A DNA stretch of 64,000 nt from Pyrinomonadaceae bacterium (GTDB lineage Bacteria; Acidobacteriota; Blastocatellia; Pyrinomonadales; Pyrinomonadaceae), in contig JACMJZ010000003.1 in NCBI GenBank assembly GCA_014380365.1, forward strand, positions 169,598-233,597, in the 5' to 3' direction. Numbering within the stretch: the first letter of the stretch is position 1; every line of letters begins with the position of its first letter. Below the pieces are notes generated by a model. The model saw only the letters and a list, made by a program, of their open reading frames with translations, did no database searches and had not been told where the DNA came from. Position numbers and translations under genes: made by a program. This document shows positions 1-64,000 of this stretch, piece after piece.

Positions 1-2
1 TC

Positions 3-167
3 GATCTCGGGCCGCGAATTCCATCCATCGCAATCACCGCCTACGCCAAGGAAGAAGACAAAGAGCGAGCGTTGGCAGCCGGCTATCGCTACTACCTGGC
101 GAAGCCGGTGGAACTTGGCGAATTCATTTCAACAGTAGCGGAAGCCGCCCGCAACGGGGGTGTCTAG
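3..167 (+). CDS. Response regulator receiver domain, C-terminal end (5' truncated by window)
   Basis: Open frame from the window edge: ...PRIPSIAITAYAKEEDKERALAAGYRYYLAKPVELGEFISTVAEAARNGGV*; the 'ITAYA...AAGYRYYLAKPV' motif is typical of REC domains. Confidence 0.8.
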   Translation, partial: DLGPRIPSIAITAYAKEEDKERALAAGYRYYLAKPVELGEFISTVAEAARNGGV

Positions 168-321
168 TCAGAACCGGGAGCGTTAGCGACCGGGCACTCG
201 GCTTTGGATGTAGCCTGAACGGGTCCAGGGGCGCGTGAGGTGAGATGAGGACTAGGGTTTAGTGGCTCCGTTGCCGCGTGTGCTCGCGGCTTTGCCGCCG
301 CATTTAGGTTTCTTAACCAGC

Positions 322-750
322 ATGCCTAAGAAATACACAATCGAGGAACGCGTGCGCTGGGGCGACGTCGATGCGGCGCGCATCATTTTCTACGGCGCTT
401 ACATTCGTTTCTTTGAATTCGCCGAGACGGAACTGTTTCGCGCAGTTGGTTTGCCCTACAGCGTCATGTTTGATGAGCTGGACGTGTGGCTGCCGCGCGT
501 TCACCTCGAGTGCGATTTCCACCACGCGGCACAGCTCGACGACTTGCTGGAGGTATCCGTGTACGTCGGCCGGTTTGGTAACAAGTCGATGCGTTTGAAT
601 TTTGAAGTAAGACGCAAAGGCGATGAGTTGATAATCGCGCATGCCCATTTCGTGCTAGCCTCCGTGCGGCGCGACACCTTTGAAACCGTGCCGATTCCAG
701 ATGAGCTGAAACAACGTCTGGCGCCGTACACTGAAACTGCTGCTGAATAG
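322..750 (+). CDS. Acyl-CoA thioesterase, 4-hydroxybenzoyl-CoA thioesterase/YbgC-like hotdog fold
   Basis: ORF 262..750; likely start at M21 (MPKKYTIEERVRWGDVDAARIIFYGAYIRFFEFAE), hotdog thioesterase motif. Confidence 0.8.
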   Translation: MPKKYTIEERVRWGDVDAARIIFYGAYIRFFEFAETELFRAVGLPYSVMFDELDVWLPRVHLECDFHHAAQLDDLLEVSVYVGRFGNKSMRLNFEVRRKGDELIIAHAHFVLASVRRDTFETVPIPDELKQRLAPYTETAAE

Positions 751-760
751 CAACATCTGT

Positions 761-1384
761 ATGAACGTCAACCACCCAGACGAAACGCTCGACGAGCGCA
801 ACGTCGATTCCAATCCTATCGACCTCTTCAAGCGTTGGTTTGACGCCGCCATTGCCTCCGGCTCGCGTCTGCCCGACGCAATGACGCTGGCGACTGCGTC
901 GAAAGATGGAAGGCCTTCAGCGCGGATGGTCCTGCTAAAGGGAGTGGACGACGATGGCTTTGTTTTCTACACGAACTACAACAGCCAGAAGGCGCGGGAG
1001 CTTGATGAAAACCCGCAAGCCGCACTCGTCCTGTACTGGGTGCAACTGGATCGCCAGATTCGAGTCGAAGGCACGGTCGAACGGGTGTCGGCCGCTGAGT
1101 CAGATGAGTATTTCCGCACCCGCCCGCGCGAGAGTCAGCTCGGCGCGCTGGCCTCGCCGCAAAGCCAAGTGGTCGCCAGCCGCGAGGTCCTGGTGCAGCG
1201 CTTTCGTGAACTGGATGAACATTACCGCGACCGTGAGGTGGAACGCCCTGAGCATTGGGGCGGCTATCGACTAAAGCCGGATCGAATCGAGTTTTGGCAA
1301 AACCGCTCCGGCCGCCTGCACGACCGCATCGTCTACGAGCGCCAGGCTGATCGGCGTTGGGACATCAAGCGGCTCGCCCCCTAA
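761..1384 (+). CDS. pdxH: Pyridoxamine 5'-phosphate oxidase
   Basis: Full-length; FYTNYNSQKARELDENPQAALVLYW and C-terminal RLHDRIVYER...W.IKRLAP motifs. Confidence 0.95.
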   Translation: MNVNHPDETLDERNVDSNPIDLFKRWFDAAIASGSRLPDAMTLATASKDGRPSARMVLLKGVDDDGFVFYTNYNSQKARELDENPQAALVLYWVQLDRQIRVEGTVERVSAAESDEYFRTRPRESQLGALASPQSQVVASREVLVQRFRELDEHYRDREVERPEHWGGYRLKPDRIEFWQNRSGRLHDRIVYERQADRRWDIKRLAP

Positions 1385-1530
1385 CTATAGAGCCGAAACC
1401 GAGCGAGTGTGCAGAAAACGACGTGTCATGCGGCCTTGCGGCTCTGCCGCAGCACAGTGCGGCGGCCCAGCCGCAAATCACGCTGATAGACGCCCAAAGC
1501 GAGGTAAGACGGGGACAATTTCATTCCTGA

Positions 1531-2766
1531 TCACAACGGTCGCAGTGCGCTGCGGGCAAGCTTCTTCTTGAGATTAACGTAGCCCTGCTCGCCGGCGACG
1601 AGATCGCCCAGCACTCTCTGAATCCCCCGGTGACCGCGGGCAAACTTAATCATTCTTTCAGTGAACGGTGCGCCCCAGAAGTTTCCATAAAAGCGACGGC
1701 GCATTTGTGACGCACGCCGCAGTTCCCCACCAAAGTCCGCGCGCCAGCGTCTTTCGTAGTCGTCCAAGCGACCTTCGAGAAAAGCTTCGGCGAAAATTTC
1801 GGCGGAACGCAAAGCATAGTAGATTCCTTCGCCGGTGACTGGATCCGCAAAGCCCGCGGCGTCTCCCAAGAGCGCCCAGCCTTCGCCGCTTGTGCGTCTC
1901 TTGTCCCAACTTGTAGGAGCAAGACCCGGAATGCGCGCGGCGTAACGCTCGGCCGTCGACTTTAGCTCTTTCTCGATGGTAGCGGCGCGAGGTTCTTTTG
2001 AGTCTTCCCAAAGCCTGGCCTTCGGGTCTTCGCGCTGGCGGTAATAATCGATCATGAATTGCCACAGCAGCTCGTCGAGCGCTTTGTGTTCAAACGCTTC
2101 CTGCGTGGTGGCGATGCCAAACGAAATATGATCTGGGCGCGGGAAGGCCCACGCGTAACCGACCCAGCCCGGAAGAAATGCGACCACTGTCGGCGCCTCG
2201 CCGTTGGTTGGCAAAGGAGTCCGATAACCAAAGGCGACTTCCATGTCGGAAGGCGGGAGCGGACCCGCGAGTTTTTTTCCAATCGCGCTGCTGGCTCCGT
2301 CCGCCCCGACCAGGAGCTTGCCGAACCACTCCCTGCCGGGTTCACTGCCGGCAGATTCATTGGTATTGGACCCACGCAGTTTCCAACCAGCTTCCGTCTT
2401 CTCCACACCACTCGCGGAAATTTTCTCAAAGAACACTTGCGCGCCGGCGTCGCGCGCACGATCGCGCAGATATGAATCAAACGCGATCCGCGAATAGATC
2501 GCGAAAGGCTCGTCGAGTTTCAAGTGCAAACGATTACCGGATGGGGCGTAGAGATCGAGTTCGTCGACGGTGCGGCCGACTGCTTTCAGAAGATGTGGCC
2601 AGGCTTTCAGTGCTTTGGCTGTCACCCCGCCGCCGCAGGCTTTGGCGGCGCCCTCAGGCCGGCCGTCAAACAGCGCCACGCGCGCGCCACCTCGCGCCAG
2701 TCGCTCAGCTGCAAAGGATCCGGCAGGCCCTGCACCGACAATCAGAACATCAAAGACTTCGCTCAT
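1531..2766 (-). CDS. FAD-dependent oxidoreductase, geranylgeranyl reductase family
   Basis: N-terminal GxGxxG Rossmann motif (VLIVGAGPAGSFAAERLARGG), GDAAGFADPVTGEGIYYALRSAE. Confidence 0.88.
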   Translation of the reverse strand: MSEVFDVLIVGAGPAGSFAAERLARGGARVALFDGRPEGAAKACGGGVTAKALKAWPHLLKAVGRTVDELDLYAPSGNRLHLKLDEPFAIYSRIAFDSYLRDRARDAGAQVFFEKISASGVEKTEAGWKLRGSNTNESAGSEPGREWFGKLLVGADGASSAIGKKLAGPLPPSDMEVAFGYRTPLPTNGEAPTVVAFLPGWVGYAWAFPRPDHISFGIATTQEAFEHKALDELLWQFMIDYYRQREDPKARLWEDSKEPRAATIEKELKSTAERYAARIPGLAPTSWDKRRTSGEGWALLGDAAGFADPVTGEGIYYALRSAEIFAEAFLEGRLDDYERRWRADFGGELRRASQMRRRFYGNFWGAPFTERMIKFARGHRGIQRVLGDLVAGEQGYVNLKKKLARSALRPL

Positions 2767-2817
2767 ACATTTAGAAGTTTAAGAACCAATCGAAGACTTC
2801 ATCATAAGCCAAAAACC

Positions 2818-2880
2818 ATCCACGAAATACCACGAAACAGCACTAACAAGCTTTCGTGTTCGTTCGTGTGTTTCGTGGAT
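2818..2880. repeat. Intergenic imperfect palindrome built from CACGAAA words
   Basis: ATCCACGAAATACCACGAAACAGCAC ... TTTCGTGTTCGTTCGTGTGTTTCGTGGAT inverted arms. Confidence 0.75.
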
Positions 2881-2968
2881 CGATTTTCCATGCGCAATGG
2901 TGGCTCCATTGACCTGGTGATAAAATGAAAGCCTCTTAAGAGCAACGTAGACTTTTCATCACAACGCC

Positions 2969-4450
2969 ATGGGAAATGCTTCAGGATATGCGAGCGCGAT
3001 AGTTTTCTCGGGTATCGCTCCGCACCCGCCGATCATGGTTCCTGAGGTTGGCGGCGACTCCATCGCCGAGGTTCGAGGCTCCATCGACGCGATGGCGGAA
3101 TTCACTCGCCGCATTATCGAGTCGGGCGCCGAAACAGTGGTCCTCATTTCGCCGCACGCTCCGCTGGATCCGCGCGCCTTCGTGGCCTATGGTGGGCCGC
3201 AACTTCATGGCGACTTTGCAAAGTTTCGAGCTCCCACGACGCTGATTGATTTTGAGCTAGACCAGCACCTCCTTGTAGCGTTATCCGCTGCGGCTGGCGA
3301 GCAACAATTCGAGGTTGTGAAGCTAGACAGCTTCGAGTTAGACCACGGCACGGCAGTACCGCTCTATTTTCTTGACCGCAACGGGTGGAACGGCCGGGTG
3401 GTCGCGCTTGGTTACAGCTTTCGTTCAAATCAGGACCATCTCGACTTTGGCGCATGCATTAGAAGTGCCGTAGACACGGTCGGCAGGCCCGTGGCATTGA
3501 TTGCCAGCGGGGATTTGAGTCACCGTCTGAAACCAGAAGCGCCGGCGGGCTATCACCCGCAAGCCCACCTCTTTGACGAGCAGGTGGTTGAGGCTCTGCG
3601 GCGGAACTCAGCCAGTCAGATCGTGGACATCGATCAGGATTTGCGACGCATGGCCGGAGAATGCGGCTACCGTTCCATGCTGGTGGCGCTGGGCGCAACG
3701 CGCGGACTGCGTGCTGCGGGCGACGTTTTGCACTACGAGGCCCCGTTCGGAGTCGGTTATCTGGTGGCCCAACTGACTAATGCAAAAGCGCCGGATGAGT
3801 CTGCGAATGTTGACACTAAATCAGCTGACGCCGATGACGCCAGAACTATCAATGAACCCCCGTTATCCGAGGCCGACGTCAGCAGGCAGGATGCCTGCGC
3901 TCCCAGCTCGGGCGCTCCCAGCCTCAGCTTACCCGCGCTGGCGCGCCTGGCAGTGGAAACTTTCGTGCTAACAGGCAAACAGATTCCGCCGCCGGCGAGT
4001 GTTTCCGGAATTCTCTCGGCGCGTGCTGCTTGCTTCGTTACGATTAGATCAAACCCTGCGCCGCACCTTTCAGCAGATTTGCGCGGCTGTATCGGAACCA
4101 TCGAACCGGCAAAACGGACTCTGGCAGAGGAACTGATCGCGAACGCAATCAAGGCCGCCACTCGCGACCCTCGTTTTGGCCCAGTCTCAATCGAAGAGCT
4201 GACGAGTTTGAGCTACTCCGTTGACGTGCTGTCGGCGCCGGAGCCGGCAACTTTTGCAGAACTCAATCCGGAGATATATGGCGTGATTGTGGAGGATGAG
4301 GCGGGAACGGCACGTGGCCTGTTGCTGCCCGATATCGAAGGAGTGGACACGCCGGCAAAACAGGTGGAAATCGCCGCGCGTAAAGCTGGCATCCCGCCGG
4401 GAACGCCGCTAAAGTTTTTGCGCTTTCGGGTTGATCGTTATCAGGAGTAG
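2969..4450 (+). CDS. LigB/Memo-like class III extradiol dioxygenase domain fused to AMMECR1 domain (AmmeMemoRadiSam A/B-type protein)
   Basis: N-terminal APHPPIMVPEVGG...SPHAPLDPRAF...ASGDLSHRL; C-terminal RGCIGTIEPAKRTLAEELIANAIKAATRDPRFGPVSIEEL AMMECR1 motif. Confidence 0.88.
   Translation: MGNASGYASAIVFSGIAPHPPIMVPEVGGDSIAEVRGSIDAMAEFTRRIIESGAETVVLISPHAPLDPRAFVAYGGPQLHGDFAKFRAPTTLIDFELDQHLLVALSAAAGEQQFEVVKLDSFELDHGTAVPLYFLDRNGWNGRVVALGYSFRSNQDHLDFGACIRSAVDTVGRPVALIASGDLSHRLKPEAPAGYHPQAHLFDEQVVEALRRNSASQIVDIDQDLRRMAGECGYRSMLVALGATRGLRAAGDVLHYEAPFGVGYLVAQLTNAKAPDESANVDTKSADADDARTINEPPLSEADVSRQDACAPSSGAPSLSLPALARLAVETFVLTGKQIPPPASVSGILSARAACFVTIRSNPAPHLSADLRGCIGTIEPAKRTLAEELIANAIKAATRDPRFGPVSIEELTSLSYSVDVLSAPEPATFAELNPEIYGVIVEDEAGTARGLLLPDIEGVDTPAKQVEIAARKAGIPPGTPLKFLRFRVDRYQE
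3882..3907. repeat. REP-like palindromic element (family A), inside a CDS
   Basis: GCAGGCAGGATGCCTGCGCTCCCAGC; identical 26-mer at 4561-4586 and exact reverse complement at 4456-4481. Confidence 0.9.
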
Positions 4451-4455
4451 GTGAC

Positions 4456-4586
4456 GCTGGGAGCGCAGGCATCCTGCCTGCAAACGCGAGCGCAGCTCGC
4501 GAAAACCTTACGTATTAAAAGACAATGGTGACGGGGGCTGTTCGCGCTGACGCGCTCATTGCAGGCAGGATGCCTGCGCTCCCAGC
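4456..4586. repeat. Inverted pair of family-A REP-like elements between convergent genes
   Basis: GCTGGGAGCGCAGGCATCCTGCCTGC (4456-4481) and its exact reverse complement (4561-4586). Confidence 0.9.
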
Positions 4587-4593
4587 CTATCAA

Positions 4594-7095
<2,502 letters not shown>

Positions 7096-7099
7096 CTAA

Positions 7100-8266
7100 C
7101 TAATTTGTAGGCTCGTGAATAACCTCAGTCGGCGCCGCAGCGGCCGAGAAAGAGATTCTCTTTAACTCCGCTGCGACGGCTGTGCCTTCGACAATCTCGT
7201 GTACGTTTGCTTTGGAAAGGAACCCTTCGAGGTGGCTTCTTTTCGACGTGGTAATGAATGTCTGAGTGCGGCCTTCAAGATACTCCAAAAGACTTCTTAT
7301 TCTTTTCTCATCCAGCTCCGCATCGACATCGTCGACGAGAAAAAGTGGATAATCATTGTGCCAGGAATTATACACCGAAATCGCCGCTAAGTCTAATAGT
7401 AACAATGCACTACGCTGCTGACCGGAACTGCCGTAAACGCGCGTTTCCCGGCCCGCTAAATGAATGCTGAGATCGTCTTTATGCGGCCCGATAAGCGCCC
7501 GCCCGGAAGCTACCTCGGCGGGCAGTCGAAGCTGTAAACGCTCCCTCAGAAGGGCTTCGTAGTTGCCCGTGTCACCCTTCCCTTCAAGGGTGGATGAGTA
7601 GCGGATGTGCATCTCCGCCGGCTCAAACAAGGTGCGCTCCAGGGCTGCGTTGATTCGCTCGGTGTAGTCTGTCCGTGCTTGATGAATTTCGGCGCCTAGT
7701 TGGACGAGTTGATCGTTCCATGGCGCTAACAGATCCGCAGTCTCTTCCAAACGACATTCGCGATCGAGGGAGTCCTGAAGTATCCGGTTCTTTTGTTTGA
7801 TTACTTTGTTGTAGTCGGAGACGGTGTGCACGTATGCAGGTCGTAAAGAGAAGACACCTCGATCAAGGAAATGCCGTCGCGCCTCCGGCATGCCCCTCAC
7901 CACCTCAAGTTGGTCGGAGGTGAAAGCAAAGACCTGCAGGTGGCCGAGGTAACTCGGCAGGGGTTCTCGTTTTCCGTTAATCCAAATCGCCTTAGTATTG
8001 TCCCTCAGCGTTACGCGCAATTCCCGGTGCAGATCGTTCCCGGTTGAAACCTGACCCTGGATGAACGCTGTGTCTTCCCCGAATCGGATCGATTCCTGGA
8101 GGCGTGACGTGCGAAAGGATTTTGCCCTGGAGAGAGTGTGAATTGCTTCGAGCCAGTTGGTTTTACCCTGGCCGTTGTGACCGTGGATGATGTTGAGCCC
8201 GGGTCCCCAAAATATCTTGCCGTTGAGATTCCTAAAGTTATTTACTTCGACAAAATCCAGGATCAT
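7100..8266 (-). CDS. recF: DNA replication/repair protein RecF
   Basis: NFRNLNGKIFWGPGLNIIHGHNGQGKTNWLEAIHTLSRAKSFRTS (Walker A); FLVDDVDAELDEKR (Walker B). Confidence 0.97.
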   Translation of the reverse strand: MILDFVEVNNFRNLNGKIFWGPGLNIIHGHNGQGKTNWLEAIHTLSRAKSFRTSRLQESIRFGEDTAFIQGQVSTGNDLHRELRVTLRDNTKAIWINGKREPLPSYLGHLQVFAFTSDQLEVVRGMPEARRHFLDRGVFSLRPAYVHTVSDYNKVIKQKNRILQDSLDRECRLEETADLLAPWNDQLVQLGAEIHQARTDYTERINAALERTLFEPAEMHIRYSSTLEGKGDTGNYEALLRERLQLRLPAEVASGRALIGPHKDDLSIHLAGRETRVYGSSGQQRSALLLLDLAAISVYNSWHNDYPLFLVDDVDAELDEKRIRSLLEYLEGRTQTFITTSKRSHLEGFLSKANVHEIVEGTAVAAELKRISFSAAAAPTEVIHEPTN

Positions 8267-8974
8267 TAACAGATTTTAGCATATGAGATTCAGAACTCTC
8301 GCTGGCGCAGAACATGTCCCAAAGCAAAACGCTCTTTCCCTCGACTAAGAAAAGAGCGCTTTCGCTGCCAACGTTTTGGTGTGCTGCGCAATTAGAGTCC
8401 TATACCACACTGCTCGTAAGTCAATGATTTTAGGTCAGCCTTTTATAACGCCTGACACAACAGAGTTCTATTCTGCGTATGGCTATCGTTCTCACCGCCT
8501 TCTTTTCCGGGGCATTAAAGTCCCATACTGCTCATGAATCTGGCCCTACCAGTCAGGTTAGCCCGCGATGATTAAGGCGGCCACTGCGAACTGTGCCGCT
8601 CCGCCAGTTCGAGTCACTTCACGCCCACTAGTGATTGAGCCACGTCCGCGCTCGGAGATTTTTTATGCTGAATCGAAATGCCACTCGAATGACGGTCGTT
8701 TTGTTCTTCGCGAGATTTTTTCATGGCTAGACTCGAGTTTTGGGGTTGAGGGGTTCTTGCGACCTATGAAGTAAGGCAACGCTGTTTAAGCAAAAGCAGC
8801 GCCCGCTATTCATCCAGGAAATCCCGTTCATTGATGAATGATCACGTGGTAGACTGCCGCGGCATGGCGGCGTGCATCGTTTCTTTTTTGATGTCCTGCC
8901 TATATAGATCTGCACCCTTAAGGGTTGCTTACCTTTTGCATCATGGTCATATATCGGTCCCGGTCCAGCGAGGT

Positions 8975-11605
8975 CTAATCAAGCAAATTGACTCGCCGCA
9001 ATAGATCTGCGAATCGCGGGTCGTCGCGGATGCTGTCAAAATATGGGTGGACTTTGAGCATACATAAATTAGGCGAACGGAACTCAAGTGCCTCGTAGAG
9101 GAATTGGAACGCTAAGTCTTTTTGGCCCAAGCCCAGGTGAATAAGTGCGATGGCGCTGGGATCGATGACCACGTCCTCTCGTTCATACTGCTTTTTCATC
9201 TCGTTGAGCAGTTTAAGCGCCTTGTCCCTCTTGCCTGCTTTAGCGTAGGCGTGCCCAAGCACGTCTGCCGACTCTGGGTCGCCGGCGATTCGGTGGTATT
9301 TTTCAAACTGTTCGATAGCCTCTTCATACATTCCTTTCTGCTCGTAGACCCAGCCGAGGTAGAGTATTCCCCCGAGGTAATTTGGATCCATTTCTAGTGC
9401 TTTCCGGCTTTGCGCCATCGCTTCATCGTACTGGCGTGCATAAAAGAAGACTTCCGCCAACTGCGCAATATAAACGGTGGAAAGCGGGTCGAGTTCAATC
9501 GCACGGTTTATTTCTGTGACGGCCGCCTGGTACCGTCCCCGGACGGATAGATTGTAGGCATTGTCATAGTGTGCCTTCGCGTAGCTGGGGTTGAGTTCAA
9601 TCGCGCGTTTTAACTCTCGATCAGCTGCAGCCCAATCGTATTCGCCATATACTTTAACCAAGGCTAGCGCCGCATGGGCTTCAGCGAGATTTTCGTCCAG
9701 CTCCAATGCCCTTATCGCCATTGGTCTCGCTTTTTCGACGGCCTCCTTGATCGTAATGTCACTCCACTGGCCCCTCAAAAGATATGTGTCGGATAACCCC
9801 GCGTAAGCAAGTGCATAGTTCGGGTCTTTTTCAATTGCTCGCCGGAAATACTCGATGGCCTTCTTGAAATCCTCGATAGTGCGCTTGTTCCAAAAGAAGC
9901 GTCCTTTCAAATAGAGTTGATAAGCTTCTGTGTTGTCGGTGTAGCTTTTAGCCAGTTGCTTCTGCTCCGCGCCGGTGAGACTCAATTGCAGTTGCTCGGA
10001 AATTTCTCTGGAGAGTTGTTTCTGCAACACCAGAATGTCAGACAGTTGGCGTTGATATTGCTCCCCCCATATATGTTTGCTGTTACGTACGTCCATTAAC
10101 TCCACGCTTACCGTTAGGTTATCGCCCCTCCGGGCAAGCTTGCCAACGAGTACCGCCTGCACTTTTAGTTTCCGCCCTACCGCCAGTGGATCGATGCTGC
10201 TCCCTTTGTAGGGAGAGACTGTGGTGTAGGCGATGACGTTCAGTTTTGAGATCCGGGAAAGATTGGTGATGATGCTCTCAGTAATGCCGTCGCTCAGGTA
10301 TTCGGTGTCGGGGTCGTTAACTTTGTTGACAAAAGGCAGGACGGCTATTGAGTTGAGAGAACCTTTGTCATTCTGGGTGGAGTAGTAAGTGTAGATAATA
10401 ATTGCCGCGATGATGACGAGAGCAACTGTCGCGAACACAGCGTTTCTGGTTCCGGTGGACCTTATTTTACTGTCTGCCGCGGTCGGTCCGGGGTGACCCT
10501 GCTTTGCTGTACGTTCCTCCAACCGAGTCTTGAGGTGGTGGAGGTCAGTGAGTAACTCCTTGATTGTCTTGTAGCGCTTCTCTCGGTCTTTGGTCAGCGC
10601 GTTCGTGATGATCCGTTCAAGTTCGCCAGGGAGCCCCGGCGCGTGAGACACGAATGGGGCCGGCTCGTGCTCGAGTATCGCCGCCAGCGTGTCGCTCGGC
10701 GTGTCGCCGCCGAAGGGCGTTCTGCCGGTCAACATTTCGTAGAGCACAACGCCGAGACTCCAGATGTCCGTGCGCGCGTCAACCGGAAGTCCGCGCGCCT
10801 GCTCCGGCGACATATAGCTGACCGTGCCCAGCAATGACCCGGGCGCAGTTCTAAAGGAACCCTCTTTCTCGTCTGCGAGTTCGTATGCCAATCCCTCGGC
10901 CAACTTAGCCACGCCAAAGTCCAGCACTTTGGCCTGGCCGTCGTTGCGTAGCATGATGTTTTCCGGTTTGATGTCGCGGTGCGTAATTCCTTTCAAGTGT
11001 GCCTCGTCTAGGGCCGAAGCGACCTGCATGGCGATGTCGAGCGCCTCGTTCGGCCTCATCGCCCCGCCCGTCTCAAGGCGCTCTCGCAGCGTCGCACCTT
11101 CCACGTATTCCATGACGATGAAGGGGCGGTTGTCTTCGGTCTCATTTACGTCGTGAATAATGCACACGTTTGGATGGGAAAGTGCTGACGCGGCGCGTGC
11201 CTCTTGCTCAAAGCGGCGCAAGCTCTCCTCGTCTTTGCTAAAGTAGAGCGGGAGAAGCTTGAGCGCGACCCGCCGATCGAGTTTAAGATCGTGTGCCAGG
11301 TAAACCTCCCCCATGCCACCCTCCCCGAGCATCGTGAGAATCTTGAAGTGGAGGATGGTCTGGTCTTTCTGCAACATTGCCCCCCCGCCGGCCAACAAAT
11401 CGCCGACTGGCATCACGGGCGGAATCTCCATGAAGTCTGGGTTCTGATCGTATAACCGGCGTAACGCTTTGACTTCTTCGCGCATTGATGCATCGTCAGG
11501 GCAAGCTTGGGCGAGCATTGCATCTACCTGATCGAGCGGGAGTTCGATGCTGTCGTAGAACAACTTCTTGAGTTGCTGCCAGCGCTCAGTGGGTGTCTTG
11601 GTCAC
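8975..11605 (-). CDS. Ser/Thr protein kinase with TM helix, TolB/FlgO-like segment and C-terminal TPR repeats
   Basis: MLGEGGMGEVYLAHD, ITHRDIKPENIMLRNDGQAKVLDFGVAKLAEG, SYMSPEQARG; TM segment VFATVALVIIAAIIIYTYY; SIAVLPFVNKVNDPDTEYLSDGITESI; multiple TPR units. Confidence 0.96.
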   Translation of the reverse strand: MTKTPTERWQQLKKLFYDSIELPLDQVDAMLAQACPDDASMREEVKALRRLYDQNPDFMEIPPVMPVGDLLAGGGAMLQKDQTILHFKILTMLGEGGMGEVYLAHDLKLDRRVALKLLPLYFSKDEESLRRFEQEARAASALSHPNVCIIHDVNETEDNRPFIVMEYVEGATLRERLETGGAMRPNEALDIAMQVASALDEAHLKGITHRDIKPENIMLRNDGQAKVLDFGVAKLAEGLAYELADEKEGSFRTAPGSLLGTVSYMSPEQARGLPVDARTDIWSLGVVLYEMLTGRTPFGGDTPSDTLAAILEHEPAPFVSHAPGLPGELERIITNALTKDREKRYKTIKELLTDLHHLKTRLEERTAKQGHPGPTAADSKIRSTGTRNAVFATVALVIIAAIIIYTYYSTQNDKGSLNSIAVLPFVNKVNDPDTEYLSDGITESIITNLSRISKLNVIAYTTVSPYKGSSIDPLAVGRKLKVQAVLVGKLARRGDNLTVSVELMDVRNSKHIWGEQYQRQLSDILVLQKQLSREISEQLQLSLTGAEQKQLAKSYTDNTEAYQLYLKGRFFWNKRTIEDFKKAIEYFRRAIEKDPNYALAYAGLSDTYLLRGQWSDITIKEAVEKARPMAIRALELDENLAEAHAALALVKVYGEYDWAAADRELKRAIELNPSYAKAHYDNAYNLSVRGRYQAAVTEINRAIELDPLSTVYIAQLAEVFFYARQYDEAMAQSRKALEMDPNYLGGILYLGWVYEQKGMYEEAIEQFEKYHRIAGDPESADVLGHAYAKAGKRDKALKLLNEMKKQYEREDVVIDPSAIALIHLGLGQKDLAFQFLYEALEFRSPNLCMLKVHPYFDSIRDDPRFADLLRRVNLLD

Positions 11606-12167
11606 CTTTGCTAATCTCCAGGCGGAGCCACGTTTTAGCCATCTTCCATTCGCGCTTCACGGTGGCCGGCGAGATTTTGAGGTCTGCTGCGATCTCTTCG
11701 ATAGTCCGGCCGCCGAAATACTTGAGCATCACAACCTGGCTCTGTCGATGATCGAGTTCAGCGAGTTTTTCGAGCGCCTCATTAAGCGCCAGCGGGTTCA
11801 CCTCCGGCTCAGAGGCGGCTTCTTCTGTCTCTTCGAATGGCAGTCTGATCCATGATCCGCCGCGTTTGTCTCGCAGTTTGCGACGGGCATGGTCAATTAG
11901 GATCCGTCGCATAATTTCGGCAGAAGCAGCGAAGAATTGGGCGCGCCCCTGCCAGTCTATGTCACGCTGGTTGACCAGACGGAGATATACCTCATGAATC
12001 AACGCCGTCGGTTGAAGGGTATGACCAGCTTTTTCCAGACGCATGTGGCGGGCGGCTTGGCGGCGCAGTTCGAGGTAGACGAGCGGGAACAACTGATCAA
12101 GCGCCCCCTGCTGACCATTACTACAGGCTACTAACAACCGTGTCACGCTATCTTGTGAGGAGGACAT
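11586..12167 (-). CDS. ECF-family RNA polymerase sigma factor (acidobacterial-type)
   Basis: QLFPLVYLELRRQAARHMRLEKAGHTLQPTALIHEVYLRLV...ILIDHARRK and sigma-4 HRQSQVVMLKYFGGRTIEEIAADLKISPATVKREW; overlaps the kinase start by 20 nt. Confidence 0.92.
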   Translation of the reverse strand: MSSSQDSVTRLLVACSNGQQGALDQLFPLVYLELRRQAARHMRLEKAGHTLQPTALIHEVYLRLVNQRDIDWQGRAQFFAASAEIMRRILIDHARRKLRDKRGGSWIRLPFEETEEAASEPEVNPLALNEALEKLAELDHRQSQVVMLKYFGGRTIEEIAADLKISPATVKREWKMAKTWLRLEISKGDQDTH

Positions 12168-12322
12168 AGGTTACCGCACGAAGGGATAAGTTCTCACAGC
12201 ACCATGAAGGATATGTCTGCGCCAGAATCAAGTCAACAAAAGCCCGACTCCCAGACGGGTTGAGAATCCATCCACAACCCTTTCAGCGTATGCCAGAGCC
12301 GTGTGAGCCTTTTCTCACCCGC

Positions 12323-12334
12323 TTGTCGCGACAA
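12323..12334. promoter_or_regulatory. Perfect 12-bp palindrome in divergent intergenic region; possible operator
   Basis: TTGTCGCGACAA between the sigma factor (leftward) and the secreted protein (rightward). Confidence 0.3.
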
Positions 12335-12475
12335 CAAGCAGGGGAACGTTAATTCGGAACGATCCCAGGCCTTTTGGGGCCGAGTCCTGAACTCTCTTTC
12401 AGGTCGTTTCACAGACTCAGGACGTGGAGTTGCGGTGCGACCCAACGACCCATGAGCCTTCAGAGGAGGTTACAA

Positions 12476-13132
12476 ATGTATACGAGAAAATTTTTCATCA
12501 TTCAAACCTGGATGCCGGCGCTGGCGTTGCTGCTCTTGATCTTGCCCGGCGTCTACGCCCAGGCGCCCCGCTCCGGTTGTGAAGGGCGCGCGGGGGATAC
12601 TGGTGCCAGTGTGCGCAGGTGGCCAGATGACTCAACCAGGGAGGTCGTCAAGCTCGACCCTCGGGAGAGATTGTGGGTCTATACGGACTACTCTAATCAG
12701 GACTGGTATCTCGTATCCGAGTGCAACGCCAAGGCCGGAGCCCGTTGCATTCGCCGTGACAATGTTGACCCTAATCCAAAGAACGATCCGCTCGTAGGCT
12801 TCGCGAGGAAGACATTAGTCTCGACCGTCCCGTCGAGATGCTTCAACCACCAGTCCGGAGGTCACCCGGATGCGGGCAAGCAATTCCGGCCTGGGCTTTC
12901 CTACATAGTGCGTGGGCGTGACGTTTACCTCCGATCAGTGGACAACGGGACGGGCCACCCTTACGGGCTCTTGCGTGCGAAGGAGAAGGACCGCTTCATC
13001 CGGGACAAAATTACTAGAGATCGGAAGTGGATGGATGGATGGGCCGTGAGCACTAACCGGGGAATCAACCCGCGCATGAGGTACGGGCGCGTACGCTACG
13101 AGAATGGACGCTACCTGCACCGGGGTGGGTAA
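12476..13132 (+). CDS. Hypothetical secreted protein
   Basis: ATG at 12476 preceded by AGAGGAGG; signal peptide MYTRKFFIIQTWMPALALLLLILPGVYAQA. Confidence 0.8.
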   Translation: MYTRKFFIIQTWMPALALLLLILPGVYAQAPRSGCEGRAGDTGASVRRWPDDSTREVVKLDPRERLWVYTDYSNQDWYLVSECNAKAGARCIRRDNVDPNPKNDPLVGFARKTLVSTVPSRCFNHQSGGHPDAGKQFRPGLSYIVRGRDVYLRSVDNGTGHPYGLLRAKEKDRFIRDKITRDRKWMDGWAVSTNRGINPRMRYGRVRYENGRYLHRGG

Positions 13133-13158
13133 GGACCGGACGGGTAATCACAACGTTG

Positions 13159-13194
13159 GCAAGGTGAACGCTCTTTGGAGGGCGTTGACCTTGC
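13159..13194. other. Strong intergenic hairpin
   Basis: GCAAGGTGAACGC...GCGTTGACCTTGC, 13-bp arms with one mismatch; no T-tract follows. Confidence 0.5.
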
Positions 13195-13240
13195 ACTTAA
13201 ACCGTCACTCAAGAAAATGTAGCATCGACAAGTAGGGCAT

Positions 13241-14743
13241 ATGACGTCTAAACAAATTACGAGCGCTCTCTTGTTTGCCTTTCTGATGTCTTCAACGGTC
13301 AGCGCGCAAGCGCCTGCTGTCAACACCTCAGCGAGTGTTGAACGAAGCCGGGAGACGCGAAAAGTCTTGGAGAGTAACGCCCTGGTGCTCATCGAACAAG
13401 TGATCAATGATTCGCCTCAACTGATCGATGAAAACAGAATCTTCGTACTGACGCGCGTGATTGACTTGATGTGGAAGCGCAATGAGAAGGAAGCGCGTTC
13501 CATCCTTCAAGAGGTGACGCGCCAGTTCCTCGAAACGGCGCCCACTCTCAATGGCGCCGAACCCGATGCGGAGTCTCTGCGAGATCGGCGGCTAGCGTTG
13601 AGGCAGGACCTGCTGGAGGTGTTGGCGCGCCATGATCCGAAAAGTGCACTTGAGTTCCTGCACGCTTCGCGGCAAGTCTCGGATCCTGATTTGGAATCCC
13701 AACTAAGTTTAAGCTTGGCATCCACAATCGGTGAGGAGGACCCCGACTTAGCTGTCCGGTTGGCAGAACAGAGTTTAAGACATTATATGTCTCTACAATT
13801 CGTTGACCTGGTGACCGTGATTCAGAACAAAGATCGCCTCGCTGCAGCGCGTTTGGCGAACAGCGTGCTGCTGAAACTTCAGACTGAAGACTTCATCACC
13901 TACCCGGAAGCTATCGAGGTCGCCTGCGGTTTGCTACGCGTCGGCGTAAGAAGTGGCCACGTTACTTCAGAGGGCCTCGCTCAGTACGCCTCGCCGCTGA
14001 TTGATGAGCAGGGCCTACGAAAACTGGCGGAGATCGTATCCGCGGCAGCCTTGCGAAGTCGGCCCTTAAATGCACAGACGCTAACATTGTTACAGGAAGT
14101 GCTCCCCGAAGTGGAGAGGTATGCACCGCGGACAGCCGCGAGGGTGCGCCGCAATCTCACAGCGCGCGGAGAGAGTACTCAGGGCGGCAATCCAGAGAAC
14201 GATGACTCTACCTCCGCGCCTGAAACGCTTAACGCCGACGGAACTGAGAAAGATGCCGCGTCACCATTTACCAAGCGCGTTACCGATTTCATTCGAGAAG
14301 CTGGTGAGAAGGAAACAGGAGGAGAGGCGGTGCTCGCGCTCGAACTTCTCAATCAGGCGCGCGGCCTGATTGGTATCCGCGCAAAGAACGCAGAGCAGTT
14401 AGTCGAGCAATTTCTGCTGGCGTGCGCTTATGCGTCGCTAGCCCCCCGACATGGTTTCGAAATTATCGAGACGATGGTAGACCGACTGAATCAACTGGCT
14501 GACGCGGTGGTGGTGATCGACGGATTTCTTAATGACGAGCAACTCGCGAGAGGCGACCAACTGCTCCTTGTTCCACTGGCGGCATCTTGGGAGCGGGTCC
14601 TAGAGGGACATAGGAGAGAGCTAGTTTGGCTCGCGCTGGCCGATTTCGACCGCATCAAATCCGTCACTGATGGCTTTCAGCGCGCGGAGGTAAGAATCAT
14701 GGCGCGACTGTTATTGGCGCAGAGCGTACTATCGGACGGCTAG
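13241..14743 (+). CDS. Hypothetical secreted helical-repeat-like protein
   Basis: 500-aa ORF with signal peptide (SALLFAFLMSSTVSAQA) and helical, ER-rich composition. Confidence 0.75.
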   Translation: MTSKQITSALLFAFLMSSTVSAQAPAVNTSASVERSRETRKVLESNALVLIEQVINDSPQLIDENRIFVLTRVIDLMWKRNEKEARSILQEVTRQFLETAPTLNGAEPDAESLRDRRLALRQDLLEVLARHDPKSALEFLHASRQVSDPDLESQLSLSLASTIGEEDPDLAVRLAEQSLRHYMSLQFVDLVTVIQNKDRLAAARLANSVLLKLQTEDFITYPEAIEVACGLLRVGVRSGHVTSEGLAQYASPLIDEQGLRKLAEIVSAAALRSRPLNAQTLTLLQEVLPEVERYAPRTAARVRRNLTARGESTQGGNPENDDSTSAPETLNADGTEKDAASPFTKRVTDFIREAGEKETGGEAVLALELLNQARGLIGIRAKNAEQLVEQFLLACAYASLAPRHGFEIIETMVDRLNQLADAVVVIDGFLNDEQLARGDQLLLVPLAASWERVLEGHRRELVWLALADFDRIKSVTDGFQRAEVRIMARLLLAQSVLSDG

Positions 14744-14802
14744 CGAAAGCTCAACGCTTGGTTATTATTCCGATACTATTCTTTTGGACGTGAAAGATAT
14801 TA

Positions 14803-15488
14803 TCAGTTCGCGTCTCTCAACTGGATAACTGGATGAATCTCCCAAGTGCCTTTTACGGGACTTGTCTGCCTACCATTCCTTATCCCGCGGCCCCCGCTTC
14901 TAGTGCAACTTGTGCCATGATGGGAATCAAGAAATAAGTAGCCAGTTGCGTCGACCTGCGGCGGAACACTAAACAAATAAGCACGCCCTCTAGATAGCGT
15001 CATGCCGCCATCAGCTCGAAACAGCTCCATCATCTTTGTGCGCGCATCGCAATAGGCTCCTCCCGGCGGGATTTCCACAATGATCTGCGCTTGTCGGTAT
15101 GGCGTGGCGGTATCCGCTATTTGGATGTGGAGATCGTTATCCGGATCAAGCTTCATGGCCATAACAAAGCCTTTCAATTTCACGGTGAGCTTCTCCATGT
15201 CCATTGCCCTCGTAGAAGGAACAGGGCGCGGTACATCTGGAACTAATGGACATACGAACGCCAAAAAATCACGAACGCTAATCGCTCGACCTCCATTTGT
15301 GGAGCGGGTAACCCAAGTTAGGACGTCGTAGCTTAACGCTCCTGCGGGAACTGCCTTGGAAAGTTAATGAACAGCCGATCGACTTGGGGAAGTACCGTGT
15401 GATTTCTTTTTCGCTTTGCGGGTGTGGAAAACGCAAGGCAAAGAACCAGTAGGCACGAAAGTGGAAAAACAAGGGTGAATCGCTTCAT
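14803..15488 (-). pseudogene. Secreted hypothetical protein split by an apparent 1-nt frameshift
   Basis: MKRFTLVFPLSCLLVLCLAFSTPA...VDRLFIN (ATG at 15488) in one frame; SKAVPAGALSYDVLTWVTRSTNGGRAISVRDFLAFVCPLVPD...LRDAN* in the next. Frames join if one T is added to the TTT run (AAA at 15360-15362 on +). Confidence 0.65.
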
Positions 15489-15764
15489 GGGAGAACTCCT
15501 AGGATTCAGAGTCGTGAAAGCAACCCGGTTGTATTCTAAGAACTAAGCGGTGTCAATGAATGTTTCGACTGGGGTTTTAGTCTGGGAACACTGTTCAACT
15601 GTTCAACTAGGGGGCCTCCTGAGATAGCACTGGCTTCATCGGCCTACACGTTTGCGGAATTGCCTTCTCAGCAGCGTGCCCTCATCGCAAGCAACAGACC
15701 GCGAGGCATAGGCTACGCTTCGCTCGACAAGCTTTGCGATGCTCGCAAATGCCAGCCCAGGTAT

Positions 15765-16031
15765 TCACTCGCACAGTGCTTCAAGAACGGCGATTGTGAC
15801 GCACATATTCTTCCGCCAGCTCTTCAAGGGTCCGCTTAACCTTGTCACACGGCCCAAGACAGCGATTTGGACTGCATCCTTGAATGACTCGTTGTCCTTC
15901 CAGGAAACGTCCACCGAACCTAATCGCTTATCCTGAAAGCGGACTATGTACTCGTCCAGGCCCAAGGGTTCCACTTGTTGAGCGGTTAGCTGAAAAGGGA
16001 TTAGGTTCGTAGCCCAAAGATCATCAAGCAC
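15765..16031 (-). CDS. Small hypothetical protein
   Basis: 88-aa ORF MLDDLWATNLIPFQLTAQQVEPLGLDEYIVRFQDKRLGSVDVSW...; start uncertain. Confidence 0.5.
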   Translation of the reverse strand: MLDDLWATNLIPFQLTAQQVEPLGLDEYIVRFQDKRLGSVDVSWKDNESFKDAVQIAVLGRVTRLSGPLKSWRKNMCVTIAVLEALCE

Positions 16032-16214
16032 CGACTGTGCTTCTAACGTGAGTTTATCGATCGGTCATAGAGCCTCCTCTGATGGGCAAGGAGATAAAAT
16101 CTAACTGGTCGGGTAAGGTACAAAGCGGTGGGAGGAGCATCAGCGTTATCACAAACAGCTTGGCCGTCAAGCGAGCGCTGATCGAAATGTTTCTTGGGGC
16201 GTTCAAACACCTCA

Positions 16215-17540
16215 TCAATCAGGCCGTTGAACGTCTAACCGGGCGATTAGATCTGCCTGCTCGTAGTAGTGATACGAGTTGCTCATGAAGTAATTCATCT
16301 TTTGCTCGATCCAGACGCGATCAATCTCGGATCGCTTTCGGTTTGTGACAAGGTACACCTGGTGCGGCACGTCGTTTTGGATAGGCTGCCAGTAGCGATG
16401 TAATGCGGTGATTCTCCGTCGCAACGCTGAGTTCAGTTTCAAGTCACCGTCGGTGTTCGACGCTATCGCGACCCAGGTATCGGCTAAACGTTGGAGTCGT
16501 ACGCGAGCGATGGGAAGGCTAGACGCCGCCACGCTATCGGCGTAGTCGCAGGCCACGATGTGGACTGCCTGGTAATCGCAATCCGGAACCTGCGCTCCCT
16601 TGTGATCAATGTGAAGCGCATCTATCCCTCCGTCTCCTGAGCCCTGCGTGATTGCTTCCTTAATTGCATCGTTGCTGAGATGGACGATTCGCTCAAGGAA
16701 AAGCCAAACGAATGCCTCTGCGTCTGAAGCGAGAGCATGACGTCGGCGAGTGTTCTGAACGAGTTGGTGGATTTGTTCGTAGGGTTTCGATGCCATCGTC
16801 GAATTAGTTTTGGTCGCTGCATCAAGCGCTTTCAGGTATTGTTCATAATCGTTCCGACCCCAATACTCTATGGCCCACATCCCACTGGAGCGGCCACCTC
16901 TCTTGCGCAGACGATAGCAAACTGCGCCATAAGCAAAAAGCAACGTGGCGAGCAGAACCAAGTTCAACGCCTGCCCAGGGGCCAGCGCGGGGATACTGTA
17001 AAGCCGCCAAGCTGGTACCATCGGAGATGGTTGATAGTGGATCACCAGGCCCAGAACCTGCGCTCCCACCCAAGTGAGACCCAATGTGACGATGTAAGCA
17101 GGTACAATAACGATCACGTATTCGACTATGTGTTTCCAGAATCTTGTACGACCATAAGTGCAAGCCAGGTCTGCAAAGTTGGCTCCCAGTGAGAAAAGAG
17201 TGGCGACCTGCGCCATAGTTTCAAAAAGCGGAGTCTCTACAAGTACCACTTCAAATTTTAGCGGTAGGGCAGGGAAAAAGATCGCCATCAGTATCCAAGT
17301 CAGCACAACTGCCGGTAAATAATAGAGAAGAAAGCAATACACCAGCCTGACAACGATCCAGAGTGGGATCTCCCAAACGCGTGGAGATTTCAAGGGAGTG
17401 CTGCCGAACCGTCTTAGACGCTGGTCCGACTTCCAAGCGGCGAACAATGTGGTAGCCGCAACGACCAGGGAGAGCGATATCAAGTGTGGGTGTAAATTTT
17501 CCATTTTTGCGCGGGCGGGCGGCAACTGTGCCCGCGGCAA
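16215..17540 (-). CDS. Membrane protein with C-terminal GxGDGGIDA motif (AIPR/PD-(D/E)XK nuclease-like region), possibly truncated by frameshift
   Basis: Several N-terminal hydrophobic helices; DAIKEAITQGSGDGGIDALHID...YQAVHIVACDYADS resembles the nuclease-like N-terminus of AIPR-type proteins; a plausible continuation lies in another frame to 16044. Confidence 0.55.
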   Translation of the reverse strand: MPRAQLPPARAKMENLHPHLISLSLVVAATTLFAAWKSDQRLRRFGSTPLKSPRVWEIPLWIVVRLVYCFLLYYLPAVVLTWILMAIFFPALPLKFEVVLVETPLFETMAQVATLFSLGANFADLACTYGRTRFWKHIVEYVIVIVPAYIVTLGLTWVGAQVLGLVIHYQPSPMVPAWRLYSIPALAPGQALNLVLLATLLFAYGAVCYRLRKRGGRSSGMWAIEYWGRNDYEQYLKALDAATKTNSTMASKPYEQIHQLVQNTRRRHALASDAEAFVWLFLERIVHLSNDAIKEAITQGSGDGGIDALHIDHKGAQVPDCDYQAVHIVACDYADSVAASSLPIARVRLQRLADTWVAIASNTDGDLKLNSALRRRITALHRYWQPIQNDVPHQVYLVTNRKRSEIDRVWIEQKMNYFMSNSYHYYEQADLIARLDVQRPD

Positions 17541-17705
17541 GTTCTCGACGACACGCGCGAGCGGTACCCTAGATCTGAGGATCGAATCAGGCTACTGCCC
17601 ACGCTTGGGTTAGCGTGTGGTTCGCGGAAACTCTGTTGGACTTCCGCCTGATTGTTTAGCGAGACGGATTATGTAACTCATGAGTATTAAGTTCAAGGGT
17701 TAGGG

Positions 17706-17927
17706 TTAACCCAAGAGGAAAGACATCGACGATGCGGGTGGCTTGTCCAAAGCGAATAGATTCCTGCGGACGCTGCTTGCGAAATGATTTGGTTTGCGAG
17801 AGCGTATGGATGGCTTCGAGCCAGTTGGTTTGCCCTGACCATTGTTACCGTGAATGATGTTGAGGCCCGATCCCCAAAAGATTTTGCCGCTTAGATTTCG
17901 AAAATTGTTTACTTCGAGAGCGTCCAC
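17706..17927 (-). pseudogene. recF: recF 5' fragment (pseudogene)
   Basis: ALEVNNFRNLSGKIFWGSGLNIIHGNNGQGK vs RecF at 7100-8266 FVEVNNFRNLNGKIFWGPGLNIIHGHNGQGK; a 1-nt shift then gives TNWLEAIHTLSQTKSFRKQRPQESIRFG vs TNWLEAIHTLSRAKSFRTSRLQESIRFG. Confidence 0.92.
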
Positions 17928-17939
17928 GGTGATCTCTAT

Positions 17940-18010
17940 GCCTCTGTGGTGAGTATTTGCAAACCAATTTCACCACTGAGACACAGAGAACACAAAGGTG
18001 GCACCGAGGA
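17940..18010. repeat. Intergenic palindromic CACAGAGA-word repeat
   Basis: CTCTGTGGTGA ... TCACCACTGAGACACAGAGAACACAAAGGTGGCACCGAGG. Confidence 0.7.
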
Positions 18011-18061
18011 AAACCCAAACCCGGTAATTGCCCTTTGCCGGCCTTACTTAATCAAGCAGGT

Positions 18062-21000
18062 CTAGTTGAAACCTCCCACCGCGATAAGCGTGGTCCGGGG
18101 GTTGTTGTCCAACTGTCGCCAGCCGGGACAGCTGTCGCCGGTACAGGGCGGGCCGACGTAACGCCAGATCCGACCGTCGCTGTGCCGTTGATAAAGGTGA
18201 TCGCCGGTGGCGACGATCTCGCGCGTGTTGGAATTCTTGTCGAGCCGTTCCCATCCCGGGCAACTCGCGCCGGTGCACGGCGTGCCCGTGTAGCGCCAAA
18301 TCTTGCCGTCGTTGTGCAGTTGATAAAGCTGCGTGCCGGTTGCTGCTATGGCGGAAGTCCTGGCGTTACTGTCTAGTAGCTGCCATCCGGGACACGAGGA
18401 GCCGGTGCAGGGTGTGCCGTTGTAGCGCAAAATCTTGCCGTCGTTCTGAAGCTGGAAGAGTTGGGTTCCCACCGCGAGAATGCTCTTCGTGTTGGGATTC
18501 TGATCCAGAAGCTGCCACCCGGGGCAGGCTGCGGCAGTGCAGGGCGCGCCCGTAAACCGCCAGATCTTCCCGTCATTGTGCAATTGAAACAGCCCCGTAG
18601 GAGCCGCAGCGATTGCAATCGTCTTCGGATTTCTATCGATGCCCTGCCATCCCGGGCAACTGCTGCCGGTGCAGGGCGTGCCGTTATAGCGCCAGATCTT
18701 CCCGTCGTTGTGAAGCTGAAACAATTGGATGCCAGCTGCTGCAATCGTCTTGGTATTAGGATGGTTGTCGAGCGGCTGCCAACCCGGACATGACGCTCCG
18801 CTGCACGGCGTGCCCGTGTAGCGCCAAATCTTGCCGTCGCTATACCGCTGGAACAACTGAGCACCGGCGGCAACGATCTGAGCCGTCCGCGTATTGTCAT
18901 CAAGTCGTTGCCATCCGGGGCACGATTCGCCGTCACACTCCGTGCCCGTATAGCGCCAGATCTTGCCGTCGCTGTGCAATTGGTAAAGCGGATCGGTGTG
19001 AAGCTGATAGACGGTGTCGCCGCCGCCCATCATCGGTGGATCGCTCGCCACGATCATTCCGGTGCGTGGATTGTTGTCCAGGAGCTGCCACCCCAGGCAC
19101 GATTCGCCGCTGCAGGGCGTGCCCGTGTAACGCCAGATCCGTCCGTCGTTATGCACCTGAAAGAGGTCATCGCCCATAGCCGCAAGACTGACGGTGCGGG
19201 AATTCCGGTCGAGCCGCTGCCAGCCCGGACAATTTTCTCCAGTGCACGGCGTGCCTGTGTAACGCCAGATCCAGCCGTCATTGTGCAGTTGGTATAACTG
19301 ACTGCTTGCCGCGACAATGGCCACGGTCTTCGCGTTGCGATCGAGTCGCTGCCAGCCGGGACAATTTTCTCCGCTGCACGGAGTTCCGTTATAGCGCCAC
19401 ACCGCGCCGTCATTGTGAAGCTGATAGAGATCGCTGCCGCCTGCGGCAATGCTGACGGTCTTCGCGTTGTTGTTGAGCCGCTGCCAACCGGGACAGTTAT
19501 CGCCGGCGCATGGAGTTCCCGTGTAACGCCAGATCGCGCCGTCGTTATGCAGTTGATAGAGCTGATTGCCCGCGGCGGCAATTGCCACTGTCTTTGCGTT
19601 CCGGTCCAGCCGCTGCCAGCCGGGACAACTGTCGCCGCTGCACGGGCTGCCGGTGTAACGCCAGATCCAGCCATCGGTGTGCAACTGGTAAAGCTGACTC
19701 CCCGCGGCGGCAATAGCTGCTGTCTTTGAATTGCGATCGAGTCGTTGCCATCCCGCGCACGAATCTCCCAGGCACGGACCGCCTGTATAGCGCCAGATCC
19801 AGCCGTCATTGTGCAGTTGATAGAGAGCCTGATCGTGATGCGTGCCAGCGGCGGCGATTTGTACAGTCTTCGGATTGTTGTCGAGCCGCTGCCAGCCCGG
19901 ACAACCGGCGCCGCTGCACGGCGGGCCGGTGTAACGCCAGATCGGCGCGCCGGCGACTTTGCGGTCCGAAGTGGCAATTCTGGTCCAACCCGCGACCGAA
20001 GGAACCCATCGCTTAAACCCGGTGGTGGCAATCGACCGCAGCGCAAACACCATGTAGTCTCCCGGCGGCGCGGCCTCGGCGCTGTAAGGAGCCTTCACGG
20101 TCACGCTCGAAGCGGTATTGGAGACGACCTCAAGCTGAATCAATCGCTGATCGGTGTCAAACGCATGGGTCACACTGCCCGGACGCATGAGCACGACGCG
20201 GCCCACGCTCAGGCCCTGTGACCCACCGATCGCAATCTCGTAGGACCGGCCGTCCGGCGCCATCGTCGCCGGAACCGCGGTTACCACCGGTCGATCACTT
20301 CTACCGACGTACCATGGCGTGAAAATCTCGACTCTCTCTTCAGTCCGCTCAAGGTGCTGCTCGGAACCGTTACAGCTGGCTACCGTGCCGCAGGTTGAGC
20401 CACTGTGTTCCTGGCTGGCGCTGGCGGTCCAAACCCGACCATCAGGCAGCAGCAGGGCGACGCCGTGATAGTTTCGCGTGACCGTCGCGGCTGAGGTTAC
20501 GAGCCAATTGTTCGTTTCCGGATCGTAAATCTCCGGCTTGCGGACGCCCATTGCGTCGTGCTGCGACGGACCCACTCCGCCACTCACAAAGACCTGGCCG
20601 GTCGGCAACAGCGTAGAATTTCCGAAATTACGCTCTCCAATGTCGGATTGTCGCGTCCCCATGATCTGCCACGTCGGAGTGGCCTGACCGAGGTCCTTGA
20701 CCCATGCTTTGACTCCATTGATCATGGCGAAGCGCATTTGAGGATAGCCACCAAGATTCGGCACGAGCGGCAGTAAGACTCCGGTGCCCTTCCAACTCGC
20801 GTCGTTGTGAACACCACCCGGCTCGCTCTCCGGCACGACGTCGGCGCCCGCGGGCGCCACCGTGTTTGCACCGGGATCGAAAAGGTAATTCTTGCGATCG
20901 TGCAGGGCGGGCGATGCGACGAAGAGCTTGCCGTTGGGAAGCAACGTCACACGTGGATAGGTCGCCTGCGTTTGCATCGTCACGCCCGTCGAAGTCCATG

Positions 21001-21556
21001 ACGTCGTCCCGTAAGTGAGCTTTTGAATCGTCTCCCCGCCTCCGGTGGGGCGGCCAGGGAAGATGAATATGTCGTTGACACCGGCGACGAGCGTTGGATA
21101 CCAATGCACTGCGCCTCCGGTGATCTGCCCAAAGACTCCGCCAGCCGGGTCGTATCGCGCCGAACTAGCAATGCCGGTACCATTGTCCGGGCCATAACCC
21201 AGCAGGCCGCCCTGAAAGATCACACCACCAGTATTGTCGTGAGCGTGAGCCGAACAGAACGCATCTTTGCCGATTCCATACGGCGCCGGCGAAGGCAGCT
21301 TCGCGCTCCACGTTCCGCTGGCGATGTCGTAGAGGCGCGTGTCTTCTGTTCCCCAGGCAAACAACTCGTTGAAGCTGCTGCCACCGACGACGAGGATCTT
21401 GTTATTGCGCAGGAGTGTCGAGTGAGTCGCCAGCAAGTGGCCGGGCGCTGGGTTTCCGAGTGACCAGGTGCCGAACGTCAAATCTTCATTCGCTCTCGCG
21501 TCGAAAGAGACGGAGATAAGGACGAGGGCAAGGAGAAACTTGATTACGAGTCGCAT
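18062..21556 (-). CDS. Secreted galactose/glyoxal oxidase-like copper-radical oxidase fused to 14 tandem IWRYTG-type repeats
   Basis: Signal peptide MRLVIKFLLALVLISVSFDARA; kelch/GO-like core with FCSAH, HWYPT, RNYHGVALLLPDGRV and GSVTHAFDTDQR; 14 copies of IWRYTGxPCxGxxCPGWQxLDxNxxTxxIAAxGxQLYQLHNDGx. Confidence 0.9.
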   Translation of the reverse strand: MRLVIKFLLALVLISVSFDARANEDLTFGTWSLGNPAPGHLLATHSTLLRNNKILVVGGSSFNELFAWGTEDTRLYDIASGTWSAKLPSPAPYGIGKDAFCSAHAHDNTGGVIFQGGLLGYGPDNGTGIASSARYDPAGGVFGQITGGAVHWYPTLVAGVNDIFIFPGRPTGGGETIQKLTYGTTSWTSTGVTMQTQATYPRVTLLPNGKLFVASPALHDRKNYLFDPGANTVAPAGADVVPESEPGGVHNDASWKGTGVLLPLVPNLGGYPQMRFAMINGVKAWVKDLGQATPTWQIMGTRQSDIGERNFGNSTLLPTGQVFVSGGVGPSQHDAMGVRKPEIYDPETNNWLVTSAATVTRNYHGVALLLPDGRVWTASASQEHSGSTCGTVASCNGSEQHLERTEERVEIFTPWYVGRSDRPVVTAVPATMAPDGRSYEIAIGGSQGLSVGRVVLMRPGSVTHAFDTDQRLIQLEVVSNTASSVTVKAPYSAEAAPPGDYMVFALRSIATTGFKRWVPSVAGWTRIATSDRKVAGAPIWRYTGPPCSGAGCPGWQRLDNNPKTVQIAAAGTHHDQALYQLHNDGWIWRYTGGPCLGDSCAGWQRLDRNSKTAAIAAAGSQLYQLHTDGWIWRYTGSPCSGDSCPGWQRLDRNAKTVAIAAAGNQLYQLHNDGAIWRYTGTPCAGDNCPGWQRLNNNAKTVSIAAGGSDLYQLHNDGAVWRYNGTPCSGENCPGWQRLDRNAKTVAIVAASSQLYQLHNDGWIWRYTGTPCTGENCPGWQRLDRNSRTVSLAAMGDDLFQVHNDGRIWRYTGTPCSGESCLGWQLLDNNPRTGMIVASDPPMMGGGDTVYQLHTDPLYQLHSDGKIWRYTGTECDGESCPGWQRLDDNTRTAQIVAAGAQLFQRYSDGKIWRYTGTPCSGASCPGWQPLDNHPNTKTIAAAGIQLFQLHNDGKIWRYNGTPCTGSSCPGWQGIDRNPKTIAIAAAPTGLFQLHNDGKIWRFTGAPCTAAACPGWQLLDQNPNTKSILAVGTQLFQLQNDGKILRYNGTPCTGSSCPGWQLLDSNARTSAIAATGTQLYQLHNDGKIWRYTGTPCTGASCPGWERLDKNSNTREIVATGDHLYQRHSDGRIWRYVGPPCTGDSCPGWRQLDNNPRTTLIAVGGFN

Positions 21557-21740
21557 TGGTGCTCCTTCGCGAGGCAATATGGGTTAGAGCCGAGAACTGG
21601 TTGCGAGTCTGAGAGAGAAAGATATCAACCAATCAGGATCAAATGATCCGGAATAGCTAATCCCCGGGTTAGAACTTTAGTTCCAACCTAAAAATGAGAA
21701 TCACTACGAGAGTCCGCGACTTAGACGTCGCTGCACACTG

Positions 21741-21800
21741 GTATACAACTTTAATTCCGAGTTTGGAACTTTAATCCCCGGTTTAGAACTTTGATTCCGA
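21741..21800. repeat. Three tandem 20-nt repeats (GTTTrGAACTTTAATyCCGA)
   Basis: GTATACAACTTTAATTCCGA / GTTTGGAACTTTAATCCCCG / GTTTAGAACTTTGATTCCGA; a further copy near 21668. Confidence 0.85.
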
Positions 21801-22229
21801 AGGACATGTATAGCGAGACTTGTGCCACACCGTGACTGGTTCTCGGGCGTTGATGGGTAACTGCACAGGAACAGGCGGGTAAGCTGCTTCGATTCGCCGG
21901 ATTCTTCCATTGCGCAAGTCCAATCAGAGGGCAGGCTCTTCTATCTGTTTGGGCAGTCTTGCTATCCGAGAAGATAGGTCGAAGAAAGAGGGAGAGGCAT
22001 CCGACTCGAAGAGAACTCAAGACGCTGAAACAACGTGGGTGGCAAAATGACTACGCAGTTGCCACGGTCAGTCTTTCAGAGATTTACGGACCGTGTACGC
22101 GTTGTCAGGAACAATCATGTAATAGCTATCGAACTGAAACGGAATGCACAACAACTCTAATACTACCCAACAGGGTAGCGTCTGCAATCGGTCAAGATAT
22201 TTACGTAATCTTTTGCAATGGGTTAGCTT

Positions 22230-22336
22230 AAAGTCCGCGACTTTCATGTCGCCGGTGATTGAGTTTCACCAAGAAAAGTCCGCAACTCTCATGTCAAAGT
22301 CCGTGACTTTCATGTAAAGTCGGCGACTTTCATGTC
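22230..22336. repeat. Four ~20-21-nt repeats AAAGTCCGCGACTTTCATGTC with internal dyad
   Basis: Units at 22230-22250, 22275-22295, 22296-22315, 22316-22336; AAAGTC..GACTTT dyad in each (imperfect in unit 2); degenerate copy near 21709. Confidence 0.85.
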
Positions 22337-22371
22337 GCTGATCATTTGGCGGTGTTAGTTCGAGGAGAAAC

Positions 22372-23484
22372 TCATATACGCATCGGCATTACGACGTACT
22401 TGTAGTCGTACTCGCCGCCCTCGGCTGGTCGTAACTGCGCCTGGGAGTTTCCGTCCTTGAATTCAAAAGCGACTTTCCCTTCGCCAATCACATTGAGAAA
22501 ATCCTGGAGGTATTGCGCGTTGAAGCCAATGTCAGTTTCCTCACCGCTGTAGTCCGTCTGCACTGATTCGCTTGCTTCTCCCTCTTCGGCATTCTGGGAG
22601 CTAATCACCAGTTGATTCGGTTCCAGGTGAAAGCGAATCGAGCGAGACCTTTCATCGGCCATCAGAGCCACGCGTCGAATGGATTGATTCAATAGAGCGC
22701 TGTCAAATTCAACCTTCTTGTCGTTGGTCTTGGGCATAACCATGTCATAGTTTGGAAATTGCCCGTAGAGCATTCGCGAAATCAAAAGACGTTTGCCAAC
22801 TTCAAAGAAGATGTGATTAGCATCCATCCAGATGTTTATATCGCCTTCATGACCGGCTGCAATTTTCGTCAACTCCGCGAGCGTCTTGCGCGGAATCAGC
22901 GTATCGATTGCTTCGCCTGCGCCGTTCTTGGAAGTGCCTTTTCGCTCAATATAAGCAAGGCGGTGACCATCGGTAGTCACCATTTTTGCACCTTCTGCAT
23001 CCATGATGAGCTTCGCGCCTGAGAGCGTATAACGCGACTCTTCCTGCGTGATTGCGAAGATTGTCCTGTCGATGAAGGTCTTAATCACAGCCGCCGAAAT
23101 CATTGTTGGGGCAGACTTGGTAGAGGGTACTTCTGGGAACGCATCTTTACTTACGCCCACCATCTTGAACTTGGTTTTATCGCAAGTAACCGTGACCCAG
23201 TCGTTGGCTTCCTTCTTGAAAGTTACCTGCGCGTCGGGCAGGAGTCTCGCGATTTCAAAAAGTTTTCTTGCTTGCACGCAGATGGATCCTTCAGTTGATA
23301 TATCAGCTTCCATCTCACAACGGATGGTCGCTTCGAGATCTGTCCCGGTAAGCCGAATCGTGTGATCGCCGATATTCTCGATAAGGATGTTTGAGAGTAC
23401 CGGGATGGTGTTTTTCTTCTCAACAACACCCTGGACGAATCCAAGTTCGCGTTGAAGGTCTTGTTTACTGACAACAAATTGCAT
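22372..23484 (-). CDS. dnaN: DNA polymerase III beta subunit (sliding clamp)
   Basis: MQFVVSKQDLQRELGFVQGVVEKKNTIPVLSNILIE...; C-terminus YKYVVMPMRI. Confidence 0.97.
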   Translation of the reverse strand: MQFVVSKQDLQRELGFVQGVVEKKNTIPVLSNILIENIGDHTIRLTGTDLEATIRCEMEADISTEGSICVQARKLFEIARLLPDAQVTFKKEANDWVTVTCDKTKFKMVGVSKDAFPEVPSTKSAPTMISAAVIKTFIDRTIFAITQEESRYTLSGAKLIMDAEGAKMVTTDGHRLAYIERKGTSKNGAGEAIDTLIPRKTLAELTKIAAGHEGDINIWMDANHIFFEVGKRLLISRMLYGQFPNYDMVMPKTNDKKVEFDSALLNQSIRRVALMADERSRSIRFHLEPNQLVISSQNAEEGEASESVQTDYSGEETDIGFNAQYLQDFLNVIGEGKVAFEFKDGNSQAQLRPAEGGEYDYKYVVMPMRI

Positions 23485-23836
23485 GTTCGACTCCTTAAGC
23501 TTCGCTCCTTCACTCACAACCATAATATGATTTCCTCGGTGCTTTCTGTTTCTAATCTAGAAATAACTATTTATATATTTCTAGTAGTAGTAGTAGGGCC
23601 TGTTGAGATGTGGAAGCAGCACTCATCTTCCGTAAACATGCCTACAATGTGTTCTTGCTTACCAGTGGAATTCGAAACGAGAAAACCGCTGCGCTGTTTA
23701 AAACTCCCTGCGAGGTAGTCATTCTATTCTTTTCACAGGCTGAGTTCCAGGTAGCTTGTGGAGAGATTCTTTTCATACTGCTTTTTTAAGTTTCCGGGTA
23801 TCCGTGTGCTAGTAAATCTTGTGGAAAAGATGACCA

Positions 23837-25291
23837 CTATTTCTGGAGGGACTCCGAGATATCCAGCAGCAGCCTGTGAAAACTTGAGTCAGCGGCGGAT
23901 AGTAATTGAATCTTTTCACACGAGTGCATGACCGTCGTGTGATGCTTTCCGCCAAATGCCCTGCCTATTTCCGGGTAACTGTGTTTCGTTAATCGCTTGC
24001 AGAGATACATGGCAATCTGCCGCGGGAAAGCAAATTGACGAGCGTTATTTTTCGAAACCAACTGTTCAACCGTTAACTTGTAGTTGACAGCGACTGTCTT
24101 CTGGATCTGCGGGATGGTAATGACCCCTGAATCCTCATCGCCGGCGATATTTCGAATAGCATCCTGGACAATGTCCTTTGAGATGGGAAGGCCCCGCAAA
24201 GAGGAGATCGCTACCAGGCGAATCAGCGAACCTTCCAACTCCCGAACATTGTTCTTAACGCGGGTAGCGATGAGAAGCGCTACGTCATCCGGAATAAAAA
24301 CACCCATCGTCTCCGCCTTACGCTTGAGAATGGCTACCTTAGTCTCGAGATCGGGTGGTTCGATGTCAGCAATCAGCCCCCATTCGAAGCGGGAATGTAA
24401 CCGTTCTTCCAGCGTAGGTATTTCGCGCGGAGGACAGTCGGAGGTAATCACAATCTGTTTCTGAAGTTCATACAGAGTATTAAAGGTATGGAAAAACTCT
24501 TCCTGCGTGCGTTCTTTGCCGGCCATAAACTGAATATCGTCGATCAGCAGCACATCAACCGAGCGGTACTTTTCCCTAAACGCCTGAGTCTTGTCATAGC
24601 GAATCGAGTTGATCAGTTCATTCATGAAGCGCTCAGAAGATAGGTAACATAGACGCAGATGAGGATTTCGCTGCTTTATCGCGTGACCACACGCATGCAT
24701 CAGGTGGGTTTTGCCAAGCCCCACTCCTCCATAGAGGTAAAGTGGGTTGTAGGTCTTTCCCGGCGCTTCCGCTACCGCCAGGGACGCAGCATGGGCAAAC
24801 TGATTGCACGACCCGACAACGAAACTGTCAAAAGTGTATTTAGAGTTTAGAGCCGGATCGAAAGCAACTAGCTTTGCCGTCACCGGTTGATTCTCCGCGC
24901 TCGGAGTAGGCGAGGACGTTGTGGCGGCAGCGTGAGTAACAGTCGAACCGTCCGGCTCGTGAACAGTCGCCTGCTGGGCTATCAGTTGAACAGCAGGTTG
25001 TACTGAGTGCTGGGCAGGAGCCCTGAGTTCTTCCGGGAGTCCCCAGTCCACCGCATAGCCATCAAGGCTGAGTTCCCCGAAGGACTGATCGATCAAGTTC
25101 GCGTAGTTAACCTTGACCCAATCTCTCACCACTTGATTAGGCGCTCTTAGCCGAACCAGGCGGCGTGACTCATCGATGCCTTCGAATCGGATTGGATTGA
25201 ACCAAGTCTCAAAACTTTCTCCCTGAAGTTTGGTTTTGATTGAGCGAAGGACACTGTCCCAAAGGTTGGTTTCAACAAGACTCATCATCAC
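23837..25291 (-). CDS. dnaA: Chromosomal replication initiator DnaA
   Basis: PLYLYGGVGLGKTHLMHACGHAI, VLLIDDIQFMAGKERTQEEFFHTFN, C-terminal SYPEIGRAFGGKHHTTVMHSCEKI. Confidence 0.98.
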   Translation of the reverse strand: MMMSLVETNLWDSVLRSIKTKLQGESFETWFNPIRFEGIDESRRLVRLRAPNQVVRDWVKVNYANLIDQSFGELSLDGYAVDWGLPEELRAPAQHSVQPAVQLIAQQATVHEPDGSTVTHAAATTSSPTPSAENQPVTAKLVAFDPALNSKYTFDSFVVGSCNQFAHAASLAVAEAPGKTYNPLYLYGGVGLGKTHLMHACGHAIKQRNPHLRLCYLSSERFMNELINSIRYDKTQAFREKYRSVDVLLIDDIQFMAGKERTQEEFFHTFNTLYELQKQIVITSDCPPREIPTLEERLHSRFEWGLIADIEPPDLETKVAILKRKAETMGVFIPDDVALLIATRVKNNVRELEGSLIRLVAISSLRGLPISKDIVQDAIRNIAGDEDSGVITIPQIQKTVAVNYKLTVEQLVSKNNARQFAFPRQIAMYLCKRLTKHSYPEIGRAFGGKHHTTVMHSCEKIQLLSAADSSFHRLLLDISESLQK

Positions 25292-25740
25292 TGGTTCGAT
25301 AGCTTTCGAGAATCAAAGGCCTCTTTGAACTAGACACGCGGTTTAGAAAGGCGGCGGGGGTATCCCCAGGTTTTGACTGGTAGTTACCAGCGACCAAAAC
25401 TGTTACAGCCCAAGTTATTCACAGGCTTTTCCGCAGCTTTGTGGAAAACACCACGAGCTTAAAGTAAAGCTTTAAGATGATATTTATCAATTACTTACAA
25501 GGACTGAGCTGAACGTGCCGGAGACTAACACACAGGTTCCGTTTGGGCAAGACAGCGTCAGGGATAAAACACTCAGGAACTCTCACGGCGTTCAAAAGCT
25601 ATCTCCAGGGTCGCGAAATTAGTCTGACATCAGCTCTAGTTTTCCCGTTATTTGCATGTTGGTCGACTGGAGGCATTCTTGACAGTTAGGTCTACTGGCG
25701 GCTAGTCTTACGGGTTCTTTTTTGGGGGAGAATTATAACT
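25292..25740. other. oriC: Candidate oriC (dnaA-rpmH intergenic region)
   Basis: Between divergent dnaA and rpmH; DnaA-box-like TTATTCACA (25415-25423) and TGTGGAAAA (25440-25448); AT-rich stretch with CTTAAAG...CTTTAAG dyad (25458-25476). Confidence 0.6.
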
Positions 25741-25887
25741 ATGTCCAAGCGAACTTTTCAGCCTAACAACCGGCGTCGAGCCAAGACACATGGGTTCCGA
25801 GCCAGAATGGCGACTAAAGCCGGCAGACTCGTCCTGAAGCGACGACGTGCTAAAGGTCGTCATCGCCTGACGCCCGCTCACTACTAA
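25741..25887 (+). CDS. rpmH: 50S ribosomal protein L34
   Basis: 48 aa [48 protein letters not shown]; too short for the ORF track. Confidence 0.98.
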
Positions 25888-25901
25888 ATCCTTTGCAGTT
25901 A

Positions 25902-26258
25902 ATGAAGGCGTATCTGCGCGGAAGCCAGGATTTCCAAAAGGTCTATAAGCACGGCAAGCGTTACGACAGCTCACTGATGACTGCATTCGTCCTGCCGAAT
26001 AGGTTGTCTCAGGATAGACTTGGAATCACAGCGTCGCGCAAGGCTGTCGGAAATGCTGTTCAGAGGAATCGAGCTCGGCGACTGCTCAGAGAGACCTTTC
26101 GTTTGAGGAAGTCTTCACTCGTCGGTTTACAAGAACACTACGACTGGGTAATTAACGCTAAGCGTCGATTACCATCTTTCAAAGTGACCGCGGCGATTGA
26201 GGAATTTGAAAAATTGGTTGCACGAGTGGCGAATGAAGAGAACAAGAGCAGAGACTAA
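25902..26258 (+). CDS. rnpA: Ribonuclease P protein component
   Basis: [29 protein letters not shown] motif; downstream of rpmH. Confidence 0.95.
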
Positions 26259-26284
26259 TCCCGGAAGTACGGGTATGCATCTAC

Positions 26285-26494
26285 GTGAAGTCAGTACTCA
26301 TCGCATTTCTTAGGTTTTATAAACTGGTCATCTCGCCGTTTCTTCCAGCTTCTTGCAGATTCTCTCCAACGTGTTCGCAATATGCCGTCGAGGCAATCAA
26401 TCGATATGGCGCCCTAAGAGGTAGCTGGATGGCGCTGCGCAGACTGCTGCGTTGCCACCCTTTCAGTCCAGGCGGCTACGATCCGGTGAAGTGA
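26285..26494 (+). CDS. yidD: Membrane protein insertion efficiency factor YidD
   Basis: [58 protein letters not shown]. Confidence 0.97.
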
Positions 26495-26550
26495 CGATGA
26501 GGCAAAGACCAGTTTGAAGCCGGACGACAGGGCTACCGATTTTTAACTAA

Positions 26551-28434
26551 ATGCAACAAAAACGGCTAATAATCGCTCTTTTGATCTCCACCGTGATACT
26601 TTTTCTGTGGAGTTATCTGATTCCGCAACCAGCGCCGCCGAGCCCGCCGCCTGCAACCCAACCCAGTCCACAACAGACGGTCACACCGCCTGCTGAAGCC
26701 GTTTCATCGCCATCAGTTTCTCCTGTCGCTCCATCCGACGCTCGGAAAACGACGACGCCGGCAAGTGCAGCAAGTGCAACGCCCGAGCCTGTGATCTTGC
26801 ACCCACATCGCTCGCTGCTGATTAGGAGCGCGCTCTACCAGGCGAAGCTTGATAGCCGCGGCGCGGAAGTGGTGAGCTGGATAATCAGCAAGAATAGAGA
26901 CAGCGGTCATGAAGTCTATTCGGTGGCCGGTAACAGGAAAGCGCGCATACCGCTCGAGTTGGTTTCGCAAGAAGGCCTCAAGAGGCAACCTCGCGAGGCG
27001 CCGCTTCAGTTACTAACCGGCGATGCTGCAGTCGATAGCATTTTGTCTTCGAGAGATTACGCGATAGAAGGCGTCGATGCGGGCACGGGCGATGCTGAAG
27101 TTGTACTTGGAGCTGCCGAGAAGAAGCGAATAACGTTTCGACTCACGGATAAGGCAACCGGCTTGGACGTCGTAAAGACGATGGTCTTTGACGCCGATCG
27201 TTACAGCGTCGACTTGGAAGTAACGATCAAGCGAAGCGAGAAAGTTGTTCCGCAGGCGAAGGTCAGAGTTGGGCCGAGCATCGGTGACCAGGGCGTCAAA
27301 CATTACACGTTCTACTCAGTCGCTCCGGAAGCAATCGTTGCTGCGGGTAGCGGTGAGGTTGAGGTCCAACGCTTTCTGGCGCAGTCGATTAACGAGAACG
27401 CGAGTAACCCGGATCGCATGGGTATCGCAGGACCCATCGACTGGGCGGGCGTCGGTGACACCTACTTTGCCATGGTGGCTGTGCCCTCGAAGCGGCTCGA
27501 AGGTCTGGAGTTTCAGACCACGCAGTATGACTATTCAGGAAACGGTAATCCTGAGAAACGATACCTAACCACAGCCTGGGTGCCTATTCCTGCTGATGGC
27601 TCGCTCACCGAGGTTTATGCGGGTCCCAAAGACCATTATCTCCTGACCGAAGCAAGCCAGAATATTAGCCAAATCGTTGGGCGATCCGTAGATCTTGAAG
27701 GGCTGATCGACTACGGTTGGTTTAGATGGTTGTCGCGACCGCTGGCAGTTCCCATCCTGAAGTCGATCAAATGGCTGAGTCAGCTCACAGGCAGCTACGG
27801 CGTCGCGATTATCCTGTTCACCATCGGTATTTATTCACTCTTCTTTCCTTTGAAGTGGCGCTCTTCCAAAGCGATGAAGAAGGCGCAAAAGCTTGCACCT
27901 CGAATGAAGGAGTTGCAGGAGAAGATCAAGGGCATGAAACAAAACGACCCGCGGCTAAAAGAGCTGCAGGTCGAGCAACTGCGTTTGATGAAGGAGGGAA
28001 ATCCTCTTGGCGGTTGTTTGCCGTTGCTGATTCAAATGCCTTTTCTGTTTGCGCTCTACAGGGCAATCACTATCTCGCTGGATTTTCGTCATGCCACTTT
28101 CTTGTGGCTTCCGGATCTTTCGGCCGGTGATCCGTTTCATATCCTGGAAATTTTGATGGCCGGCACAATGATAGTCTTGCAGTTGATAACCCCAGCGCCG
28201 TCCGCTGACCCGCTTCAACGGAAAATGATGGCCATTGGAATGCCTCTCTTCATGTTGTATATCCTTTGGGGTGCCCCAGCAGGCTTGCTACTATACTGGC
28301 TGGTCGGAAACATCGTCGGTTTCAGTCAGCAGTTTATTATCAACAGATTGACCCAAACTCCAGACGACGTGCCACCGCCTGCGAAGCCAACCTCAAAGAA
28401 AGGAAGAGCAACGCCGAAGCCATCCCCAGCCTGA
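26551..28434 (+). CDS. yidC: Membrane protein insertase YidC
   Basis: MQQKRLIIALLISTVILFLWSYLIPQP; KWLSQLTGSYGVAIILFTIGIYSLFFPL; NPLGGCLPLLIQMPFLFALYRAI. Confidence 0.97.
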   Translation: MQQKRLIIALLISTVILFLWSYLIPQPAPPSPPPATQPSPQQTVTPPAEAVSSPSVSPVAPSDARKTTTPASAASATPEPVILHPHRSLLIRSALYQAKLDSRGAEVVSWIISKNRDSGHEVYSVAGNRKARIPLELVSQEGLKRQPREAPLQLLTGDAAVDSILSSRDYAIEGVDAGTGDAEVVLGAAEKKRITFRLTDKATGLDVVKTMVFDADRYSVDLEVTIKRSEKVVPQAKVRVGPSIGDQGVKHYTFYSVAPEAIVAAGSGEVEVQRFLAQSINENASNPDRMGIAGPIDWAGVGDTYFAMVAVPSKRLEGLEFQTTQYDYSGNGNPEKRYLTTAWVPIPADGSLTEVYAGPKDHYLLTEASQNISQIVGRSVDLEGLIDYGWFRWLSRPLAVPILKSIKWLSQLTGSYGVAIILFTIGIYSLFFPLKWRSSKAMKKAQKLAPRMKELQEKIKGMKQNDPRLKELQVEQLRLMKEGNPLGGCLPLLIQMPFLFALYRAITISLDFRHATFLWLPDLSAGDPFHILEILMAGTMIVLQLITPAPSADPLQRKMMAIGMPLFMLYILWGAPAGLLLYWLVGNIVGFSQQFIINRLTQTPDDVPPPAKPTSKKGRATPKPSPA

Positions 28435-28468
28435 TTCAGGTAAACGCTCTATGGGTTTCTAAACGAAC

Positions 28469-28927
28469 ATGCAACAGATTTGCTCCGACGCCGGCGGTTT
28501 TCTGCAGAGAATATTTGAAGGGACAGGACTGAGTCTCAAAGTCACGGTTAACGAAAGTCCGACCGAGTGCTTACTGGACCTAAGCGGGCCTGACGCGGAA
28601 CTATTGCAGGCAGAGGGTGGAGAGCTCTTGCAGGCACTCCAGCATCTTGTGACCCAGGCCTTTGGACGATTGCTTCCCGAGGGTCAACGCCTGGTTTGCG
28701 ACGTCGAAGGGTTTCGTGCGACGCGCGAGGCGGAACTACGCGCAATGGCTAACCATGCGGCGACTCGTGTTCGCACGAGCGGAGCGCCATTTGTTTTCGG
28801 TGAGATGAACTCCAATGAGCGGCGAATTATTCACCTCACATTAGCCGACGCCGAAGACCTCTTTACTGAGTCAGTGGGAGAAGGATCGGCTCGAAAATTG
28901 CAAGTCTCCCTAAAGGCTTCTAAGTAA
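28469..28927 (+). CDS. Jag/KhpB-like RNA-binding (KH-R3H) protein
   Basis: R3H segment FGEMNSNERRIIHLTLADAEDLFTESVGEGSARKLQVSLK; located between yidC and mnmE. Confidence 0.85.
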   Translation: MQQICSDAGGFLQRIFEGTGLSLKVTVNESPTECLLDLSGPDAELLQAEGGELLQALQHLVTQAFGRLLPEGQRLVCDVEGFRATREAELRAMANHAATRVRTSGAPFVFGEMNSNERRIIHLTLADAEDLFTESVGEGSARKLQVSLKASK

Positions 28928-28963
28928 TTATTTCAGCGGTCCTTTCCTGCGTTTCCAACCGCG

Positions 28964-30316
28964 ATGGATACCATAGTCGCAGTCGCAACCCCATCTGGTC
29001 GTAGTGCGATCGCTTTGATCAGGTTGAGTGGTCCACGATCAGTCGATATCCTCCGATCTCTAATTCACGACGAACAATTCACTCCCGAACCAAATCGCGT
29101 CTTACTGAAAAGAATGATCACTGAGGCCGGGGAAGTTCTCGACTACGCACTCGTCAGCTATTTTGCAGCACCCCATTCCTTCACGGGTGAGGACATGGTT
29201 GAGATTAGTTGTCACGGCTCGCCGGTGATTGTCAGACAGATTTTGGATCTCACCCAGATGTTTGACGCTCGTCTGGCTGGCCCAGGTGAGTTTACGCTTC
29301 GCGCCTGCAAGAACGGAAAGATGAATCTCACCGAAGCCGAGGCGATTCGCGATTTGATCAACGCGAGGACAAGCGCCGCGGCGGTTCAGGCCACACGCCA
29401 GCTGAGCGGAGAATTGTCGAGTGCCCTGCTTCCGAGCAAGCAGCAACTGATCAGCGTGATTGTGACGTTAGAGTCTGCGCTGGAATTTGTCGAAGATGAT
29501 CTGCCTCAGGTTCAACTCGCTGAGATGCAAGCCCGCCTGGCTCAGATCCAAGTTCAGATCAAAGATCTCGCGGACACCTACTCAACTGGCCATCTCTTGC
29601 GGGACGGAATTAAGTGCGCTATTATCGGCCGCCCAAATGTCGGTAAGTCGAGTCTTTTCAATAGGTTACTTCGTCTTGACCGGGCTATCGTCACTGATGT
29701 GCCGGGAACAACTCGAGACAGCCTTACCGAGTCGATCAGTTTGCAGGGAATACCAGTCTCCCTGACGGATACCGCTGGCATTCGTAAAACGGGCGACAAG
29801 ATTGAAGCCATTGGCGTTGAGCGAACGCATCGCGCGATAGCAGACGCTGACCTTCTTATAGTGGTCGTCGATGGTTCGACAGAACTTTTGCCCGAGGACT
29901 TAGCGGTCCTCTCCCAAGCCAACGAAACGTCGCATATCGTAGCGGTGAACAAGTGTGACCTACGCCAAGGCTCCGACATCGTAAATCAACTTAGCCGTCA
30001 GTCTAGGTTGGTCCATCTTTCTGCTTTGACCGGCGAGGGCCTCAGCGCTTTGACTGCTGCTATACTGGAGCCATTCGGCAGGGTCGATTCGGAAGGCGCC
30101 GGATTATTAATAACGGACAGTAGACACTATGACCTTTTACGGCGCGCCCAACACTCGGTCGGGCAGGCAGTGGAACTAATGGATGAGCGCGCTGGCGAAG
30201 AGCTGGTGCTGATCGGCTTGCACAATGCTCTGAGGTTCCTGGGCGAGATAACCGGTGAAACCACGACTGAGGACCTCCTTTCTGAGATTTTCAGTACCTT
30301 CTGCATAGGCAAATAG
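28964..30316 (+). CDS. mnmE: tRNA uridine-5-carboxymethylaminomethyl(34) synthesis GTPase MnmE
   Basis: IVAVATPSGRSAIALIRLSGP; GRPNVGKSSLFNRLLRLDRAIVTDVPGTTRDSLTE; C-terminal IFSTFCIGK. Confidence 0.97.
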   Translation: MDTIVAVATPSGRSAIALIRLSGPRSVDILRSLIHDEQFTPEPNRVLLKRMITEAGEVLDYALVSYFAAPHSFTGEDMVEISCHGSPVIVRQILDLTQMFDARLAGPGEFTLRACKNGKMNLTEAEAIRDLINARTSAAAVQATRQLSGELSSALLPSKQQLISVIVTLESALEFVEDDLPQVQLAEMQARLAQIQVQIKDLADTYSTGHLLRDGIKCAIIGRPNVGKSSLFNRLLRLDRAIVTDVPGTTRDSLTESISLQGIPVSLTDTAGIRKTGDKIEAIGVERTHRAIADADLLIVVVDGSTELLPEDLAVLSQANETSHIVAVNKCDLRQGSDIVNQLSRQSRLVHLSALTGEGLSALTAAILEPFGRVDSEGAGLLITDSRHYDLLRRAQHSVGQAVELMDERAGEELVLIGLHNALRFLGEITGETTTEDLLSEIFSTFCIGK

Positions 30317-30318
30317 CA

Positions 30319-32202
30319 ATGGCTTTTGATGAAGTTTTTGATGTGATAGTGATTGGAGGCGGCCACGCCGGTTGTGAGGCCGCCTCTGCTGCCGCTCGAC
30401 TAGGGTCGACAACGGCATTGGTTACCTTGAACCTGGATCTCATCGGCCAGATGTCTTGTAACCCAGCGATAGGCGGCATAGCAAAAGGCCACCTCGTCCG
30501 CGAGATAGATGCGCTTGGCGGGATCATGGCCCGGGTAATTGACCGCACGGGTATCCAGTTTCGGTTGCTAAATCGATCGAGAGGACCGGCGGTCCAATCG
30601 CCTCGTGCGCAGGCGGACCGGGCTCTTTACCGGAAGGAAATGCGTGCGACGCTAGAGAGCACGCCGAATTTGGAGTTGCGGCAGGGAATGGTTGTCGATC
30701 TGTTAGTCCGCCAGGGAAGAATCCAGGGTGTGGTAATGCAGGACGGCCGAAGGATGGCAGCGAAAGCGGTGATTATTGCTGCCGGGACCTTCCTCAACGG
30801 CTTGGTGCACACGGGTAGACGTACCTACACAGCAGGCAGGGCCGGTGAACCCGCTTCGATCGAATTGGCAGAAACCTTGAAACGCTTAGGTTTCCCAGTG
30901 GGTCGACTGAAAACCGGAACGCCTCCTAGGCTTGACGGTCGAACAATTGACTGGAGCGCTTTCGAAAGCCAGGACGCAGACGAATCTCCCGTAGCCTTTT
31001 CGTTTTCCACCGATCGAATAGATCAGCCGCAGATTAAATGCTACATCGGATACACGACAAATAGTCTGCACGAAGCAATTCGCGAGAACCTGCACGAGTC
31101 GCCGCTCTATTCAGGCCAAATTAAAGGAACCGGACCACGTTATTGTCCTTCGATTGAGGACAAGGTGGTCAAATTTGCCGACAAGCAGCGTCACCAGCTG
31201 TTTTTGGAGCCTGAAGGACACGATACGAACGAGGTTTATCTAAACGGCTTTTCGACGTCGATGCCGGCAGGAATGCAGCAACGCTTCGTTCGCATGATTT
31301 CTGGACTGGAAGAAACCCAGATCATCCGGCCTGGCTATGCGATTGAATATGATTTTGTTGATCCCAGAGAACTCGGCGCTGACCTCCAATGCCGAAGGGT
31401 TCCAGGCCTCTTCCATGCGGGCCAGGTAAACGGCACCACAGGATATGAGGAAGCCGCGTGTCAGGGGCTGCTGGCCGGAATAAACGCGGCTCGGCGAGTT
31501 CAGGGCCGTTCCGCTTTTCGGCTGGGCCGAGAGGAATCCTATATCGGTGTGCTGGTTGACGATCTTATAAGGCAAGGAGTTGACGAGCCCTATCGGATAT
31601 TCACCTCTCGAGCTGAATATCGCCTCGCGCTCCGGCATGACAATGCTGACGCTCGGCTGAGGAGATACGGGCGTGAATTGGGCTTGGTCGGTGACCAGGA
31701 TTGGGAAAGATTCAATCAACGCCGAGACCGCATTGCCAAAATTGAGACTGCTCTGCACGCAACAAAGTTGAAGAAGAGTGACACTGCCTATCGAGCAGCC
31801 AGCGAAGCTATGGGGGGCATTGATTTGGGCGACTCCATCGCGTTGTCGGATTTAGCCAAGCGGTCGGGCGCAACCCCTGACATGATATTCAGATTGCTGC
31901 CTCACGACGTCCAGACGACCACGGATCGTAGCGACCTCGAAGGGGCCTTAGCTGACAACCTCTATTCGGGATACATCACAGCACAAAAAGCGGTCGTGGA
32001 GCGTTTGCGCCACCACGACTCAGCGGTGATCCCAGCGAGGTTAAATTTTAGGGAATTGAACGGACTATCGCATGAAATGGTAGAACGCCTTGAGCGCGTT
32101 CGACCCCGAACGTTCGGCGAAGCGCGAAACATACCTGGCCTGACCGCAGCCGCCCTCTCAACGCTCTTCGTGAGCCTAAGTATAACCTCGGAAGCAGCTT
32201 AG
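30319..32202 (+). CDS. mnmG: tRNA uridine-5-carboxymethylaminomethyl(34) synthesis enzyme MnmG
   Basis: VIVIGGGHAGCEAASAAARLG; GLFHAGQVNGTTGYEEAACQGLLAGINAA. Confidence 0.97.
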   Translation: MAFDEVFDVIVIGGGHAGCEAASAAARLGSTTALVTLNLDLIGQMSCNPAIGGIAKGHLVREIDALGGIMARVIDRTGIQFRLLNRSRGPAVQSPRAQADRALYRKEMRATLESTPNLELRQGMVVDLLVRQGRIQGVVMQDGRRMAAKAVIIAAGTFLNGLVHTGRRTYTAGRAGEPASIELAETLKRLGFPVGRLKTGTPPRLDGRTIDWSAFESQDADESPVAFSFSTDRIDQPQIKCYIGYTTNSLHEAIRENLHESPLYSGQIKGTGPRYCPSIEDKVVKFADKQRHQLFLEPEGHDTNEVYLNGFSTSMPAGMQQRFVRMISGLEETQIIRPGYAIEYDFVDPRELGADLQCRRVPGLFHAGQVNGTTGYEEAACQGLLAGINAARRVQGRSAFRLGREESYIGVLVDDLIRQGVDEPYRIFTSRAEYRLALRHDNADARLRRYGRELGLVGDQDWERFNQRRDRIAKIETALHATKLKKSDTAYRAASEAMGGIDLGDSIALSDLAKRSGATPDMIFRLLPHDVQTTTDRSDLEGALADNLYSGYITAQKAVVERLRHHDSAVIPARLNFRELNGLSHEMVERLERVRPRTFGEARNIPGLTAAALSTLFVSLSITSEAA

Positions 32203-32206
32203 CCAT

Positions 32207-32246
32207 GTTTCACGTGTCCCAAAGCGCGTCCCGGGACACGTGAAAC
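32207..32246. promoter_or_regulatory. parS: parS-like inverted repeat / hairpin between mnmG and parA
   Basis: GTTTCACGTGTCCC-12 nt-GGGACACGTGAAAC, perfect 14-bp arms; each arm carries the TTTCACGTG/CACGTGAAA core of parS. Confidence 0.6.
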
Positions 32247-32349
32247 CCTGGACGTTCCAAAAAAACTGCCGAGATCCGGCCGTTTAGTAGAAACTCCCTT
32301 AGCCTTATGTTAAATTTAGGCTTCCTAAAGTCACAACAGCCGGATACAC

Positions 32350-33153
32350 ATGGCAAAGATAATCGCGGTAGCGAACCAAAAAGGTGGTGTGGGGAAGACC
32401 ACTACGGCGGTTAATCTCGCCGCGGTTCTCGCTGGTTTTCAAGTGCCCGTGCTTCTTGTTGACGCCGATCCGCAAGGAAACGCTACCTCGGGCGTGGGGA
32501 TTCAGCGAGGGAGTTTTCGGAAAAGTATTTATCATTCCGTTGTTATGGGCGAGCCTCTGGCCGATGCTGTCCTGCAAACGGAGACACCATTCCTTTCTGT
32601 TTTGCCTGCCAATAAAGACCTGGCAGGCGCTGAGGTGGAGTTGGTGGAAATTGAGAGACGAGAATTTCGACTGAGCCAGGCATTAGCCACGATCGATGAG
32701 GCGTACCAATTTATCATTATTGACTGTCCGCCCTCGTTAGGCCTTCTCACTCTCAATGCTCTTACGGCCGCAAAGTCTCTGCTTGTGCCTATTCAATGTG
32801 AGTATTACGCACTTGAGGGTGTGACGGAGCTCTTTGATACGCTCGCCAGAATTCGGCGGCTTCACAATCCAGGGTTGACTATCGAGGGACTGCTCCTAAC
32901 GATGTATGACGAACGCACCAATTTGTCATCCGCTGTAGCGTCTGACCTTCGCGATTTCTATGGCCGGCAGGTTTTTGAGACGGTGATACCTCGCAATGTT
33001 CGCTTGGCCGAAGCCCCGAGCTATGGGAAGCCCATCACTCTCTACGATCCGCATTCGAAGGGTGCAGACGCCTACTTTCAGTTGGGTAAGGAGATAATGG
33101 CTCATGACACGAAAGGCATTGGGTCGGGGGCTGGGAGCACTGCTCTCGGCTGA
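32350..33153 (+). CDS. parA: Chromosome partitioning ATPase ParA/Soj
   Basis: MAKIIAVANQKGGVGKTTTAVNLAAVLA; IIDCPPSLGLLTLNAL. Confidence 0.97.
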   Translation: MAKIIAVANQKGGVGKTTTAVNLAAVLAGFQVPVLLVDADPQGNATSGVGIQRGSFRKSIYHSVVMGEPLADAVLQTETPFLSVLPANKDLAGAEVELVEIERREFRLSQALATIDEAYQFIIIDCPPSLGLLTLNALTAAKSLLVPIQCEYYALEGVTELFDTLARIRRLHNPGLTIEGLLLTMYDERTNLSSAVASDLRDFYGRQVFETVIPRNVRLAEAPSYGKPITLYDPHSKGADAYFQLGKEIMAHDTKGIGSGAGSTALG

Positions 33154-33970
33154 AGGCGCGGCCCCCGCGACGGAGGAAGCTAACGAGTTTCCAATAGATC
33201 TGATTGACCCAAGCGCATTGCAGCCTCGCGTGCATTTCGATGAAGTCAAGCTGGAGGAGCTTGCGCAGTCGATCAGAGCTAACGGTGTAGTCCAACCACT
33301 CTTGATACGACCGAAGGGCAATAGGTTTGAACTCATCGCTGGCGAGCGGCGATGGCGAGCGGCCCAGCGAGCCGGCCTCACCAAGATTCCCGCAATGCTG
33401 CGCGATGTGTCAGATGACAAAATACTGGAGCTAGCGCTCATCGAGAATATCCAGAGAGAAGACCTGAATCCTATCGAAGAAGCGCTTGCATACAAAAAAC
33501 TTATTGAGACATTGGGGCTGACGCAGGAGACAGTGGCTGAACGTGTTGGGCGCGACCGCTCATACGTTACCAACTATCTGCGATTGCTGCGACTACCAGA
33601 GGATATCCAACAGCTGCTCCAAGCCGGAAGACTGTCTACGGGTCATGCTCGTACTCTGATAGCGCTGGAAGATGCCGATGTTCAACGGCGCCTGGCCAGG
33701 AGGATTATTGAGCAGGATCTCTCGGTCCGAGCGACAGAGCGCTTGGTGCGCCACCGGTTAGACGATCGGCCCGGCACGAAAGCAAGATCAACGGCAGAAC
33801 CTGCGGACGCCAATGTGCGCGCAGCGGAAACGCGGCTACGTCGCCAATTTGGTACCCAAGTTCGAATCGTGAGGATCAAAGGCGGCACTGCGGGTCGGAT
33901 TGAGATGGAGTTTTACAACGCCTCCGACCTGGATCGCCTGTATGCCCTGTTGACGCAAAACTCCCCCTAA
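33104..33970 (+). CDS. parB: Chromosome partitioning protein ParB
   Basis: MTRKALGRGLGALLS; QPLLIRPKGNRFELIAGERRWRAAQRAGL; ENIQREDLNPIEEALAY. Confidence 0.97.
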   Translation: MTRKALGRGLGALLSAEGAAPATEEANEFPIDLIDPSALQPRVHFDEVKLEELAQSIRANGVVQPLLIRPKGNRFELIAGERRWRAAQRAGLTKIPAMLRDVSDDKILELALIENIQREDLNPIEEALAYKKLIETLGLTQETVAERVGRDRSYVTNYLRLLRLPEDIQQLLQAGRLSTGHARTLIALEDADVQRRLARRIIEQDLSVRATERLVRHRLDDRPGTKARSTAEPADANVRAAETRLRRQFGTQVRIVRIKGGTAGRIEMEFYNASDLDRLYALLTQNSP

Positions 33971-34043
33971 AGCTATTGTACATAATACATCAACACGAGG
34001 CAGCACCAACTATAAAGCACCATTCCTTGGTTGCACAAAGTAC

Positions 34044-34079
34044 AAGGAGGGTCTTTTGTTTAAGGAGGGTCTTTTGTTT
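34044..34079 (+). repeat. Perfect 18-nt tandem duplication
   Basis: AAGGAGGGTCTTTTGTTT x2. Confidence 0.9.
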
Positions 34080-34187
34080 GAAGCCCGGGACGCTTGGGAT
34101 TGGTATCTACAGAAATGCTGGTCTCAAAACAGCAGGTCCCGTGGTGAGCATGGTTTAGTAGGGTGTGCTTGACCGTGTTTTTTTCGG

Positions 34188-34703
34188 GTGTTAGACTCCG
34201 ACGCTTTTGCTGCAATCGGATTTTTTTGGAGGGTCTCTGTGCCTGTGTTTGGTTTCTTTGAGGGTTCGATCCAATTAGTTCCGGACGGCACGCTGCTTTT
34301 CCACTTGGCGCTGATCGCCGGCATGGTCGCTTTGCTGAATGCGACTTTGCTGAAGCCGATTAACCGGATTTTGGAGGAGCGGGAGCGCCAAACGAAGGGA
34401 CGTCTGTCGGAGGCAGGTCAGACACGCGCCCTTATCGACGAGAAGATGCGTGAGTACGAGCGTCGTCTGCGTCAGGCTCGAACGGAGGGCTACGCCCTCA
34501 TGGAACAGGGGCGAGCGGCTCTCTCCAGTGAACGCGAGCGCAAGGTAGCTGAAGTCAGATCTGAGATTACCCGCTGGTTGGGTGAGGAGCAGGAAAAGTT
34601 AAAGAAAGACACGTCGCAGGTTAAGCAGACGTTGGAGGCGGACGCTCGATCCCTGGCTCTGCGGATTAGCCGTCAAATTCTTCAGCGAGAGGTCGGCGAG
34701 TAG
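34188..34703 (+). CDS. atpF: ATP synthase F0 subunit b (first copy, b/b')
   Basis: GSIQLVPDGTLLFHLALIAGMVALLNATLLKPINRILEERERQTKGRLSEA...; followed by b, delta, alpha, gamma. Confidence 0.85.
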   Translation: MLDSDAFAAIGFFWRVSVPVFGFFEGSIQLVPDGTLLFHLALIAGMVALLNATLLKPINRILEERERQTKGRLSEAGQTRALIDEKMREYERRLRQARTEGYALMEQGRAALSSERERKVAEVRSEITRWLGEEQEKLKKDTSQVKQTLEADARSLALRISRQILQREVGE

Positions 34704-34734
34704 CCGATCACCTACGATCAATAGGTTACCGATT

Positions 34735-35298
34735 GTGCTACTTGCCATTTTAACGTTAATTCGACTTTTGGGTTTAAGCGAGGGTGGTTGGACTCCCTGG
34801 TGGGCAAACTATCCTGGCTGGGAACTATGGAAGTTTTTCAACCTCATCTTGTTCATCGTGTTTGCGATGCTCCTGCACCGACGCTATGGAAGGCCAATCC
34901 GTGAGAAGTTGCGGTTGCGCGGTGAAGCGATAAAGAGAGACTTGCAGACCGCTCGCGATGAAAGGGACCAGGCTTTGGCAAAGTTGGCCGAGGTGGAAGC
35001 CCGTTTCAGTAATCTCGACTCAGAGATCTCCGCGATCAAAGAAAAATCTGCGCTTGAAGCTGCCGCGGAAAAGGCGCGGCTCCTGTCTGCCACCGAAACT
35101 GAGATAGCAAAGATGCGAGAGCAGGCTAAACGTGAAATTGAGAGTGCGGGGCAGGCTGCCAAGCACGAACTGCGGAGATTCGCGGCGCAGGAGAGTGTAC
35201 GGCGCGCCGAGCAGATTCTCGAAACAGAAATACGACCCGAGGACGACGCGCGATTGATCAACCTTAACGTACAGGAACTCGGGAGGACTTCGCTTTGA
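34735..35298 (+). CDS. atpF: ATP synthase F0 subunit b (second copy)
   Basis: GWELWKFFNLILFIVFAMLLHRRYGRPIREKLRLRGEAIKRDL then coiled coil. Confidence 0.85.
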   Translation: MLLAILTLIRLLGLSEGGWTPWWANYPGWELWKFFNLILFIVFAMLLHRRYGRPIREKLRLRGEAIKRDLQTARDERDQALAKLAEVEARFSNLDSEISAIKEKSALEAAAEKARLLSATETEIAKMREQAKREIESAGQAAKHELRRFAAQESVRRAEQILETEIRPEDDARLINLNVQELGRTSL

Positions 35299-35834
35299 GT
35301 TCACAGACCGTAGCCAGACGGTATGCGTCGGCGCTAGCCGATGTGACTATCGCGCGAGCGGAAGCTGCCGAGGTCCAGGCCGAGTTAGAGGCTTGGGAGC
35401 AAATGATGTTGACGAATGCTTCATTACTCGAGGCATTCAGTAATCCGACCGTCGCATATGAACAAAAGGGCAAAGTTCTCAACGAATTAATCAGCCGCAC
35501 CCGAGTGCGACCAACGACCGCGAATTTTCTTCGCCTCTTATTGAAGAACCAACGACTCGCCGAGTTGCCCGCGGTAAACGCGAAGTTGGCCCAAGTGTTA
35601 GATGAACGCGCCGGGGTCATCAGTGCACAAGTAACTTCGGCTCGGCCCGTGTCTGATGCGACGAAAGTGTCTTTAGAGGAGAAGCTCGGAAAATTAACTG
35701 GCAGGAAAGTGCGTTTGACTTTTGGGACTGACGAATCGCTTTTGGGCGGCATCGTCACCCGCATCGGCTCAACAATCTACGACGGCTCAGTACGTGATCA
35801 ACTTAGGCGGCTCGGCGAGGAGCTCGCGGGTTAA
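35295..35834 (+). CDS. atpH: ATP synthase F1 subunit delta
   Basis: ARRYASALADVTIA...; C-terminal LLGGIVTRIGSTIYDGSVRDQLRRLGEEL. Confidence 0.95.
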   Translation: MSSQTVARRYASALADVTIARAEAAEVQAELEAWEQMMLTNASLLEAFSNPTVAYEQKGKVLNELISRTRVRPTTANFLRLLLKNQRLAELPAVNAKLAQVLDERAGVISAQVTSARPVSDATKVSLEEKLGKLTGRKVRLTFGTDESLLGGIVTRIGSTIYDGSVRDQLRRLGEELAG

Positions 35835-35849
35835 TAGCAGAGGATAACG

Positions 35850-37439
35850 ATGGAACCAATTAGAGCGGACGAAATCAACGAAATCATTCGTAAGCAGATT
35901 GAGAATTTCGAAACCGGTGTGACGGTGATGGAAGTGGGCACGGTCATCAAGGTAGGTGACGGCATTGCTGAAATCCATGGGCTCGAAAAGGTCATGGCTG
36001 GCGAGTTGTTGGAGTTTCCACACGAGGTGCGCGGGCTGGCGTTGAACCTGGAAGAAGATAAAGTCGGAGCCGTCCTCTTTGGCGATTTTCAGACGATTAA
36101 AGAAGGCGACCTGGTCAAGCGAACCGGTCGGATTATGCAGGTTCCCGTTGGTGATTCGTTGGTTGGCCGCGTGGTGGATGCGCTGGGAAATGCAATCGAC
36201 GACCGTGGTCCTATCGTCACGGACACGTATTTTCCAATTGAACGCATCGCGCCTGGCGTAGTCGATCGTCAACCAGTTAAAGAGCCTCTACAGACCGGAC
36301 TGAAAGCGATCGATGCGATGGTCCCGATTGGACGTGGCCAGCGCGAGTTGATTATTGGTGACCGGCAGACCGGGAAAACTGCGGTGGCCGTGGACACGAT
36401 CATAAATCAAAAAGGCAAAGACGTAATCTGCATCTACGTGGCCATCGGTCAGAAGGCGTCGACAGTTGCTCAGGTAGTAAAAACGCTCGCGGACTTTGGT
36501 GCTTTGGAATACACGATTGTCGTCAAGGCGACTGCGTCGGACCCGGCGGCGATGCAGTTTCTGGCTCCATATTCCGGCGCCGCGATGGGCGAGTATTTCC
36601 GCGACAACGGCCGGCATGCATTGACAATCTACGATGATCTTTCGAAGCAAGCTGCCGCTTACCGTGAGATTTCGCTGTTGCTTCGCCGTCCCCCAGGTCG
36701 TGAGGCCTATCCGGGCGATGTGTTCTATCTTCACTCCCGTTTGCTCGAGCGAGCGGCGAAATTGTCCGACGCCAAGGGCGGTGGGTCGTTGACGAGTCTG
36801 CCGATTATTGAAACTCAAGCGGGGGATATCTCCGCTTACATTCCGACCAACGTGATTTCGATCACTGACGGTCAGATATTTCTCGAGGCGGATCTCTTTA
36901 ACAGCGGAATTCGTCCGGCTATCAACGTTGGCAACAGCGTCTCTCGCGTGGGCGGTTCCGCCCAGATCAAGGCGATGAAGCAGGTGGCGGGAACACTCCG
37001 AATTGATCTGGCGCAGTTTCGCGAATTGCAGGCCTTTGCGCAGTTTGGTTCAGACCTGGACAAGGCAACCCAGGACCAGCTCGCGCGCGGACAGCGTCTG
37101 GTTGAAATTTTGAAGCAGCCGCAGTACCAACCGATGAACGTGGAGAACCAGATACTCGTGATTTGGGCTGCCAGCAATGGGTTCGCAGACGATGTCGCTG
37201 TCGAGGATGTGCGCAGCTTTGAGGCCGAGCTCCTTAAGTTTGTGGAAAACTCCCATCCCGGGCTCTTGCAGAGTATTCGCGAGAAGAAGAGCTTGACTGA
37301 AGAAATTGTTGCGGATCTGAAACAAGCGTTATCCGACTTCAAAGAGACGTGGAATGAGAGAGCGTCAGCTACTTTGGACGGAGCGCCTTCGGCTGCCAAG
37401 GGAACAGACACTGCGCAACCTGCTTCCGTAGGAGCATAA
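35850..37439 (+). CDS. atpA: ATP synthase F1 subunit alpha
   Basis: [51 protein letters not shown]. Confidence 0.98.
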
Positions 37440-37451
37440 CACCAGTCGCAC

Positions 37452-38342
37452 ATGCCCAATCTTCTCGACATACGCCGCCGGCTCAAGTCGGTTAAGAACA
37501 CGCAGCAGATCACCAAAGCCATGAAAATGGTTTCTGCCGCGAAGCTCAAGCGCGCGCAAACTCGCGTGGTCACCGCACGTCCGTTCGCTAACAAAATGAC
37601 GGAAGTTCTCGGCGGCCTTGCTGATCGCACTGACGAGAATTTTCACCATCCCTTACTAGACGCTCGCGGCGACGAACGTTATCTGCTGGTGCTTGTGACA
37701 GCCGACAAAGGACTCTGCGGGGCGTTTAATACAAATCTAATCAAAGCCGGGCAGGCGTTTGTCGCCAAGAATTCGGACAAGCAGATTGAGATCCTGCCGG
37801 TCGGACGAAAGGGTCGGGATTTCTTTCGGCGTAGGGCCGCGACCTTAGCGGGCGAATACATCGGCGTTACAGGCAAAGGGCGCGTGGATTTTTCAGAAGC
37901 GCTCGACATTGCGCGAGACATCATTAAACGATTTACTGAAGACGAGGGCATCGACAAGGTTTTTATTATCTACAACGAGTTCAGGTCGGTGCTGCAGCAG
38001 CGGGTTGTTACAGAACAACTCCTGCCGGTTGCCCGCGACGCTTCTACAGTCGAAGAGCCCTCAGCATCGGCGCAACCGCTGACGCTGGTCGACTACATTT
38101 ACGAGCAACCTCCGGCTGAGATCTTCTCACAACTACTCCCGCGCTTAGTGGAGACACAAATCTTTCGAGCACTACTTGAGTCGGTAGCCTCTGAACAGGG
38201 CGCTCGCATGACTGCGATGGACTCGGCTTCCAAGAATGCGCGCGAGTTGATCGATTCGCTGACACTCAACATGAACCGCGTCCGCCAGGCAGCCATCACG
38301 AATGAAATTATCGAAGTCGTTTCGGGCGCAGCGGCGTTGTAG
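37452..38342 (+). CDS. atpG: ATP synthase F1 subunit gamma
   Basis: MPNLLDIRRRLKSVKNTQQITKAMKMVSAAKLKRAQ; C-terminal NMNRVRQAAITNEIIEVVSGAAAL. Confidence 0.97.
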   Translation: MPNLLDIRRRLKSVKNTQQITKAMKMVSAAKLKRAQTRVVTARPFANKMTEVLGGLADRTDENFHHPLLDARGDERYLLVLVTADKGLCGAFNTNLIKAGQAFVAKNSDKQIEILPVGRKGRDFFRRRAATLAGEYIGVTGKGRVDFSEALDIARDIIKRFTEDEGIDKVFIIYNEFRSVLQQRVVTEQLLPVARDASTVEEPSASAQPLTLVDYIYEQPPAEIFSQLLPRLVETQIFRALLESVASEQGARMTAMDSASKNARELIDSLTLNMNRVRQAAITNEIIEVVSGAAAL

Positions 38343-38425
38343 TCCCCCGGACACTGCATCGAGTCGCAGACATGCTGGAATAAGGGAAGCAGCAAACGCG
38401 GCTTCCCTTATTGTTTTTCAGCTCA

Positions 38426-38923
38426 ATGACTAAGCGCCTTAGACAGAACGAAAGAAAAGAAAACCCGTCAACACTGCGACGGGTTGGCCGTTATGGGCCG
38501 CTATTGCTCTGGATAGCCTTCATTTCGTTTGCCTCAACGGGCGAGTTTTCGTCGGACAATTCATCCCGGTTTGTCCGTCCACTCCTGCTCTGGCTTTTCC
38601 CAGGGATCAGCGAGGGACAACTCGCCGGAGTTCATTTTCTAACGCGGAAACTTTCTCATCTCGCTGAATACGCCGTACTCGCGTTTCTGGCGCGTCGGGC
38701 CTTTGTTCTTTCATCGAATGAATTCATTCAGCGGCGGTGGTTTCAGTTGTCATTGACGCTGGTTGTGCTTTGCTCATTGCTTGATGAATTCCAACAGAGT
38801 TACTCGCCCACTCGCAGTGCTTCATTACTTGACTGCGGCATTGACGTGATTGGCGGCTTGACGGTGCTGCTTATCTTCAGGGCGTATGGCAGGCGATCGG
38901 GGCGCAGGATGCGCGCGGCGTAA
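38426..38923 (+). CDS. VanZ-like membrane protein
   Basis: RKLSHLAEYAVLAFLARRAF...LCSLLDEFQQSYSPTRSASLLDCGIDVIGG. Confidence 0.85.
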   Translation: MTKRLRQNERKENPSTLRRVGRYGPLLLWIAFISFASTGEFSSDNSSRFVRPLLLWLFPGISEGQLAGVHFLTRKLSHLAEYAVLAFLARRAFVLSSNEFIQRRWFQLSLTLVVLCSLLDEFQQSYSPTRSASLLDCGIDVIGGLTVLLIFRAYGRRSGRRMRAA

Positions 38924-38936
38924 CAACAACTGCGAA

Positions 38937-38976
38937 ACCGCAAAGGGCGCAAAGTAGACGCAAAGAGTCGCAAATC
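38937..38976. repeat. Single arm of GCAAAG-word intergenic repeat
   Basis: ACCGCAAAGGGCGCAAAGTAGACGCAAAGAGTCGCAAA. Confidence 0.7.
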
Positions 38977-39121
38977 AAACTACACCAACATTCCGGCTTG
39001 GCTCGTCTCGTAGTTATGCAATATTCTTGAACGGGCTCGAGCGGCTGAACTAACGAACCGCTCGGTTCATATCAGTGGAGCGGCACAATGACTACCGCGC
39101 GGTTACTAGAGGAGAAACAAC

Positions 39122-40219
39122 ATGGGAATTCTTGACGCTATTCGCTCTCAGTTTATTGAAGTCATTGAGTGGCTCGACGATTCGGGCAACACGCTCCTTT
39201 ATCGTTTTCCAGTGCAGGGCCAGGAAATCAAGAATGGCGCACGTCTGACTGTGCGTGAGTCGCAGGCGGCCGTCTTTGTTTTCCAGGGTCAGATCGCAGA
39301 TGTGTTTGGGCCCGGCCTCTACACGATCGATGGCGGCAACACACCCATTCTCTCCAAACTTGGCGCCTGGAAACACGGATTCAATTCTCCGTTCAAATCC
39401 GAAGTTTACTTTGTTAACACGAAACAGTTCACCGATCTGAAGTGGGGGACGTCGAATCCGGTCATGATGCGCGACGCAGACTTTGGCATGGTCCGTCTAC
39501 GCGCTTTTGGGATCTACTCGATTCGTGTCGTTGACCCGTCGGCATTCATTAAAGAGATCGCCGGCACCAACGCGCACTTCGTTACGGAAGATATTGAAGG
39601 TCAACTCAAGCGAACTCTGGTCAGCGGGTTTAGCGATGCACTCGCGGAGTCGAAGATTGCGGCGCTCGATCTCGCGTCTAACTACGACGAACTGGGAAAG
39701 TTTAGCCGCGTCAAGATGGCCGATGACTTCAAGGCGTTTGGGTTGGAGTTGACAAAGTTTGTAATCGAGAACGTTTCTTTACCGGCAGAAGTCGAAGCTG
39801 CGATGGACAAGCGGACTTCCATGGGCGTCATCGGCGACGTCGGGCGCTACGCACAGTTTCAAGCGGCTGACGCAATGCGCGACGCTGCCCAGAACACGGG
39901 TGGCGGCGGCGCGGCTACCGGCGCGGGCTTAGGCGCTGGCTTCGCGATAGGCAACGCGATGGCCGGCGCGATGAGCAATGCGATGAATCAGTCGAGCCAG
40001 CCTCAGCCATCTTCGGCTGGAGCTGGGGTCACGGCAGCAAGAGTCAACTGCGCTAAATGTGGAACTGCAAACTTACCTGCGGCGAAGTTCTGTAGTGATT
40101 GTGGCGCCAAGATGGAGACGGCAGGACAAGCTTCACCATGCGCCAAGTGCGGCGTGCCGCTGACGGTCGGGTCAAAGTTTTGCAACGAGTGTGGAACCAA
40201 GGTCGAGCCAGGCGGTTAA
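39122..40219 (+). CDS. SPFH-domain protein with C-terminal zinc ribbons (YdjI-like)
   Basis: MGILDAIRSQFIEVIEWLDDSGNTLLYRFP; two zinc ribbons CAKCGTANLPAAKFCSDCGAK and CAKCGVPLTVGSKFCNECGTK. Confidence 0.88.
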   Translation: MGILDAIRSQFIEVIEWLDDSGNTLLYRFPVQGQEIKNGARLTVRESQAAVFVFQGQIADVFGPGLYTIDGGNTPILSKLGAWKHGFNSPFKSEVYFVNTKQFTDLKWGTSNPVMMRDADFGMVRLRAFGIYSIRVVDPSAFIKEIAGTNAHFVTEDIEGQLKRTLVSGFSDALAESKIAALDLASNYDELGKFSRVKMADDFKAFGLELTKFVIENVSLPAEVEAAMDKRTSMGVIGDVGRYAQFQAADAMRDAAQNTGGGGAATGAGLGAGFAIGNAMAGAMSNAMNQSSQPQPSSAGAGVTAARVNCAKCGTANLPAAKFCSDCGAKMETAGQASPCAKCGVPLTVGSKFCNECGTKVEPGG

Positions 40220-40230
40220 AGAATCACTCA

Positions 40231-40325
40231 AAAACACAGGATCATCACCAAGGCACGGAGACACAAAGCCAGGCAGGGGCTTCAATCTTTGTGCCTTTGT
40301 GTCTTTGTTGTTAGTCCTCGTGTTA
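40231..40325. repeat. Intergenic palindromic CACAAAG-word repeat
   Basis: AACACAGGATCATCACCAAGGCACGGAGACACAAAG ... CTTTGTGCCTTTGTGTCTTTGTTGTTAGTCCTCGTGTT. Confidence 0.8.
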
Positions 40326-40375
40326 CTCTGTGCCGCGCTAATCCAACCCTGCGGCCCTAACCAGGATGAATTCAC

Positions 40376-41638
40376 ATGTTTAGCAAGTTTCCCCCCCGCC
40401 GAGTGGTGATCACCGGAATGGGCTGTGTCACGCCAATCGGAATCGGGCGAGACGCCTTCTGGAATGCATTGATCAAAGGTGAGAGCGGCGTACGCCAAAT
40501 CGACACCTTCGACGTTTCCAACTCGCCAGTAAAGATCGCTGCGCAAGTCCAGGACTTCGACTGGGAGGCGCAGCTCAATCCGAAGGATCGAAAGCATGTT
40601 CCAAGAACAGTGCCACTCGCGTTAGCCGCGGCGCGGGAAGCCCTGAATGATGCAAACCTGCAAACAGAGGAGTTGACTCTCGAACAGCGGCGCTCGATCG
40701 GCGTGGTGTTGGGAACTGGCGGCGGCGGCCTCGCCTTCACCGAGCAACAGTACTCCTATTGGTTCAATGGCCCAGTTAACAAAGCGAGCGTCTATACCAT
40801 TCCCTCCTCAACGCATGGCGGCTTGTCGAGCGAGTTGTCCATGGCGTTTGGACTGCGCGGGCTATCGCATATCGTTTCGACCGGCTGCACCAGTTCAACA
40901 GACGCGATTGCTTATGCGGCTCAACACATCGCGCTCGGGCGCCAGGACACGATGTTAGCCGGTGGCGTGGACGCGCCCATCGCGCCGGGTATTCTCGCGG
41001 GCTTTAACCTCATGACCGTGCTGACCAACGATTTCAATGATGAACCTCATCGTGCTTCGCGTCCCTTTTCTCGCGATCGTTCAGGCATTGTTTTGGGTGA
41101 GGGCGCATGGATTTACGTGCTGGAGGAACTGGAGCAAGCGAAGGAGCGCGGCGCAAAAGTTTATGCGGAGATAACCGGCTACGGTGCGACGTGTGATGCG
41201 TATCACCGCGTGCGGCTCGAAGAGTCGGGCGACGAACCTGCTCGGGCGATGAAACTAGCGCTTGCCGACGCGGGTCGCGCGCCGGGCGAAGTTGATTACG
41301 TGAACCTGCACGGCACTTCGACGGTGCTAAACGATCGCATCGAAACCAGCGCGCTCAAGCTCGTCCTGAATGGGCAGGCGATCAAGACGCCGATGTCAGC
41401 TACGAAGTCGCAGATTGGCCATCCGCAGGGCGCGAGCGGTGCGGCAGGGTTAAGCGCCGCGCTATGTGCAATGCATACCGGAATCATCCCCCCAACCATC
41501 AATCTCGATGAACCCGATCCAGAGTGTGATCTCGATTACGTTGCGAACGAGTCGAGGAAAGCCGACGTGCGTGTCGCGCTCTGCAACTGTATCGGGTTTG
41601 GCTCGAAGAACAGCGCCTTGGTTGTGGAGAAAGTTTAG
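40376..41638 (+). CDS. Beta-ketoacyl-ACP synthase II (FabF-like)
   Basis: RRVVITGMGCVTPIGIGRDAFWNALIKGESGV; STGCTSSTDAIAYAAQHI; NLHGTSTVLND; KSQIGHPQGASGAAGL. Confidence 0.93.
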   Translation: MFSKFPPRRVVITGMGCVTPIGIGRDAFWNALIKGESGVRQIDTFDVSNSPVKIAAQVQDFDWEAQLNPKDRKHVPRTVPLALAAAREALNDANLQTEELTLEQRRSIGVVLGTGGGGLAFTEQQYSYWFNGPVNKASVYTIPSSTHGGLSSELSMAFGLRGLSHIVSTGCTSSTDAIAYAAQHIALGRQDTMLAGGVDAPIAPGILAGFNLMTVLTNDFNDEPHRASRPFSRDRSGIVLGEGAWIYVLEELEQAKERGAKVYAEITGYGATCDAYHRVRLEESGDEPARAMKLALADAGRAPGEVDYVNLHGTSTVLNDRIETSALKLVLNGQAIKTPMSATKSQIGHPQGASGAAGLSAALCAMHTGIIPPTINLDEPDPECDLDYVANESRKADVRVALCNCIGFGSKNSALVVEKV

Positions 41639-41673
41639 GGTTTGAGGTTTGAGTTTTAACTAGATTGAGACGC

Positions 41674-41765
41674 GTCCTCCTTTGCGGTTCTTTGCGCATT
41701 CTTTGCGTCCTTTGCGGTAAATAAATACTGGAACCGCAAAGAACGCAAAGGGCCGCAAAGGAAAG
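41674..41765. repeat. Intergenic palindrome of GCAAAG/CTTTGC words
   Basis: TCCTCCTTTGCGGTTCTTTGCGCATTCTTTGCGTCCTTTGCGGT ... ACCGCAAAGAACGCAAAGGGCCGCAAAGGAAAG. Confidence 0.85.
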
Positions 41766-41857
41766 CTGCACGCACGACCTCCTCAGTTTCGTCGTTTGTC
41801 AAAGACTTTCCAATCAGCTAGGCTTCAATTTTCATTTCAAGAGTCACTAAGAATCCT

Positions 41858-42940
41858 ATGTCACAACTAACTGAACAGTTAATTTTAGACGCACTGCGCC
41901 AGATCATCGATCCGGATCTGCATAAAGATATCGTCACGCTCGGTTTCATCAAGGATCTCAAAATCGACGCCGGCATTGTGTCCTTTCGCATTGTGTTGAC
42001 TACGCCAGCCTGCCCCGTGAAAGCCGAAATGGAGAGTGCGGCGCGCGAGCTCGTTGGCGCCATCCCGGGAGTAACCGCGGTCGCAGTGACGATGGACGCG
42101 GAGGTTCCCAAAGGCCGAGGCATTGGCGACAAGCTTGCCATTGACGGTGTGCGCAACATCATTGCGGTCTCTTCCGGTAAAGGCGGCGTGGGCAAGTCGA
42201 CGGTGGCGGTCAATCTCGCGGTGTCGCTCGCGCTTGACGGAGCGCGCGTGGGAGTGATGGACATGGACGTGTATGGTCCAAACGTTCCCATCATGTTGGG
42301 GGCGTCCGAGGCGCGTCCGGAAGTTGACGTTAACAAGTTGATACCCATTGAAGCTTACGGCGTGAAGCTGATGTCGATGGCGCTGCTGCAACCGGGCGAC
42401 AAGCCGATGATTGTGCGCGGCCCGATCCTGCATGGATTGGTGAAGCAGTTTCTGTCGGACGTTAGGTGGGGCGAACTGGACTATTTGATTGTCGACATGC
42501 CACCGGGCACCGGCGATGTGCAGTTGTCGCTCGCGCAGTTGGTTCCGGTCCAGGGGGCTGTGCTGGTCACGACGCCGCAGGATGTGGCGATCGCGGATGT
42601 GCGTCGCGCGCTTCGCATGTTCGAGACTGTAGCGATTCCGATTTTGGGGATTGTTGAAAACATGAGTTACTTCATCGCGCCTGATACCGGCACGCGCTAT
42701 AACATCTTTGGCGAAGGCGGTGGTGAAAAACTTGCCGCGATGTATCATGTGCCACTGCTCGGCTCGATTCCCCTCGGCATCGAGGTCAGGGAAGGCGGCG
42801 ACAGCGGCGTTCCGGTCGTCGTTAGTCATCCGGATTCGCCCCAGGCCAAGGCGTTTAGGAGCGTGGCCGAGGAAGTGGCCCGATATGTTTCGATTGAGGC
42901 GATGAAGCCCGAACTTGTCGTTTTGGGAAAAGGTCGGTAG
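41858..42940 (+). CDS. Mrp/ApbC-type P-loop Fe-S carrier with N-terminal MIP18-like domain
   Basis: IIAVSSGKGGVGKSTVAVNLAVSLA; DYLIVDMPPGTGDVQLSLAQ; N-terminal IIDPDLHKDIVTLGFIKDL. Confidence 0.95.
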   Translation: MSQLTEQLILDALRQIIDPDLHKDIVTLGFIKDLKIDAGIVSFRIVLTTPACPVKAEMESAARELVGAIPGVTAVAVTMDAEVPKGRGIGDKLAIDGVRNIIAVSSGKGGVGKSTVAVNLAVSLALDGARVGVMDMDVYGPNVPIMLGASEARPEVDVNKLIPIEAYGVKLMSMALLQPGDKPMIVRGPILHGLVKQFLSDVRWGELDYLIVDMPPGTGDVQLSLAQLVPVQGAVLVTTPQDVAIADVRRALRMFETVAIPILGIVENMSYFIAPDTGTRYNIFGEGGGEKLAAMYHVPLLGSIPLGIEVREGGDSGVPVVVSHPDSPQAKAFRSVAEEVARYVSIEAMKPELVVLGKGR

Positions 42941-43033
42941 ACTGGAAATGCGATTTTTGATCTGTGATTTTCGATTTCCCAGGCAAACAAAGGTCGAAGT
43001 TTAGAAACCAATAATCGAGATTTTGTTAGGAGA

Positions 43034-43432
43034 ATGAAAGAAATGTCTACACAAACTGTCAACACCGAAGCCCCAGCCGTTGCGACCGGTGCCCCCACAA
43101 TGACGCTCCACGTCACCGACAGCGCCGTCGTTGAGATTAAGAAATTTATGGAAAGCGAAGAGGGTTTGCCGGAAACTGCCGGCCTGCGCGTCCGCGTCGT
43201 CCCGGGCGGCTGTTCCGGTTTTCAGTACAGCTTGAACATCGAAGAGGATTCGCGTCAGGGCGATTTTATTTTGGATGAAAAGGGCGTGAAACTTTTCGTC
43301 GATATGTTTAGCGGACAGTATTTGAATGGTGTTCAGATCGACTACGTCACCGGAGTGATGGGGTCGGGCTTCACGTTTACTAATCCAAACGCCACGGGAA
43401 GCTGCGGTTGCGGCACTTCGTTTACGGCGTAA
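43034..43432 (+). CDS. HesB/IscA-family iron-sulfur assembly protein (ErpA-like)
   Basis: LRVRVVPGGCSGFQYSLNIEED; C-terminal NPNATGSCGCGTSF. Confidence 0.95.
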   Translation: MKEMSTQTVNTEAPAVATGAPTMTLHVTDSAVVEIKKFMESEEGLPETAGLRVRVVPGGCSGFQYSLNIEEDSRQGDFILDEKGVKLFVDMFSGQYLNGVQIDYVTGVMGSGFTFTNPNATGSCGCGTSFTA

Positions 43433-43596
43433 CCGCTTGAACAGACTCTCCAGTCTGTCTCAAAATGCGAAGCGCGAATCAAGGCTCGGTAGTCTTTTGA
43501 GATTGTCGAGCCACTTTCGCGTTTAGGGCTGGGGTTTCAAAGCGGAAGCCTGCTCCCTTAGCTCAGATCGCTTGCGGCTCGCCGCCGCACAGGGCG

Positions 43597-43660
43597 GAAA
43601 GCCTATGGCTTTCCGTCAGTCTCTCCACTTGTTAATTTCCTGAGGCTCAGCCTCAGGAAA
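43597..43660. repeat. Two adjacent intergenic hairpins
   Basis: GGAAAGCC-TAT-GGCTTTCC and TTTCCTGAGGCT-C-AGCCTCAGGAAA (43636-43660, perfect 12-bp arms). Confidence 0.75.
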
Positions 43661-43768
43661 ATGATTGAATACCCGGTCCCGGAAACGCTGAGCCTTTCCG
43701 CACGGTGCTGCGGCACAGCCGCGCTCTTGTCCCAGTTGATTGGGTAACCTACAGCGGAGCTCGAAGGA

Positions 43769-44248
43769 ATGGACCTGATCCAAGTAGCGTCTGACGAAGA
43801 TGTTCGGTCGGTGCAGCAACTCTTCGAAGAATACTCTGCCTGGCTTGGCGTCAATCTCTGCTTTCAAAACTTCGAAAAGGAACTGGTCGACCTTCCCGGC
43901 GAGTACGTTCCACCCAGCGGGCGTCTACTATTGGCGAAAGAAAACGACCAAGTGGCGGGCTGCGTCGCGTTGCGCCAGATTGGTGAGGGAATTGGCGAGA
44001 TGAAGCGGTTGTATGTGCGGCCGGAGTTTCGCGGAAAAGGTTTGGGACGCACCCTGACTGAGACAATCATCGAAGCCGCGCGTGAAATTGGTTACCAGCG
44101 CCTGCGACTCGATACTCTGCCTGGTAAGATGGATCAGGCCATCGCGATGTATCGCTCATTAGGGTTCAAAGATATCGAAAAGTATTACGACAATCCTTAT
44201 GACACAGCAGCTTACATGGAGCTAACCCTGACTCCAGAGCGGGGGTAA
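43769..44248 (+). CDS. GNAT-family N-acetyltransferase
   Basis: IGEMKRLYVRPEFRGKGLGRTLTETIIEAAREIGYQRLRLDTLPGKMDQAIAMYRSLGF. Confidence 0.93.
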   Translation: MDLIQVASDEDVRSVQQLFEEYSAWLGVNLCFQNFEKELVDLPGEYVPPSGRLLLAKENDQVAGCVALRQIGEGIGEMKRLYVRPEFRGKGLGRTLTETIIEAAREIGYQRLRLDTLPGKMDQAIAMYRSLGFKDIEKYYDNPYDTAAYMELTLTPERG

Positions 44249-44373
44249 ACCCACCTTCCCGACTTGGAGCTGATCCGTGTTGAGTGTTCAATGCTCCTTG
44301 GATGGCTTTCAACGGCAGACCCAAACTCAATGGAAACAGTCTCGAGGTCAGGAAGGCGGGTTTACCCCCGCTT
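44238..44373. repeat. Large imperfect inverted repeat overlapping a gene's stop codon
   Basis: AGCGGGGGTAAACCCACCTTCCCGAC ... GTCAGGAAGGCGGGTTTACCCCCGCTT. Confidence 0.85.
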
Positions 44374-44453
44374 CTTTCTTGGTCACTTGCTCAACTCCCT
44401 CGCTTGTGCCAAATTCCCTTCGCAATCAAATTCAAAGCTACTGGAGTTAACTA

Positions 44454-44789
44454 ATGGCCAAGATCGAAGCTGAAACCGCAACCGGCACCCAGGTAATCGA
44501 AGCACCAGAGGGAAGGAAATTAGTACTGGCTATAGAAGATGCAGGCATCGACATCCTCCATCGCTGCGGCGGAAACGCCCGCTGCACCACCTGCCGGGTC
44601 GAAGTGCTCGCAGGCGATCCCGGAGAAATGGGAGAACTCGAGCGCAATCGTCTTGCGATGGAAACCGGACTCGACGATCACGTGCGTCTCTCCTGCCAAA
44701 TTCACGTTCATGATGATCTGAAGATCAAGGTGATTAACCAGGTGAGCGTCAGAGGAATGGACGCTGGACCTCGCCCGGTCGACGAATGA
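44454..44789 (+). CDS. 2Fe-2S ferredoxin
   Basis: HRCGGNARCTTCRVEVLAGD...RLSCQIHVHDDLKIKV, plant-type cysteine pattern. Confidence 0.92.
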   Translation: MAKIEAETATGTQVIEAPEGRKLVLAIEDAGIDILHRCGGNARCTTCRVEVLAGDPGEMGELERNRLAMETGLDDHVRLSCQIHVHDDLKIKVINQVSVRGMDAGPRPVDE

Positions 44790-44814
44790 CCCTATTCGAA
44801 AGGATGGCTTCAGA

Positions 44815-45096
44815 ATGAGAGTTGAAGGTTGGTTTGCGCTGGCGTTGAGAATTGTCGGAATGGTTCAACTGATCGCGGGGCTGCTAACACTTCTGGATTC
44901 TCTTATGTTGAAGCTTGGTTACTTTGATCTCCCTGGCACGCAACCCTCCTACTATCTGATCTACGGAACCGTGCAGGTCGTTGTCGGACTCTATCTAATC
45001 CGATGGGCACCATTTCTTGTCGAGCTGGCCTATCCTCGTGGAGATGAAGACGAAGTTGGCGCTGAGGACGAAGTAGAACAGAACAGAGTGCGGTGA
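44815..45096 (+). CDS. Hypothetical small membrane protein
   Basis: 93-aa ORF with two hydrophobic segments. Confidence 0.65.
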   Translation: MRVEGWFALALRIVGMVQLIAGLLTLLDSLMLKLGYFDLPGTQPSYYLIYGTVQVVVGLYLIRWAPFLVELAYPRGDEDEVGAEDEVEQNRVR

Positions 45097-45165
45097 AGTT
45101 TACGGATGCCTTTATTGCATCATGCGGCCCTCTGGGTGTAACCTTCGCCCGTAATTCCAAACAAA

Positions 45166-45235
45166 GTAGGACAGGCATTCCTGCCTGTCCATAACTGATA
45201 AGCGAAGAATAGACAGGCAGGAATGCCCGTCCTAC
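45166..45235. repeat. Palindromic repeat (family B)
   Basis: GTAGGACAGGCATTCCTGCCTGTCC ... GACAGGCAGGAATGCCCGTCCTAC. Confidence 0.9.
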
Positions 45236-45251
45236 CTGACGGAGGTCTTTT

Positions 45252-46058
45252 ATGTTCATCGAGTCAACTGTTCATCTCCCCATCAGTCTGGCTATGTTTC
45301 AGGACGTTTTTAACATGCCCTCCAGCCCGGAAGTTGTGCTCCGGATTGTGCTGCGTTGGACCCACTTTGTCGCCGGCATAACCTGGATCGGCCTGCTTTA
45401 TTTTTTCAACCTTGTGAATGTTCCCGTGCAGAAAGGCCTCGACGCCGATACGAAGAAGAAAGTGAATCCGGAATTACTGGGACGTGCGCTTTGGTACTTC
45501 CGTTGGGGCGCGGTAATAACAGTCTTAGCTGGCTTGGCTTACTTCGCGATGTACACGCTTAAGGGAGATGTAGCCAACGCAAACACGATTGGCGGCGGCA
45601 ACATCAATCTCTGGTATGTGCTCGGCGCCTGGTTAACTTATCCGATCGTGCTTTTCGTCGTGGAGTTTCTGCTCATTAAGAAAGTGGCGGCCCTGACTAA
45701 AGATGGACGCGTCTTTGCGGTTGTCATGTTAATTCTGGTCGCGATCGTCACCTGGGGTCTGGTCAAGTTTTTTGACAGTATGCTTACGGCTGGCGGAGAA
45801 AGTTGGGCCAGCAATAAGACCTATTCGATTGGAGTCGGCGGCGCTTATGGCATCGTGATGATGTTGAATGTTTGGGGCATTATTTGGCCGAACAATAAGA
45901 GGATTATCGCGGCCACTGCGGGTACTGGCCCTGCCGCCGCGCCGGAATTGGCCCGCCAGGCTTTTATCGCTTCGCGAACCAACGCCTGGTTGTCGCTGCC
46001 GCTGCTGCTGTTTATGGGAACCGCACACGGCGATTGGGTGATCTTCGGAAAGAACTAG
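45252..46058 (+). CDS. Urate hydroxylase PuuD-like membrane protein
   Basis: RWTHFVAGITWIGLLYFFNLVNVPVQKGLDA...RALWYFRWGAVITVLAGLAYFAMY. Confidence 0.8.
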   Translation: MFIESTVHLPISLAMFQDVFNMPSSPEVVLRIVLRWTHFVAGITWIGLLYFFNLVNVPVQKGLDADTKKKVNPELLGRALWYFRWGAVITVLAGLAYFAMYTLKGDVANANTIGGGNINLWYVLGAWLTYPIVLFVVEFLLIKKVAALTKDGRVFAVVMLILVAIVTWGLVKFFDSMLTAGGESWASNKTYSIGVGGAYGIVMMLNVWGIIWPNNKRIIAATAGTGPAAAPELARQAFIASRTNAWLSLPLLLFMGTAHGDWVIFGKN

Positions 46059-46244
46059 AAAGTTGTAACTGCATTAAGTCTCAGGCAGTAGGTGGAAGAG
46101 TTTCCGCTTACTGCCTTTTGCTTTGCCCTTTTTTGGCCGCGACAGTAAATCATTAGGCGCTCAACCGATTCGCCACATTCACGCGCAATAGTCGCTGACG
46201 TAACTGTTAGTTGTTCACAGCATTCATAACAACGGAGGTGAAGA

Positions 46245-46901
46245 ATGAGCCCGAGCAAAACCAGCAACAAATCCAACATTGATTCTTACAAAGCAAGGGA
46301 ATTCAACTTGAGTGGCCTGACCGGCATCTCCGATGAAACGCTGGAGATGCACTTCAAGCTCTACGAAGGCTACGTCAAAGAAACAAACAATCTGACTGAG
46401 AAGATTTCGGAGTTTATCAAAGACGCCAAAGTCGATCAGGAAGAGATGCCCGCCTATTCCGAACTGACGCGCCGGCTCGGTTTTGAGTACAACGGAATGG
46501 TCCTTCACGAATACTACTTCGACAACCTCAAGAGCGGCGGCGGACCCGGCGATCCTGGAAAGACGGCGCAGTTTGCTAAAGCGGCGGAGTCCAGCTTCGG
46601 CAGTTACGAAATCTGGAAAGCGGATTTTGTCAGCGTCGGTAAAATGAGAGGAGTTGGCTGGGCAGTTTGCAACCAGAATCCAGTGAACGGACGAATATCA
46701 AATCACTGGATCACTCTGCACGAGACGGGCAATATTGCCGGCTTCGATCCAATCCTGGTGATGGACGTCTGGGAACACGCGTACCTGCTTGACTACAAAC
46801 CGGCCGAGCGTCCGAAGTATATCGAAGCATTCTTTGCAAACATCGACTGGACGACCGTTGAGAAACGCTTGCGAAAAGGAAAAGGCGCCAGCGGCGCTTG
46901 A
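46245..46901 (+). CDS. Fe/Mn superoxide dismutase family protein
   Basis: LHEYYFDNLKSGGG...FGSYEIWKADFVSVGKMRGVGWAV...DVWEHAYLLDYKPAERPKYIEAFFANIDW. Confidence 0.92.
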   Translation: MSPSKTSNKSNIDSYKAREFNLSGLTGISDETLEMHFKLYEGYVKETNNLTEKISEFIKDAKVDQEEMPAYSELTRRLGFEYNGMVLHEYYFDNLKSGGGPGDPGKTAQFAKAAESSFGSYEIWKADFVSVGKMRGVGWAVCNQNPVNGRISNHWITLHETGNIAGFDPILVMDVWEHAYLLDYKPAERPKYIEAFFANIDWTTVEKRLRKGKGASGA

Positions 46902-46949
46902 CTGGCGCCAGCGGCGTTTAACTAAGGTCTCAGTCTTTGGAGTTCTAGT

Positions 46950-47050
46950 TTTCTCTGTGCAGCCTCCGTGTTCTCTGTGTCTCTGTGGTGAACAATAGCT
47001 AACAAAGATTCACCACAGAGACACAGAGGACACAGAGGACGCGCAGAGGA
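46950..47050. repeat. Intergenic palindromic CACAGAG-word repeat
   Basis: TTCTCTGTGCAGCCTCCGTGTTCTCTGTGTCTCTGTGGTGAA ... TTCACCACAGAGACACAGAGGACACAGAGGACGCGCAGAGGA. Confidence 0.88.
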
Positions 47051-47159
47051 TTAGTTCAAACCAGGAACCCTGCTCGCTGCAGTCTTCGTTGGCTTACCAT
47101 CCCTATCGCGGTACACTTACGCAAAATTCATCCCGACACTACGGAACCTGGAGGAGAAT

Positions 47160-48134
47160 ATGCGCCGACCTCGAAACTTGCGGTTGTTATTCCTGATCAC
47201 ATCGTGCTCGCTTTTATTCGCCGCGTGCTCAGGCGACCCCGACAACGCAAGGACGACTGTAACCACGACGGTGTCGCCACCAGCCGTTCAGGCTTTGACG
47301 GTGGCATCTCGACCGCAAGCGATTCTTAATCTGATGAAAGCGCGAGGCGAGCAGGATGAAGCTGCGCCGACCTTGAAAATTATCTCACCGGCCGCGAACG
47401 CCGTCATCAATGGTTCAAAAGTTGAAGTGAAATTAGATCTCAGCGGGGAGCTGAAGGGCTACATGCCTCATAAGGATCCGGCCACCGGAAAAGGCAATCA
47501 CATCCACGTTATCCTGGATAACGAACCTTACGAGGCTTATTACGAATTGGGCCCGCCCTTTGAACTGCGCAACGTGGCGGAAGGCAAACACACTTTGCGC
47601 GTGTTCGCGTCGCGACCCTGGCACGAGAGCTACAAGAATGATGGTTCATTTCAGATGGTGACGTTTACCGTGAAAGGTGGCGGCGACGCGAGCAAGCCCA
47701 CTACGACCGGCTCGGGCCAGACGATGGCAAACGCCAACAACAGTGGAGCGAACAAGGATGCGGCGAGCCCATCCCCAGCGCCTCGCGAGGGCAAGGACGT
47801 CGCTGCGAGCAAAGCCGGCGACGTCGATCCGACGAAGCCGCTCCTGACCTACAGCCGGCCCAAGGGTGAATACAAAGGCGAAGACGCCGATCCGATCATG
47901 ATCGATTTCTGGCTCACGAATGCGAAATTAAAAGGCGATGGCGGCGAGTATCGCGTCCGTTACTTCGTCGACGATGACGAGGCCAGGTTCATCGATAAAT
48001 GGGATCCTATTTGGTTGTCAGGATGGATCAGCGGCAAGCATACGGTAAGAATCGAACTCCTGGACAAAGACGGAAGGCCGGTGGAGAACGGCGGCTACAA
48101 CACGACCACGCGTACTATCACAGTGGTGAAGTAG
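47160..48134 (+). CDS. Hypothetical lipoprotein
   Basis: Signal/lipobox LLFAACSGD; repeated 'GKHTVRIELLDKDGRPVENG'-type segments. Confidence 0.75.
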   Translation: MRRPRNLRLLFLITSCSLLFAACSGDPDNARTTVTTTVSPPAVQALTVASRPQAILNLMKARGEQDEAAPTLKIISPAANAVINGSKVEVKLDLSGELKGYMPHKDPATGKGNHIHVILDNEPYEAYYELGPPFELRNVAEGKHTLRVFASRPWHESYKNDGSFQMVTFTVKGGGDASKPTTTGSGQTMANANNSGANKDAASPSPAPREGKDVAASKAGDVDPTKPLLTYSRPKGEYKGEDADPIMIDFWLTNAKLKGDGGEYRVRYFVDDDEARFIDKWDPIWLSGWISGKHTVRIELLDKDGRPVENGGYNTTTRTITVVK

Positions 48135-48139
48135 TTTTT

Positions 48140-48251
48140 GTAACGCAAACTGCTACCACCCCACGCGGGCTGCCCGCGCGGGGGCCCCCGGGTTAGTTTG
48201 CGATGGCCATGAGAGACAGCGTTCAAATCGCAAACTAACAGTTTGCGTTAC
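48140..48251. repeat. Nested inverted-repeat element
   Basis: Outer arms GTAACGCAAACTG (48140-48152)/CAGTTTGCGTTAC (48239-48251); inner arms TTAGTTTGCGAT/ATCGCAAACTAA. Confidence 0.88.
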
Positions 48252-48255
48252 GCCT

Positions 48256-48741
48256 TTGGAGAATGAATTAGTGCGACGTCGCAAAATTGATGGTTGCCCC
48301 ATTGCCGGCGCGCTACAAATGATCGGCGACAAGTGGAGCATGCTCGTCGTCAGAGACCTCGCCAACGGCCCCAGGCGTACGATGGAATTGCTCAACGGGC
48401 TGGCTCCGATTAGCAGCCGTACCTTAGTCGCCCGCTTGCGCGACATGGAGAAAGACCAGTTGCTCGAGCGAACTGACTTTGGCGGCAACCCTCCACATAT
48501 CGAGTATGGACTGACGGAACGCGGGCGCCTGCTGCTGCCTTTAGTTGATGCCTTACGAGTGCTGGGTCAATCGCTTGACTGTAACGAATGTGAGGATCGA
48601 AAGAAGCATCTTGGGTTTTACTGCGAGGCCTGCCCCAAGAACCCTCCGGTCTATCAACCTGAAACTGAACCGCTTGTTCAGCCAACCACTCCGCTACCAC
48701 GACGACGACAACAGAGGGACGATTCTATTGTGCTGTTGTAG
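48256..48741 (+). CDS. HxlR-family transcriptional regulator with cysteine-rich tail
   Basis: CPIAGALQMIGDKWSMLVVRDLANGPRRTMELLNGLAPISSRTLVARLRDME wHTH; C-terminal CNECEDRKKHLGFYCEACPKNP. Confidence 0.88.
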   Translation: MENELVRRRKIDGCPIAGALQMIGDKWSMLVVRDLANGPRRTMELLNGLAPISSRTLVARLRDMEKDQLLERTDFGGNPPHIEYGLTERGRLLLPLVDALRVLGQSLDCNECEDRKKHLGFYCEACPKNPPVYQPETEPLVQPTTPLPRRRQQRDDSIVLL

Positions 48742-48748
48742 AAGCGCA

Positions 48749-49049
48749 CTAAATCGCAGGTAATCGGTCTTTCCAGTTATAGGGTTCTCTGCTGTTATGC
48801 ATTACCGCCACGATAACTAACTCGTCAACTCTAAGGTAATAAGTAACGCCGTAGGGAAACCCCTTCACCTGACAGTGTCGAGTGGTCTCCGTGATCGATG
48901 GCCAAGCCTCGGGATACTGCGCAATGCCCAGGACTGTTTTCTTGACCACGTCTGAAAACCGAACCCCAAGCCAGCCCGCTTTTTGTTGTGTAATACCTAA
49001 TCGCCTGGTTAAACTCATTCTTCGTCGGAGATAAGAATCTTACCTTCAC
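48749..49049 (-). pseudogene. RelE/ParE-type toxin split by an apparent 1-nt frameshift
   Basis: MKVRFLSPTKNEFNQAIRYYTTKSGLAWG (frame 1) continues as VRFSDVVKKTVLGIAQYPEAWPSITETTRHCQVKGFPYGVTYYLRVDELVIVAVMHNSREPYNWKDRL (frame 2); break at the CCCC run near 48964-48967. Confidence 0.8.
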
Positions 49050-49276
49050 AACGTTCTTTGGCGATCTATTTCATCAAAGACACTGTCCGCCGATACCGCT
49101 TCAATTTCACCTCGCTCAAAAGCGGCAACGCGCTCCTCAGCTTCCGCCGCCCATAGTGTCAATATCCTGGGATCGGCCGGTTCCAAACTAGCAAGAATAT
49201 CGTCAGCGAGCTCTGCTCGTTCGTCAGGCGGCATGGATAGGATCTCCTGTAGGAGTTCCGTTGTTCTGGTAGACAT
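49046..49276 (-). CDS. Addiction module antitoxin component
   Basis: MSTRTTELLQEILSMPPDERAELADDILASLE...EIEAVSADSVFDEIDRQRTL; immediately upstream of the RelE/ParE ORF. Confidence 0.85.
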   Translation of the reverse strand: MSTRTTELLQEILSMPPDERAELADDILASLEPADPRILTLWAAEAEERVAAFERGEIEAVSADSVFDEIDRQRTL

Positions 49277-49287
49277 TCCTTCCTCCT

Positions 49288-50394
49288 TCAATCTTCTCTG
49301 GCGGCCATCTCCGGATGGTTGGGAACCATCCTTCCATCCGGTTCAATGATTGCCTGATGATCTGGCGTAATGTGCTCGCCTTCGATTGTGACCTCATCGC
49401 CGCCGGGCATGGCCACCGGTAAATGATCCAGGAACCTCTCAGCATCAAGTGCTGCCATGCAGCCGGTGCCAGCAGCCGTTACTGCCTGTCGATAACAGTT
49501 GTCCTGCACGTCTCCGCAGGCAAAAACTCCCGGTACATTCGTCGCTGTTGAGCGGTGCGCCGTTACAAGGTAACCGATTTCGTCCATGTCCAACTGGCCT
49601 TTGAAGAGCGCCGTATTCGGCTTATGCCCGATCGCAATGAACACGCCGGAGCAAGCAAGAACGCGCTCCTCGTGCGTCTGCACGTTACGCAAACGGACGC
49701 CGGTGACGCCGGCCTGCGTCTCTCCCAGAATCTCCTCAACCTCGGTGTTCCAGACAAACTCAATCTTCGGATTCTGAAAAGCTTTGTCCTGCATGATCTT
49801 TGAAGCGCGCAGCTTGTCGCGGCGATGGATTACGTAAACTTTCGCAGCGTAACGCGTCAGAAACGTCGCTTCCTCCATTGCCGTATCTCCGCCGCCGACT
49901 ACCACGAGCGGCTGGTTACGAAATCCTGGCAGCGGTCCATCGCAAGTTGCACACGCCGAGACACCGTTGCCGCCAAAACCGTCAGGCACCTTCGCCTCAC
50001 CCGGAATGCCCAACCACATCGCTGAAGCTCCGGTGGCGATGATCAGTGTCTGAGTGTTGATTTCGTAGTTATCCGTTTTAAGAATAAAGGGCCGCTCGCT
50101 TACGTCTGCCGTATGAATCCACTCTTCGAGAAACTCCGTTCCAAACCGTTCCGCCTGGGCGCGAAATTCTTCCATCAACGCGGGCCCATCGATACCTTTG
50201 GCGAAACCAGGATAATTCTCCACGTCAGTCGTGATCATCAACTGTCCGCCGGGCGCCGTCTGTTTTTCCGCGTCCGCGGGGGCGTCGATCAAAAGCGGTT
50301 TGAGATTGGCGCGCGCCGCATAAATGGCGGCAGTGAGGCCGGCGGGGCCCGAGCCAATGATTACAACCTCTTTATCGAGCGTTTGCGTCGGCAT
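49288..50394 (-). CDS. trxB: Thioredoxin reductase
   Basis: VVIIGSGPAGLTAAIYAARANLKPLLID; CATCDGPLPGFRNQPLVVVGGGDTAMEEATFLTRYA. Confidence 0.95.
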   Translation of the reverse strand: MPTQTLDKEVVIIGSGPAGLTAAIYAARANLKPLLIDAPADAEKQTAPGGQLMITTDVENYPGFAKGIDGPALMEEFRAQAERFGTEFLEEWIHTADVSERPFILKTDNYEINTQTLIIATGASAMWLGIPGEAKVPDGFGGNGVSACATCDGPLPGFRNQPLVVVGGGDTAMEEATFLTRYAAKVYVIHRRDKLRASKIMQDKAFQNPKIEFVWNTEVEEILGETQAGVTGVRLRNVQTHEERVLACSGVFIAIGHKPNTALFKGQLDMDEIGYLVTAHRSTATNVPGVFACGDVQDNCYRQAVTAAGTGCMAALDAERFLDHLPVAMPGGDEVTIEGEHITPDHQAIIEPDGRMVPNHPEMAARED

Positions 50395-50640
50395 GGTGTC
50401 TGTTCGTTCCTTTTTGTTGTTGCGAATCGCGACGAAAATCCTGTAATGCCTCGATTTTCGCGTAATCAAGCAGTTAGCCTGCGCTCAGAGTCCAAGTCTC
50501 GATTAACGAGAAACTTGATTGAGACACTACTAAAATGCCCGAAAGCATAGTATAACTAGCGATACTAGAGTAGTCGAACCCGAGAGCAGGCGGCCTTACA
50601 GAAGAGCAACTCGACTGAACAGGGGCACTTAGGCAAACGA

Positions 50641-51558
50641 TTGAACGCAGTCAGCAATCCGAAAAAGATTGAGACCATTGGCGTCATAGGCGCAGGCACC
50701 ATGGGTCACGGAATCGCTCAGGTGGCCGCCGCCGCCGGCTACCGAGTGCTGCTGCGCGATGTCGACCGCGAGTCGCTGGCCCGCGGGATCAGCGGTATCG
50801 AGCGGAACCTTGCCAAAGGAATTCAACTGGGCAAGCTCACCGAAGACGATCGCGATGCTGTCATGCAACACATTCGCGGCACTACCCAGTTAGAAGAGAT
50901 TGCTACCGCGGACTTAATCATCGAAGCTGCCCCCGAGCAACTACAGTTGAAGCAGGATCTGCTGCGGGAGGTTGAAGCGCTCTCTGGTGGTGACTCTATT
51001 TTCGCGACTAACACTTCATCGCTTTCGATAACTGAAATCGCCAAAGCTTCCGAACGACCGCACCGCGTAGTCGGCTTACACTTCTTCAATCCGGTTCACC
51101 TGATGCGACTAGTGGAGATAGTAGTCGGAAAAGCCACGGGAGATGATACAGTTGCGACTGCTCGTGAAGTCAGCCTGCGGTTGCGGAAAGAACCGATAAT
51201 CGTTAACGATGTGCCGGGATTTGCTTCGAGCCGTTTGGGTGTGGCCCTGGGTCTCGAAGCGATGCGCATGTTCGAACAAGGCGTCGCGTCGGCCCACGAT
51301 ATCGATACGGCAATGGAACTGGGTTATAACCACCCGATGGGTCCGCTTAAGTTAACCGATCACGTGGGTCTGGACATCCGACTCAATATTGCCGAGTATC
51401 TATATCGCGAGCTTGGTTCAGAAACATTTCGTCCGCCCGAGGTTTTGCGGCGTCTGGTTAGGGAGGGAAAGCTGGGGAAGAAAACGGGCGAAGGGTTTTA
51501 CAATTGGAGCGACGGGAAAGTCGCCAACGATCAGCGATCGGCAGCTAGTAAGGCGTAG
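50641..51558 (+). CDS. 3-hydroxybutyryl-CoA dehydrogenase
   Basis: IGVIGAGTMGHGIAQVAAAAGYRVLLRDV; VVGLHFFNPVHLMRLVEIV; LGYNHPMGPLKLTDHVGLD. Confidence 0.95.
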   Translation: MNAVSNPKKIETIGVIGAGTMGHGIAQVAAAAGYRVLLRDVDRESLARGISGIERNLAKGIQLGKLTEDDRDAVMQHIRGTTQLEEIATADLIIEAAPEQLQLKQDLLREVEALSGGDSIFATNTSSLSITEIAKASERPHRVVGLHFFNPVHLMRLVEIVVGKATGDDTVATAREVSLRLRKEPIIVNDVPGFASSRLGVALGLEAMRMFEQGVASAHDIDTAMELGYNHPMGPLKLTDHVGLDIRLNIAEYLYRELGSETFRPPEVLRRLVREGKLGKKTGEGFYNWSDGKVANDQRSAASKA

Positions 51559-51630
51559 GTCTTTCGGATAAGTGAGCGCCGATAATTCAAAATTAACTGA
51601 CCGCGTACACCTGACCGCTAGTTAATTACT

Positions 51631-52017
51631 TTGATGAACGCCCCATACAATAATGAAGAGCGACGGTTTGCTTTGCGCATGGCGTTGCGCCTGCCTATCG
51701 TTATTTCAGGACGAGCCGAGGATGGCTCCGCCTGGAGCGAGCCCACCGAAACTGACGACATCTCAACCTCCGGCGCGCTTTTTCACCTCAATCAAAAGGT
51801 GAGTCGCGGGGAGCGGCTTTATCTGCGTGCGCACCGGCCTGACGGCGGACCAATCGAGGTGACTGCCATTGTGATTCGCATTGCGCCGGCCATCTATGGT
51901 ACGGCGCGGGTGGGTGTGCAGATTGACGAGTCACTGGAAAGCTGGATGCGACTCTTCGTCTCGTGGGTCGCCGATGACCAACCTGCCGCTGCCGAGTCAG
52001 AACCTTCTTCCGAATAA
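51631..52017 (+). CDS. PilZ-domain protein
   Basis: RRFALRMALRLPIVISG...TDDISTSGALFHLNQKVSRGERLYL, PilZ RxxxR/DxSxxG pattern. Confidence 0.8.
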   Translation: MMNAPYNNEERRFALRMALRLPIVISGRAEDGSAWSEPTETDDISTSGALFHLNQKVSRGERLYLRAHRPDGGPIEVTAIVIRIAPAIYGTARVGVQIDESLESWMRLFVSWVADDQPAAAESEPSSE

Positions 52018-52308
52018 TCAATCCTGCCCTTGCACCGCACCGGCGTCCTGCCCGCGCAGCCGGCGCTGGTTTTGAGGGCCAGAACCCAGCATCAACAAAA
52101 AAAGCGGCCGCCAGAGATTGAGTCGGAAGCCTCTTTTCTTCTTTGGTGTCCCCACCAGAACAGAGATCATCCGCTTGACCCGGTTCCTACGTGCCACGCC
52201 AGGCTGAGTCTCGCTCGCGAAGGAGGCTAACCGGATCCACCATTCAGACTCGGAGTGACGAGCCGCTGGCGTTGTTGGTTGCTTGAGCATTGTTCCAACT
52301 CCACCGGA

Positions 52309-52593
52309 TCAATGGTCCTTCTTGTTCTTGTTCGAGTTGTGATTGTTGCTGTTTATCGACTTGACGCCGGCCGTGTTTGCATTACCGTTGTCATTGGTCA
52401 GCACGGCGGTATTCGATGAGACGGTCTTGCTATTGGTGTTGGCAGGAATGTTGGCGTTGGCGTCGACCACGGCATCGCGTGCCGGACTTCCCGTATTGGC
52501 GTTTGAAGTTGTATTAGTGTTGGTAGCGGCGGCACAGCCCGTTAAGGCTGCTGCCGCCACCAGCACGAATGCAAGTGATATGTTACGTTGCAT
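52309..52593 (-). CDS. Asn/Thr-rich small lipoprotein
   Basis: MQRNISLAFVLVAAAALTGCAAATNTNTTSNANTG lipobox. Confidence 0.65.
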   Translation of the reverse strand: MQRNISLAFVLVAAAALTGCAAATNTNTTSNANTGSPARDAVVDANANIPANTNSKTVSSNTAVLTNDNGNANTAGVKSINSNNHNSNKNKKDH

Positions 52594-52691
52594 CGCTACT
52601 GTCCTCCCTGGCTCGTTCATTCGTACGCGGGCGTGAAACCGCGTACGAATTCTGTTGGCGCGCTCTTATGAGTCGCGTGAATTAGTTCAAA

Positions 52692-53255
52692 CTATCGGTA
52701 AAGCGACTCTGCCCGGTTAGAACGCCATTCGTTCTCGAAGTAGTCGGCGTCTTCGGTCGTGCGCGGATTCACCCCCAGCACAATGCCGCCCTCGCGGATG
52801 CCCTTTTCGTAGTGCCGCGCATGCTCTTCGGGAATACCGTGGCCCACCAGCGCGCCGATCAAGCCACCGGTAAGCGCGCCTGCGCCACCGCCGGCAAGTG
52901 CCGCGGCGATTGGACCCGCGATTAACAACCCAAGTCCGGGCAGAGCAAGGGTGGTACCGATTGCCGCGATTGCCGCGAGCGTTGCGCCCACGCCGCCGCC
53001 GATGGCCGCTCCCTTACCAGCATCTTCCCATGCTTTGGTGCCGAGCTCGGTGTCACCATCCGTAAAATATTTCTTACGCGTTTCGTCAGACATCAACAGA
53101 TTGACGTCGTCTTTGCCGTAGCCGCGGCTGCCCAGAGATCCGTAAGCGCGTTCGGCGCTTTCCCGGTCCCTGAATAAACCTGTCATCATGCGCGAACGTT
53201 GCGGCACCGCGCCCGTAGCACCTGTGTTACCTAATCTGTCTGTGTCATATCCCAT
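52692..53255 (-). CDS. General stress protein 17M-like protein with Gly-rich transmembrane segment
   Basis: MMTGLFRDRESAERAYGSLGSRGYGKDDVNLLMSDETRKKYF; GGGVGATLAAIAAIGTTLALPGLGLLIAGPIAAALAGGGAGAL. Confidence 0.8.
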   Translation of the reverse strand: MGYDTDRLGNTGATGAVPQRSRMMTGLFRDRESAERAYGSLGSRGYGKDDVNLLMSDETRKKYFTDGDTELGTKAWEDAGKGAAIGGGVGATLAAIAAIGTTLALPGLGLLIAGPIAAALAGGGAGALTGGLIGALVGHGIPEEHARHYEKGIREGGIVLGVNPRTTEDADYFENEWRSNRAESLYR

Positions 53256-53513
53256 TGTTCGTTCTCCTTCTGATGTGTTGCGATTGATACTAGTAATCCG
53301 GCCACGCCAGGACTCGACTGCCCGCCGACCCGTCGCCTTCTCATTAACAGCGTACGGCACCCATAGCAACGTCCATACCAAGAGCGTATGTTCCAGATAA
53401 GCACTGGAGAGTGTGAAGTCTTTTTGCGAGAGGGTTACTTGCGGTGTACTTCTCCAGTACGTTTCGTAATGGTGTGGTTCAGTTTACGAACGGCACTAGC
53501 GTTGGGAAACTCC

Positions 53514-54230
53514 TCAGTTCGTGAGCTCCCGATTCTCGGTTTCACTTGTGGAGCTCAAGGCTAGCTGCTGGCTGGTTTCTGTTTGCTCGGTCAGCATGAT
53601 GAGAAGCAGTCCGGAGATGTAAAGTGCGAGAGTGAAGAAAGAGATGTAGCCTGTCGCCGGCGAAAACGTCGGCGCGTCGAGCGTGCCGAGAGAGATACCC
53701 TGAACCAATGTTCCTGCAATTCGCTTCAGCCACCCTCCATCAGGTTCGTAGAGGCTGGCAACGAGCATATGCTTGAGCACAAACGCGGTTCCGAAGAGAA
53801 CTATCAGGCTGCGCATAAGCCTACGGGCGTCGAATGAGGAAAACTGATTGTTCCAAAGCGTCCAAAGAAAGAAGAATGAGAAGAGCCAGTGCAACAACCC
53901 GCGTTCAGGCAATACTGAGTTGAACGCTTGTGCGGAAGCAAAGAAGAGGGCGATGAGGGTTGAGATGCTGGTTGAATTCGCAAGCGGCGAATGCTGGTAG
54001 CCCACCCACGCACGCGTCTCTATCAAACCGCCGCGCACAGAAAGCAGCAACAGCAAAGCAGCGAGCACGAGCGTGACCAGCGGCGGCGGAATAAAGATAA
54101 ACGCGCCGCCATCCGAATTCACACGCAAGCCACCCAGCAAGACAACCGTCAGGAAGACGATCGGCAGCACCAAATAGCGCAGGAGTGCCACATTTCGCGA
54201 ACGGTTAGCGGCTATTAGTTGCTCACTCAT
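53514..54230 (-). CDS. Hypothetical multi-pass membrane protein
   Basis: 238-aa ORF with several hydrophobic helices. Confidence 0.7.
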   Translation of the reverse strand: MSEQLIAANRSRNVALLRYLVLPIVFLTVVLLGGLRVNSDGGAFIFIPPPLVTLVLAALLLLLSVRGGLIETRAWVGYQHSPLANSTSISTLIALFFASAQAFNSVLPERGLLHWLFSFFFLWTLWNNQFSSFDARRLMRSLIVLFGTAFVLKHMLVASLYEPDGGWLKRIAGTLVQGISLGTLDAPTFSPATGYISFFTLALYISGLLLIMLTEQTETSQQLALSSTSETENRELTN

Positions 54231-54253
54231 GATCCAATAAAACTTCGAGTCTC

Positions 54254-54751
54254 TTACTTCCTTTTCTTCATAACCTTCAGCGGATTCACGTCGCCCCAGT
54301 TCCGCTCCGTCCCTGCTTCGAGCTCGGCTTTCAACTCCGCCGCCGAATGCATTGCCAAATCCGGATCGCTGATGTTGAGGGGCTGGGAAGCTAGTGTTAG
54401 AGCACGATTCACCTTTTCGAGTCCCTGCCTGAATAAGTCGTCGTCGTTATAGACGCGTCCCCAACCCTCTCGATAGAAAGAGTACGCGACATAAAACTGC
54501 GTGAGCGCATCATTTTGTGCCGGGTCCGCCCGCTGCCACTCATCACGCGCTGCGCGAAATTGTTCCCGACGAAATAAAGCAAGCCCAGCGTCAAACTTTT
54601 CCTGGTTCACCTGATAGGTGCCGGCAGCCACCAGCGCTCCCGTTGCCGCCTCGCGAAACGTACGTGGCTCGGTTGCGTAGATCCAAACAATCAACACGGC
54701 ATAAGCGAGGCTTAAAACCAGCCCAAGGATTTGCATAAACCGGTGCTGCAC
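54254..54751 (-). CDS. Hypothetical membrane-anchored protein
   Basis: 165-aa ORF with N-terminal TM (LGLVLSLAYAVLIVWIYA), tandem with the preceding gene. Confidence 0.7.
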   Translation of the reverse strand: MQHRFMQILGLVLSLAYAVLIVWIYATEPRTFREAATGALVAAGTYQVNQEKFDAGLALFRREQFRAARDEWQRADPAQNDALTQFYVAYSFYREGWGRVYNDDDLFRQGLEKVNRALTLASQPLNISDPDLAMHSAAELKAELEAGTERNWGDVNPLKVMKKRK

Positions 54752-55265
54752 GTTCAGAAACCCACCTCAAGGAAGAATTCGTCGATTAATTGAAACTAGT
54801 TGAAGCTTCTGTTGGTTGTCAATTGAGGCGACCCGATTGATAGGTTGACAACAGTTGACCAACTGAGAAGGCTCAAATCGCGCCGACGCAATCCGCATAA
54901 CTGACAAACCTGGGAGCCGAGCCGCGTAGAGAGCCCTCCGATACGCGCCAGTGTCGTTAGCTGTCAACGTAGGTGCAGGATTCAGCCTGCCGCGAGAGCG
55001 TCCTCACGAAAGATCATCCGGAGTTACCTAATACAAAAACTCGTGCATTAGACGTTTACGTCGTGCGGTTAACCCTCACGCCTGTTTAGGTTTGTCCGTT
55101 GCACTCAGATACCAGCCTTCTTGCATTACTAAACACTCGCGGTGTATAAGCAGGCAATCCCCGCACTATCAACTCGGCAGCAGAGCCAAGGAACCTGAAG
55201 CTGACGCTCCGCCGGATGCGATGAACTACAGAATCTCGAGACGGCGAGCCAATAGAGGACATGCG

Positions 55266-56354
55266 ATGAAGAATGTAACCAAACACGCCACCGTTTTTGC
55301 CGTCCTTGTCATCTGCGCGATATTCGCGGCGCCCCAGTTTTCAGTTAGAGCGCAACAGCCTGCGGGCGTGGTGGCGACTGCCAATAATGTCCAGCTGGTT
55401 ATTGAAGGCAAAGTAATCGGCGTCCACGACGGGGATACCGTTACCGTGCTCGACCAGGATAATAAGAAGTTCACAATCCGTTTGCAGGGTATTGACGCGC
55501 CGGAACTGAAACAAGAGTTTGGTGCGGCCTCTCAAAAGAACCTCTCCGGGATGGTTTTGGGGAAGCAGGTCAGCATTCTTTGGAACAAGGTTGATAAGTA
55601 TCGGCGCACTGTCGGCACCATCATGTTGAATGGCCGCGACATCAACATTGAGCAGGTGAAAGCCGGAGTAGCCTGGCACTACAAGAAATATGAAGACGAG
55701 CAAAGTCCGGCGGACCGGCGGACCTACGCGGCAGCGGAACAACAGGCGCAGGCAGCCAGACTCGGTTTATGGAGTGGCGCGAAGCCGCTCCCCCCAGGCG
55801 ATTGGCGGCAGGAAGTAAAAATTAAACGTTGGGGACCGCCGCCCCCGGAAGGGACGATTATTGGAAACGGTAACTCGAAGAAGTATCACCGTCCGGACTG
55901 TCCGGGCTATCGGGACATGGCAGAGAGGAATCGCGTTTTCTTTAAGAGCGTCGCCGAAGCCGAAGCGGCAGGCTTTAAACGAGCCGGGAATTGTCCCGCG
56001 GAATTAGTTGCGACCAGGACTACTCTGGCGACTTCGTCAAACGCTGCACCATCCAACACAGCATTAGCTAGGCCCACTCAAACTACGACTGCGCGACCGT
56101 CCGTCCCGGTGACAGCGACGGTCAAAGGTAGCTCGACTTCGACGGAAGACAGCCAGCCCAATGGTCTCGACAGCCAGTCCTCGCCCTCGCTGAAAACTAT
56201 CGGTAACAAGAACAGCAAGATTTTTCACCTGCCAGGGTGCTCCGGATACGATCGCGTGTCAGAGAAGAACCGCGTCTATTTCAACTCCGTGGCGGAAGCT
56301 GAAACAGCCGGATATCGACTTGCGAAGAATTGTTCCGTAACCAAGGCCAATTGA
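55266..56354 (+). CDS. Secreted staphylococcal-nuclease-domain protein with two C-terminal Cys-containing repeats
   Basis: GKVIGVHDGDTVTVLDQDNKKFTIRLQGIDAPELKQEFG; repeats GNGNSKKYHRPDCPGYRDMAERNRVFFKSVAEAEAAGF and GNKNSKIFHLPGCSGYDRVSEKNRVYFNSVAEAETAGY. Confidence 0.93.
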   Translation: MKNVTKHATVFAVLVICAIFAAPQFSVRAQQPAGVVATANNVQLVIEGKVIGVHDGDTVTVLDQDNKKFTIRLQGIDAPELKQEFGAASQKNLSGMVLGKQVSILWNKVDKYRRTVGTIMLNGRDINIEQVKAGVAWHYKKYEDEQSPADRRTYAAAEQQAQAARLGLWSGAKPLPPGDWRQEVKIKRWGPPPPEGTIIGNGNSKKYHRPDCPGYRDMAERNRVFFKSVAEAEAAGFKRAGNCPAELVATRTTLATSSNAAPSNTALARPTQTTTARPSVPVTATVKGSSTSTEDSQPNGLDSQSSPSLKTIGNKNSKIFHLPGCSGYDRVSEKNRVYFNSVAEAETAGYRLAKNCSVTKAN

Positions 56355-56550
56355 TTGCTGACGCAGTAACCCGCAGAAAACTCTGGTCCGGATTGACTCG
56401 AATCTTTCCCATTACGGTTGTGAATGACCTCACCTTCGGATCGAGCTCAAACCTGCGTCAACGGGAGAGTCTGTCCTACTGCGTTTGACGGATATCCGGC
56501 CAACACTTAGGATTCCCTCGCAAAATCGGAACAACTTGGAGAGCGGAGAA

Positions 56551-57348
56551 ATGTCGCAAGCAATAACCGAAAAATACGAAACACTTTTGTTTGAACGACG
56601 GGATCGAGTCGGGATAATCACGATCAATCGTCCTGACAAGCGAAACGCATTGAACATCAAGACTCGCGAAGAGGGAGCGGCTTTGCTCGACCATCTTCGC
56701 GATGATGCAGCGGTTGGCGTCGTCGTCATTACGGGTGCGGGCGACAAGGCTTTTATTGCCGGCGCCGACATTGCGGAGTTTGCCGGGCGCACCGCGATGA
56801 TGCAACGCGATGTGATGACGGCGCGCTCGCTCTTCACCGCCATCGATACTTTTCCCAAGCCGATCATAGCCATGATCAATGGATATTGCCTCGGCGGTGG
56901 TTGTGAGTTGGCCTTGGCTTGCGACATTCGCATCGCGAGCGAAACTGCTTCCTTTGGTCAGCCGGAGATTAACCTCGGCATTATTCCCGGCGGCGGCGGC
57001 ACGCAGCGGTTGACTCGGCTGGTCGGCGAAGGCAAGGCGATGGAGATGATCCTCACGGGCGAGATTATTGACGCGAAAACTGCATTTTCAATCGGACTAG
57101 TAAATCATGTGGTTCCGGCTGCTGAACTGGAAGCGAAGACTATAGAGTTGGCTAACCGGATGGCGGAGAAAAGTCCGATCGCTTTGAGCCTGGCAAAGGA
57201 GTCGGTGAAACTCGCGTCGCGCTCAAATCTGGATGAAGGCTTGCGCCGGGAAGTTGATCTCTTTGCCCTCTGCTTCTCGACGGAAGACAAGAATGAAGGT
57301 GTCAGCGCGTTTCTTGAGAAACGCAAACCGGCGTTTAAGGGACGGTAG
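56551..57348 (+). CDS. Enoyl-CoA hydratase/isomerase
   Basis: RVGIITINRPDKRNALN; AFIAGADIAEFAG; MINGYCLGGGCELALACDIRIASE; NLGIIPGGGGTQRL. Confidence 0.95.
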   Translation: MSQAITEKYETLLFERRDRVGIITINRPDKRNALNIKTREEGAALLDHLRDDAAVGVVVITGAGDKAFIAGADIAEFAGRTAMMQRDVMTARSLFTAIDTFPKPIIAMINGYCLGGGCELALACDIRIASETASFGQPEINLGIIPGGGGTQRLTRLVGEGKAMEMILTGEIIDAKTAFSIGLVNHVVPAAELEAKTIELANRMAEKSPIALSLAKESVKLASRSNLDEGLRREVDLFALCFSTEDKNEGVSAFLEKRKPAFKGR

Positions 57349-57481
57349 TCCGAGGACCGAGGACCGACGACGGCCGACCGGCGATCGACGACTGACGTAT
57401 CCCTTAGATGAACCACCGGCGCGGCCGGAGTATCGAAAACCAATCTGCCGTCGTAAGTCGTCCAGCATCGGCCCTTCACTC

Positions 57482-57697
57482 ATGTTGAGAATCATCGTAG
57501 TCGTCTTTGGGATTGTGCTTGCCGCGGTGGGTGGCGTGATTGCCTACCGCGCGTATTTCCTTGAGCCAAGCGCGGCCGTCGTCATCACAAACACGGACGT
57601 GCGCGAACTCCCCGACACGTTTCGCGTCGTGAGTGGGATCGCTCTTCTGATTGTGGGTGCCGCAATAGCCTACACGGCAGCGTTGAGGAAAAAGTAG
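57482..57697 (+). CDS. Hypothetical small membrane protein
   Basis: MLRIIVVVFGIVLAAVGGVIAYRAYFLEPSAAVVITNTDVRELPDTFRVVSGIALLIVGAAIAYTAALRKK. Confidence 0.6.
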   Translation: MLRIIVVVFGIVLAAVGGVIAYRAYFLEPSAAVVITNTDVRELPDTFRVVSGIALLIVGAAIAYTAALRKK

Positions 57698-57829
57698 GCA
57701 GGGCTGCCACCCCGCACGCAGACTTAAACTGCTTGCTTGTGCAATGACACAGAATCAAGCCGTGGCTTGACCCGCTTTAGAGCGCTACGCTACTCTGCAT
57801 TAGCATTCACGATTGAAGACCTTCCTAAA

Positions 57830-57905
57830 GGGGCCGTAGCTCAGCTGGGAGAGCGCATGACTGGCAGTCATGAGGTCAGGGGTTCGATCCCCCTCGGCTC
57901 CACCA
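57830..57905 (+). tRNA. tRNA-Ala (anticodon GGC), CCA encoded
   Basis: GGGGCCGTAGCTCAGCTGGGAGAGC-GCATGACTGGCAGTCATG-AGGTCAGGGGTTCGATCCCCCTCGGCTCCACCA; cloverleaf and GG-T-TCGATCC arm recognisable. Confidence 0.97.
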
Positions 57906-58152
57906 ATTTACCTCTCGTCATTTCCGAGCAGCAGTGGTGTGTGACTATAGTGTGACAAGATCAGCTCAACGAACACTTCCAAAGCTCATCGAAGCCGATC
58001 CTCCAATGACCGTCGAGCCTTAATCTTCTCGATAGTTTCATTCAGAGACTGCCGGGCTTGAACGATATGAACCAGTACACACAGATTGTTGATCTCCATA
58101 TTCGACCTCAGCTTGGGAAAACACTTCTTACTGAAAGATTCGTAACTTAACG

Positions 58153-58392
58153 TTGCGACACTTCCGCCCTATCTTGAAAGGGGCAGAATTGAATACGAGA
58201 ATGCACTTGTACTGCTTGCGTCATTCCTATGCAACGCTTTCGCTCCTCGCGGGTATCGATCCCAAAGTAGTGAGCGGCTCATTAGGGCATACACGCGTGA
58301 GTTTTACGCAAGACACTTATCAGCATTTGCTTCCAGTCATGAGTCGCGATGCTGCAGAACGAGTGGGCCGAGTGCTTTTCAACTCTCTCTAA
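58153..58392 (+). pseudogene. Tyrosine recombinase/integrase C-terminal remnant
   Basis: LYCLRHSYATLSLLAGIDPKVVSGSLGHTRVSFTQDTYQHLLPVMSRDAAERVGRVLFNSL: catalytic RH..., LGH and DTYQH motifs but no N-terminal or core domain. Confidence 0.9.
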
Positions 58393-58435
58393 TGCCCGCG
58401 CACCCCTCTTAATAATTGTCGGCCTCCTTCAAGGT

Positions 58436-58480
58436 TGGCTGCAAGAAAGAATGGGCCAAGTGCTCTTCAACGCATCGTGA
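58436..58480 (+). pseudogene. Second integrase C-terminal tail remnant
   Basis: QERMGQVLFNAS* parallels AERVGRVLFNSL* of the adjacent remnant. Confidence 0.65.
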
Positions 58481-58560
58481 TTGGGTTGAGCAGTAACGTC
58501 TAGACACACTCCTACTACACCGCTCGAAAGCAGTTCTCCCAGACTCAAAGTATTAGCGCC

Positions 58561-58713
58561 TTACTTCGCCACGATGCTGATAATCGTGAGTATCACTGTG
58601 ACTACGGGGTTACCGGCCTGTGGCGCTGGCGCATCACCAGACGGTACATCTCCAGCCAAGACCGTGCTCGAAAGCGCACACGCGAGCGCTAGAGCCATTA
58701 CAAAGCGTTTCAT
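58561..58713 (-). CDS. Small secreted peptide (50 aa)
   Basis: ATG preceded by AAAAGGAGAAACACA; MKRFVMALALACALSSTVLAGDVPSGDAPAPQAGNPVVTVILTIISIVAK*. Confidence 0.75.
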   Translation of the reverse strand: MKRFVMALALACALSSTVLAGDVPSGDAPAPQAGNPVVTVILTIISIVAK

Positions 58714-58870
58714 TGTGTTTCTCCTTTTGGATTCGAGGATGCAAAGATTTTTACATCGAACGGGGAAAGAGCAAAGTAGCAAGGCATCTTGCAAGCAGTA
58801 GGACAGTCACTTAAGATTCGCTTTCCGTCAGTGAAATCCTTACGCTTCGCGGGAAAGGCTCAATTTCAAA

Positions 58871-60346
58871 ATGAAGCGCACCTTGCCGACGCTGCACACC
58901 TCGCACCTGAGCGCCAACGAAGAAGCTCTGGTTAGGTGTCGAGCTGCCCTGGATCTAAAAGACAAAGGCGACTATGACGGCGCACTGGAAGTAATGCGCC
59001 GACTCTGGGGCGGAGTTGGCCTTCGACCGGAAAGCGGAGCGCTGGCTCCCCCGGTGGCAGCGGAGGTCCTTTTGTCTGTCGGTACCCTGACGGGCTGGAT
59101 CGGCAGTAAGAATAAGATTCGTGGAGCCCAGGAAACCGCGAAGAACCTCATCACTGATGCCATTACTCTTTACGAGTCTGCCGGAGATACAAAGCAGATC
59201 GCAGCGGTCCGCGCGGAGATCGCCTATTGCTATTTCCGCGAAGGCGCGCTCAATGAAGCGCGGATCATGCTTACTGAGGCTCTGAAAACGATAACAACCG
59301 AGGGAAACACGCGAGCGAAGGCATTGCTGAGATTAGCAATCGTGGAATCCTCTGCATTGAGATACAACGAAGCCCAGGCGATCCTTACGGCCAACGCTCA
59401 TTTGTTCCGCAAGATCACCAATCACTCAATCAAGGGTGCGTATCACAGCCAAATTGCGATCATCCTTCGCCATCTCATCACACCGGAGAACCGAAGGGAA
59501 TATTTTCAGCGGGCAGTCGCGGAGTATCAGAAAGCGGATCGTGAATTGCGCCTCGCAGGCAATACCATGTTCCGCGCGAATGTCAAAAACAATATTGGCC
59601 TCCTTCTTCTCAACCTGTCGCGGTTGAAAGAGGCGCATAGATACGTTGATGAAGCTAGACGTTTAGCTGTCAATCTCAGGAACAAAGTCCGTACTGCGGA
59701 ATTCGATGAAACTCGCGCTCAGGTCTTGATTGCACAACGGAGATTCAAGGAAGCTGAATCAGTTATCCGTGGTGCCGTATCTACCTTTAAGAGAAGTGGC
59801 CAGCAGTGTCTACTGGCCGAAGCGTTGACCACTCACGGAATCGCTCTGGCACGTCTCAAGAAGGTGGAACGCGCTCAATTCACTTTTCAGAAGGCTATCG
59901 AGATCGCGCATCAGGTCGGCGCTCTTAACTTAGCCGGACTTGCCGCACTCACTATGATTGAAGAACTGGACCAACTGCCTCTCGACGTGTTGCACACGGC
60001 TCACGAGAATGCCAGCGAATGGTTAGCAGAGAATGAACAGTTTTCGCTGAGACTGAATGAAGCGGCGCGGAAAGTATTCGCCCGGATGCACGTTGAGAAC
60101 AAGCTGGAAGGTAAGCCGGACAGTCTTTTCAATAAACCCCGAAACTTCACACAAGAGCTGTTGGACATTGAACGAGAGATGATTCGAAAGGCGCTGGCCA
60201 AGGTAAATGGCAGCGTCACGCATGCAGCATCGCTATTGGACATGAGCTACCAGCGGCTAGCCTACCTAATCGAGTCGCGACATAAAGATTTACTGAAAGA
60301 ACGCTCGCCAGTGCGCCGCCGTTTGCGGAAACATCAACAAAAATGA
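58871..60346 (+). CDS. TPR-repeat protein with C-terminal Fis-type HTH
   Basis: Helical TPR-like repeats; C-terminal LLDIEREMIRKALAKVNGSVTHAASLLDMSYQRLAYLIESRHKDLLKERSPVRRRL matches a Fis/HTH_8 pattern. Confidence 0.85.
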   Translation: MKRTLPTLHTSHLSANEEALVRCRAALDLKDKGDYDGALEVMRRLWGGVGLRPESGALAPPVAAEVLLSVGTLTGWIGSKNKIRGAQETAKNLITDAITLYESAGDTKQIAAVRAEIAYCYFREGALNEARIMLTEALKTITTEGNTRAKALLRLAIVESSALRYNEAQAILTANAHLFRKITNHSIKGAYHSQIAIILRHLITPENRREYFQRAVAEYQKADRELRLAGNTMFRANVKNNIGLLLLNLSRLKEAHRYVDEARRLAVNLRNKVRTAEFDETRAQVLIAQRRFKEAESVIRGAVSTFKRSGQQCLLAEALTTHGIALARLKKVERAQFTFQKAIEIAHQVGALNLAGLAALTMIEELDQLPLDVLHTAHENASEWLAENEQFSLRLNEAARKVFARMHVENKLEGKPDSLFNKPRNFTQELLDIEREMIRKALAKVNGSVTHAASLLDMSYQRLAYLIESRHKDLLKERSPVRRRLRKHQQK

Positions 60347-60385
60347 AGGCGATTCTTTTACTTTCCTAGCGATGGGAGATTCCTC

Positions 60386-63300
60386 ATGTTGCATCAATTC
60401 CTCTCGGCTCGCGCACTCAGGAAGTGTGTTGCCGCTTTCATCTGTTACTCGCTATTGCAGGTTTCTTTTGCGCCGTTGGTGATTGCGGCCGGAAAGCGAT
60501 CTCTATCGCCGCGAAGAATAGCTCAGGAGGGAGCCAGGCCGAGGAGTGGAGCGCCGGAAGGGTTGTTTCCGAATCTGGACCAGGTAAAGAACCGGCAGCA
60601 TGCGCGGCCGCGAGCGCCACATGCCATACCTTCAACGGCGCGCTCGCGGCGCAAACCGCTCGTACCGAGGAACGGAAGACGTGTTGGTGACCCCTTGCCT
60701 ATGCCGTCGCCAGTACCATCGGCTATTCCGACGCCGCTTCCATCACCGTTGCCATCGCCGCGACGACTTGGCGCCGCACGCGATCTGGAGCGGGCCATGA
60801 GCCAAACTTTGCTTGCGTTGAACTTTCCCTATCCGACGTCTCAATTAGTCGGTGATCCCTTTTTAACTGGAAGCCGAGCGATTTCTTACTTACCTCTCTC
60901 ACCTCTTTCTGGGGCAGATATTTCTGCCAACCCAGGCTTTGATTTCTTCGCGATGCCAGTACCGCAAGCGGGCAGCTCAAAAATAGTCTTCACCAGCAAT
61001 CGGGATGGCAACGCGGAAATCTATTCCATGAATGCCGATGGCAGCAGTCTGACTCGCCTTACGACCAATGCTTCCAATGATGATCACCCGCGATGGTCGC
61101 CAGACGGCACAAAGATTCTCTTCCAAAGCGATCGCGATAACCCCGAGACTGGTAATGCGGACGTTTATGTAATGAATGCAAATGGGACGAGCCAGACGGG
61201 ACTGACCTACGACGCTTCCGACGATAGCGCGCCGGTGTGGTCGCCTGATGGCACCAAGATAGTTTTCCAGAGTTTGCGTAACGGCCAGTACTATCAGGTC
61301 TATGTGATGAATGCTGACGGTACGAACCAACTCAATAAGAGCAACGGAGTTGCGGCTGACTATCAGCCTTCGTGGTCGCCTGACGGCAACAAGATTTCCT
61401 TTGCCAGCGAGCGCGACCACGCGGGCCGTAGCGAAGTCTATGTAATGAACGCCAATGGTTCGAATCAGACGAGGCTTACCTTCGCGAGCGATCCATTCAG
61501 AGATGAACAGCCCGCCTGGTCACGCGATGCAACCAGGATTGCCTTCGTCTCGACGCGCGATAGCGTCATTGAGACGTGGCAGGAAACGGATGACGAGGGA
61601 GGAATACTGAACAGGAGCCGTGTACGCACGAATAAAGAAGTCTATAAGATGAATGCCGACGGCAGCAATCAGATAAGACTGACCAATACTCTCGAAAACG
61701 ACGACTCACCCTATTGGTCTCCTGACGGCACCCAGATCATTTTTCGCAGCGACCGCGAACGTGATGCCTACGACCCTACTCAGCAGCTTTGGACGATGAA
61801 CGCGGATGGGACGGGCCAAGCACTTATCAACGGCAACGGGTTTGGCGATTACAGTCCCAGTTGGAACACGAGCGCGGCCAACCAACCTCCGATTGCCATT
61901 CCGGGTGGGCCATACAGTGGCGTCGTTGGGCAAAACGTGCCCTTCAATGGTTCCCAATCGTTCGATCCTGATGGTTCCATAGTCAGCTACTCATGGAATT
62001 TTGGCGACGGAGGCACGGGTTCGGGCGCTGTCCCTACCCATACCTATAATCTAACCGGCATCTACCCAGTCACGCTTACCGTGACTGACAATCAAGGCGC
62101 GCAGGCGACTGCCAACACAAGCGTCAACATAACCGCCGCAGGCAGCGAGCAGTATCTGGCAAACTTCAACCTATCCGCCTTGGCGCGACCGCCTTACCAG
62201 AACGAGTCCGCGTACTGGCTTGATATCTTGCGCTCCGCCCATGCGAACGGCCAGAACTCGAAGTTGCTTGCAGTTCGCGAGATGGGAAAGACACTCTTCG
62301 AATCGTCTGACTATGGAGCCCGCAATCGCAATAATCACTGGTACGTTTACGATCTCTACAAGACGTACCTGATGCGCGAGCCCGATGCGCCGGGTTGGGC
62401 GTGGTGGGAAAACGAATGCAATAGCTACGGTCGCGATAACGTGCGCCGCGCTTTTGATGAGAGTCTTGAGTTCGGAAATATTGTGGCGACTTTGACGCCG
62501 GTCGGTTCTCCATCGAGCACGGTTTCGTCATTCGCATCCGAGCGGGTCGATCCATTCAATCAGCCCGGCAATGGTTTGGCAGCAAGAGATGCTGAATGGA
62601 GCGTGCCGCTATTGAGCTTGCCAGGTCGCGCGGGCCTTGATCTCGGTTTGAGTCTTTCTTACTCGTCAATGGTCTGGACCCGTTCGGGTCCCTACATCTA
62701 TTTCGATGAAGATAATGGCTGGCCAAGTCCTGGCTTCCGTCTCGGCTTCCCCACGATTCAGGAGAAGGTGTTTGATGCCCAAGCTGGCGACAATGTTTAT
62801 CTACTGATTGCCGGTAGCCGAGTCTCCCTTAGACAGGTAGGGACATCGAACGTTTACGAAGCAGCCGACTCATCTTATTTGCAGTTGATTGACAACGGCG
62901 GCAGTCTCCTAGTGCGCGCGACCGACGGCACGCAGCTAAGTTATTTGAAGTTCAATAACGAGTGGCGCTGCACCCAGGTGAAAGATCGCAACGGCAATTA
63001 CATCACGGTCAACTACGACTGGCTGGGACACATTACGACGATCATAGACACTCTTGCCCGCACCATCACGTTCAACTACGACACTAACCAGAACCTGAGC
63101 TCGATTACGCAAGCCTGGACAGTTAACGGATCGCCAACGACTCATACGTGGGCGACGTTCGGCTGGGAGACAAGAACCATCCAGTCGAGCTCTTCTGGCG
63201 TGATGGCAATCGGCGCGCCAAATGGCACCATGCCCGTACTCACCCAGGTGGGGCTCGACGATGGCTCGCGCTCTAACTTCGAGTACACCGCGGCGGGCCA

Positions 63301-64000
63301 AGTGAATCGCATTCGCCGTTATACATCAGACAATGTGCAGCGCAGTTCCACCGGCTACGACTACCAAGTTGTCCCAGGTGATTGTCCGCGTCTCTCAGCA
63401 ATGCGCGTATCGGCTGAGAACTGGACCGGCATCAACGGCGTGCCAAACGAAGTCGTTACGCAATACAGCAACCCTGGCGATGGCATGCATACCGTGACAA
63501 CACCGGACGGTACTTTATATAAAGAGTTTTACGCTGGGAGCGCAGGCTTCCAGCCTGCCTCGGCATGGGCAAAAGGTCTTGTCGCACGCACAGAAGTGTG
63601 GGCCGGGGGAGAAATGCAGAAGTGGACTACCAGCATTTGGAAGCAAGACAACGAAAGCCCGGGAATCACCTATCAAACAAGCCCGCGGGTAACCGAAACC
63701 AACGTCCACGATGCGAGCAGTCATCGCCGCACGACTATTGATTACCAGACCTTCACCTTACCCAGCGGCGCGAGTTGCAGCCTGCCCACCGACACGCGCG
63801 AGTACGCCGGTTCTGCGAGCACAGCCTTGCGGCGCTCGCATACCGATTACCGGATGAACCCGGTCGCCGACGCAGCTTACCTATCTCGCTACATCCTTGG
63901 CCTGGTAAAGGAACAAACGCTCTTTGAAGTTAACGGCAGCACCGAGACTCTCATGTCCAAAGTCGGTTTTCAGTATGACGAGACAGACTCGATTGAGGGC
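60386..64000 (+). CDS. Large secreted TolB-propeller + PKD + RHS/YD-repeat protein (3' truncated by window)
   Basis: ATG at 60386, open for 1,205 codons to the window end (absent from the ORF track because no stop); IVFTSNRDGNAEIYSMNADGSSLTRLT repeats; PKD GSQSFDPDGSIVSYSWNFGDGGTGSG...; RHS-type LGLSLSYSSMVW...YITVNYDWLGHITTIIDTLARTITFNYD. Confidence 0.93.
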   Translation, partial: MLHQFLSARALRKCVAAFICYSLLQVSFAPLVIAAGKRSLSPRRIAQEGARPRSGAPEGLFPNLDQVKNRQHARPRAPHAIPSTARSRRKPLVPRNGRRVGDPLPMPSPVPSAIPTPLPSPLPSPRRLGAARDLERAMSQTLLALNFPYPTSQLVGDPFLTGSRAISYLPLSPLSGADISANPGFDFFAMPVPQAGSSKIVFTSNRDGNAEIYSMNADGSSLTRLTTNASNDDHPRWSPDGTKILFQSDRDNPETGNADVYVMNANGTSQTGLTYDASDDSAPVWSPDGTKIVFQSLRNGQYYQVYVMNADGTNQLNKSNGVAADYQPSWSPDGNKISFASERDHAGRSEVYVMNANGSNQTRLTFASDPFRDEQPAWSRDATRIAFVSTRDSVIETWQETDDEGGILNRSRVRTNKEVYKMNADGSNQIRLTNTLENDDSPYWSPDGTQIIFRSDRERDAYDPTQQLWTMNADGTGQALINGNGFGDYSPSWNTSAANQPPIAIPGGPYSGVVGQNVPFNGSQSFDPDGSIVSYSWNFGDGGTGSGAVPTHTYNLTGIYPVTLTVTDNQGAQATANTSVNITAAGSEQYLANFNLSALARPPYQNESAYWLDILRSAHANGQNSKLLAVREMGKTLFESSDYGARNRNNHWYVYDLYKTYLMREPDAPGWAWWENECNSYGRDNVRRAFDESLEFGNIVATLTPVGSPSSTVSSFASERVDPFNQPGNGLAARDAEWSVPLLSLPGRAGLDLGLSLSYSSMVWTRSGPYIYFDEDNGWPSPGFRLGFPTIQEKVFDAQAGDNVYLLIAGSRVSLRQVGTSNVYEAADSSYLQLIDNGGSLLVRATDGTQLSYLKFNNEWRCTQVKDRNGNYITVNYDWLGHITTIIDTLARTITFNYDTNQNLSSITQAWTVNGSPTTHTWATFGWETRTIQSSSSGVMAIGAPNGTMPVLTQVGLDDGSRSNFEYTAAGQVNRIRRYTSDNVQRSSTGYDYQVVPGDCPRLSAMRVSAENWTGINGVPNEVVTQYSNPGDGMHTVTTPDGTLYKEFYAGSAGFQPASAWAKGLVARTEVWAGGEMQKWTTSIWKQDNESPGITYQTSPRVTETNVHDASSHRRTTIDYQTFTLPSGASCSLPTDTREYAGSASTALRRSHTDYRMNPVADAAYLSRYILGLVKEQTLFEVNGSTETLMSKVGFQYDETDSIEG
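63533..63558. repeat. Family-A REP-like element inside the RHS-type CDS
   Basis: GCTGGGAGCGCAGGCTTCCAGCCTGC vs GCTGGGAGCGCAGGCATCCTGCCTGC at 4456. Confidence 0.88.

What the first reader, a model, noticed from the sequence alone, without database searches (positions are those of the whole stretch)
18062..21556. Putative copper-radical oxidase carrying 14 tandem Cys-pair blades (14 = 2 x 7)
The N-terminal half shows the galactose/glyoxal oxidase ligand pattern: FCSAH (crosslink Cys), HWYPT (Tyr), RNYHGVALLLPDGRV (Tyr-His) and GSVTHAFDTDQR (His). The C-terminal half is 14 consecutive ~44-aa units, IWRYTGxPCxGxxCPGWQxLDxNxxTxxIAAxGxQLYQLHNDGx, nearly all with a C-x5-C pair. The last is partial and unit 7 carries an insertion. 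Fourteen is compatible with two 7-bladed propellers (a 5-, 6- or 7-blade closure is inference), and each blade could be pinned by a disulfide. The pairing of a radical oxidase with a tachylectin/tectonin-like array suggests a secreted carbohydrate-targeting enzyme.
Basis: partly seen in the sequence, partly recalled or inferred. Interest (0 to 1): 0.72.

Follow-up and report, generated by a model that had tools for sequence, protein, structure and literature searches.

The report
Copper oxidase fused to double propeller
A soil-type Acidobacteriota bacterium encodes a probably secreted copper enzyme of the galactose/glyoxal-oxidase family joined to 14 repeats that most likely form two seven-bladed, lectin-like rings; each part is of a known kind, but the combination is rare and appears undescribed.

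Summary
Residues 539-1164 are a tectonin-like array. Two 7-bladed propellers are favoured because a strand is duplicated exactly after unit 7, the same 7 + junction + 7 plan recurs in other phyla on other N-terminal domains, and the predicted array has 28 + 28 strands; ring closure was not seen in coordinates. In 127 inter-blade loops of 12 proteins the two cysteines are both present (112) or both absent (15), never single, suggesting a disulfide staple within the loop. A same-genus orthologue (76% identity) keeps all 14 units under purifying selection (Ka/Ks 0.18 oxidase, 0.09 array). The gene lies in a ~14 kb insertion between dnaN and recF that five same-genus genomes lack. Substrate and glycan ligand are unknown. 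Verdict: new variant of a known kind.

The parts
18062..21556 (-). whole gene, 1164 aa, AA5 oxidase + 14-unit tectonin-like array
   Evidence: orthologue L027/L028
21491..21556 (-). putative Sec signal peptide MRLVIKFLLALVLISVSFDARA (residues 1-22)
   Evidence: read by eye from the translation; no dedicated predictor run
19982..21484 (-). AA5 catalytic module: kelch propeller + GO-like E-set domain (residues 25-525)
   Evidence: Pfam PF09118 1.7e-17 and Kelch hits; PDB GlxA 1.2e-26; NCBIfam GlxA model 141 bits, below its cut-off of 800
21254..21256 (-). C101, predicted thioether-crosslink Cys
   Evidence: aligned to FCTGH of GlxA; conserved in relatives except L009
21098..21103 (-). W152-Y153: second-shell Trp and crosslinked Tyr (GlxA-type WY pair)
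   Evidence: aligned to RWYPT of GlxA; relatives mostly RWYP; Trp directly before the crosslinked Tyr in FgrAldOx (W509/Y510), GlxA W288 in the same position (PMC13094651)
20465..20470 (-). Y363-H364, second Tyr and first His ligand
   Evidence: RNYH motif aligned to GlxA; YH kept in 18 of 18 relatives
20165..20167 (-). H464, second His ligand
   Evidence: SVTH motif aligned to GlxA and relatives
18992..19948 (-). propeller A (residues 537-855): strand 4 + 6 whole blades + strands 1-3
   Evidence: unit listing; DSSP of models
18974..19042 (-). junction in unit 7 (residues 839-861): insertion with duplicated strand 3, VYQLHTD-P-LYQLH
   Evidence: two separate strands 848-853 and 857-861 in the model
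18065..18991 (-). propeller B (residues 856-1164): strands 3-4 + 6 whole blades + strands 1-2
   Evidence: unit listing; DSSP of models
8267..22371 (.). ~14.1 kb insertion between dnaN and recF that holds this gene
   Evidence: dnaN-recF-gyrB directly adjacent in five same-genus genomes

Best explanation
A secreted (or periplasmic) mononuclear copper radical oxidase of the GlxA/glyoxal-oxidase type. Copper and O2 build a C101-Y153 thioether radical cofactor that oxidises a small aldehyde/alcohol or the terminal alcohol of a glycan, releasing H2O2. The oxidase is tethered C-terminally to a double seven-bladed tectonin-like propeller that acts as a multivalent glycan-targeting module and holds H2O2/aldehyde production at a glycan surface. 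The C-x4-C pairs are disulfides stapling each loop between one blade's strand 4 and the next blade's strand 1. Shown: homology, residue set, 7 + junction + 7 plan, Cys co-occurrence, purifying selection. Inferred: ring closure, disulfides, secretion, glycan binding, substrate, biological role.
For: AA5: PF09118 and Kelch, PDB GlxA 1.2e-26 then fungal AA5 enzymes, NCBIfam GlxA model 3.8e-41, ligand residues aligned to GlxA and relatives. Array: PF19193 above cut-off. 2 x 7: duplicated strand after exactly 7 units; the same 7 + junction + 7 in L030 and L031; single arrays of 7 in L032, L033, P0003, L052, L062; array model pLDDT 83 with 1+24+3 and 2+24+2 strands; precedent WRAP, 14 blades forming two 7-bladed propellers (PMC6805158). 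Cys: 112 loops with two, 15 true loops with none, 0 with one. Orthologue 76% identical with Ka/Ks 0.18 and 0.09. Same array on a reprolysin-like protease, an M15/SLT-like protein and other N-terminal regions fits a portable targeting module. PLL seven-bladed lectins bind fucosylated and O-methylated sugars between blades (PMC12203525).
Against: No binding or activity data. Full-length model is poor over the oxidase (mean pLDDT 58; only two sequences deep there), so copper-site geometry is untested. No coordinates were available; Foldseek matches to tandem WD40 double propellers have low TM-scores (about 0.3-0.4) and that to 7-bladed RCC1 is 0.55 with rmsd 8.7 A, so closure is not proven. Exceptions to seven: L034 has 5 units, L029 has 13 before the junction, P0002 ends after 5 blades of the second ring. 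No solved structure matches the array by sequence. No copper chaperone or glycan-synthesis gene was identified beside the gene.
Confidence: 0.6

Rival explanations
1. The array is not a lectin but a protein-protein interaction or structural/stability scaffold, with the oxidase acting on a diffusible small aldehyde.
For: Many propellers bind proteins; Foldseek's nearest matches are WD40 scaffolds. No ligand was tested. The N-terminal partners are diverse.
Against: Sequence matches the Tectonin family, whose members include lectins for O-methylated sugars (PMC5238581), and several N-terminal partners look like extracellular or wall-directed enzymes.
Confidence: 0.25
2. The 14 units form one large ring, or rings of another size (6+8, or 6-bladed as in fungal tectonins), rather than 7+7.
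For: Known tectonin propellers are 6-bladed (from memory); L029 has 13 units before its junction and L034 has 5 units; low Foldseek TM-scores.
Against: The duplicated strand falls after 7 units here and in L028, L030, L031 and P0002; a 28 + 28 strand budget gives two complete 7 x 4 rings; five of six single arrays have exactly 7.
Confidence: 0.12
3. The oxidase part is catalytically dead or acts as a kelch adhesin.
For: HWYP replaces the usual RWYP; the domain is divergent (about 33% identity to other Acidobacteriota AA5 proteins). A related AA5-like protein, L009, has lost the Cys.
Against: All five active-site residues and the second-shell Trp are intact, also in the orthologue; Ka/Ks 0.18.
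Confidence: 0.1

Closest known systems
GlxA, Streptomyces lividans radical copper oxidase (PDB 4UNM)
   Same: Best PDB match (1.2e-26), full ligand set, WY second-shell pair, kelch propeller + E-set
   Different: 141 bits vs 800 cut-off of the GlxA equivalog model; GlxA works with CslA (PMC11022532); here a 626-aa array follows and no cslA-like neighbour was identified
Galactose oxidase (AA5_2, PDB 1GOF)
   Same: Same fold family and ligand types
   Different: No Trp at the W290 position as judged from the sequence; uses W152 next to the crosslinked Tyr, as in AA5_1/GlxA; galactose activity untested
WSC-AA5_1 fungal aldehyde oxidases (FgrAldOx)
   Same: AA5 with appended, disulfide-rich modules of a type reported to bind polysaccharides, and a W-Y pair (PMC13094651)
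   Different: N-terminal WSC domains, not a C-terminal double propeller
Tectonin domain (PF19193)
   Same: 52 bits against cut-off 30
   Different: Added C-x4-C inter-blade loop, 44-aa units, counts of 7 rather than 6
PLL/PHL seven-bladed Photorhabdus lectins
   Same: 7 blades of four strands with sites between blades (PMC12203525)
   Different: Single rings; no detectable sequence match
WRAP (Npun_R6612, PDB 2YMU)
   Same: 14 near-identical blades forming two 7-bladed propellers (PMC6805158)
   Different: WD40 family, no oxidase

Membership tests
AA5 copper radical oxidase | Cys, two Tyr and two His of the copper/Tyr-Cys site | tested here: met
   C101, Y153, Y363, H364, H464 aligned to GlxA and relatives
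AA5 copper radical oxidase | seven-bladed kelch propeller + C-terminal E-set domain | tested here: met
   Kelch_6 7.3e-8 and PF09118 1.7e-17 by sequence; blade number not counted, and the 3D model is too weak to add to this
AA5 copper radical oxidase | copper binding, crosslink and H2O2-producing activity | not testable with these tools
   needs purified protein
GlxA (NCBIfam NF052501 equivalog) | score at or above 800 bits | tested here: not met
   141 bits
AA5_1/GlxA-type second shell | Trp directly before the crosslinked Tyr | tested here: met
   W152-Y153
Pfam Glyoxal_oxid_N (PF07250) | gathering score 37.5 | tested here: not met
   12.5 bits, E 0.087
Tectonin (PF19193) | gathering score 30 | tested here: met
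   52 bits
Tectonin lectins | six-bladed ring | tested here: inconclusive
   unit counts and strand budget indicate 7 + 7; closure not seen in coordinates
Tectonin / PLL lectins | glycan binding | not testable with these tools
   no ligand data
PLL seven-bladed lectins | sequence homology to solved PLL structures | tested here: not met
   no PLL hit with array profiles

The most novel reading that the evidence does not exclude
The Cys-stapled 7 + junction + 7 array is an undescribed, portable double-propeller lectin module that bacteria of several phyla attach to unrelated secreted enzymes; in this lineage it aims a radical oxidase at a specific glycan surface, giving localised H2O2 and aldehyde formation.
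Probability: 0.4. Interest if true: 0.55.

Novelty: new variant of a known kind. Interest (0 to 1): 0.42.

Why it matters
AA5 oxidases are useful biocatalysts, and bacterial ones outside Streptomyces are little studied. A natural fusion to a multivalent, disulfide-stapled double propeller would show how bacteria aim radical oxidases at glycans, and would offer a modular targeting part. The junction rule (a duplicated strand between two rings) also makes propeller counts readable from sequence.

Tried and rejected
W187 was first taken as the stacking Trp equivalent to galactose oxidase W290; rejected, because W290 lies 18 residues after Y272 (galactose oxidase sequence from memory) and the FgrAldOx paper places the AA5_1/GlxA Trp directly before the crosslinked Tyr, so W152 is the candidate. 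Viral contigs gave no relative of the array. Array profiles match no solved structure (the two weak hits look unrelated). Full-length AlphaFold model too weak over the oxidase. Foldseek hits judged only suggestive. NCBIfam and low-scoring Pfam hits inside the repeats (DfrA18, RuBisCo_chap_C and others) dismissed as repeat-driven. An automatic motif count gave 8 before the junction in P0001, L031 and P0002; in P0001 the extra one lies in the linker (AGWTRIATSDR), and hand counts give 7.

Full report
Observation. The ORF lies at 18062-21556 on the minus strand, 1164 aa from ATG 21556.

Oxidase. Pfam finds GO-like_E_set and Kelch. The best PDB match is S. lividans GlxA, followed by fungal AA5 enzymes. 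In the GlxA alignment C101, W152, Y153, Y363, H364 and H464 fall on the cofactor, second-shell and ligand motifs; counting along the aligned chain with an offset of 30 (my inference) gives C121, W288 and Y289 for the first three, W288 agreeing with the PDB title of the W288A mutant. Relatives from Acidobacteriota keep the set, mostly with RWYP in place of HWYP; one, L009, has lost the Cys. The Trp directly before the crosslinked Tyr is the AA5_1/GlxA arrangement, not that of galactose oxidase (PMC13094651). The protein is not a GlxA orthologue (141 bits vs 800).

Array. Tectonin PF19193 scores above its cut-off. Reading the unit as GWQxLD / KTxxIAAxG / LYQLHNDG / IWRYTG gives four strands. The array starts with a lone strand 4 and ends with strands 1-2, and unit 7 has a duplicated strand 3 (VYQLHTD-P-LYQLHSDG) between them. 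This partitions as strand 4 + 6 blades + strands 1-3, then strands 3-4 + 6 blades + strands 1-2: two rings of seven. The array-only AlphaFold model (pLDDT 83, pTM 0.64) has 28 + 28 strands in this order.

Comparative evidence. A genome-contig scan found seven loci. L028 is the same contig as the G005 orthologue and is titled Pyrinomonadaceae, which places the window's genus. L030 (Verrucomicrobiota) and L031 (Acidobacteria) have 7 + junction + 7 on other N-terminal regions; L032 (Methylocystis) has 7 units on a reprolysin-like protease; L033 (Calothrix) has 7 units between M15 peptidase-like and SLT-like regions; L029 (Nitrosospira) has 13 + 7; L034 has 5. P0002 (Cupriavidus plasmid) has 7 and then 5; P0003 (Azospirillum), L052 and L062 have 7. 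Units match one-to-one between the window and L028 (13 of 14 best matches on the diagonal) but not with L030 or L031 (2 of 14 each), so the count is kept while units turn over. Cys pairs are both present or both absent in 127 loops (one of the 16 zero-Cys matches was a false match in the oxidase).

Distribution. The fusion was seen only in the window and G005 among the genomes searched. The genome-contig scan used exact peptide seeds, so distant fusions could be missed.

Selection. Between the window and L028, Ka/Ks (a simple Nei-Gojobori count) is 0.18 over the oxidase and 0.09 over the array; synonymous sites are near saturation, so the values are rough.

Context. dnaN, recF and gyrB are adjacent in five same-genus genomes, with a short dnaN-recF gap holding a hairpin in those printed; in the window ~14.1 kb lies between dnaN and recF. 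The gene's GC is about 60-63% against 46-53% in the flanking windows. The orthologue's neighbours differ (penicillin acylase-like, Oar-like TonB protein, by eye). This suggests lateral movement, but no integrase or transposase was identified among the ORFs scanned.

Mechanism. Most likely an exported oxidase that generates an aldehyde/acid product and H2O2 close to a glycan held by the double propeller. GlxA's role with CslA in glucan deposition (PMC11022532) is a model for function, not evidence for it here.

Noticed in passing
window 8267-22371: ~14.1 kb insertion between dnaN and recF at the chromosomal origin region, absent from five same-genus genomes; carries an ECF sigma factor, a Ser/Thr kinase-TPR protein, several ORFs without Pfam hits and the oxidase gene. 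The dnaN-recF hairpin stays next to recF.
   Followed up: partly
window 21708-22346: Four copies of a short palindromic repeat around AAAGTCCGCGACTTT between the oxidase gene and dnaN, REP-like.
   Followed up: no
L009 and L014 (G013, G129): AA5-like domain preceded in the same open frame by a region that looks by eye like a multicopper oxidase; the L009 copy has lost the crosslink Cys.
   Followed up: no
L007: AA5-like protein with FG-GAP-like repeats (ADLAVFRPSEGNWYI, by eye) in its N-terminal part.
   Followed up: no
L029: Nitrosospira protein made of a signal-peptide-like start and 20 near-identical units (13 + junction + 7), apparently recently amplified.
   Followed up: no
L052, P0003: Cys-less versions of the array in which the inter-blade loop is about five residues shorter.
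   Followed up: partly
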